Positions 1 to 36,114 of a stretch of DNA of 36,114 nucleotides are shown piece by piece. The position numbers were made by a program, and so were the translations under genes. Each line of letters opens with the position of its first letter. Within the stretch, counting starts at the first letter, position 1. Origin of the DNA: Flavipsychrobacter sp. Its GTDB lineage: Bacteria > Bacteroidota > Bacteroidia > Chitinophagales > Chitinophagaceae. The notes under the pieces were generated by a model. The model worked only from the letters and a program-made list of their open reading frames with translations, was not told where the DNA came from and made no database searches. The stretch lies in the NCBI GenBank assembly GCA_025963465.1, contig JAOQAP010000090.1:1-36114 (forward strand), written 5' to 3'.

Positions 1-2087
1 TATGCGCTGTTGCGCAGTATACTGATATGCAGCAACAAGCATACACTCCTGCTGAAGAATATCTGCGGCAGCAACTTACCGACCAGGTAATGCAGCAAAT
101 GAACAGGATAGACTGGGCGCACCTGGAGCATAAAGAAAGCGCGGGCAGTGTGCTTTATACAATACCGGTAGTGGTGCATGTACTGCATAATTACGGGCCG
201 GAGCTTATCTCTGACGATGCTGTTTATAATTACATAGCAGGCATAAATAACCTGTTACTGAAAACAACACCGGACACCATAAATATTATTGACAAATACA
301 AGCCGGTAGCTGCCAATACACAGATAGCCCTAAAACTGGCAACAAAAGACCCTGCAGGTTATCCCACAAAAGGGATAGAGCATATTACCAGCTACCTTAC
401 TAACTATAATTCACCCGTAAGAGATCAGTTAAAGATCGGGCAGTGGCCGCAGGAAAAGTATCTTAATATATGGATCATCAATTCATACACCGCACCTGCT
501 ATTGATCTATATGGAAGCGCTTACACTCCTTTCAAAGCAGCATACTACCCTTACTACGACGGCATATTTACAACTTACAACCTGATGAGGGAGCGGGCGG
601 GCGGAGCGTGGCTTACTGCAAAATATCTGAACCTGCCTTACCCATGCAACTACAGTCCTCCCTGCAATGATGCCGATGGCATCCCGGATACACCACCATG
701 CTACAATGATTTTTTTTCGGCCTGCAGCCATATTTACGATATAACTTGCGATACCCCTAACCGACAAAACGTAATGTACGGTTACGACACTTGTTCCATA
801 ATGTTTACCTATGGCCAGGCTAAGTACATGCAATACGTTTTACAGATAAATATGGGCAACAGGGATAATCTGAATAAACCGGCAAACATATCGGCTACAG
901 GAGCAGACCAACCAATGCCAGACCTACTGCCCGTTCCCGATTTCAGTATAAAAAACATACTCAATCAGCCTACCTATTTTTTTAGCCAGGGACAGGAGGT
1001 GCGTTTCGCCAACACAAGCTGGAATGATACGGTTATTGCAGCATCATGGACATTCTCTAACGATGCCACAATTCCCACCAGTACCACTCTTACAAGTGTA
1101 GTCAATCACTTCCATCAGCCGGGCTGGGTTGGCGTAACTATTACAGCCGCCGGCAATAATACAGGCGCAGTAAGCATGACAAAGCCACAAGCATTGTATA
1201 TAGCGGACTCCGTATCTACAATTGTAACAGACGGATACAAAGAAGAATTTATGCCTCGCGGCGATATCTATAAATGGCCAACGTTCAATTATTTCAACAA
1301 TATTTTTAAATGGGAGTTGTCAAATGCAGGTTATAATGACAGGTACAGTATGTCCTATCTTGGCTACGACAGCCGTAGTTTTCCCGAAAAATATACAGGC
1401 ACCCCAAAAGGAGATATGGATGACATGTTCACTCCCCGGTTCGATCTTAGTGGCTTTACTGGCATGTGCTACCTCAACTTTATGAGTACCAGTGCCACAA
1501 TAGCTACAAAAACCTATGATATGACCAGTGCCCTTGAGATCGATTATTCTACCGATCTGTCTGTAACATGGCACCCGTTAAAAATCATAAAAGGCAGTGA
1601 GCTTGCCAACAAAGGAACGATCAGCACACCGTATACCCCTTCTTCAGCCAGCGACTGGGTAGCACGTGCTATAGTTATCCCCGTAGAGATCAGAACGAAC
1701 CATACTATGTTCCGGTTCCGTTATCAGCCGGGAGCGGACTCTACCGGCTTCAGCACAGGCAACAATTTTTATATCGACAATATCAACTTTAATTCATGGC
1801 CTGAAGATGTTGCTGTTGTTACAGCCAATGGTATGGGTGCAACCGTATATCCTAACCCGACACATAACGGCGCTGCGGTCATCATCAGTAGCGACCATTA
1901 TATAAATATAGCCGGGATAATCGTAACTGATATGGCCGGAAGAGAAGTGTATAAAACAGAACAACCTGTAAATGGCTACAAAGGAAGCATAGCGATCCCT
2001 GCAGCGACAATAGCTGCAAGTGGCCTATACCTGGTACATATTGTTACAGACCGCATCAACAGAACAGAAAAACTTACAGTCTATTAA
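1..2087 (+). CDS. M43 (pappalysin-like) metalloprotease homologue with lost active site, PKD-like domain and T9SS tail (5' partial)
   Basis: The frame is open to the left edge. The codons before the ATG at 27 read CAVAQYTD, which looks like the end of a signal peptide with an AVA/Q cleavage site, so the real start lies outside the window. Numbering from the ATG at 27, residues ~45-280 follow the M43 cytophagalysin/pappalysin pattern: IPVVVHVLH, YLNIWIINSY, DADGIPDTPPC, and a Met-turn region with NVMYGYDTCSIMFT. Where the family has HExxHxxGxxH, this protein has WLTAKYLNLPY (195-205), so all zinc ligands and the catalytic Glu are absent. A PKD-like beta domain follows (~305-395), then a jelly-roll-like region (~410-595). 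The C-terminus is a T9SS sorting domain starting at VYPNPTHNG. It is probably exported through the outer membrane and acts as a binding protein rather than a protease. The next gene starts 9 bp downstream, which suggests an operon. Confidence 0.8.
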   Translation, partial: CAVAQYTDMQQQAYTPAEEYLRQQLTDQVMQQMNRIDWAHLEHKESAGSVLYTIPVVVHVLHNYGPELISDDAVYNYIAGINNLLLKTTPDTINIIDKYKPVAANTQIALKLATKDPAGYPTKGIEHITSYLTNYNSPVRDQLKIGQWPQEKYLNIWIINSYTAPAIDLYGSAYTPFKAAYYPYYDGIFTTYNLMRERAGGAWLTAKYLNLPYPCNYSPPCNDADGIPDTPPCYNDFFSACSHIYDITCDTPNRQNVMYGYDTCSIMFTYGQAKYMQYVLQINMGNRDNLNKPANISATGADQPMPDLLPVPDFSIKNILNQPTYFFSQGQEVRFANTSWNDTVIAASWTFSNDATIPTSTTLTSVVNHFHQPGWVGVTITAAGNNTGAVSMTKPQALYIADSVSTIVTDGYKEEFMPRGDIYKWPTFNYFNNIFKWELSNAGYNDRYSMSYLGYDSRSFPEKYTGTPKGDMDDMFTPRFDLSGFTGMCYLNFMSTSATIATKTYDMTSALEIDYSTDLSVTWHPLKIIKGSELANKGTISTPYTPSSASDWVARAIVIPVEIRTNHTMFRFRYQPGADSTGFSTGNNFYIDNINFNSWPEDVAVVTANGMGATVYPNPTHNGAAVIISSDHYINIAGIIVTDMAGREVYKTEQPVNGYKGSIAIPAATIAASGLYLVHIVTDRINRTEKLTVY

Positions 2088-2096
2088 TAAGACACT

Positions 2097-3437
2097 ATGC
2101 GCAGATCATTATTCTATACAGTCATATTGCTTGCCATGCTGGCGTCGTCATCCCGGGTTATAGCTCAGGCTACCTGGTTCACCCCCGAAAATTTCGGGTT
2201 ATTAGCGCCTCCAAGCAGTGTGCGGTATGATGATATCTATTTCATAAGCCATGATACCGGGGTAGTAGTCTCTTCCTACGGTATGATCTTCAAAACCTAT
2301 GATGGAGCTGCGCACTGGTGGATGAAGAAAGCAATAACAGAATACACCTACTTCAGGAGCGTAGAGTTCTCTGCCGACGGGCAGGTGGGCATTGCGGGTA
2401 CTTTAAGCGGCACCATATACCGGAGTACAGACCGTGGGGAAACATGGGACGATATTTCTGCAAACATTTCCGATACAGGAAAAAATATGAAACGGATATG
2501 CGGCCTAGCTCACAATGGCAACACCTTTTATGGCGTGGGATGGTGGGGCAGTACCAGGGCACGGGTATATAAAAGCACTGATGCCGGACTTACCTGGACA
2601 ACAACTTATCTCGACACCAACCTTGCTACCGGACTGGTAGATGCCGTATTCCTTTCTGCTACCAAGGGCTTTATAACCGGTTGCCGCGACTATGCTAACG
2701 GCACTAAGCGGGAAAGTGTAGTGCTGCGCACAGATGATGGCGGTGCCACATGGAACAAGGTATTCTCAGATACCACCATTGGCGGGCGTATATGGAAGAT
2801 ACAATTTGTAGATGATGTTTTTGGCGTGGGATCTGTAGAGCCTATGTACCGGGATACCGTTGCTATGATACGCACACTGGACGGAGGAGCTACCTGGCAA
2901 CTGTTGCCTGCCGGCCATGTGGACGCATGGACAACATCATACGGCACACAGGGCGTAGGATTTATGAACAGGCAGAAAGGCTGGCTGGGCGGCTACTACA
3001 ATGGGATGTTCGAGACAAACGATGGCGGCCTTACATGGGACTACCTGCCCATAAATGAAAAGTGTGACAGGTTCTTTATCAAAGACAATACAATGTACCT
3101 CTCTGCAAACACTGTATATAAATACAACGGGGAGTACCACGCAGGCACCGGCAATGTATCTGAACCTGTATATCTGCACAAGCTCTACCCCATAGCGCCC
3201 AACCCAGCCAAAGGGACAATACATATAGAATTTGACATCAATGCCCACCAGACCAATACAGTGCTGGAAATAATAAGCGTAGATGGCAGAACAATATACC
3301 CGGTAACGAGTGGCTATCTTAAGCCCGGTCATTACAGCTATACCTGGGATGGCACCGCAGCCCCTGCAGGTAACTATATAGTATGGCTGGGCACCGACGA
3401 GATACCTATGGTGCAGAAGTTTGTGCTGAATAAATAA
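2097..3437 (+). CDS. Secreted Asp-box (BNR/sortilin-like) beta-propeller with T9SS sorting tail
   Basis: A typical signal peptide is present (MRRSLFYTVILLAML... ending VIA/Q). The body carries repeated Asp-box motifs of the form S/T-x-D-x-G-x-T-W: STDRGETW, STDAGLTW, TDDGGATW, TLDGGATW and TNDGGLTW. They are spaced as in YCF48/sialidase/sortilin-type propellers. The last ~85 residues form a T9SS sorting domain: YPIAPNPAKG, then a FlgD-like Ig fold with SYTWDGTAAPAGNYIVWL. This predicts a cell-surface or secreted propeller with a binding or adhesive role. No sialidase catalytic residues were recognised. It starts 9 bp after the preceding gene, so the two are probably co-transcribed. The substrate is unknown. 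Confidence 0.85.
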   Translation: MRRSLFYTVILLAMLASSSRVIAQATWFTPENFGLLAPPSSVRYDDIYFISHDTGVVVSSYGMIFKTYDGAAHWWMKKAITEYTYFRSVEFSADGQVGIAGTLSGTIYRSTDRGETWDDISANISDTGKNMKRICGLAHNGNTFYGVGWWGSTRARVYKSTDAGLTWTTTYLDTNLATGLVDAVFLSATKGFITGCRDYANGTKRESVVLRTDDGGATWNKVFSDTTIGGRIWKIQFVDDVFGVGSVEPMYRDTVAMIRTLDGGATWQLLPAGHVDAWTTSYGTQGVGFMNRQKGWLGGYYNGMFETNDGGLTWDYLPINEKCDRFFIKDNTMYLSANTVYKYNGEYHAGTGNVSEPVYLHKLYPIAPNPAKGTIHIEFDINAHQTNTVLEIISVDGRTIYPVTSGYLKPGHYSYTWDGTAAPAGNYIVWLGTDEIPMVQKFVLNK

Positions 3438-3828
3438 TACATCACATATGTATTTGGCCCTAACGCATGTAAAAAATCATAATTGCAAGCGACTGAATAT
3501 TGAAACAATTTAATACCTATATAATAATAGGTCTTTCTACCAGCAAAGCCGTTTCATTTATAATCTATCGCATTATGTTCAAGTAAAATATGTTGGGTAA
3601 TGTGCTTGTTCCGGACAATTATAAAGAAATAATCGCATTTGTCGAATCACGGCCCAAGACTTGATCTTTTAATAAATACGGTCATTTTAAGGAAAATTGG
3701 CATAAAATTGGGAGAGGGCTTTATTTTTTTATATTAAATACTATCTTTGCCACCCCTGTTCCGGCTTTCCTATTGGCCGGGGCGGATTGTTTATTAGTTA
3801 TTTATCAGGATAAATTTAACAACAACCC
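3438..3828. other. Intergenic region upstream of secDF (391 bp)
   Basis: AT-rich DNA with no ORF supported by homology. It separates the two T9SS genes from secDF. No clear terminator follows 3437; there is only a weak ATACAT/ATGTAT palindrome near 3440. The promoter-like box at 3742-3749 and a small CCGGC/GCCGG hairpin (3761-3765 with 3776-3780) in the predicted secDF leader are the only structures I can point to. Confidence 0.6.
3742..3749 (+). promoter_or_regulatory. Bacteroidota-type -7 box of the secDF promoter
   Basis: TATCTTTG matches the Bacteroidota sigma consensus TAnnTTTG exactly. It lies 79 bp before the secDF ATG, giving a leader of about 70 nt. A clear TTTG -33 box at the right distance was not seen; the upstream sequence is T-rich. 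Confidence 0.5.
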
Positions 3829-6800
3829 ATGCATCTAAAAGGTTTGGTGAAGTTTTTTACTGGCGCGCTTATACTTATATCGCTGTACCAGCTTTCGTTA
3901 ACGTTGATAGTTAGAAACGAAGAGAAGAAAATGCGTGCGCAGGCTCAACGCGCAGCAAAAGCAGAAGACCCTACAGCTACCGGCACAGCGCTGGAAAAAT
4001 TAGTAGATGCACACTATCAGTCTATTACAGATAGTATGCAGGGTGAAGTGATCTTCAGTGTACCTGTACTCAAAAAGTACTCGTACCAGGCCGCTAAGGC
4101 TGAAGAGCTGAGCCTTGGCCTGGACCTGCAGGGCGGTATGAACGTAACCCTCGAGGTAAGCCTCGACGACCTCGTTCGCTCTATGTCTAACAACCCACGC
4201 GATGCGGGTCTGAACAAAGCTATAGCTGACGCGAACATCGCGAAAGCTAACAGCGATGCAGACTTTATAGCATTGTTCGGTGAGATCTACCAGAAGGAAA
4301 ATCCAAACCAGAGCATGGCTTATTTATTCACTAAGCCTTCTGAAAAAGAACTGACACTGACGTCTACCAACGAACAGGTACTGACTAAGCTGAACACTGA
4401 AGCTAAGGATGCTGTAAAGCGTACTTACAACGTACTGAAAACACGTATCGATAAGTTTGGTGTGGCTAACCCTAACGTGAACCTTGATGAAAAGAAAGGT
4501 ATCATTACAGTGGAGCTGGCGGGCGTGCACAATCCTGAGCGTGTACGTACTTACCTGCAGGCTACTGCAAAACTGCAGTTCTTCGAAACTTACTCTAACA
4601 TGGAGATAGGCCCGATCATCAACGATGCTAACGCAGCGCTTGCAGGCTACCTCTCCGGTGCTAAAGAAGATACTGCAAAGTCAGACACTACAAAGACTGC
4701 AATGGCCGGAGTTACCGACTCTACCAAAACTGCATCATCTGATACCGGCAACCTGAACTCTATGCTGAGCAATAAGACCGCAGCTAAAACTGGCGGTGCT
4801 GACAGCAGCAGCAAAGAACTGGAAGGTGCTAAGAAATATCCGTTGTCTGCCGTTATCATGCCAAACGCATCTCAGCAGGATGGTTACTATCCAAGCCCTG
4901 TAGTAGGTTATGTATCTAAAAGGGATACTGCTAAGGCAAACAAATACCTGGCACTTGATGTGGTAAAGAACAGGTTCCCGTCAAACGTTCGTTTCTACTA
5001 CGGCGCTGATGATAAGAAAACACACGATCCTAACTCACGTCTTCCTTTATATGCTATCAAAATGCCTCCGGGCGGTAATGCAAGACTGGAAGGTGATCAT
5101 ATCACTATGGCACGCGCTGACTACAACCCGATGAACGGCCAGCCTGATGTGAACATGGACATGGACATCTCCGGTGCACGTATCTGGAAAGATATGACCG
5201 CAAAGAGCATAGGTGGTTTTGTAGCAGTAGTACTTGATGAGCGCGTTTACTCTTGTCCTCGTGTAGAAAATGAAATAGCTACAGGTAGCACAGAAATATC
5301 TGGTTCTTTCACTGCAGAAGATGCACAGGACCTTGCAAACATCCTGAAGTCCGGTAAGTTACCGGCACCTGCACACATCGTACAGGAGCAGGTAGTAGGT
5401 CCTACACTGGGTATCGAGAACATCAACAAGGGTGTTAACTCACTGGTACTTTCTTTCATAGTTATCTTCATACTGATGCTGGTTTACTACAGCACAGGTG
5501 GTATCATTGCAGATATTTCTCTTATCCTCAACCTTATATTTACAGTAGGCGTATTGTCTGCACTGCATGCCACATTGACCATGGCAGGTATAGCGGGCCT
5601 GGTACTTACAGTAGGTATGGCCGTGGATACGAACGTTATCATATTTGAGCGTATCAAGGAAGAGCTGGTTGCCGGTAAGAGCTATACTCAGGCAGTTGCC
5701 GATGGTTACAAGCGTTCTTACGCTCCTGTACTCGATGGTCACATCACGGTACTGATCACGGCTATCATCCTGTTCATATTCGGTCTTGGCCCTGTACGTG
5801 GTTTCGCTACCACACAGATCATCGGTATCTTATTGTCCCTGTTCTGCGGTATCCTGGTATCCCGCCTGATCACAGACATCTATACTAAGCGTGAGCGTCA
5901 CTTCAAATATTTCACAGGCATTTCAAAATCTGTATTCAAAAAGGCGCACTTCAAGTTCGTTGAGTTCAGGAAGTATACTTACGTAATTACTACTATCGTT
6001 ATCCTTTTAGGTATCAGCACTTACTGGGTAGGTTTCGATAAGGGTGTTGAATTCCAGGGTGGCCGTAGCTACACTGTTAAGTTCGATAAGAAATATGAAA
6101 GTGAAGAAGTACGTGAGAAGCTGAAGAACTACCTGGGCGAGCGTCCTATCGTAAAAACGATAGGTACCAACAACCAGTTGAACATCACTACCTCTTACCT
6201 GATCACCCAGCCGGGCCAGGGCATTGAAAAGCAAGTAATGGCGAAGCTGGTAGAAGGTCTTTCTAAAGAGAACCTGATACCTGCAGGCACTACAATGGAA
6301 ACATTCAACAGCAAATACCTGCAGAGCTCACAGACAGTATTACCTACTATATCTGATGACCTGAAGGATGGTGCGATACAGGCTACTATCATATCCCTGA
6401 TAGCGATATTCCTGTACATACTGCTGCGTTTCCGCAAATGGCAGTATTCACTGGGCACCCTGTTGTCTTTGCTGCATGATGTGGCGCTGACACTGGTAGT
6501 ATTCTCTTTCTTCCGTGGCAAGGTGCCTTTCGCACTGGAAATTGACCAGCACTTCATTGCTGCCATACTTACAGTGATAGGCTTCTCGATGAATGACACG
6601 GTAATCGTATTCGACCGTATCCGTGAGTACTTCCGCAAGTCGCCGAATGAAGATAAGACCAGTGTTATCAATCGTGCGATCAATGATACATTGAGCCGTA
6701 CTATCATGACATCATTAACAGTGTTCCTGACCCTGCTGATCCTGTTCATCTTCGGTGGTGAGGCTACACGTGGTTTCGCATTCGCGATGCTGATAGGTGT

Positions 6801-6927
6801 GTTCACAGGTACTTACTCTTCTATATTCGTAGCTGCTCCTATCCTTGTAGATATGGACAAGAGCAATACGCTGAGTGCAGAAAGAGACAATGAAGCACAC
6901 ATTGAAGAATTAAAGAAAATGGCATAA
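3829..6927 (+). CDS. secDF: Protein translocase subunit SecDF (SecD-SecF fusion)
   Basis: This inner-membrane RND-family component uses the proton gradient to help SecYEG release exported proteins into the periplasm. At 1032 aa it is a natural SecD-SecF fusion, normal for Bacteroidota. The SecD half has an N-terminal TM helix, the DLQGGMNVTLEV segment (~95-110), a periplasmic domain, and the membrane block with GMAVDTNVIIFERIKEEL. The SecF half begins near residue 690 and has FDKGVEFQGGRSY, then NDTVIVFDRIREYFRK. Residues ~273-335 form a Ser/Thr/Lys/Ala-rich low-complexity insert in the periplasmic SecD domain. The ATG at 3829 gives the expected N-terminal TM helix. A strong terminator follows. 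Export load from the T9SS proteins would pass through Sec first. Confidence 0.97.
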   Translation: MHLKGLVKFFTGALILISLYQLSLTLIVRNEEKKMRAQAQRAAKAEDPTATGTALEKLVDAHYQSITDSMQGEVIFSVPVLKKYSYQAAKAEELSLGLDLQGGMNVTLEVSLDDLVRSMSNNPRDAGLNKAIADANIAKANSDADFIALFGEIYQKENPNQSMAYLFTKPSEKELTLTSTNEQVLTKLNTEAKDAVKRTYNVLKTRIDKFGVANPNVNLDEKKGIITVELAGVHNPERVRTYLQATAKLQFFETYSNMEIGPIINDANAALAGYLSGAKEDTAKSDTTKTAMAGVTDSTKTASSDTGNLNSMLSNKTAAKTGGADSSSKELEGAKKYPLSAVIMPNASQQDGYYPSPVVGYVSKRDTAKANKYLALDVVKNRFPSNVRFYYGADDKKTHDPNSRLPLYAIKMPPGGNARLEGDHITMARADYNPMNGQPDVNMDMDISGARIWKDMTAKSIGGFVAVVLDERVYSCPRVENEIATGSTEISGSFTAEDAQDLANILKSGKLPAPAHIVQEQVVGPTLGIENINKGVNSLVLSFIVIFILMLVYYSTGGIIADISLILNLIFTVGVLSALHATLTMAGIAGLVLTVGMAVDTNVIIFERIKEELVAGKSYTQAVADGYKRSYAPVLDGHITVLITAIILFIFGLGPVRGFATTQIIGILLSLFCGILVSRLITDIYTKRERHFKYFTGISKSVFKKAHFKFVEFRKYTYVITTIVILLGISTYWVGFDKGVEFQGGRSYTVKFDKKYESEEVREKLKNYLGERPIVKTIGTNNQLNITTSYLITQPGQGIEKQVMAKLVEGLSKENLIPAGTTMETFNSKYLQSSQTVLPTISDDLKDGAIQATIISLIAIFLYILLRFRKWQYSLGTLLSLLHDVALTLVVFSFFRGKVPFALEIDQHFIAAILTVIGFSMNDTVIVFDRIREYFRKSPNEDKTSVINRAINDTLSRTIMTSLTVFLTLLILFIFGGEATRGFAFAMLIGVFTGTYSSIFVAAPILVDMDKSNTLSAERDNEAHIEELKKMA

Positions 6928-6942
6928 TAGCCTTTGTAATAT

Positions 6943-6985
6943 AAAAAAGAAGAAGCCGCCTTACAGGACGGCTTCTTCTTTTTTT
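6943..6985 (+). terminator. Rho-independent terminator of secDF
   Basis: A perfect 12-bp stem pairs AAGAAGAAGCCG (6947-6958) with its complement (6969-6980). The loop is 10 nt and a T-run follows to 6985. It begins 16 bp after the secDF stop. Confidence 0.92.
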
Positions 6986-6994
6986 ATGATGCTG

Positions 6995-7137
6995 GATTCT
7001 TGATACTGGATGCTCATGTTATTTTAATCTGATCTTTGTAAACATACGGAATCCAGCATCGAGCATCCAATATCAAGAATCAAGTATCTAGCATCAAGTA
7101 TCCAGAAACCAGCATCAAGTATCCAGCATCAAGTATC
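6995..7137. repeat. Imperfect long hairpin plus tandem CAAGTATC/CAGCATC repeat array
   Basis: The arms 6995-7015 and 7061-7081 are inverted copies, 20 of 21 bases matching, around a 45-bp spacer. The right arm continues into a degenerate direct-repeat array in which CAAGTATC recurs at 7081, 7095, 7115 and 7130, mostly joined by CCAGCAT or CAGCAT. The array ends 6 bp before the mlaE -7 box. It encodes no credible protein. Confidence 0.85.
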
Positions 7138-7143
7138 TTTCCC

Positions 7144-7151
7144 TACCTTTG
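7144..7151 (+). promoter_or_regulatory. -7 box of the mlaE promoter
   Basis: TACCTTTG fits TAnnTTTG exactly. The ATG is only 8 bp downstream, so a start point ~7 nt after the box would leave almost no 5' UTR and a near-leaderless mRNA. The expected -33 position falls inside the tandem repeat array. Confidence 0.5.
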
Positions 7152-7159
7152 CCACAGCT

Positions 7160-7900
7160 ATGAAGAAAATATTCGGGCACCTGGGCAAAGTAGCGTTGAT
7201 GATAAGCGATGGTTTCCGCAAGCCGGAGAACATGAAGGTCTATTGGATCGAGTTTATGGAGCAGTGCAATGACATAGGCATCCGTTCATTGCCCATAGTA
7301 CTCGTTATATCCATATTCCTGGGCATGGTGATGAGCGTTCAGTTTGCCTACCAGCTGGTGAGTCCTATCATATCCAAGTCTGTAATAGGCACCCTCGTAA
7401 GGGACTCTGCAATTCTTGAATTCTGCCCTACTGTTATTTGCATTGTTCTGGCAGGTGTTGTGGGTTCCAAGATAGCCTCTGAGCTGGGTAATATGCGCGT
7501 AAGCGAGCAGATAGACGCACTGGAGATCATGGGCATCAATACCAAATCTTACCTGGTGCTGCCGCGTATCCTCGCATCTATGTTTATGGTACCATGTCTT
7601 ATTGTTATCTCTATAGGCGTGTGTATATGGGGTGGCTACCTCGCGGGTACATTCTCTCACATTCTTACCAGGCAGCAATTCATGGCCGGGCTTACCACCG
7701 GGTTTATTCCATACAACCTGTTCTTTGCCATTATCAAGGCCTTCGTTTTCTCGCTTATCATATCCATCGTGCCGTGCTACTATGGCTACTATGTAGAAGG
7801 CGGTGCACTAGAGATAGGCCGGGCTTCTACCACATCAGTGGTAGTGAGCTGCATACTCATCCTTTTTGCAGATTACGGCACATCTATACTGCTGCTGTAG
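7160..7900 (+). CDS. mlaE: MlaE-family ABC transporter permease (phospholipid/lipid transport)
   Basis: MlaE-type permeases form the inner-membrane channel of MCE/Mla systems, which move phospholipids between the two membranes together with an MlaF ATPase and an MCE (MlaD) protein. The 246-aa length is usual. Five or six hydrophobic segments are visible. The family hallmark EQIDALEIMGI lies near residue 115, followed by the conserved YLVLPR segment. Upstream is the secDF terminator and its own promoter; downstream is another terminator at 7926. The gene therefore appears monocistronic, with no MlaF or MCE gene beside it in this window. The assignment to the MlaE family is firm. Which lipid it carries, and its partners, are not visible. 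Confidence 0.92.
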   Translation: MKKIFGHLGKVALMISDGFRKPENMKVYWIEFMEQCNDIGIRSLPIVLVISIFLGMVMSVQFAYQLVSPIISKSVIGTLVRDSAILEFCPTVICIVLAGVVGSKIASELGNMRVSEQIDALEIMGINTKSYLVLPRILASMFMVPCLIVISIGVCIWGGYLAGTFSHILTRQQFMAGLTTGFIPYNLFFAIIKAFVFSLIISIVPCYYGYYVEGGALEIGRASTTSVVVSCILILFADYGTSILLL

Positions 7901-8210
7901 CGTCTATACAATGCTCAATTTTATTACGGCCTCATTCGGGGCCGTTTTTATTTGATGTCTCAATTTCCTGCATTTACCGCTTAGGAAAGACATCTTTTTA
8001 TTTCAGTTTTTCACCTGTTGAATATTACGGGTTCATTTTGCATTTTTACAAAAAACCCAGTAACCCAGGTAGTGGCAACTTCCGGCACAGTAAGAATGGC
8101 ATCTGACGACAATTATTAAAATCATAAATAAATTACTATTTTACATACCTAACCTTTTTAAAATACCGGTAGCCGAAAAGGAATCAGAGTAGGCATTTAA
8201 ATTGATCGCC
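7901..8210. other. Intergenic region between mlaE and the five-gene cluster (310 bp)
   Basis: Contains the terminator at 7926-7950, then AT-rich DNA. The reading frame that crosses 7594-8106 is an out-of-frame shadow of mlaE and looks spurious. No clean TAnnTTTG box was found before 8211, so the promoter of the following cluster is not identified. Confidence 0.6.
7926..7950 (+). terminator. Rho-independent terminator of mlaE
   Basis: Stem ACGGCC (7926-7931) pairs with GGCCGT (7940-7945), with an 8-nt loop and a T-run. It begins 25 bp after the stop codon. Confidence 0.8.
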
Positions 8211-8450
8211 ATGTTTAATAACGTCGCATTAGATGTTGCTATTGGGCTTGTTTTCATTTTCCTGGTTTACAGTCTTTTAGCTACCACCATTCAAGAGATG
8301 ATCGCAAGGTCTTTCAGCTTACGTGGCCGTATGCTTGTAAAAGGCATAAGGGCAATGCTTGAAGACCGGCATGAGCACTATGAAGGTGGTTTTGTTTTAC
8401 ATAAAAACAGTAGTACGAGCCATCACCAACCCAAAAAACAGGATAAATGA
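8211..8450 (+). CDS. Short membrane protein, first gene of the five-gene cluster
   Basis: The ATG at 8211 is preferred over a TTG at 8202 and gives 79 aa. The N-terminus (MFNNVALDVAIGLVFIFLVY, then SLLATTIQEMIARSF) is one long hydrophobic helix followed by an amphipathic basic stretch. It resembles, from memory, the N-terminus of larger uncharacterised bacterial membrane proteins. After about residue 50 it turns into a hydrophilic tail rich in His, Lys, Ser and Gln and stops. The gene is therefore either a stand-alone short version or a shortened remnant. Its stop overlaps the next start in an ATGA, so the subtilase gene is probably translationally coupled to it. Function unknown; it may anchor or recruit a partner at the inner membrane. 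Confidence 0.65.
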   Translation: MFNNVALDVAIGLVFIFLVYSLLATTIQEMIARSFSLRGRMLVKGIRAMLEDRHEHYEGGFVLHKNSSTSHHQPKKQDK

Positions 8451-9625
8451 TACTGACTGTAAATACGCCGGCTAACATCTACCTGAATATACGAACCGGG
8501 AAACCGTCCACCGAGTCCCCAACCTTCATGTCGCTGAAGGGCGGAGCAAAAGTAGATGTCGTAGATGTTGTTATTGGCTTACCTATAGAAGGCTCTGACA
8601 TCTGGTACAAATGCAAGGACGGTAATTTCTACTGGAGTGGTGGCTTTGATGCTCCCCCTCAGGGATTCACTGCGCAAAACTATATTGAAAAAAAGATAGA
8701 GTTCCTTGCCGATAAAACACAGAAAGACCTGCACTGCAACAGCGCCGATGAAAATAAATGGAAAGTGAGCTGGGGTCACGTGGACATGGAAATATGGAAA
8801 ATATGGAGAGATCATAAAACTAAGGGCGACGGTGTGAAAGTGGCTGTGATAGACGATGGCGTGCATTTTCAAAACAATGACCTGCTTGGCAATATCAAAG
8901 GCAGCGCCTCATTCATAAATAATATCCTGGATGACAATGATCCATTTCACGGAACTATGAGCGCAGGATTGGTAGCAGCTAATTGCCAAAACACAAAAAC
9001 AGTGTATGGCGTTGCACCGGGATGCGACCTGTTTGTTTACAGAGCAGCATCAGTCGGATATTCTATTGATCGGGTTTGTGCCTCTATTCAGAAAGCAGTG
9101 GCTGACGGGGCTAAAATAATTTCCATGAGCTTTTTTATTCCTGATGACCCTACATTGAAAAGCTGGATAGAATTTTGTAACGACAACGGCATAATTATGA
9201 TCGCCGCAGCAGGCGATATTAATACCGGAACTAAAATGTATCCTGCCAGTTATGATCAATGTCTTTCTATAGGAGGATACTACTTATCAAATGAAAAAAC
9301 AAGGCTCATCAATAAAGCTCAGTCAAACAGCAACGATTCATTAACTCTTTTAGGACCTTCTAAAGATGTTTTAACAACATCGCCAACCAGCGCAGTTGCT
9401 TACCATCAGGCAACCAGTTGCGCCTGTGCTTTTATGGCGGGCCTGATTGCGCTGATAGTTTCAAAAGCTCCGTCAACTAATTATTCAAAACTGATCGAGA
9501 CCCTGAACCTGAACACTGCAACAGAATCCATTGAAAAAAATACCCTGAGATCTAACGATGAAGGTTATGGAATTATAAGTCCTTTAAAATTTCTTACCCA
9601 ATTAAATATTCCCAAAATAAAATAG
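8447..9625 (+). CDS. SH3b-subtilisin: S8 family serine peptidase without signal peptide
   Basis: Residues ~1-70 look like a bacterial SH3 (SH3b) domain (NIYLNIRTG, SLKGGAKVDVV, IWYKC, FYWSGG). Residues ~115-390 form a subtilase domain. The triad is Asp136 (VAVIDDGVH), His168 (DPFHGTMSAG) and Ser324 (ATSCACAFMAG). The spacing of Asp, His, oxyanion residue and Ser (32, 89, 67) nearly equals subtilisin (32, 91, 66). Two features are unusual: the oxyanion-hole Asn is Asp257 (IAAAGDINTG), and the usual GTSxAxP is ATSCACAF. No signal peptide is present, so a cytoplasmic location is expected unless a partner exports it. The start overlaps the preceding stop; the next gene starts 2 bp after its stop. 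Active protease is likely, but weak or regulated activity is possible. Confidence 0.88.
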   Translation: MILTVNTPANIYLNIRTGKPSTESPTFMSLKGGAKVDVVDVVIGLPIEGSDIWYKCKDGNFYWSGGFDAPPQGFTAQNYIEKKIEFLADKTQKDLHCNSADENKWKVSWGHVDMEIWKIWRDHKTKGDGVKVAVIDDGVHFQNNDLLGNIKGSASFINNILDDNDPFHGTMSAGLVAANCQNTKTVYGVAPGCDLFVYRAASVGYSIDRVCASIQKAVADGAKIISMSFFIPDDPTLKSWIEFCNDNGIIMIAAAGDINTGTKMYPASYDQCLSIGGYYLSNEKTRLINKAQSNSNDSLTLLGPSKDVLTTSPTSAVAYHQATSCACAFMAGLIALIVSKAPSTNYSKLIETLNLNTATESIEKNTLRSNDEGYGIISPLKFLTQLNIPKIK

Positions 9626-9627
9626 CC

Positions 9628-11913
9628 ATGAGGTCCTTTAAATCCGCGATAATTTTTGTCCTGATCTGCTCATTACCGTTTAAAATCAATGCTCAGATTG
9701 CATACTATGATGCTGTAAATCTCCGTAAATACATAGTATACAATTCAAACAGACCGCCAACTCCGCCAGGAAAACCAATTGCCCCGGAGATCGGTTTTCA
9801 GTTCAATCCTGACTCCATAAATATTGTATTAAAGATTCTTCAGCCATATACAGATAGCTCAAACGGGATCCAATTCCGTACAGCCGGCGGTATTTCAAGT
9901 GCATTCGACTCCAATGTTTTTATTCATAAATATCTGGCGGGATTATCTCTTAGTCCACAAAGTTTGGGTGAAAAGGTCAGTTCGTCCATATCTTCTGTTG
10001 GAGGTATCAACGTCACCAACTTTGCCGATGGGCTTGCTAAATTTCTTGTAGCAAGATTTAAGCAGGAACTTACCATCACTTTCTTCTCAAAATTCAAGAA
10101 CGACATAGAGAAGTCGAAAGACCTGCAGGCTATGTTTCCTGAAACATACAAAACATTACTGGCTATTGACAATATATACCAGTTCAATGCTTACCTGAAT
10201 ACCTTACGGGAATCATTTATAAAAGACATAACAAACCTCTACAGTAATTTCAAGCAATTGGAAAAGCTTGACAAATATCGCAGGCATTTTGAAAAGCATC
10301 CGGAGCTAAGAACAGTTATTGAAAACTCATTCCTGATCATAGACGCCTACTCCAAAGGCATCCATCCCGGGAAAGTGATTGAGCACTATGATACGGCTAA
10401 TATCCGTTTTAAAGATCCTGTCGTTCAACAAAACTTACGAAGCTCAGTAGCGCTATTGAAATTATTTTCCACCTCTTTAAAATCGAGAACAGACAGCAAC
10501 TATTGGGTACCTGAAGATTCAGTAAGGCTATTATTTGAAGACCCGATCAGCATGCAACTCTATTTCGGACTGATTTACCAGCAAAGTAGCGGCATTAAGT
10601 TTATAATAAATAACACCACCCTGCCATTCAATACCATATTGGCTCGTGGTAAGGATTTTGCAGATACAATGGTAAAATACCGGCATTTTATTGAAAAAAT
10701 GTCGGCCCATACCCAGGAGGTGAATGAATATATTACTGAGCTGAAAGGCAAGAAAAAATCTGACATAGATTACAACGACTATTACAAGTTATACAGATCA
10801 TCGCTCGACCTTTTGCAGGATGCATTTACATGCATAGACCTGCCCTATATCAATATGATACATGACAGCACCAAAGAGAAGATACACTTACAAACCAAAA
10901 GGTGGTTCTCAGTGGCAAATAATACCGGTGAACTGTATATAGACATCCGCACTAAGAATTATTCCTCTGCTATAATCAATGCGGTCAGCATCCTCGATAC
11001 TGTTTTGTCGGGCTTCAACGCGGCAGATGACCTGCGCAAACTAAATGCAGACCTTGCTGCAACAAAAAACTCACTGAACACAGCAAGAAAGAGCAGCAAT
11101 GATAGTAAAATGAAGGTTAATAAAATTGTGAAGTACTATTCGAAAAGCAATTCATTCTCCAATATAGCATTTACAGAAACGCTGGAAAGGAAGAAAATAA
11201 ATTCTCAGGACCTTATAGACCAAATGCGATCATTGATCGATCTGAAAAGAACGCAGCTGGATTTCCGCAACCAGGAGAAACTCAGGGGCAATTTGCTAAA
11301 ATACGGCACGTTTGCCGCTACTATAGCTACAGCATCAAACTCAGATGATGTAAAGAACGCAATAGAGACCATCGCGTTGCCATCAGGCAGCGCACGGGTA
11401 AAAAGAGAAAGCGACTGGAATATATCGCTCAATGCCTACGTAGGCGCATTTGTAGGTAATGAAACAATAGATGGCGTTAAGAACAAGCACTGGATCAATG
11501 CATATGGCGTTACCGCTCCTGTTGGTATTGCCATAAGCCGCGGTCATTCCATTTTGTTCATACCGGGCAAAAAAGAAAGATGGACAGATAATAAAGGTGG
11601 ATGGTCCAGCAGCCTGTTTATTTCACTAATAGATGTGGGGGCTATCGCCGCATTCCGTATGAAGGATGATACTACAGCGCAGATACCAACCGTGCAACTT
11701 AAAAATATCATTTCTCCCGGCGTTTTCTACGGCTTAGGAATTCCTAAGTGCCCTGTTTCCTGGAATTTTGGTGCACAGATAGGCCCTAACCTTCGTAAGG
11801 TTGACCCCGCAGCCCTACCCGGAGAAGACCCATCAGACAAAATGTACTGGCGTTTCAGCACATCACTGGTTGTAGACATTCCTGTTCTTAATTTCTATAC
11901 AAGGTCGCACTAA
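9628..11913 (+). CDS. Large exported protein of the five-gene cluster, helical middle and beta-rich C-terminus
   Basis: I do not recognise a named family. A signal peptide is clear (MRSFKSAIIFVLICSLPFKI, ending NA/Q). Residues ~130-590 are mainly helical and rich in Lys, Leu and Ser. A likely coiled coil lies around 475-520 (LRKLNADLAATKNSLNTARK). From ~595 the sequence changes to alternating hydrophobic/aromatic strands (WNISLNAYVGAFVG, GVTAPVGIAIS, SLFISLIDVGAIAAFRM, PGVFYGLGI, WNFGAQIGPNLRKV, RFSTSLVVDIPVLNFYT). That pattern suggests outer-membrane strands or a beta domain packed on the membrane. No T9SS tail is visible. It starts 2 bp after the subtilase stop and ends 11 bp before the next gene. 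A periplasmic or outer-membrane component working with the other cluster genes is an inference. Confidence 0.75.
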   Translation: MRSFKSAIIFVLICSLPFKINAQIAYYDAVNLRKYIVYNSNRPPTPPGKPIAPEIGFQFNPDSINIVLKILQPYTDSSNGIQFRTAGGISSAFDSNVFIHKYLAGLSLSPQSLGEKVSSSISSVGGINVTNFADGLAKFLVARFKQELTITFFSKFKNDIEKSKDLQAMFPETYKTLLAIDNIYQFNAYLNTLRESFIKDITNLYSNFKQLEKLDKYRRHFEKHPELRTVIENSFLIIDAYSKGIHPGKVIEHYDTANIRFKDPVVQQNLRSSVALLKLFSTSLKSRTDSNYWVPEDSVRLLFEDPISMQLYFGLIYQQSSGIKFIINNTTLPFNTILARGKDFADTMVKYRHFIEKMSAHTQEVNEYITELKGKKKSDIDYNDYYKLYRSSLDLLQDAFTCIDLPYINMIHDSTKEKIHLQTKRWFSVANNTGELYIDIRTKNYSSAIINAVSILDTVLSGFNAADDLRKLNADLAATKNSLNTARKSSNDSKMKVNKIVKYYSKSNSFSNIAFTETLERKKINSQDLIDQMRSLIDLKRTQLDFRNQEKLRGNLLKYGTFAATIATASNSDDVKNAIETIALPSGSARVKRESDWNISLNAYVGAFVGNETIDGVKNKHWINAYGVTAPVGIAISRGHSILFIPGKKERWTDNKGGWSSSLFISLIDVGAIAAFRMKDDTTAQIPTVQLKNIISPGVFYGLGIPKCPVSWNFGAQIGPNLRKVDPAALPGEDPSDKMYWRFSTSLVVDIPVLNFYTRSH

Positions 11914-11924
11914 ACTTTATTGTT

Positions 11925-12983
11925 ATGAAAATAGAAGAAGTAATTAAGATCTACGAGTTTTTAGGAAATCTAACTTTAGTGGCATTTTTGGGAGTGTACA
12001 TTTTATTAATGGTAGCATTGCTTGCTTTACTTTTCTCATTAAAAGATAAAATAGTATCAAAAACTCAACCCAAAGACTACTTCAATAATCTCATTTCAGG
12101 CACCACTGCTGTCGTTACGCTATCATTGTGTATTTTATATTACCAGGCTCAAAAAAAGATGAACTTAAGCAAAATTGCCCTACATATAAAATCAGAATTT
12201 GTTTATTCTAATTTCACACAAAAATCATTCAGAAATATAGATTTACCTGGCAATAACGATAGTGCTGCAAAGCTCGAAATGGTAACTGAACTGATCAACA
12301 CATTTCCAAATGAATTTACTTCAGTCAGAATGCCACCAGGTAATAGTCATGATACTTTAGACATAACTGGCATTGCAATAATTGACCCGGTATCTGTAGA
12401 TCAAATTTATAAAACAATAGAAAAGAAAGCCATTTTCGCGTCGTATCTGATAACAAAATTGATAAAGAAAGATTCGCTTGAAATCTTATATACAGATGAT
12501 ATTAACCACCCGTACTCCATACAGGAAAATATAGATAAAGACGGATGGTTTGTTGGACGGGATTTTTTTCAATACATTATTGGAAAGGACAGCCTATTCC
12601 CTGTATACAACAATCAAAAGATAATCGGGTTCACCACATTTTATAAAAATGAAGCCGCTAAGAAAAGATATGAGGCCGCTTACGAGATCATTTTCAAGGA
12701 ATTTAAAAAAAGACCGAATGGCATTATCGGTTTTAAAGCATTAAGAGATAGTACTAAACAGAACTATTCAGATGATTTTTTGAAACAAGCTATCAACAAT
12801 TCAAACGAACAGCTTTATTTTATCAAATTAGAAAATACCGGCAACAACGATACATTAGGTATCAAACTACCCAACAGTTCAATTCGAAAACCTAAAAATA
12901 ATCCACTATATGCGATATTAAACGCTATTGAAAAAACCGTAAAGACATTCATTGAGCAGATAAAAGAAAATGTATTAGTTTAG
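11925..12983 (+). CDS. Unknown membrane-anchored protein of the five-gene cluster
   Basis: Not recognised. Two hydrophobic segments lie near the N-terminus (~15-42, and ~57-71 with TTAVVTLSLCILYY). A soluble domain of about 280 residues with mixed alpha/beta character follows (for example ITGIAIIDPVSVDQIYKTIE, DGWFVGRDFFQYIIGKDS, IGFKALRDSTKQ). No catalytic motif is evident. Codon use is visibly more AT-rich than in the neighbouring house-keeping genes, with many AAA, ATA and TTA codons. The spacing of 11 bp before and 18 bp after supports membership of the same operon. With two TM helices, the large domain would face the same side as the N-terminus. Confidence 0.75.
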   Translation: MKIEEVIKIYEFLGNLTLVAFLGVYILLMVALLALLFSLKDKIVSKTQPKDYFNNLISGTTAVVTLSLCILYYQAQKKMNLSKIALHIKSEFVYSNFTQKSFRNIDLPGNNDSAAKLEMVTELINTFPNEFTSVRMPPGNSHDTLDITGIAIIDPVSVDQIYKTIEKKAIFASYLITKLIKKDSLEILYTDDINHPYSIQENIDKDGWFVGRDFFQYIIGKDSLFPVYNNQKIIGFTTFYKNEAAKKRYEAAYEIIFKEFKKRPNGIIGFKALRDSTKQNYSDDFLKQAINNSNEQLYFIKLENTGNNDTLGIKLPNSSIRKPKNNPLYAILNAIEKTVKTFIEQIKENVLV

Positions 12984-13001
12984 ATAAAAAAATAAATAAC
13001 C

Positions 13002-13790
13002 ATGAGCAACCACATAGTAGTCTTCTGGATAATTTTTGGATTATTGCTTTTCACGATCGTCTATTGCGACAAGAAGTATAATATGCTACGCGATGAGGGA
13101 ACAGCCAGCATAAAAGCTTATAGCTGGTCTCGTGTTCAGCTGGCATGGTGGGTGCTTATCGTGCTTGCTGCATTCATTACTATTATTTTAAGTTACGCGG
13201 GCCACCCTATCCCTACGCTTGACTCATCAACGCTAATATTGCTGGGTATAACTACAGGTACCACTGCTGCAGCACGCCTTATTGATGTGTCAGACCGGCA
13301 AAACCCAAATCTGACCAACACGTTGCAGGACCAAAAGAAAGAAAGCTTTTTCCTGGACATCTTATCCGACTGCAACGGCGTGAGCATGAACAGGCTGCAG
13401 GCGGTGATCTTTAATTTTGTTTTTGGCGCATGGTTCATTTCTTATGTGCTGCAGCATTTTGCAGATCCATCGGCTGCATTATTCCTAACTGTGAACTGCG
13501 CTATATCTCCGGCTGCGGCGAAAGAGTGTGCCGCACAGCCATGGAACTATATAATACCTGTAATGTCGCAGAATAACCTGATACTATTAGGACTTAGCTC
13601 AGCTACATATGCTGCACTGAAAGCAACAGAGAACTCACCAACAGCCAAGGGGATTGCCGAGAACCAACAGTCAGGAGCACTGCCTAATAACAATCAGCCT
13701 AATCCTGCACCTAACTCCGTTCAGGCTCCTCCCCCCGCACCTGATGCAGGCACTACTGATGCAAACAATGAAACAACTACAAATCAATAA
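13002..13790 (+). CDS. Polytopic membrane protein with GIS-T/NGxSxxRLQ repeats and Pro/Asn-rich tail
   Basis: About five hydrophobic segments are visible (~5-22, 44-66, 72-90, 132-152, 185-205). The pattern SRVQLAWW ... LILLGITTGTTAAARLID ... SFFLDILSDCNGVSMNRLQ ... NNLILLGLSSATYAALK matches, from memory, a widespread but uncharacterised bacterial membrane family. In that family an RxQ-(W/F)W helix and a GISxxT helix occur twice. An 'FxxDIxxDxxGxSxxRLQ' loop separates the two halves. The last ~55 residues are a low-complexity Pro/Asn/Ala/Thr tail that could be a flexible contact. It is the last gene of the cluster; the convergent miaA ends 50 bp downstream. Function unknown. Confidence 0.75.
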   Translation: MSNHIVVFWIIFGLLLFTIVYCDKKYNMLRDEGTASIKAYSWSRVQLAWWVLIVLAAFITIILSYAGHPIPTLDSSTLILLGITTGTTAAARLIDVSDRQNPNLTNTLQDQKKESFFLDILSDCNGVSMNRLQAVIFNFVFGAWFISYVLQHFADPSAALFLTVNCAISPAAAKECAAQPWNYIIPVMSQNNLILLGLSSATYAALKATENSPTAKGIAENQQSGALPNNNQPNPAPNSVQAPPPAPDAGTTDANNETTTNQ

Positions 13791-13798
13791 AGAGCATT

Positions 13799-13862
13799 CA
13801 GGGCAGCTAGCCCTGTTCTGAAAGGAAATATTCAACGGGGTTACCGGCCAGGTAGCCCCGTT
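13799..13862. terminator. Possible shared terminator between the five-gene cluster and miaA
   Basis: Two hairpins occur here. CAGGGC/GCCCTG lies at 13799-13804 and 13810-13815. A 12-bp stem with one G-T wobble (13834-13845 with 13851-13862) overlaps the last codons of miaA. The T-tracts on either side are weak, so termination efficiency is uncertain. Confidence 0.45.
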
Positions 13863-14743
13863 ATCTTTTCTGTTATATTTGCATCATCCGCAGCCATCCA
13901 GTTAATACCGGTATCTTTTTTGAACCACGTCATCTGGCGTTTGGCATAATTGCGGGTATGCTGCTTTATTTTGTCTACGGCTTCGGGCAGTGTGCATTTA
14001 CCTTCCAGGTGGTCAAACAGTTCTGTATACCCTACCGTCTGCAAATTTTTGAGCGCCTTATAAGGCAGCAATTGCTTTACTTCATCCAGTAGTCCCTCTG
14101 CCATCATTATATCTACCCGCTTATTGATGCGGTCATACAATTGTGCTCTCGGCAGCTCCAGCCCTACCTTTACAATATTAAAAGGGCGTTGCTTCTTCGT
14201 CTGTGTCCTGTATTGTGTAATGCTGCTGCCCGCAGAGCGAACAAAGGATAGCGCACGTATCAGCCGCACCGGGTTTTGTATCTCACCTGTTGCATAAAAT
14301 GCAGGATCTCCCTCCTGCACTGCCTGTTGCAGCCATTGCAGGCCATGTAGCTGGTAGTCCTGTTCTATTTTAGCTGTTATCTCTTTATTGGTTTCGGGCA
14401 TATCGTCCAGCCCTTCGCAAAGCGCTTTTATGTAAAGCCCGGTACCACCACATACTACTGCGGCATCATGACCGGCAAATATTTCAGACAGGTACTTCAG
14501 CGCCAGCGATTCATAATCTGCCGCCGTAAGCTGAGTTGTCACAGGGAATTCATCAATGAAATAGTGCTTCACAGCCTGTAGCTCTTCCGCAGTTGGTTTA
14601 GCGGTGCCTATGGTCATGCCTTTGTAGCATTGCCTGCTGTCTGCAGAAACAATGGCTGTGCCCAGCCGCTGCGCAAGCGCAATGGCTACAGCTGTTTTGC
14701 CTACCGCGGTAGGCCCTGCTATAATGTATACTGTCGGGATCAA
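13841..14743 (-). CDS. miaA: tRNA dimethylallyltransferase MiaA
   Basis: MiaA transfers a dimethylallyl group to N6 of A37 in tRNAs that read UNN codons. The protein shows the P-loop GPTAVGKT (10-17), SADSRQCYKGMTIGTAKP (35-52), the CGGTGLYIKAL segment near 97, and the C-terminal TVGYTELFDHLEG and QHTRNYAKRQMTWFKK motifs. At 300 aa the length is normal. The only workable start is TTG at 14743, because the in-frame codon just upstream is the TAA stop of the pRiA4b-like gene and the first Met in the protein is near residue 43, beyond the P-loop. The start codon therefore directly abuts the upstream stop, which predicts translational coupling. Confidence 0.95.
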   Translation of the reverse strand: MIPTVYIIAGPTAVGKTAVAIALAQRLGTAIVSADSRQCYKGMTIGTAKPTAEELQAVKHYFIDEFPVTTQLTAADYESLALKYLSEIFAGHDAAVVCGGTGLYIKALCEGLDDMPETNKEITAKIEQDYQLHGLQWLQQAVQEGDPAFYATGEIQNPVRLIRALSFVRSAGSSITQYRTQTKKQRPFNIVKVGLELPRAQLYDRINKRVDIMMAEGLLDEVKQLLPYKALKNLQTVGYTELFDHLEGKCTLPEAVDKIKQHTRNYAKRQMTWFKKDTGINWMAADDANITEKITGLPGR

Positions 14744-15325
14744 TTAGTCGTCAAAGCCTCCGCTGTCCGTCATGTTCTCTTCATGGCCGCCCTCATCATT
14801 ACTTTCCTGCACTCCCTCACCTTCGTTGCCAAAGCCCTCAGCCATTTCCTCTGCGCCCAGGTCATACTTCTCCTCTATCTCCATGATCTTATCGGGGTTC
14901 ACGCCTTTTATGCCATACTGGGCAGGCGCTATACCCTCTTTGCGAAGCAGGAAGGGGTATACACGGCGCGATGTCTCTTCTTTAAGCACACCTATCAGCT
15001 CTACCTGGAATGTCCACTTCTTGGCAGGGTCGTATACATACATGAACTTCTGGTCAGGCAGGCTTACCAATGCCGATACCGGCGTCTTCAACATGGACAG
15101 TGCCGGTGCATCTTTCTTATTTACAAGCACTTCAGAGTTCAGCTCACGGCCATAAGCCCACTTGTCATCGCTCTCATAGAACGATGCCGGGTGTTTCCCG
15201 TCAAATTCGTAGGCTTTCAGAATAGCATTATGAAAATCAAGGAAGGTCTGGCTGCCCTGTATCTCTATATCACGGTAGGTCTGGTCGTCATCTTCCCAAA
15301 AAATTCGGAATCTTAATATGGTCAT
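14744..15325 (-). CDS. Plasmid pRiA4b ORF-3-like family protein
   Basis: The N-terminal ~140 residues fit the pRiA4b ORF-3-like fold: RFRIFWEDDDQTYRDIEI, QTFLDFHNAILKAYEFDGKHPASFY, then KFMYVYDPAKKWTFQVELIGV. The C-terminal ~50 residues are very acidic (EEKYDLGAEEMAEGFGNEGE onwards) and probably disordered. Function is not established for this family, despite its naming after plasmid and transposon passenger genes. No transposase or inverted repeats are seen nearby, so I treat it as a resident gene. ATG at 15325. It sits directly upstream of miaA, stop against start, in one transcription unit. Confidence 0.85.
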   Translation of the reverse strand: MTILRFRIFWEDDDQTYRDIEIQGSQTFLDFHNAILKAYEFDGKHPASFYESDDKWAYGRELNSEVLVNKKDAPALSMLKTPVSALVSLPDQKFMYVYDPAKKWTFQVELIGVLKEETSRRVYPFLLRKEGIAPAQYGIKGVNPDKIMEIEEKYDLGAEEMAEGFGNEGEGVQESNDEGGHEENMTDSGGFDD

Positions 15326-15482
15326 GCGGTTAGGTTCTCGGTTGTAAAAATAATAAATGAAACCGTAGATTGCAGCCTTCTTTGTATAACTGCGTTAAAT
15401 AGCTGTAAAACAGATATTTTATTAAAATAAAAAAAATACAAAGATCATTTTAAATTTTTCCTGACTGATACAAATATTTCGT

Positions 15483-15490
15483 TACCTTTG
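15483..15490 (+). promoter_or_regulatory. -7 box of the rpmI-rplT promoter
   Basis: TACCTTTG, an exact TAnnTTTG match, ends 21 bp before the rpmI ATG at 15512. It overlaps the in-frame TTG at 15488, which rules that TTG out as the start of L35. Confidence 0.55.
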
Positions 15491-15511
15491 CCGTCCCAAA
15501 TTAATGAGATT

Positions 15512-15709
15512 ATGCCAAAAGTGAAAACGCACTCACGCGCTAAAAAAACGTTCAGGGTTACAGGTACAGGCAAAATACGCCGTTACAAGGCTTTCAAAAG
15601 CCATCTGTTGACTAAAAAATCAAAAAGCCGCAAACGTAGTCTGCGTATCCATGGTCTTGTGCATCCTAGCAATGCAAGGCTCGTGAAGCGTATGCTTGTT
15701 ATGTGTTAA
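15512..15709 (+). CDS. rpmI: 50S ribosomal protein L35
   Basis: A 65-aa basic protein with the L35 signature ([20 protein letters not shown], then [20 protein letters not shown]). The ATG at 15512 gives the canonical N-terminus; a longer reading from TTG 15488 would start inside the promoter. L35 binds 23S rRNA in the large subunit. It is followed by rplT after 74 bp. The infC gene, which precedes rpmI in many bacteria, is absent; instead there is a divergent pRiA4b-like gene. Confidence 0.96.
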
Positions 15710-15783
15710 TAACATTCATCCCGGCAACGGGAGAGTAGATAAGAAAGAAATAAAAGTTTTAAACAAGAATTAATTTTTAAGAT

Positions 15784-16128
15784 ATGCCACGTTCCGTTAA
15801 TGCGGTTGCATCGCGCGCAAGAAGAAAGAAAATACTGAAAGAAGCAAAAGGCTTCTACGGTAAACGTAAAAACGTATATACAGTAGCTAAAAACGTACTG
15901 GAAAAAGGCCAGGGCTACAAATTCGTTGGACGCAAACTGAAAAAACGCGACTACCGCTCACTGTGGATCGTGCGTATCAATGCTGCTGTTCGCGAAGAAG
16001 GCCTGAGCTATTCAGTCTTCATCAACAAACTGGCTCAGAAAGGTATAGACCTGAACCGTAAGGTACTGGCTGACCTGGCTATGAACGAGCCTGCTTCTTT
16101 CAAAGCACTGGTTGCACAGGTAAAGTAA
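15784..16128 (+). CDS. rplT: 50S ribosomal protein L20
   Basis: 114 aa, the usual length. Motifs include [32 protein letters not shown] (at the N-terminus), [19 protein letters not shown] and [18 protein letters not shown]20 is an early large-subunit assembly protein that binds 23S rRNA. In several bacteria it also represses its own operon by binding the leader mRNA; no such structure was identified here. Transcribed with rpmI and ended by the hairpin at 16160. Confidence 0.97.
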
Positions 16129-16159
16129 TCTATCGCCCTCACCGGCGCCTGAATATTAT

Positions 16160-16206
16160 ATGCAAATAGCCGATACCTTATGGTGTCGGCTATTTGCATT
16201 TTCTTT
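16160..16206 (+). terminator. Terminator after rplT
   Basis: An 18-bp stem with one G-T wobble (16160-16177 with 16182-16199) has a TTAT loop and a T-rich tail on the + strand. It lies between convergent rplT and the NHL-repeat gene. The other strand lacks a good T-tract. Confidence 0.88.
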
Positions 16207-16218
16207 ATTTACCTGGGT

Positions 16219-17580
16219 CTACTCTTTCACAAAACGCTTTGTTATCCTAAGCCCAGCCGAAGGGTCTACCACATGGACAATATATATGCCTGCAGGTAGC
16301 CCTGCAACATTTATCACTTCTTTCTTTTTTGCTTGCGATATATAGTATACTTCCTGCCCCACCATATTCCACACACTCACATCATTACCTTCAGTACCTT
16401 CTATGGTTAGCTCACCACTCGCTGGGTTTGGGTGTATTTTTATATCGTCCCTTTTCACCTCTGCTATCCCTACATGTAGAGTAGTGTCTCTTACCATACG
16501 GATACGATGATTGTCCATGTCCGCAATGAATATAGTGCCATATTCATCTACCCATACATTGCTGCATCTCATTCTGGCATTTGTTGCAGGGCCGCCATCT
16601 CCAAAATATCCTAAGGTACCTGTTCCCGCAACAGTTGTAATAACTTTTGTTACACCGTCAATTCTTCTTATTGTACCATTACTCTGTTCTGCTATATAAA
16701 AATTATCAAGCTTGTCAATAAATATACCCATAGGATAACCAAGCGTAGCATCAGTTGCAGGACCATCATCTCCGGTATGTCCCATAGTTCCGCTCCCTGC
16801 TACAGTTGTAATAATTCCGGTTGAGGCATCCACTTTACGTATTCTCTGGTTTGTTTGATCGCAGATAATCATATTGCCTGCTATATCTGCAAATACCTGT
16901 ATAGGGCCATTTAACGAAGCACTAGTTGCCGGGCCGCCGTCACCAAAATAAGCAGCAATACCATTACCCGCTATCGTAGTAATAATGCCGGTAGTGGCCG
17001 ATACTTTTCTAATCCTATGATTTGAATAGTCAGCTATAAAGATGTTGCCTGGCTTATCTACGTAAAGACCGCTAGGATTATTTAATCGCGCATCTGTTGA
17101 AGGACCGCCATCGCCACTCGCATTCCCTAGATTGATTCCACTTGGCCCACTTCCTGCTACCGTATTTATAATACCATTTGATTTTGTTATTTTACGTATT
17201 CTATTATTTCCCGCATCTGTTATGTATACATTTTCAGCAGTGTCTGTAAAAACTGTTTCAGGGATAAATAGTTGAGCGTTGGTTGCTTGACCTCCATCTC
17301 CTCCTAAAGCTGGCGTACCATCTCCAGCTATAGTAGTAATAATGCCGGTCGCTAATACAACCTTCCTGATTCGGTGATTAAAAGCATCAGCTATATACAT
17401 ATTCCCTTTGCCATCAAGGCAAAAACCATCGGGAGTATTCAATTCAGCACTTGTTGCTTGTCCGTTATCTCCACTATAAGCTGCATTGCCATCACCACAA
17501 ATTGTAGTAATAATATTTACCTGCGCATGCATCTTCCAGCAAGTACACGTAAATAACAATATTAAAAGCCATCTTATCAT
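16219..17580 (-). CDS. Secreted NHL-repeat beta-propeller with T9SS sorting tail
   Basis: Signal peptide MIRWLLILLFTCTCWKMHA/Q. About six NHL repeats fill residues ~20-370. Each has the pattern GIITTIAGxG...GDGGxATxAxLxxP followed by DxxGNxYIADxxNxRIRKV. The tail IHPNPASGELTIEG... AGLPAGIYIVHVV...ITKRFVKE is a T9SS sorting domain. NHL propellers are protein- or ligand-binding platforms, so a surface or secreted binding role is expected; no enzymatic motif is seen. The ATG overlaps the stop of the upstream lipoprotein gene (ATGA), indicating coupled translation. Confidence 0.9.
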   Translation of the reverse strand: MIRWLLILLFTCTCWKMHAQVNIITTICGDGNAAYSGDNGQATSAELNTPDGFCLDGKGNMYIADAFNHRIRKVVLATGIITTIAGDGTPALGGDGGQATNAQLFIPETVFTDTAENVYITDAGNNRIRKITKSNGIINTVAGSGPSGINLGNASGDGGPSTDARLNNPSGLYVDKPGNIFIADYSNHRIRKVSATTGIITTIAGNGIAAYFGDGGPATSASLNGPIQVFADIAGNMIICDQTNQRIRKVDASTGIITTVAGSGTMGHTGDDGPATDATLGYPMGIFIDKLDNFYIAEQSNGTIRRIDGVTKVITTVAGTGTLGYFGDGGPATNARMRCSNVWVDEYGTIFIADMDNHRIRMVRDTTLHVGIAEVKRDDIKIHPNPASGELTIEGTEGNDVSVWNMVGQEVYYISQAKKKEVINVAGLPAGIYIVHVVDPSAGLRITKRFVKE

Positions 17581-18512
17581 TCCCTTATGTATGTCAGGTC
17601 CGTATACTGTTCTGAAGAGACAATATGCTTAGTGATCTCACCATTGCTACAATTTATCCAATAGATATTAGTGCTGGTGCCGCCCTGCTGCAAAATGTAA
17701 CTGTTACTGCACGGATCAAAAGTGAAGTAGGAGTACTCATCTAAAAATGAGAGAGGAAACACCTTAACAACCGACATTTCCCCTGTACCCGGTATCTGCT
17801 TGATGAACGCTACCCCATCGGTCGGCAGAAGTGGGTTATTTGCACGATAGACATAATTGAACCCATAAAAAGCGCCATCATTGGAATTGAATTGCATCAA
17901 TAACAGCTTTTGACCTGCAGGCAGAGCCGTAACACTGTTGCTGCCCGGCGTGTACCTCAATGTTCCGTCCTCCAGGTAAATATCCCCTGTCCGTTCATCT
18001 ACACCGGGCACCCGCAAAACAGGATGATCATAGAGCGCTTCTATAGTATGGCAGGTATAGGTATTGCCGGAAATAGTAATCTCCAGCACTTTTCGTTGAT
18101 CGTAAGCGCTTCCATAGTCAACATTCGAATAATAAAGCTTATTGCCTACGTTACTGCTGAAAAAGCATATGTTACCACTTCCCATCTTGAATGACGGCGC
18201 TCCGCTGATAATGTCCGTTTTTTTATTTTTTGTATCAAACCTGTATATATCTACTGCTCCATCACCTTTAAGCTGCAACGTATACATACATCGGTCAGCC
18301 TTATTATAGCATGAAGTGCCGTTTGATCTTACCGGCGTGTACGAACTACCGCTGATGCTCTTACCATCAGCATTCACATCTGTAAGTACTACAGAGTCCT
18401 GTGTCACTTTTTTCCATGCCACAAACGAGTCATTACACACCTTATTGTCTTTGTGTTTGGTACAGGACAGGAAAAGAAGTGCAGTAAGCGAACAAAGGTG
18501 GAATGTTTTCAT
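17577..18512 (-). CDS. Putative lipoprotein of unknown function, probable beta-propeller-like fold
   Basis: The N-terminus MKTFHLCSLTALLFLSC ends in a Cys at residue 17 after a hydrophobic stretch, which fits a loose Bacteroidota lipobox. The mature part (~290 aa) is rich in beta strands and aromatic residues (YTLQLKGDGAVDIYRFD, GNKLYYSNVDYG, GDIYLEDGTLRYTPGSN, STNIYWINCSNGEITKHIV). It lacks a named motif; a propeller-like fold is only an impression. The stop overlaps the start of the NHL-repeat gene, so the two probably act together at the cell surface. Confidence 0.7.
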   Translation of the reverse strand: MKTFHLCSLTALLFLSCTKHKDNKVCNDSFVAWKKVTQDSVVLTDVNADGKSISGSSYTPVRSNGTSCYNKADRCMYTLQLKGDGAVDIYRFDTKNKKTDIISGAPSFKMGSGNICFFSSNVGNKLYYSNVDYGSAYDQRKVLEITISGNTYTCHTIEALYDHPVLRVPGVDERTGDIYLEDGTLRYTPGSNSVTALPAGQKLLLMQFNSNDGAFYGFNYVYRANNPLLPTDGVAFIKQIPGTGEMSVVKVFPLSFLDEYSYFTFDPCSNSYILQQGGTSTNIYWINCSNGEITKHIVSSEQYTDLTYIRE

Positions 18513-18532
18513 AGCAGATCAGATTTGTTATT

Positions 18533-18563
18533 TAAATGTAGTGAAAATATTTAGAAATATCAA
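18533..18563 (-). promoter_or_regulatory. Promoter of the lipoprotein/NHL operon
   Basis: On the - strand TTG (18561-18563) is followed after 20 bp by TACATTTA (18533-18540), one base from TAnnTTTG. It lies 20 bp upstream of the ATG at 18512. The spacing fits Bacteroidota -33/-7 promoters. Confidence 0.45.
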
Positions 18564-18612
18564 TTAAGCGCTATGCCGGCAGGCAATTCGTTACAGCAAC
18601 CAATATTCCCGC

Positions 18613-18644
18613 ACAAAAAAAAGCTCCCGTTTGAAAACGGGAGC
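18613..18644 (-). terminator. Rho-independent terminator of the dcw operon (after ftsZ)
   Basis: On the - strand GCTCCCGTTT pairs with AAACGGGAGC (arms 18623-18632 and 18635-18644), a 10-bp perfect stem, followed by a run of eight T. It lies 33 bp after the ftsZ stop. Confidence 0.93.
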
Positions 18645-18676
18645 GTACGCAATATGTAATCAACAAAAAACAATCA

Positions 18677-20380
18677 TTAATCAGGCTTGTTGCCGTCAAG
18701 GAATGTATTGATGGTCTGTATAGACCCCTGGGTTTTGTTCTGGTCGTCGTTCACGCCTACAGAGTAGCCGCTGTAGAAAGAATCAGATGATGCTACCTGG
18801 TTGTCCAGCTTCATGTTCTTACGCATGTAGGCAGGTACCGCTTCCATTTCGTCAGTGCTTTCTGTGCCTTTTATATTAAAGCTCATACGGCGCAGGCGCT
18901 CAGCACGGTCTTCCAGTGCTTTTTTCTGCTCTTCAAATCTTCTTTTTTCTTCCAGCTCATCTTCCGTAAGCACACGCTCACCTCTTGTGTAGGATATTGT
19001 TTCCCTTGGCTGCTCACGTACCGGCTCGCGAACAGGTTCTTTCACCTGCTCCTTCACCTGCATTTCAGCTTCGTTCTTTACTACCAGCTGCATCCTTATT
19101 TCTTCTACTTTCTGCTCTTCCTGCATATACATAGCGCTGGTGCCGGACGCTGCCGCATACTGCTCTTCCACAGGCGGAGGAGAGAAACTCAGTTCTTCTT
19201 TTACAAATGCATCAGATGGCTTGAACTCATAAACAGAATTATGGGTAACAGGCGCCGGCATTTCTACCAGTGTCGGGGACATATTTTCAGGTTCCCTTAC
19301 CATCATCTTTGGTTCTGAAGGAGTGAAAGCCTCAACAGTATTATCAGTGCTGCCCAGTGTTACCATGATCTTCTCAGGCTCATTGTTCTTTGCAGGATAT
19401 TCCAGGTTGATGTCCTTCTGGTTAAAGCCTGTAGCTATAATAGTAACAGCTATCTTTTCTTTCAGGTTCGGATCGTGGCCCATACCCAGGATAACGTCGC
19501 AGTTATCACCTGCCTGGTCCTGCACATAAGCCTGTATAGCTTCTGCTTCGTCCATAGTATGCTCAAACTCGCCTGCAGCAGATGTGATGTTCAGCAGCAG
19601 CCACTTAGCGCCGCGTATATCGCTGTCGTTCAGCAACGGAGAGTTCAGTGCTTCTTCCACAGCCATAAGTGCGCGGTTCTCACCGGTAGCAGATGCGCTA
19701 CCAAGGATAGCCACACCACCATTTTTCATTACTGTGCACACATCAGCGAAATCGACGTTGATCTGGCCGGTAGTAGTGATCACATCTGTGATACATTTTG
19801 CAGCAGTAGCCAATATATCATCAGCTTTAGCAAACGCCTGTGTGAACGGTAGGTTGCCGAACTGCTGGCGCAGCTTATCATTAGAGATGATGAGGATAGT
19901 ATCTACATGATCGCGCATGCGGTCTATACCCTCCTGTGCCTGCTTCATACGCTTACGGCCTTCGTAAGTGAACGGAGTAGTAACGATACCCACGGTAAGT
20001 ATACCCAGGTCGCGGCATATCTTAGATACTACAGGGGCACCACCGGTACCTGTACCACCACCCATACCGGCAGTAATGAATGCCATACGGGTATTCACTT
20101 TCAATATCTTAGCTACATCTTCTATGCTTTCTTCGCATGACTGCTTTCCTATTTCAGGATTAGCGCCTGCACCCAACCCCTGTGTAAGATGTGGACCTAA
20201 CTGTATCTTGTTGGCTACAGGGCTCAGTGCGAGCGCCTGCGAATCGGTATTACATACTACAAAATCAACGCCTTCTATACCAAGGCTATGCATGTAATTT
20301 ACGGCGTTGCTGCCGCCACCACCTACGCCTATCACTTTTATTATAGACGATTGATTTTTTGGAATTTCAAAGTGTATCAT
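18677..20380 (-). CDS. ftsZ: Cell division protein FtsZ
   Basis: The tubulin-like GTPase that polymerises into the Z-ring. The ATG at 20380 (MIHFEIPKNQSS, 567 aa) is preferred over the TTG three codons earlier. Motifs: GVGGGGSNAVNYM, the GTP-binding signature GGGTGTGGAPVVS, and the T7 loop NVDFADVCTVM. The globular GTPase covers ~1-330. A long variable linker follows, rich in Glu, Pro and Val (for example QVKEQVKEPVREPVREQPRE). Near the end, VPAYMRKNMKL looks like the conserved peptide that binds FtsA. About 45 residues follow it, ending in INTFLDGNKPD. It is the last gene of the operon, 76 bp after ftsA. Confidence 0.97.
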   Translation of the reverse strand: MIHFEIPKNQSSIIKVIGVGGGGSNAVNYMHSLGIEGVDFVVCNTDSQALALSPVANKIQLGPHLTQGLGAGANPEIGKQSCEESIEDVAKILKVNTRMAFITAGMGGGTGTGGAPVVSKICRDLGILTVGIVTTPFTYEGRKRMKQAQEGIDRMRDHVDTILIISNDKLRQQFGNLPFTQAFAKADDILATAAKCITDVITTTGQINVDFADVCTVMKNGGVAILGSASATGENRALMAVEEALNSPLLNDSDIRGAKWLLLNITSAAGEFEHTMDEAEAIQAYVQDQAGDNCDVILGMGHDPNLKEKIAVTIIATGFNQKDINLEYPAKNNEPEKIMVTLGSTDNTVEAFTPSEPKMMVREPENMSPTLVEMPAPVTHNSVYEFKPSDAFVKEELSFSPPPVEEQYAAASGTSAMYMQEEQKVEEIRMQLVVKNEAEMQVKEQVKEPVREPVREQPRETISYTRGERVLTEDELEEKRRFEEQKKALEDRAERLRRMSFNIKGTESTDEMEAVPAYMRKNMKLDNQVASSDSFYSGYSVGVNDDQNKTQGSIQTINTFLDGNKPD

Positions 20381-20456
20381 ACTATTCAAAATTTGGGGTT
20401 AGTGAATTATTATTTAGTTGTGAGTTGTGTAAGAAAATTTATGGTTGTTATTTGTT

Positions 20457-21875
20457 TTATCCTATTTCCTGGTCGTCTACATCTTCAAACATCTTCATGA
20501 ACTTGCCTTTCAGTCCGTCGAACAGGCGCTTCACGTTCTCGTTGCGCTTGGCCATCTTCTTTCGGGCTTCGTCCTTCATGTTCTGCATGTCTTCGTCTGT
20601 TTCAGGTACAGTAGTATCTGTTACTGTGGTCATTTCCTCCATTACAGGTGCCATTTGCTCTGCGGTAATGTGCATATAGTTGCCACCCTCACCTGCAAAG
20701 CGCATACGGCCACTTTCAAAATCATGGTAGCCACGCAGTATCAGCCCTATACAGGTTGAGTACATCGGGTTCATGGATTCTGTGTAACCGCCTGCCAGGT
20801 GTTCGTTAGGATAGCCTATACGTGCGCCCAGGCCGGTAACGAACTCAGTAAGCTGGGTAATATGTTTCAGCTGCGCACCGCCACCCGTAAGGATGATGCC
20901 GCCATATAAACGCTTGTCAAGATTGATCTGCTTCAGGTGGTATACCACATAGTCCAGTATCTCGTGCATACGGGCCTCTATAATGTGGGCCAGGTTCTTT
21001 ACTGATATTTCCTTTGGAGGCAATCCCCTCAGGCCCGGTATGGTGATATATGCATTGCTGTTCGCTTCTTCTGCTATCGCAGTACCAAACTGCACCTTCA
21101 TCTGCTCGGCCTGGGCACGCAATACACCCAGTCCGTTCCTGATGTCGTTGGTAATGTTCACGCCTGCGTATGGTATTACCGCTGTGTGCTTCAGTATACC
21201 ATCGTAGAACACGGCCATATCGGTAGTACCGCCGCCTATGTCCACGATAGCCACACCTGCTTCCAGGTCTTCATCGTTCATTACTGCGGCTGCAGATGCC
21301 AACGGCTGCAACACGAGGTCACGTGTTGTCAACTGTGCTTTGTCCACACAACGCTTGATGTTCCTGATGGCATTACGGTCGCCTGTAATGACATGGAAGT
21401 TGGCGCCTATCTTCACGCCGCTCATCCCTATCGGGTCTACCACATAAGGCGTACTGTCCACAGTAAAGTCCTGCGGCACAATATCTATTATCTGGTCGCC
21501 TGCAGGTATATACGTACGGTACTGGTCGCGGATAAGCAGGTCTATATCTTCCTTGCCTATCTCACTGTCAGTATTCGTTCGCACCCTGTCACCACGGGTC
21601 TGCAGGCTTTTGATGTGCTGCCCCGCTATACCCACGTACACCTCTTTTATCTCGAGGTTGGGGTTAGACAGGATACATTTTTCAATGGCCTGCTCTACCG
21701 AGCGGATACACTGCTCGATATTCATAACTACACCGTGGCTGACCCCTGCGGAATCAGAACGGCCTAAACCTAGAATTTCCACTTTACCGAATTCATTCTT
21801 ACGGCCGGCTATCGCTACCACTTTGGTGGTACCAATGTCCAGCCCTACGATAATTGGTTGTTCTTTCTTGCTCAT
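20457..21875 (-). CDS. ftsA: Cell division protein FtsA
   Basis: An actin-like ATPase that tethers FtsZ to the inner membrane. The ATP-binding motifs are visible: IVGLDIGTTKVVAIAG (phosphate 1), AIVDIGGGTTDMAVF (phosphate 2) and IILTGGGAQL (adenosine). The SHS2 (1C) domain lies in between (~85-175). The C-terminal helix (VKRLFDGLKGKFMKMFEDV) is amphipathic and fits a membrane-targeting sequence. At 472 aa it is slightly longer than the E. coli protein because of an acidic insert before that helix. It lies between ftsQ (27 bp upstream) and ftsZ. Confidence 0.96.
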   Translation of the reverse strand: MSKKEQPIIVGLDIGTTKVVAIAGRKNEFGKVEILGLGRSDSAGVSHGVVMNIEQCIRSVEQAIEKCILSNPNLEIKEVYVGIAGQHIKSLQTRGDRVRTNTDSEIGKEDIDLLIRDQYRTYIPAGDQIIDIVPQDFTVDSTPYVVDPIGMSGVKIGANFHVITGDRNAIRNIKRCVDKAQLTTRDLVLQPLASAAAVMNDEDLEAGVAIVDIGGGTTDMAVFYDGILKHTAVIPYAGVNITNDIRNGLGVLRAQAEQMKVQFGTAIAEEANSNAYITIPGLRGLPPKEISVKNLAHIIEARMHEILDYVVYHLKQINLDKRLYGGIILTGGGAQLKHITQLTEFVTGLGARIGYPNEHLAGGYTESMNPMYSTCIGLILRGYHDFESGRMRFAGEGGNYMHITAEQMAPVMEEMTTVTDTTVPETDEDMQNMKDEARKKMAKRNENVKRLFDGLKGKFMKMFEDVDDQEIG

Positions 21876-21902
21876 ATTGCGTTGAGTTTTTAAAACACTT
21901 TT

Positions 21903-22976
21903 TTAATGACCTTTCTTATCAGGATACACATACTTAGGTGCAGCCTTCTTTTTACCTTTTTCCTTATTACTCTTTAATGCGAATTTGTCTTTTGTTTTTA
22001 CTACTGTTTTGCTTTTGATAACCGGCTTTGCATGCAGCACAGGTTTTGCAACTTCTTTTTTCTTTTCTGCTACCACCTGCTGCACTTTTGCCGCTGCTGT
22101 GTTCACAGAATCCCTGGTATCGTTGGCCGCTTCCGTTTCCACTATGCTGTTGATCCAGTTCATGTTTGTTATGGCCTTGTCTACCGGCCCCTTATATGGC
22201 AGCGATGGTAATGCTACCACCTGCCCTTTATAACGCACATCCAGCGTTTCATACTTATCCCACCCTATGTGGTTCAGCACGTTCTTGTAAAATGCGAACA
22301 GGTTGCTGAACTTCTCTTTCATGTTCTCCGCATCACCAAACAATATGCGTTGATTACCTATCATCGGCACCAGCTCGAACATATCTGCCGAGTCTACGAT
22401 TACCTGCGATATCTGCGCCGACCAGAAAGAATCGGACTGTATGTGGCGCACCAGCGCTACTATGTCTTTCCTCATTGCCCAGCCCATGCTGTCATTCTTT
22501 ATCTCCGGCACATTGGTCACTACCGTTGTGTAGTAGATATAGTTGGCAGACAGCGGCATAATGCTCAGCGTAGTATCTATATAGTAGCTGGCTGTGTTTT
22601 GCTGAAAAACACGCACTACCGGTATACGCTGCGTTACATACATCTGCAATACCCTTTCATTGTCTACATACACCTGCGCATCTGCTATCCATGGGTCAGC
22701 CAGTATCACCTGCTCCATGCCATGTATATCCAGTTTAGATAATGGCGTATGTGTCACATCTATATTCTTCTGGTTTATCGCCAGGTCTATGATCTCCTGC
22801 TGCTCTACAAAATGATACTTCTTATCGTTGCGGATATGTACCGCCACGCTCGTCAGCATCTTATTGTTCTCTATTTTCGATGCGCTCACCATCGCCACAA
22901 CACAGCATACCGTTACCACCAGTGTAACGAACAACTGCAATATTTTGCGGATCGATATTTTGCGCTTCTTCGCCAT
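21903..22976 (-). CDS. ftsQ: Cell division protein FtsQ with a lysine-rich periplasmic tail
   Basis: A bitopic divisome protein that links cytoplasmic ring and periplasmic synthases. It has a basic cytoplasmic N-terminus (MAKKRKISIRK), one TM helix (~13-33), a POTRA-like region (~40-110) and a beta domain with YIDTTLSIMPL. Identification rests on this architecture and on its place between murC and ftsA. The last ~65 residues (from about 292) are an unusual Lys/Ala/Val-rich tail with many KKK and KSK patches, predicted to lie in the periplasm. The ATG overlaps the murC stop by one base (TAATG). Confidence 0.9.
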   Translation of the reverse strand: MAKKRKISIRKILQLFVTLVVTVCCVVAMVSASKIENNKMLTSVAVHIRNDKKYHFVEQQEIIDLAINQKNIDVTHTPLSKLDIHGMEQVILADPWIADAQVYVDNERVLQMYVTQRIPVVRVFQQNTASYYIDTTLSIMPLSANYIYYTTVVTNVPEIKNDSMGWAMRKDIVALVRHIQSDSFWSAQISQVIVDSADMFELVPMIGNQRILFGDAENMKEKFSNLFAFYKNVLNHIGWDKYETLDVRYKGQVVALPSLPYKGPVDKAITNMNWINSIVETEAANDTRDSVNTAAAKVQQVVAEKKKEVAKPVLHAKPVIKSKTVVKTKDKFALKSNKEKGKKKAAPKYVYPDKKGH

Positions 22977-24334
22977 TATTTATTCAGCAATATATTTTTT
23001 ATCGGTTCTACCAGTTTATCTATATCTCCCGCGCCGGCTGTTATGAACAGGTCCAGCGGGGCAGCTTTTACATATTCTATCAATCCTTCTTTCGATAATA
23101 TTGTGTGCGCATCATTGCTCATCCTGTCTGCTATCATCTGCGAGGTCACCCCTTCCATTGGCAGCTCACGTGCCGGGTATATATCCAGCAGTATTACTTC
23201 GTCTGCCATGTCCAGGCTGCGCGCAAAGCCATCAGCAAAATCCCTGGTACGACTAAATAAGTGCGGCTGGAATGCCACCACGCACTTACGACCTGCAAAC
23301 AAACGCTTTGCGCTCTTGATCAGCGCAGCCAGTTCTTCAGGGTGATGCGCGTAATCATCTATATACACCACCTTATCATTCTTCACCACGTATTCAAACC
23401 TGCGCTTGATGCCCTTAAAGCCTTTCAGTGCAGCTTTTACTTTCTCAGGGTCTATCCCCAGCATCTGCGTTACCGCTACTGCCGCTACAGCGTTCTCCAT
23501 ATTGTGCATGCCGCCTATCTGCAGGTGCAGCTGCTCTATGCGCCATTTGTCAGATACGATATCAAAGATGTATCCTCCGTCTTTCTGCTGAATGTTATCG
23601 GCATATATATCAGCCGCATCATTCTGCAGGCTATAAGTAACCGTGTTAGGCCCTTTCAGCTCCGCTTGCCTGTGCAACCCATGCTTTACCAGCAGTGTGC
23701 CGCCCGGCTTTATGTTCTTTGTATACTGTATGAACGCCGCTTCCATTTCCTCAGCAGTGCCATATATATCCAGGTGATCAGGATCTATTGCTGTCAGCAC
23801 CGCTACATCAGGGAATAGTTTCAGGAAGCTCCTGTCATATTCATCCGCTTCTATCACAGCTGTATCATTCTTGCTGCTCCAGTAGTTACGGTCATAGTTC
23901 ACAGATATACCGCCCAGGAAGGCATTGCAGCCATAGCCGGTTTCACGCAGCAGGTATGCCGTCATGGTAGATATGGTGGTCTTGCCATGTGTACCTGCCA
24001 CAGTTATGGCATGCATAGATTCTGTGATCCATTGCAACACATCGCTGCGCTTGTATACCGGGTAGTTATTATCACGGTACCAGTTCAGCTCTTTATGGTC
24101 TTTAGGAATGGCAGGAGTGTAGATAACCAGCTCTGTTGTTTTGTCCAGCAGCGCCACGTCATCAGTATAGTGTACGCCCATGCCTTCGCTCACGAGATGT
24201 TTCGTCAGCTCGGTCTCGGTCTTATCGTAGCCATTCACCACAGTGCCCTGCTCACGGAAAAACCTTGCCAGTGCACTCATGCCTATGCCGCCAATACCTA
24301 CGAAATACACATTTTTTATACCTCTTACGTTCAT
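22976..24334 (-). CDS. murC: UDP-N-acetylmuramate--L-alanine ligase MurC
   Basis: The ATP-dependent ligase that adds L-Ala to UDP-MurNAc, the first step of stem-peptide synthesis in the cytoplasm. It shows the N-terminal UDP-binding GIGGIGMSALA, the P-loop AGTHGKTTIS near residue 115, EADEYDRSF near 162, the DPDHLDIYG segment, and the C-terminal DDYAHHPEEL and FQPHLFSRT. Length 452 aa is usual. ATG at 24334. Its stop overlaps the ftsQ start. A 31-bp repeat lies in the 39-bp gap from murG. Confidence 0.97.
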   Translation of the reverse strand: MNVRGIKNVYFVGIGGIGMSALARFFREQGTVVNGYDKTETELTKHLVSEGMGVHYTDDVALLDKTTELVIYTPAIPKDHKELNWYRDNNYPVYKRSDVLQWITESMHAITVAGTHGKTTISTMTAYLLRETGYGCNAFLGGISVNYDRNYWSSKNDTAVIEADEYDRSFLKLFPDVAVLTAIDPDHLDIYGTAEEMEAAFIQYTKNIKPGGTLLVKHGLHRQAELKGPNTVTYSLQNDAADIYADNIQQKDGGYIFDIVSDKWRIEQLHLQIGGMHNMENAVAAVAVTQMLGIDPEKVKAALKGFKGIKRRFEYVVKNDKVVYIDDYAHHPEELAALIKSAKRLFAGRKCVVAFQPHLFSRTRDFADGFARSLDMADEVILLDIYPARELPMEGVTSQMIADRMSNDAHTILSKEGLIEYVKAAPLDLFITAGAGDIDKLVEPIKNILLNK

Positions 24335-24351
24335 TCCTTGTTTATTCCTTT

Positions 24352-24382
24352 TAACCTGTCAACTTATAACTTATCAACCTAT
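24352..24382 (-). repeat. 31-bp repeat, copy A (murG-murC junction)
   Basis: On the - strand it begins ATAGGTTGATAAGTTA. It differs from copy B (33102-33132) at only 4 of 31 positions. It contains the TGA stop of murG and further stop triplets in all three frames. Confidence 0.85.
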
Positions 24383-25489
24383 CACATATCCCCTTCCCGC
24401 TATCTCTATTACTTTACCGGCTATCCGTTCATCAGCATCCTTCACGGCCATTAGTTTCAAATTTTTCGACATCAGCTCCTGCATTGCTTTATCATTCAGC
24501 ACCAGTCGCAGTTTTTTCAGCAATTCAGTTTTCGCCTCATGGTCTTTCACCAGCAGCGCCGCATTGTGCTTTACCAGCGCCATTGCATTACTCGTCTGGT
24601 GATCCTCAGCAGCATGTGGCAGCGGCACAAATATTACCGGCTTGCCTGCTATGCACATTTCAGATATGGCCAATGCTCCCGCTCTCGATATGATTACATC
24701 CGCTGCGGCATACGCCTGTTCCATATCACTTATAAAATCAAAGACCTTTACCCTGCCATCATACTTACCGCCATGCTTCCTTGCCTGCTCATAATATGGC
24801 TTACCTGTCTGCCATAAGATGTTTATATCTTCTTTCATCAGCTCGTCCAGTTGCTCATCTATACATTCATTTATAGATCTTGCGCCCAGGCTGCCGCCTA
24901 CTATCAGTACCGTTTTGCCTTTGTGTTCTACGTTGAACCACGCTTTCCCTTCCTCGCTCGTCTTGTCCATCAGCGATATGTTCTTCCTTACAGGGTTGCC
25001 CGTCAGTATCAGTTTATCCTTAGGAAAAAACTGCTCCATATTCGGGTAAGCCACACACACTGCCTTTGCTTTCCTGCCCAGTATCTTGTTACTCTTACCT
25101 GCGTACGAGTTCTGCTCCTGTATCAGCGTTGGCACTCCCATCGACTGACCTGCATTCAACACCGGGAAACTTGCATATCCACCCACACCCACTATAGCAT
25201 CAGGCTTAAAATCTTTAATTATATCCTTTGCCGCTGTTCTGCTCTTCCAGAGCTTCATTGGCAATGAAATATTTTTCCAGATACTACTCCTGTTAAATCC
25301 TGCTATATCCAGTCCTATTATCTCAAATCCCTGCTCAGGCACCTTTTCCATCTCCATCTTGTTCTTTGCCCCTACAAACAGCAATTGTGTGCCGGGCTGC
25401 AGCCGCTGCAGGGCATGCCCTACTGCTATGGCGGGGAATATATGCCCGCCTGTACCACCACCTGCTATTATTACACGCAATCCGCTCAT
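24374..25489 (-). CDS. murG: Undecaprenyldiphospho-muramoylpentapeptide GlcNAc transferase MurG
   Basis: A peripheral inner-membrane GT-B glycosyltransferase that adds GlcNAc to lipid I to form lipid II. Motifs: IAGGGTGGHIFPAIAVG (8-24), VGVGGYASFPVL (~100), QEQNSYAG (~124), GGSLGARSIN (~195), and the donor-binding ISRAGALAISEM with PLPHAAEDHQTSNA (~268-305). The 371 aa length is normal. ATG at 25489, 2 bp after the ftsW stop. The last residues (YVIG) and stop codon are encoded by the 31-bp repeat. Confidence 0.97.
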   Translation of the reverse strand: MSGLRVIIAGGGTGGHIFPAIAVGHALQRLQPGTQLLFVGAKNKMEMEKVPEQGFEIIGLDIAGFNRSSIWKNISLPMKLWKSRTAAKDIIKDFKPDAIVGVGGYASFPVLNAGQSMGVPTLIQEQNSYAGKSNKILGRKAKAVCVAYPNMEQFFPKDKLILTGNPVRKNISLMDKTSEEGKAWFNVEHKGKTVLIVGGSLGARSINECIDEQLDELMKEDINILWQTGKPYYEQARKHGGKYDGRVKVFDFISDMEQAYAAADVIISRAGALAISEMCIAGKPVIFVPLPHAAEDHQTSNAMALVKHNAALLVKDHEAKTELLKKLRLVLNDKAMQELMSKNLKLMAVKDADERIAGKVIEIAGRGYVIG

Positions 25490-25491
25490 AC

Positions 25492-26805
25492 TTACATTGC
25501 CGGCAAAGGCGAATTATTATTTAATGGTCCTGCTTTAGGCTTCCTGCCCGGTTTCTTGGCCAGTACAGCTATTGCTTCTTCTTCCTGCTCTTCGTCTACT
25601 GTTTCTTTTTCTGCTTTTTCCGCTTTTCCTGTTGTCTTTTTAGTATTGCCTTTACGCTCTCCTTCCATCTCATCCACATACCGGCTCACGCTCAGTACTA
25701 TACCAATGGCTATACTCGTAAACCATATGGACGAACCACCCATACTGATCATCGGCAGGGTCAATCCCGTTACCGGCACCAGGTGCACGTTAACCGCCAT
25801 GTTCAGCATAGCCTGGAACACCAGCGTGATACTCAGCCCCACGGCCAGGAACGCACCAAACGCAAACGGGCACCGCTTAAATATGAGGATACTCCGCCAC
25901 AAAAACAACAGGTACAACATCACTACTACCGCGCCGCCTATCAACCCGTACTCTTCTATTATGATAGAGAAGATAAAATCAGAATAAGGATGCGGCAGGA
26001 AATTTTTCTGCAGGCTTCTGCCAGGCCCTCTGCCTGTCACACCGCCATTAGCTATTGCTATCTTGGCCTGCTGCACCTGGTATACATCTTCCGGTGCGCC
26101 TTCTTTTTTCTTTCCGCCAAAGTCCTGTATGCGCTGCTCCCATGTCTTCGCTCTACCAAATCCTGTTATCTTCGATATGGTGAACAACACAGAAACACCT
26201 ATGAGCCCGAACAGCGCCAGCATCAGCAAGTGCTTCACCTGCACCCTGCCTATATAGAATAAGATACTGCACGTAGCGCCCAGCATCAACGCTGTAGACA
26301 GGTTCGCGGGAGCTATCAGTGCACAGGTGAACAACATAGGCAGCAGCACAGGCACAAAACCAGTCTTCCAGTCTTTTATCACCGCCTGCTTCATGCTCAG
26401 TACCCGCGCCAGGAACATGAACAATGCCAGCTTGGCAAGGTCCGATGTCTGGAAGGTAAGATTGATGACCGGCAGCTTTATCCAGCGGGAACCCTCATTA
26501 AGGCTCGTACCGAAGAACAATGTGTATATTAATAATGGAAGGCTCAGTAGATATAAGATCACTGCTACCCTTGCAAATTTTGTATAGTTTACTCTATGGA
26601 CCCAATAAGTGATCAGCAACCCTAGTCCTAATACCATCACCTGCTTGATCAGGTAATAGCTCGAATTCTTTTCCATACGATAAGCCAATGACCCCGTAGA
26701 GCTATACACAGCCAGCAGGCTGATAAATGACAACAGCAGAACCACGCCCCAGATCACCTGGTCGCCTTTCGTCTTTGTCAATAACTTGGTCATGTTCTTA
26801 CTCAT
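25492..26805 (-). CDS. ftsW: Peptidoglycan glycosyltransferase FtsW (SEDS family)
   Basis: A SEDS polymerase that polymerises lipid II at the septum together with its partner FtsI. About ten TM helices are visible. Conserved segments include NEGSRWI, the FQTSDLAKLAL helix, GRGPGRSLQKNFLPHPYSDFIFSIIIEE, and LTLPMISMGGSS. ATG at 26805 is preferred over the adjacent upstream GTG. The last ~65 residues form a charged cytoplasmic tail of Glu/Lys clusters (EKAEKETVDEEQEEE) ending in a Pro/Asn-rich stretch. It lies 12 bp after murD and 2 bp before murG. Confidence 0.96.
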   Translation of the reverse strand: MSKNMTKLLTKTKGDQVIWGVVLLLSFISLLAVYSSTGSLAYRMEKNSSYYLIKQVMVLGLGLLITYWVHRVNYTKFARVAVILYLLSLPLLIYTLFFGTSLNEGSRWIKLPVINLTFQTSDLAKLALFMFLARVLSMKQAVIKDWKTGFVPVLLPMLFTCALIAPANLSTALMLGATCSILFYIGRVQVKHLLMLALFGLIGVSVLFTISKITGFGRAKTWEQRIQDFGGKKKEGAPEDVYQVQQAKIAIANGGVTGRGPGRSLQKNFLPHPYSDFIFSIIIEEYGLIGGAVVVMLYLLFLWRSILIFKRCPFAFGAFLAVGLSITLVFQAMLNMAVNVHLVPVTGLTLPMISMGGSSIWFTSIAIGIVLSVSRYVDEMEGERKGNTKKTTGKAEKAEKETVDEEQEEEAIAVLAKKPGRKPKAGPLNNNSPLPAM

Positions 26806-26817
26806 CACTTCTCTCTA

Positions 26818-28176
26818 TTACAGGTTTCTTACCGCATCTTTGAACTGGTGTCCGCGATCTTCATAATTTTTGAACAGGTCGAAACTTGCACATGCAGGCG
26901 ACAGTAATACCACATCGCCGTTTTCTGCAAGCGCATATGCTGCATGTACTGCATCAGCAGCCGTAGCAGTATCTACCATAGTTTCTATCACTTCGCCAAA
27001 TGCCGTATGTATAGGTGTATTGTCCACGCCCATGCACACTATTGCTTTTACCTTTTCCTTCACCAGGGCCATCAGCTCTATATAGTCATTGCCTTTATCC
27101 TGGCCACCCAGTATAAGCACCACCGGTTTTTTCATACTTTCCAGCGCAAACCATACCGAGTTCACATTGGTAGCCTTGCTGTCGTTGATGAACTCCACAC
27201 CTCTTACCGTCGCCACATACTCCAGGCGGTGTTCCAGTCCCTCAAAGCTCGCGAAGCTCTCGCGTATCTTTTCCTTACGCACGCCTGCTATACGTGCTGA
27301 TATACCCGCCGCCATACTGTTGTATTGATTGTGTTTGCCCTTGATAGAAAGTTCATGTATCGACATCTCCACACTGTCACCATCATACTGTATGTGCAAA
27401 CGTTCGTTGTTAATATGACCGCCTTCGTTCCCTGTTAAGTTGTTTTCGCTCATCGTTAGGTATATTATATTAGCTTGAATAGAATGGGTAGCCAGGTAGT
27501 CCATCATCACTTTATCATCCCTGTTTACGATAAAGTGGTCTGCTTTACTTTGATTCTGTGTTATCCTGAATTTTGATGCTACATAATTCTCAAATTTGTA
27601 ATCGTACCTGTCCAGGTGGTCCGGTGTAATGTTGAGCAGCACCGCTACATCAGGACGAAAGTTGTGAATATCATCCAGCTGAAAACTGCTTACTTCCATC
27701 ACGTACCATTCACATGGCTTTTCTGCTATCTGCCTTGCAAAACTGTAACCTATATTACCAACCATAGCCACGTCATAGCCTGCTTCTTTCAGTATATGAT
27801 AGGTCAGCTTCGTAGTTGTGCTCTTGCCGTTGCTGCCTGTTATAGCTATTATCTTACTATCACCTTTATACCTGTACCCGAACTCTATCTCGCTGCACAC
27901 CTCTATCCCCACACCACGTACCTGCTTTACAATAGCCACCTTATCGCTGATCCCGGGGCTTTTCACTATACACGTTGCATCCAATATTCTGTCTACTGTA
28001 TGCGCTCCTTCTTCAAATGCCACCCCGTTCTGCTGTAGTGTTTCTTTGAACTGCTCTTTAATCTTTCCTCCGTCACTTACAAACACATCCCACCCCTGCT
28101 GCTTGCCCAGCAAGGCAGCGCCTAAGCCGCTTTCAGCAGCGCCCAGTACTACGAGGCGTTTTGTGTTTGTGCTCAC
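26818..28176 (-). CDS. murD: UDP-N-acetylmuramoyl-L-alanine--D-glutamate ligase MurD
   Basis: Adds D-Glu to UDP-MurNAc-L-Ala. Motifs: VVLGAAESGLGAALLG (8-23), the P-loop ITGSNGKSTTTKL (~111-123), EVSSFQLDDI (~157), NITPDHLDRYD (~180), the central-domain GKHNQYNSMAA, GLEHRLEYV and NDSKATN, and C-terminal LSPACASFDLFKNYEDRG. The start is GTG at 28176, overlapping the last base of the mraY stop (TAGTG). No ATG exists nearby without losing the Rossmann glycine motif. 452 aa, normal. Confidence 0.97.
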   Translation of the reverse strand: MSTNTKRLVVLGAAESGLGAALLGKQQGWDVFVSDGGKIKEQFKETLQQNGVAFEEGAHTVDRILDATCIVKSPGISDKVAIVKQVRGVGIEVCSEIEFGYRYKGDSKIIAITGSNGKSTTTKLTYHILKEAGYDVAMVGNIGYSFARQIAEKPCEWYVMEVSSFQLDDIHNFRPDVAVLLNITPDHLDRYDYKFENYVASKFRITQNQSKADHFIVNRDDKVMMDYLATHSIQANIIYLTMSENNLTGNEGGHINNERLHIQYDGDSVEMSIHELSIKGKHNQYNSMAAGISARIAGVRKEKIRESFASFEGLEHRLEYVATVRGVEFINDSKATNVNSVWFALESMKKPVVLILGGQDKGNDYIELMALVKEKVKAIVCMGVDNTPIHTAFGEVIETMVDTATAADAVHAAYALAENGDVVLLSPACASFDLFKNYEDRGHQFKDAVRNL

Positions 28177-29447
28177 TATTGCAGTTTTAATGTTACTATG
28201 CTCATGATCGCCAGCATGATGCCGATGATCCAGAAGCGGGTTACTATTTTTGATTCATGATATCCTAATTTCTGGTAGTGGTGGTGCAGCGGCGACATCA
28301 GGAATATCCTGCGGCCCTCACCATATTTTCTCTTTGTCCGCTTGAAGTACCACACCTGCAGCACCACTGAGAAATTCTCTATGATGAATATGCCGCAGAA
28401 TATAGGCATCAGCAACTCTTTACGCACTATAATACCCAGGCATGCTATGATACCGCCCAGCGCCAGGCTACCCGTATCTCCCATGAATACCTGTGCAGGA
28501 TATGCATTGTACCACAGGAAGCCGATACATGCACCTACAAACGCACCTATGAATATGGACAGCTCTGCAAGGTTAGGTATGTCCATAATGTTCAGGTACC
28601 CGGCAAATACATAGTTACCCGACACATAAGCGAACACAGCAAGACACACACCGATTATTGCAGATACCCCTGTCGCCAGTCCGTCAATACCATCCGTGAT
28701 ATTGGCCCCGTTGGAGAACGTAACAATTATGAATATCACAAACAGCACATAGAGGATAGGCGTGGTTACATCCAGGTTACGCTTACCAAACACCTCAGCT
28801 ATCTTGCTGAAGCTGAACTCATGTGTCTTTACAAATGGGATAGTAGTAGTAGCGGTGCGGACATTCACATACGTATGTGTACGGCCATTTTCATCTTTAC
28901 GGGTATACTTGTCAGACTCCAGTTTTTCTGCAGCATTATGCACCCCTGTATCATTACCTTTTACTTCCCTGCTGATAACCACGTGATTGTTGTAGTACAT
29001 AGTAACACCTACTATAATTCCCAGCCCTATCTGACCAAGCACCTTGAACTTTCCTGCAAGGCCTTCCTTGTTCTTTTTAAACACTTTAATATAGTCGTCA
29101 AGGAAGCCCACAAGACCCAACCATACGGTAGATACCAGCATGAGTACTATATACACATTCAGCACACGGGCAAACAATAAAGTAGGTATCAGTATAGCAG
29201 CAAGAATAATTATCCCACCCATTGTTGGCGTACCTTTTTTCTGTATCTGCCCTTCCAGGCCCAGGTCACGCACTGTCTCCCCTATCTGCTTGCGCTGCAG
29301 GAAGACAATGAGGCGCTTACCCAGCAGCAACGATATTACCAGCGACAGTATAATAGCCATAGCCGCACGGAAGGTGATGAAGTTGAAAACTCCCGCACCT
29401 GCCAGGTGAAACGTATCGCGTAAGTATGTGAACAGATAGTACAGCAT
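28176..29447 (-). CDS. mraY: Phospho-N-acetylmuramoyl-pentapeptide-transferase MraY
   Basis: A polytopic inner-membrane enzyme that transfers phospho-MurNAc-pentapeptide to undecaprenyl phosphate, making lipid I. Motifs: [34 protein letters not shown] (catalytic Asp pair), [32 protein letters not shown], and the terminal [24 protein letters not shown]. It has 423 aa against about 360 in E. coli. The extra ~55 residues form a hydrophilic insert (~160-220) between TM helices, which I believe is common in Bacteroidota MraY. It lies 9 bp after murE and overlaps murD by one base. Confidence 0.97.
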
Positions 29448-29456
29448 CTATGCCGG

Positions 29457-30923
29457 TTATTTATTTAGTGTTTCAAAAGCTTCTGTCAATATCTCCCTGT
29501 CGTCAAAATGATGTTTTACTCCTTTTATCTCCTGGTAGGTCTCATGCCCTTTACCTGCTACCAGTATTATATCTCCCGGCTGTGCCAGCGTACATGCTAC
29601 CTTTATCGCTTCTTTCCTGTCTGTTATTCTCAGGCTCTTTCTTTTTTGCGGCCCTGTCAGCCCTGCTTCCATTTCGTTCAGTATCTCCTCCGGGTCTTCG
29701 CTGCGTGGGTTATCTGCCGTAAGTATTGCTTTGTTGCTATGCTCACAGGCCACTTCTGCCATTATCGGGCGCTTTGCCCTGTCACGGTCGCCGCCACAGC
29801 CCACCACTGTTATCAGGCTCTGCCCCTGTGTGCGCAACTGGTTGATGGTCGCGAGTACATTGATCAGTGCATCAGGCGTATGCGCATAGTCTACTATCCC
29901 CAGTATCTTATCATTCGGCGACATATAGGTCTCAAACCTGCCCGCCGCGCCATGCAGTCCGCTCAGCACCGCCAGTACCTGCATCTTGTCTTCGCCCAGC
30001 AGCTTTGCCGTGCCATATACCGCTAGCAGGTTGTAAGCGTTAAATGTGCCTATCATCCTGAAGTGCGCCTCCGTATTGTCTACTATCATCACAAGGCCGG
30101 TCAGGTTGTTCTCCATCACCTTGCCTTTTATAGTAGCCGGCACACGCAGGCTGTAAGTATGTTTTTCCGCTTTTGTATTCTGCAGCATCACCATTCCGCG
30201 CTTATCATCAGCATTGGTCAATGCAAATGCATCAGCAGGAAGCTCATCAAAAAAGCGTTTCTTTACTCTTATATATTCGTCAAATGTTTTGTGATAGTCC
30301 AGGTGATCGTGCGTGATATTAGTAAACACACCACCCACGAACCTGATACCTGCTATGCGCTCCTGGTGCACAGCATGAGAGCTTACCTCCATAAATGCAT
30401 AAGCACAACCCGCATCTACCATCCTGCGCAGCATTGCGTGAATGGATATAGAATCAGGGGTAGTATGTGTAGCTATCTCTATCTTATCGTGAATATGGTT
30501 CTGTACCGTAGACAATAGACCACACTTATGGCCTAGCGCTTCAAACAACTTGTAAAGCAGCGTAGCCGTTGTGGTCTTTCCATTAGTGCCTGTTATACCT
30601 ACCACCTTCAGCTGCACAGACGGAAAGTCATAGAATGCATCAGCCATCAGCCCTGCAGTAGCAGCGCTGTCTTTCACCTGCACATAAGTAACACCTTCTT
30701 TCAACTCAGCCGGCATTGTCTCGCAAACGATCACCGTCGCTCCTTGCCCTATAGATTGCTCTATAAATGAATGCCCGTCAGACAAAGTACCCTTCACCGC
30801 TATGAACACACTGCCACCCGCCACCTTGCGCGAATCAATGCACAGGCTGCTTACCACAACGGCAAGGCTGCCTTGTGTGCGCACAGGCTTTACATTGATC
30901 AGTATGTCTTGTAATATCGGCAT
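29457..30923 (-). CDS. murE: UDP-MurNAc-tripeptide ligase MurE (meso-diaminopimelate-adding)
   Basis: Adds the third stem-peptide residue in the cytoplasm. P-loop GTNGKTT at 112-118, then EVSSHAVHQERI (~179-190) and TNITHDHLDYH (~201-211). The substrate-selecting motif DNPR (404-407) predicts meso-diaminopimelate rather than lysine. The C-terminal GKGHETYQ is present. 488 aa, usual length. The ATG overlaps the ftsI stop by one base (TAATG). No murF follows; MurF must be encoded elsewhere. Confidence 0.97.
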   Translation of the reverse strand: MPILQDILINVKPVRTQGSLAVVVSSLCIDSRKVAGGSVFIAVKGTLSDGHSFIEQSIGQGATVIVCETMPAELKEGVTYVQVKDSAATAGLMADAFYDFPSVQLKVVGITGTNGKTTTATLLYKLFEALGHKCGLLSTVQNHIHDKIEIATHTTPDSISIHAMLRRMVDAGCAYAFMEVSSHAVHQERIAGIRFVGGVFTNITHDHLDYHKTFDEYIRVKKRFFDELPADAFALTNADDKRGMVMLQNTKAEKHTYSLRVPATIKGKVMENNLTGLVMIVDNTEAHFRMIGTFNAYNLLAVYGTAKLLGEDKMQVLAVLSGLHGAAGRFETYMSPNDKILGIVDYAHTPDALINVLATINQLRTQGQSLITVVGCGGDRDRAKRPIMAEVACEHSNKAILTADNPRSEDPEEILNEMEAGLTGPQKRKSLRITDRKEAIKVACTLAQPGDIILVAGKGHETYQEIKGVKHHFDDREILTEAFETLNK

Positions 30924-33013
30924 TAGCTTAATTGCAGTGTTATTGTTTGTCCTTTTGCTATTCTTGTTCCCGGCGCTATAGATTGTACTGACACCTTTCC
31001 TTTCCCTACCACTGTTACCAGCAGGCCGTTATTCTCAAGTACATATACAGCATCTCTCAGCCCCATACCCGTTACATCTGGCATTACATTTCTATATAGT
31101 TTTGCCGGCTGCACAGACATATGCCTGTTACTATCAGTATGCAGTTCCGTCATTATGTTCATATAGTCAAATGACATCGGCGTTCTTTTGTCCAGTGCCG
31201 CCAGCAATACCTGGTAGCTGCGTGCAGTAGCTGCCTTTGCAGGTATCACACCCGATGCATTACGCGAAAGACTGTCCAGCGGGCCGGCCCATGCGCCCAT
31301 GTTCTGCGAGAATATCTTATCGGCCACCATCCTGAAAACAGGCGCGGCAATAGCGCCACCATAGTACGCTGCAGAGTGCGGCTTTGTCCTGATCACTACA
31401 CAGATAGTATACTTCGGATTTTCTGCAGGAAGGAAGCCTACAAAAGATCCCTGGTACACGCCATCGGTATAGCGGATGCCTTTATCTGCTACCTGCGCAG
31501 TACCTGTCTTACCGGCCATGGTATAGTATGGTGATTCAATTCCTTTTGCAGTACCCTCTGTTACCACGGCCCTCATGCATTTCTGCAACTGCGCTACCAC
31601 GTTTGCATCACCCACCTGCTCTATCACGGTTGGCTGGAAAGTTTTCACTTCCTTACCATATTCCTTTATAGAGCTTACCAGGTATGGTTTCATCATTGCG
31701 CCGTTATTGGCAATAGCATTATACAGCATGCAGGTATGCAGCGGCGATATCAGCACACCATACCCCGTAGCCATCCATGGCAGCGATGTGTTGCTCCATG
31801 AGCTGCTGCCCGGTTTTGTTACCACGGGCCTACGCTCACCTGCCAGGTCTATACCTGTAGGCAGGTCAAGGTGCAGGTCTGTAAGATGTTTTATATACTT
31901 CGATGGATTGTTGCTGTAGTATTTATCTGCCAGCCATGCCATTGCTGCATTGCTCGACTCTGCATAGGCTTTCCATATCGGCATTACATGCAGGCCCAGG
32001 TGAGAGTCCTTCATCGTCCTGTTGCCAAAATGTATAGCGCCGCCCTGGGCGTCCACCAGGTCGTTCACGTTTATGTACTTGTCATTCAGCAGCGACAGCA
32101 GCGTTACCATCTTAAAGGTAGAGCCCGGCTCTGTTGGTATCATAGCGTAGTTGAAATCTTCCCAGTAGCTGCCATCGGTCTGGCGGCCAAGGTTCACCAG
32201 CGTACGCACCTTGCCTGTTGCCACCTCCATTACTATACAGGTACCATACAGGCATTCATACTTTTGCAGTATGCTCATCAGGGCATGTTCTGCCACGTCC
32301 TGTACACCTATGTCCAGTGTAGTTACTACATCCTTGCCATTCTGCGGGTCTACTTCCGATCCTTCTATCGGCACCCATACACTGCCAGTGCTTTTCTGTA
32401 CCACCCTACGGCCGTTCTCGCCTACCAGGTCTTTATTGTAAGTAGCTTCCAGTCCACTTATATTGCTGTCACGATAAACACCTATCGTACGATAGGCAAG
32501 CATATTGTAAGGATTGTCCCTCTTCTCTCTTGAGTCTACTATAAAGCCGCCCAGCCCCTTGCCCTTTCTGAATATCGGGAAAGAACGTATTGCCTCATAC
32601 TGTGAATAGTCCAGTTTCCTACCCAGGAAGTAATACCTGTTCTCCTCGTTGTAGGCACGAACGAACTCTTCTTTGTACTGGTCAGGTGTTTTGGTAACGA
32701 ACAACTGCGACATGCACAGACACAACGAATCAATGTTCTTTGCAAACAGGCCGGAGTCGATCACCGAGAAATCTATGTGTACATCAAATTCAGGTTTTGA
32801 AGAGCTGAGCAACACGCCATCTTCTGTGTATATGTTGCAGCGGTCAGCAAGCAGCGTATCAAAACGGGTGTGCATTTCCTTGGCCATCGCTTTCAGCCTT
32901 GGCCCTTCCTTCACCTGTATCAGGGCGGCCTTAATGATGATAGCAAAGCCGAACACGCAAATGCATGTAAAAGCTATGTACACCCTGAACCGTATGTCCT
33001 TCTTTATATCCAC
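30923..33013 (-). CDS. ftsI: Septal penicillin-binding protein FtsI (PBP3-type transpeptidase) with one PASTA domain
   Basis: A class B PBP that crosslinks septal peptidoglycan, working with FtsW. One N-terminal TM helix (~9-33), a pedestal domain (~45-225), then the transpeptidase with S298-TFK301, S353-SN355 and K502-TG504. A C-terminal PASTA domain (~640-696; PDVTGMGLRDAVYVLENNGL) may bind peptidoglycan or steady the septal complex. The start is GTG at 33013: an in-frame stop lies about 27 bp upstream with no ATG between, and the next Met (~43) would remove the TM helix. 696 aa. It follows the ftsL-like gene after 115 bp. Confidence 0.96.
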   Translation of the reverse strand: MDIKKDIRFRVYIAFTCICVFGFAIIIKAALIQVKEGPRLKAMAKEMHTRFDTLLADRCNIYTEDGVLLSSSKPEFDVHIDFSVIDSGLFAKNIDSLCLCMSQLFVTKTPDQYKEEFVRAYNEENRYYFLGRKLDYSQYEAIRSFPIFRKGKGLGGFIVDSREKRDNPYNMLAYRTIGVYRDSNISGLEATYNKDLVGENGRRVVQKSTGSVWVPIEGSEVDPQNGKDVVTTLDIGVQDVAEHALMSILQKYECLYGTCIVMEVATGKVRTLVNLGRQTDGSYWEDFNYAMIPTEPGSTFKMVTLLSLLNDKYINVNDLVDAQGGAIHFGNRTMKDSHLGLHVMPIWKAYAESSNAAMAWLADKYYSNNPSKYIKHLTDLHLDLPTGIDLAGERRPVVTKPGSSSWSNTSLPWMATGYGVLISPLHTCMLYNAIANNGAMMKPYLVSSIKEYGKEVKTFQPTVIEQVGDANVVAQLQKCMRAVVTEGTAKGIESPYYTMAGKTGTAQVADKGIRYTDGVYQGSFVGFLPAENPKYTICVVIRTKPHSAAYYGGAIAAPVFRMVADKIFSQNMGAWAGPLDSLSRNASGVIPAKAATARSYQVLLAALDKRTPMSFDYMNIMTELHTDSNRHMSVQPAKLYRNVMPDVTGMGLRDAVYVLENNGLLVTVVGKGKVSVQSIAPGTRIAKGQTITLQLS

Positions 33014-33101
33014 CCCTGAAAAACTATTTAACCATTACCTCTTTAACTTTCTTCGTCCGCCGTAGCTGCCTATCTGATAACATGATCGCAGCGAAGGAGG
33101 A

Positions 33102-33132
33102 TAACCTATCAATCTGTAACTTATCAACCTAT
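33102..33132 (-). repeat. 31-bp repeat, copy B (ftsL-ftsI junction)
   Basis: 27 of 31 bases match copy A (24352-24382); the first 16 (ATAGGTTGATAAGTTA) are identical. The repeat abuts the TAG stop of the ftsL-like gene, two bases of which fall inside it. Confidence 0.85.
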
Positions 33133-33518
33133 TTACCAGCCACCTCCCCTTTAGGGGTCGGGGGTACTGTTATCTTATATGCCGGCATCAGCGATGGTTT
33201 CAATCCTATGCCTTCTGCCATTTTTATTACCTGCGTTTCTGTCTTCACTTTCATCAGCTGCGATTTCACGTCCATATATTTCCAGCGCAGCTCCTTCAGT
33301 GTTTTGTTCTGGGTGTTTATAGCCCGCTGTATCTCTATAGCACGGTGACTGTTGCTGATATACAGCACACACAACAACACTATAAATGCGAGAAAAGGAA
33401 TATTATTTACAATGGCTTTATAAGATACTTTCTCCACCAGCGACCTCCAGTCGTTGCTTACCCTCTGCGCGGGCGTCAGCACTTCCTGCTGACTATTTGT
33501 TTCTTCGCTGCTCACCAC
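33129..33518 (-). CDS. ftsL: FtsL-like cell division protein
   Basis: A 129-aa bitopic protein between rsmH and ftsI, the usual place of ftsL. A cytoplasmic N-terminus (~1-38) is followed by one TM helix (~40-56, IPFLAFIVLLCVLYI). Then comes a short coiled coil (~60-95; IEIQRAINTQNKTLKELRWK) and a C-terminal segment. FtsL bridges FtsQ with the FtsW-FtsI synthase. Sequence similarity is weak, so the call rests on size, topology and position. The start is GTG (33518, or the adjacent GTG at 33515). The final residues VPPTPKGEVAGK come from a CCCCTTTAGGGG palindromic element and look like a secondary addition. Confidence 0.85.
   Translation of the reverse strand: MVSSEETNSQQEVLTPAQRVSNDWRSLVEKVSYKAIVNNIPFLAFIVLLCVLYISNSHRAIEIQRAINTQNKTLKELRWKYMDVKSQLMKVKTETQVIKMAEGIGLKPSLMPAYKITVPPTPKGEVAGK
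33141..33165. repeat. CCCCTTTAGGGG palindromic element within the ftsL 3' end
   Basis: The core 33146-33157 is a perfect palindrome (CCCCT-TT-AGGGG), flanked by a second G-run (GGGGG 33160-33164). Very similar G/C-run elements are, from memory, common in Bacteroidota intergenic DNA. Read on the - strand it encodes PPTPKGE. Confidence 0.6.
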
Positions 33519-33570
33519 TCCGTTTTATATACTGCAGGACACCTCGTCCATTTTTTTACTATTTCATTTC

Positions 33571-33605
33571 ATCAGCTAATTATCACATCAGCTAATCAGC
33601 TAATT
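33571..33605 (-). repeat. ATTAGCTG tandem repeat at the rsmH-ftsL junction
   Basis: On the - strand AATTAGCTGATTAGCTGATG is followed by another AATTAGCTGATG after five bases. The TGA stop of rsmH is inside the first unit. Stop triplets occur in all frames. Confidence 0.75.
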
Positions 33606-34504
33606 TTTTCTCCCACTCTCAGTCTCGCACTTCTTGCCCGCGGGTTAGCTTTTATTTCTGCGTCCGTTGGTTCTATCGGCTTGGGGTTTACCGGCCTGAG
33701 CAGCGGCTTCACCGGTTCTTCATATTCCCCTGCCTCGTCCCATCGTCCTCGTTTTATATAGTGCTTCACTATCCTGTCTTCCAGCGAGTGAAAGGAGATG
33801 ATGCTCAATCTTCCTCCCGGCTTCAGGCTTGCTGCCGATTGTTGCAGCAGGTCTTTCAGCGCACCCAGCTCATCGTTCACTTCTATCCTCAGTGCCTGGA
33901 ACACCTGCGCCAGGTACCTGTTCGGGTTCACACCCCTTATCACCGGACCCAGCATTGCTTTCAGCGCCTCTATCGTTTGCACCCCGTTGCCCTTGCGGTT
34001 CGTCACTATGTGCTTCGCCAGTTGCTTCGAGTTCCTCACTTCGCCATACTGCTCAAACAACTGGTGCAGTTGTGGTTCGCTATATGTCTGCAGCACTTTC
34101 GCTGCGGTCAGTTCGCTACGCTTGTCCATTCTCATATCCAGCGGTCCGTCAAAGCGTATGGAGAACCCCCTTTCTGCTGTGTCAAACTGGAAAGAGCTTA
34201 CGCCCAGGTCAGCCAGTATGCCATCTACTTCTTTATGTCCGTGCAGTCGCAAAAAGCGCTGTAGGTATTTAAAATTTTCGGTCACCGGTATCAGCCTGTC
34301 ATCATCCGGTTTGTTCTTCCATGCATCAGCGTCCTGGTCAAATGCGATCAGCTTTCCTTTCGGCCCAAGTTGTTCAAGTATCAGCCTGCTGTGCCCGCCG
34401 CCGCCAAATGTGCAATCCACATACACACCATCTTCCTTTATCGCCAACCCGTCTACTGCCTCATGTAAAAGAACTGTTGTGTGGTAAAAATCAGGATTGC
34501 CCAT
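33596..34504 (-). CDS. rsmH: 16S rRNA (cytosine1402-N4)-methyltransferase RsmH
   Basis: A SAM-dependent methyltransferase that modifies N4 of C1402 in 16S rRNA (also called MraW). Motifs: HTTVLLHEAVDGL (8-20), the SAM-binding VDCTFGGGGHS (29-39), IAFDQDADAW, DGILADLGVSSFQFD, ERGFSIRFDGPLDMRMD, RIEVNDELGAL and SIISFHSLEDRIVK. 302 aa, normal length. ATG at 34504 lies 2 bp after the mraZ stop. It is the conserved second gene of dcw operons. Confidence 0.97.
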   Translation of the reverse strand: MGNPDFYHTTVLLHEAVDGLAIKEDGVYVDCTFGGGGHSRLILEQLGPKGKLIAFDQDADAWKNKPDDDRLIPVTENFKYLQRFLRLHGHKEVDGILADLGVSSFQFDTAERGFSIRFDGPLDMRMDKRSELTAAKVLQTYSEPQLHQLFEQYGEVRNSKQLAKHIVTNRKGNGVQTIEALKAMLGPVIRGVNPNRYLAQVFQALRIEVNDELGALKDLLQQSAASLKPGGRLSIISFHSLEDRIVKHYIKRGRWDEAGEYEEPVKPLLRPVNPKPIEPTDAEIKANPRARSARLRVGEKIS

Positions 34505-34506
34505 TC

Positions 34507-34974
34507 TTAAAGATTTTCAAATGGGTTACCAAAATCTACCGCTACGTCTTCCGCCAGCTTACTAAATCCACCTGCACGCGTGTTGAGATAATTATAATAA
34601 GTATCTTTATCCCACAACTCCAGTTTATTGCCCTGCGCACTCAACACAGCATCTTTTTTTATACCGGCATATTCCAGCAATTGCTTTGGTAGCAGCAGCC
34701 TGTCGGCGCTGTCCACCTCTACTATGTTGGCGCCGTTCAGAAACAATCTTTTGAATTCCCTTACGTTAGGCTTGAAATCATTCAGGCGGTTCACCTTATC
34801 ACTTATCGCGTTCCATACATCCATTGTGTATATGGTAATGCAATTTTCAAAACCCCTGTTTACCACAAACTTTTCCCCCATCCCTTCAGCCAGTTGCTTC
34901 CGGAATCCCGATGGCAGCAGGAAGCGCCCTTTGGCGTCCATTGCTACTTCATATTCACCGAGAAAGTTGGTCAT
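34507..34974 (-). CDS. mraZ: Transcriptional regulator MraZ
   Basis: A DNA-binding regulator with two SpoVT/AbrB-like swapped-hairpin domains. It binds repeated TGGGN boxes ahead of its own operon. Domain 1 carries EYEVAMDAKGRFLLPSGFR; domain 2 carries GANIVEVDSADRLLLPKQLLEYAG. The ATG at 34974 (MTNFLGEYEV, 155 aa) is preferred over the TTG at 34989, which falls in the promoter. It heads the dcw operon. Matching operator repeats lie directly upstream, so autoregulation is well supported. Confidence 0.95.
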   Translation of the reverse strand: MTNFLGEYEVAMDAKGRFLLPSGFRKQLAEGMGEKFVVNRGFENCITIYTMDVWNAISDKVNRLNDFKPNVREFKRLFLNGANIVEVDSADRLLLPKQLLEYAGIKKDAVLSAQGNKLELWDKDTYYNYLNTRAGGFSKLAEDVAVDFGNPFENL

Positions 34975-34993
34975 GTGTGTGTTTTCCAATTAT

Positions 34994-35028
34994 AGACACA
35001 AAATAACACAATTTCCCACACATCCCCA
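34994..35028 (-). promoter_or_regulatory. MraZ operator: phased TGGGN-type repeats
   Basis: On the - strand TGGGG (35024-35028) and TGGGA (35014-35018) are separated by exactly 5 bp, the known MraZ-box arrangement. Two weaker boxes, TGTTA (35004-35008) and TGTCT (34994-34998), continue the same 10-bp phase. TATAATTG (34987-34994) just downstream resembles the -7 box, so bound MraZ would sit on the promoter. Confidence 0.7.
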
Positions 35029-35047
35029 CGCATTTAGATCAACATAT

Positions 35048-35160
35048 TTATCCACAAGTTGATATATGCCCTTAAACCCTTTACTGTATTGTGTTGTAGA
35101 TACATTTCAGGTGTAAAACCTACCACCCCACGTGGATAACCTGTGAATAAATGTGGATAA
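35048..35160. promoter_or_regulatory. Cluster of DnaA boxes
   Basis: Perfect consensus boxes TTATCCACA at 35048-35056 (+) and TGTGGATAA at 35152-35160 (-). One-mismatch boxes CGTGGATAA at 35131-35139 and TGTGAATAA at 35142-35150. The last three are in the same orientation with starts 11 and 10 bp apart. The two outer ones form a GTGGATAACCTGT direct repeat 21 bp apart. Confidence 0.65.
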
Positions 35161-35338
35161 CCTGTTATTGCGTTGATTACCAAAGTGTTCAATGCGAAAT
35201 TTCGACAACCTTCCGGTATCAAAACACACACAAAACAAGCCAAACACCCTGCATTTTCTGCAAAATGAACAGCGTTAAATAATAAAATAAAATATTGTTT
35301 ATTGAAATTGGGGGGAAATGTGGGATATAAAATTCCGT

Positions 35339-35502
35339 AGGGGCTGGGCTTGCCCCTGCATCACTGATCGAAGCGTCCGCTTCGTCCTACTATGAAGAAG
35401 CGTCCGCTTCCGTATAACCCTGCACGCAAAACATCTGCTTCAATAAAAAACGAACTGGTCGAAGCGTCCGCTTCGTCCTACATATGAAGAAGCGTCCGCT
35501 TC
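35339..35502. repeat. REP-like palindromes upstream of the RAYT gene
   Basis: GAAGCGTCCGCTTC, a perfect hairpin (GAAGCG/CGCTTC), occurs four times: 35370-35383, 35397-35410, 35461-35474 and 35489-35502. They form two pairs in a ~91-bp direct repeat (about 35370-35460 and 35461-35550) that also shares GTATAACCC. A different hairpin, AGGGGC/GCCCCT (35339-35344 with 35352-35357), precedes them. Confidence 0.85.
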
Positions 35503-35571
35503 TGTATAACCCCGCACACAAAAACATCAGCTTCCATAAAAACACTTAATTTGTTGCACAAAAAAACGACC

Positions 35572-36114
35572 ATGGGACTTAAATACCGTATTCGTGAACA
35601 GGAAGATTTTTATTTTGTCACATTCACCGTAGTAAATTGGATAGATGCATTTATAAGGGATGAATACCGTCAGATATTCATTGACAGCGTCAGATTCTGT
35701 CAGCGGGAAAAGGGTTTACGGGTTGGTGCATGGGCTATCATGACAAGTCATGTTCATATGATATTAGGCAGTAATGGCGATAATAAACTTGAGGACATCA
35801 TAAGAGATATGAAAAGCTTTATATCAAGGAATATAAGGCTGGAAATAGAACAAAGTAACTACGAAAGCAGGAAAGAATGGATGCTGTGGATGTTTGGCCG
35901 GGCGGGTAAAGCCAATAGCAATAATTATGATTTCCAATTCTGGATACAGGATAGTCACCCGGTACAATTATCAACGACCGAAATGATGTCCCAGCGCCTG
36001 GATTACATACATAATAATCCGGTCGAAGCAGGGTTTGTTTGTGAACCGCAACATTGGAAATATAGCAGCGCTTATGATTACAGTGGCGGTAAACAAGGGT
36101 TGTTAGATTTGGTA
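35572..36114 (+). CDS. REP-associated tyrosine transposase (RAYT, Y1/IS200-like), 3' partial
   Basis: The ATG at 35572 opens a frame of 181 codons with no stop before the window end. The HUH motif is SHVHMIL (His-Val-His near residue 64), preceded by AWAIMT and an N-terminal FYFVTFTVVNWIDAF strand. A later helix LDYIHNNPVEAGFV carries the probable catalytic Tyr and the family's NPVxAG signature, followed by WKYSSA. RAYTs are single-strand-DNA nucleases thought to move or maintain REP palindromes. The four GAAGCG hairpins just upstream are the likely substrate. The C-terminus is cut by the window edge. Confidence 0.9.
   Translation, partial: MGLKYRIREQEDFYFVTFTVVNWIDAFIRDEYRQIFIDSVRFCQREKGLRVGAWAIMTSHVHMILGSNGDNKLEDIIRDMKSFISRNIRLEIEQSNYESRKEWMLWMFGRAGKANSNNYDFQFWIQDSHPVQLSTTEMMSQRLDYIHNNPVEAGFVCEPQHWKYSSAYDYSGGKQGLLDLV

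Follow-up and report, generated by a model that had tools for sequence, protein, structure and literature searches.

By sequence comparison, the window analysed here (36,114 nucleotides of Flavipsychrobacter sp., contig JAOQAP010000090.1) holds a divergent, atypical and perhaps decaying copy of a modular cassette, in which a membrane protein (family A), a leaderless hydrolase and an exported protein (family C) are encoded in that order. An earlier sequence-only reading had treated five genes of this window as a single envelope unit built around an SH3b-subtilisin. Our ORF calling agrees with that reading on the genes themselves, all on the + strand with gaps of -4, 2, 11 and 18 bp, as follows (gene maps here and below come from our own ORF picking, with approximate start sites and small genes):

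w1: 8202 (TTG start, 82 aa) or 8211 (ATG start, 79 aa) to 8450, + strand; aligns as an N-terminal remnant of membrane family A
w2: 8447-9625, + strand; leaderless SH3-subtilase, 392 aa
SH3-like domain of w2: 8447-8671, + strand; about residues 1-75 (alignment A5)
w3, the family C protein: 9628-11913, + strand; exported protein with a signal-like N-terminus, 761 aa
w4: 11925-12983, + strand; orphan outside the conserved module, 352 aa
w5: 13002-13790, + strand; multi-helix membrane protein of the GIS-T/RLQ family, 262 aa

The claim that all five form one unit did not survive comparison with other genomes. Comparative gene maps indicate that the unit conserved across many Bacteroidota is the three genes A-enzyme-C; w4 is an orphan, w1 a remnant, and the w5 family an alternative to A. 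An S8 (subtilase) gene lies upstream of C at 40 of the 57 named C loci, several of which come from the same genomes as unnamed loci (e.g. L093/L076, L105/L077, L113/L073, L111/L062 and L149/L063). At 25 of these 40 loci A is also present, and at 26 either A or a w5-family gene stands ahead of the S8 gene; the remaining 14 have neither, which counts against the cassette reading. Most junctions within the module at named C loci span -8 to +18 bp, and at L097 a 52-aa ORF sits between the S8 gene and C. The distribution is patchy, with A in 31 and C in 24 of 147 genomes. Co-occurrence with the subtilase across Bacteroidota, a check proposed in the earlier reading, held for A/w5 and C and failed for the 352-aa gene.

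The first gene of the window, w1, covers only positions 1-63 of the 354-position A profile (8211-8417) and has no C-terminal tail; on this alignment it is the N-terminal stump of a much longer three-helix membrane protein. Counts of K and R in 66 A proteins favour an N-out/C-in arrangement, with only a small difference around helix 2 (4.9 before versus 3.6 after) that weakens the topology call. We infer that A is an inner-membrane protein whose C-terminal tail faces the cytoplasm. Seven A proteins at named loci are fused forms of 684-848 aa that directly precede C with no separate enzyme, and their C-termini look like trypsin-type proteases. The fold was modelled for L093 alone, where the C-terminus adopts a trypsin fold (Foldseek probability 1.00 to Deg2, SplA and V8); the other six have motifs resembling the L093 tail, as judged by eye. 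Elsewhere, A neighbours a patatin (L183) and lies two genes from a Tle1-like phospholipase (L241) or a GH108 enzyme (L092).

The enzyme of the window, w2, is a Peptidase S8 protein (PF00082, E 1.1e-29; domain at residues 127-375) with an intact D136/H168/S324 triad. In 36 aligned sequences including w2, these columns are conserved as D in 35, H in 36 and S in 36. Its N-terminus is not signal-like by a hydrophobicity rule, in agreement with the earlier description of a protease lacking a signal peptide. The subtilase half of the name SH3b-subtilisin stood; for the SH3b half, the SH3_3 match of w2 (E 0.11, 13.2 bits) is below the Pfam cut-off of 27. The same type of domain reaches 25.5 and 25.9 bits for SH3_3 in L231 and L232, our own SH3 profile matches w2 at 8462-8665 (E 2.3e-22), and the top PDB match of the profile, a weak one at E 0.028, is to an SH3-like cell-wall binding domain.

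On profile evidence, this SH3-like domain is common to hydrolases of other families encoded beside A or w5. In addition to S8, these are trypsin-like proteases (L059, and L067 under the Pfam cut-off), GH25 (L062), GH46 (L066, L095, L235), GH19 (L070) and Amidase_2 (L009, L197, L231, L233, L234). A signal-like N-terminus is absent, by the hydrophobicity rule, from 51 of 52 such SH3-enzymes, and six of the 52 (L100, L102, L119, L120, L139, L141) have no A, w5 or glycine-ended membrane protein upstream. The profile has 24 matches in the 147 genomes: 15 adjoin A and five are second enzymes of such operons, a tally that is partly circular because the profile (A5) was built mostly from A-adjacent enzymes, which leaves the scarcity of matches elsewhere unaffected. 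The four matches away from A might have been strays, a possibility we rejected: three adjoin w5 and one adjoins another membrane protein, of the L231 type.

What connects these enzymes to their membrane partners appears to be the end of the partner. Unfused A proteins that precede an SH3-enzyme finish in a flexible tail, and the last residue is glycine in 30 of 31 such proteins versus 5 of 41 without an SH3-enzyme next; none of the seven fused A proteins ends in glycine. The w5 family behaves likewise (5/5 with an SH3-enzyme versus 0/7 otherwise), and a third type of membrane protein, L231, ends in EEKAVG. As controls, the upstream product ended in glycine at 0 of 28 SH3-enzyme-to-C junctions and in 9 of 180 other closely spaced pairs. 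Tail counts took identical last 80 residues once and left out A proteins below 250 aa and w5 proteins below 150 aa; the Fisher values ignore the relatedness of sequences. Among the five glycine-ended A proteins scored as lacking an SH3 partner, the SH3 domain is a remnant or falls below threshold for four (L060 and L143-L145), and L239 has none. Three tails end in alanine instead (L107, L064/L136 and L142), and two of these, L064 and L142, were scored as without SH3 and may have one. Tail type also tracks SH3 type beyond the similarity of the A bodies (32 pairs, partial r 0.58, 0 of 2000 permutations). This correlation suggests that an A or w5-type protein offers its glycine-ended tail as docking site for the SH3-like domain; tail and N-terminal SH3 domain are, however, adjacent in the DNA and may travel together without binding.

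The third component, C, was described in the earlier reading as exported with a beta-rich end, and both features are borne out. A signal-like N-terminus is present in 71 of 74 C proteins, and the AlphaFold2 model of w3 (mean pLDDT 78.4) predicts a helical region at ~133-582 followed by a beta-rich end at ~595-760. C probably spans the periplasm and outer membrane, the beta-rich end being a candidate outer-membrane barrel. A fold search of C against the PDB gave no match at E <= 0.001. Relatives were recovered from genome contigs when the C alignment was used as query; w5 alone found none there.

Of the last two genes, w4 has one or two N-terminal membrane helices and matched in one of 60 genomes searched, its own. 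Its resemblance to the surface-exclusion protein ExcA was set aside as weak (E 0.0011, 18.4 bits versus a cut-off of 100). The assignment of the 262-aa protein to a GIS-T/NGxSxxRLQ family proved sound, its GIT-GT and NGxSxxRLQ motifs aligning with 11 relatives. By gene order, proteins of the w5 family, the second membrane family here, occupy the place of A in other genomes (e.g. L124); no similarity among the three membrane types (A, w5 and the L231 type) was detectable. The window's own w5 ends in TTTNQ, and a glycine-ended tail is absent from all five window proteins. The window copy has thus kept the enzyme and exported partner with a stump for an anchor, which suggests that it is decaying or has been re-wired to w5.

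Comparison across loci establishes, at the level of sequence, the module, the swapping of enzymes, the fusion and the correlation between tail and SH3 domain. On balance we favour a reading of the whole cassette in which A or w5 serves as anchor for a tail-docked, latent SH3-enzyme that is released, with exported C as partner, for lysis or abortive infection. A would sit in the inner membrane by its three helices with the tail toward the cytoplasm, and the SH3-like domain of the leaderless hydrolase encoded beside it would bind the tail that ends in glycine, on A or on a w5-type protein in its stead. While docked, this effector enzyme would stay latent on the inner side of the envelope, until a change sensed via C and the membrane partner freed or activated it to attack the cell's own proteins or wall, with lysis or abortive infection as the result. 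Both the trigger and the outcome are speculative. More tentatively, and with rather less confidence, the tails may form a plug-and-socket code: terminal-glycine tails on three unrelated-looking inner-membrane types (A, w5/GIS-T and L231) would be recognised by the SH3-like domain that leaderless hydrolases of at least six Pfam families carry. The tails would hold these enzymes on the inner side of the envelope as exchangeable lethal effectors, linked to an exported sensor (C or other exported proteins). If true, this would be an undescribed way to arm the inner membrane with exchangeable enzymes through a short peptide code. It would also give functions to the unnamed families A, C and w5, explain the leaderless wall hydrolases and proteases beside them, and tie them to lysis, defence or the release of injection particles in environmental bacteria.

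Several other explanations accommodate parts of these data. The SH3-like domain could be an export tag, with A or w5 receiving the enzyme and C carrying it through periplasm and outer membrane to prey, neighbours or the cell surface. Hydrolases of peptidoglycan, chitosan and chitin make poor sense in the cytoplasm, 51 of the 52 enzymes have no signal peptide of their own by the hydrophobicity rule, and they are encoded with an inner-membrane gene on one side and, at many loci, a gene for an exported protein with a beta-rich end on the other; the patatin, phospholipase and GH108 neighbours of A are also antagonism-like. We nevertheless consider export unlikely: no ATPase or channel-like protein was recognised in the cassette, A has only three helices, and the most frequent enzyme, being a protease, would suit an intracellular role as well. 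At seven loci, moreover, the trypsin-like domain is fused into A itself, which bars its export. Ordinary regulated proteolysis by membrane-tethered enzymes, or quality control of the envelope, in either case with wall hydrolases added in particular lineages, would suit the prevalence of subtilases before C (40/57), the intact triad of w2 and a two-membrane layout apt for sensing envelope stress. It is similarly improbable, given that GH25, GH46, GH19 and amidase enzymes have the same SH3 domain and the same tails and that the patchy spread of A and C is unlike that of housekeeping genes. The terminal glycine might, finally, be a by-product of translation coupling between mere neighbours, a GGN codon serving as ribosome-binding sequence: A stops -8 to +18 bp from the start of the following SH3-enzyme, with GGA, GGT, GGC or GGG directly before the stop. 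Our tests disfavour this account, which we hold to be highly improbable, since the SH3-enzyme-to-C junctions have similar gaps (-8 to 20 bp) and, like most other close pairs, lack the glycine, w5 pairs have it at gaps of 9-33 bp, and A proteins without an SH3 partner mostly do not.

A separate possibility is a self-lysis cassette: A or w5 would be a holin-like anchor, the SH3-hydrolases would act as lysins, and contractile injection (eCIS) particles or other products of the cytoplasm would be freed. Of the 31 A genomes among the 147, 20 also carry PF14065, the eCIS marker, versus 7.2 expected (p 1.4e-8), as do 14 of the 24 C genomes versus 5.6 expected; A showed little such excess with Cas1 (13 versus 10.8 expected) or a condensation family (4 versus 3.6). 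At L184 and L185, the neighbour of A is a DUF4255-like gene, with a tail-sheath-like gene close by, both assigned by eye, and one account of eCIS particles (PMC8213781) has their release follow cell lysis. Against this, PF14065 is missing from 11 of the 31 A genomes, physical linkage was seen in only two genomes of one genus, and proteases are odd lysins. The marker is more frequent than expected with the condensation control family too (8/17 versus 3.9 expected, p 0.019), so part of its association with A may reflect genome size. PF14065 was not found in the window's own genome, and the association is at genome level in relatives only; on this marker the window cassette does not count as an eCIS cluster. 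We give self-lysis about as little credence as export.

The favoured cassette of anchor, docked enzyme and exported partner matches no multi-protein system named in Pfam, NCBIfam or PADLOC, in line with the earlier remark that the cluster resembled no known pathway; the subtilase itself is named. In Pfam and NCBIfam, only S8 and enzyme families scored above cut-off in the window and selected relatives. No Pfam model reached its cut-off for w3, the window's w5, or the A and C relatives scanned, nor did any NCBIfam model for scanned A, C or w5-family members. PADLOC assigns w2 to a generic 'subtilase' model (E 1.9e-18) and gives w1 a weak match to PD-Lambda-5_A (E 0.005), with none for w3, w4 or w5. 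Of ten relatives, L059 (trypsin-like) matches RT-Protease_XI (E 1e-9) and fused L093 LmuA (E 0.003), the other A, w5 and C proteins giving no match. Because a leaderless S8 protease is bound genetically to membrane genes and C across Bacteroidota, and models name only the subtilase, the proposal of an intracellular protease held by membrane partners remains a good reading, the signalling or defence purpose suggested with it being a putative one.

Among described systems, a type VII mycosin was rejected for w2 on profile score (TIGR03921, 117.4 bits versus an equivalog score of 278.75). IetAS shares a leaderless S8 protease, and w2 has weak IetS matches (E 1.9e-4 in PADLOC and 5.5e-4 in NCBIfam), but w2 scores 18.3 bits against an IetS cut-off of 900 and no ATPase is among the five window genes. 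In gasdermin-protease systems, a further lead, a bacterial gasdermin is cleaved by an adjoining protease; neither w3 nor the scanned A and C relatives have a Pfam match above cut-off. Phage holin-endolysin-spanin cassettes also combine leaderless, SH3-bearing wall hydrolases with protein partners in the membrane and the envelope; here the main enzymes are proteases, and typical holins are smaller than A. A phage origin is disfavoured by near-absence from phage and viral sequences: one w5 and one A query found no match in 50,697 phage records, and viral contigs yielded one A locus and no C relatives. In the EAD or Death-like adaptor systems described by Aravind and colleagues (PMC8195603), a small module brings many alternative effector enzymes, trypsin-like proteases and hydrolases among them, to a single core. 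The EADs there are homotypic, whereas the adaptor proposed here is an SH3-like domain with a membrane-protein C-terminal tail, in a cassette with an exported partner and no recognised NTPase. CisA of the Streptomyces contractile injection system, as described (PMC12237407), is a membrane protein whose cytoplasmic part is unstructured, and is proposed to bring a lethal cytoplasmic machine to the membrane; it has one membrane helix to the three of A, which pairs with hydrolases, and the likeness is one of description. The SH3b domain of lysostaphin is reported to bind pentaglycine (PMC6461655); its target is the cell wall outside the cell, and the present domain is only weakly like SH3-like chains in the PDB. 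Open-licence PMC literature, searched by title and start of abstract and partly among the best 10 of many papers, held none on the A, C or w5 families, which may be described elsewhere. Two w5-family queries had no match in plasmid records, where searches with A found 12 and 13 records (Pseudomonadota, Cyanobacteriota, one Bacteroidota and one Nonomuraea).

A search with an alignment of C, the exported-protein family to which the window's 761-aa protein (w3) belongs, recovered 57 named loci. Their record titles place them in Bacteroidota with one exception, titled Williamsia (L105), and this locus matches G134, a genome of the window's own family, Chitinophagaceae (L105/L077). An S8 gene lies upstream of C in 40 of the 57 loci (in L097 with an intervening 52-aa ORF), eight have an A-type gene, encoding a three-helix membrane protein, before C with no separate enzyme (L104 among them being a weak match), and nine have neither S8 nor A upstream, at least three of these being cut by contig ends. 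Among the 40 S8-C loci, A lies ahead of S8 in 25, in six of which another hydrolase with the SH3-like domain of the window's subtilase w2 (an SH3-enzyme) sits between; a relative of w5, the window's fifth gene, takes this position once (L124, Parachryseolinea), and 14 have neither. Junctions in these loci are mostly -8 to +18 bp. Of 147 family genomes, 24 have C, 31 have A and 19 have the SH3 domain; 16 carry both A and C (5.1 expected). By these comparisons the conserved unit is A-enzyme-C, and we are nearly certain that such a module exists.

The enzyme slot is swappable. Leaderless enzymes with the common SH3-like domain include S8, trypsin-like (L059, with L058 and L067 under Pfam cut-offs), GH25, GH46, GH19 and Amidase_2 types; the domain is N-terminal in all of these but the amidases, which have it C-terminally. 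A further group of SH3-proteins has no catalytic Pfam match (L065, L071, L122, L232), and some operons hold two SH3-enzymes. Without A, a C70 papain-like gene lies ahead of C in L082 and, with one gene between, in L080. Enzyme neighbours of A lacking an SH3 partner include a patatin (L183) and a GH108 protein (L092), and in L241 (2583-4993, - strand) the genes after A encode first an amidohydrolase and next a Tle1-like phospholipase (PF09994, E 4.1e-70), whose family takes its name from type VI effectors. Patatin-like phospholipase genes also occur directly after C in L103 and L110; the L183 patatin gene lies downstream within the A operon.

Eight regions were examined from 12 plasmid matches to A. 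In Caballeronia and Hymenobacter plasmids the gene immediately after A is annotated as an amidase, and in two Rhizobium plasmid records the one immediately before A as a patatin or cell-wall hydrolase; in the remaining four, A lies beside haloperoxidase, metallo-hydrolase, mobile-element or unnamed genes. Upstream of A, the plasmids L152 (Rhizobium) and L153 (Paracoccus) both carry a gene annotated as a vanadium-dependent haloperoxidase, together with unnamed genes of similar appearance; these directly precede A in L152, and two small genes intervene in L153. The sole A relative found in viral contigs (578 aa; L245, 9330 bases, IMG/VR assignment taken as given) has as its neighbour a large ORF of 839 aa, which lies at the end of the contig.

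In seven named loci the gene immediately ahead of C encodes an A protein of 684-848 aa, and a separate enzyme gene is absent:

Loci with long (fused) A: L093, L096, L105, L108, L110, L113, L146

In the L093 model (mean pLDDT 78.7, pTM 0.51) a helical A part is joined to a beta-rich tail, which Foldseek matches to proteases of the trypsin fold (Deg2, E 9.5e-4; SplA and V8; prob 1.00). No Pfam match was found in the three fused tails scanned (L093, L105, L113). The six tails other than that of L093 were assessed by eye, on the strength of H, D and GDSG-type motifs.

Unfused A proteins with an SH3-enzyme next extend a median of 45 low-complexity residues beyond the FWFD motif and end in -EEAVG, -xRVG, -DIKG and similar, with a terminal Gly in 30 of 31. 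Those without an SH3-enzyme next have a shorter tail (median 27, range 10-98), and 5 of 41 carry a terminal Gly; in four of these five an SH3 is present below threshold or as a remnant. None of the seven fused A proteins ends in Gly. Within the w5 family, whose members are multi-helix membrane proteins, the terminal Gly is present in 5/5 with an SH3-enzyme next vs 0/7 otherwise, and a third type of membrane protein, ahead of an SH3-amidase in L231, ends EEKAVG. Profile comparison found no similarity among these three membrane types. As controls, terminal Gly was found at 0/28 SH3-enzyme-to-C junctions and in 9/180 other close gene pairs. Ala replaces Gly in L107, L064/L136 and L142, and six of the 52 SH3-enzymes lack an upstream partner of any of these membrane types. 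In one of the six, L102 (SH3-S8-C without A), C is followed by a two-helix protein of 297 aa ending -ILEG, which could be another tail carrier.

Over 32 pairs, tail differences correlate with SH3 differences at r 0.63 vs r 0.32 with A-body differences, and the tail-SH3 partial r of 0.58 was matched in 0/2000 permutations. The SH3-like domain is likely, at somewhat better than even chances, to dock on the tail. Joint transfer rather than docking is an alternative source of this link, because the tail and an N-terminal SH3 adjoin in the DNA; the five amidases have SH3 at the gene's far end, and the Gly is kept there too.

K/R counts in 66 A proteins are 0.06 at the N-terminus, 3.98 after helix 1, 4.92 before and 3.56 after helix 2, and 3.27 before and 4.09 after helix 3. 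These counts favour an N-out, C-in topology, least clearly at helix 2. A signal-like N-terminus, scored by a hydrophobicity rule, is missing from 51 of 52 SH3-enzymes and present in 71 of 74 C proteins. The A pattern and the leaderless SH3-enzymes together argue that tail and enzymes both lie on the cytoplasmic side. The C model has a helical region and a beta-rich end, with no PDB counterpart at E <= 0.001; C may reside in the outer membrane.

A profile of the SH3-like domain gave 24 matches in the 147 genomes: 15 beside A, five in enzymes that come second in such operons, three beside a w5 gene and one beside an L231-type membrane gene. Because matches also adjoin w5 genes, w5 is tied to the same system.

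The window (contig C228) belongs to a 4.18 Mb assembly that is 97.5% complete. An ORF check agrees exactly with the sequence-only reading on all five ORFs, on their strands and on the junctions of -4, 2, 11 and 18 bp; of the SH3b-subtilisin in that reading, the subtilase part held strongly (PF00082, E 1.1e-29) and the SH3 similarity fell under the Pfam cut-off. Both w2 (triad conserved, frame open) and C (frame open) appear intact, and C is followed by an orphan (w4) and then the w5-family gene. The A anchor is reduced to a stump, the 79-aa w1, and the Gly-ended tail is absent from the C-terminus of all five proteins (0/5). Against the 147 genomes, w1 is similar only to the N-terminal ~50-60 residues of far longer proteins, mostly of 350-850 aa. 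Of the 354 positions in a full A-family profile (30 sequences), the window matches 1-63 and no more, and a three-frame scan of 8101-9700 found no further A pieces. From these comparisons, w1 is a predicted remnant of A; it may instead be a functional mini-form, or its shortness may be an assembly fault. In L199:5846-9875 a second stump (~60 residues), close to w1 in extent, precedes a C gene with no enzyme-sized ORF between, and this locus looks like a decaying cassette.

As in the window, an mlaE-like gene (assigned by eye in relatives) borders a w5-amidase cassette in the congener L009; in a second congener, L075, it borders an A that has no SH3 partner. Since the mlaE neighbourhood (window 7160-8210, L009, L075) holds differing cassette versions in three genomes of one genus, this site looks like a place of cassette turnover.

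The contractile injection particle (eCIS) marker PF14065 occurs in 34 of the 147 genomes; it is present in 20 of 31 A genomes (7.2 expected, p 1.4e-8) and 14 of 24 C genomes (5.6 expected), relatedness being ignored in these and in the control comparisons. A showed no association with the controls Cas1 (13 vs 10.8 expected) and condensation (4 vs 3.6 expected); the condensation control itself leans toward eCIS (8 vs 3.9 expected, p 0.019, relatedness ignored). PF14065 had no match in the window's genome. By eye, A in L184 and L185 (Bacteroidota, one genus) immediately precedes a DUF4255-like gene, has a tail-sheath-like gene close by and seems to border a contractile injection system cluster. 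We slightly favour a latent, membrane-held effector as the cassette's function, over an export device, lysis that frees particles, or regulated proteolysis of an ordinary kind. No published description of the cassette families was found in the open-licence PMC literature searched.

Elsewhere in the window, the protein encoded by 16219-17580 (- strand) combines NHL repeats with a Por secretion tail (PF18962, E 2.5e-10) and is a probable type IX secretion substrate.
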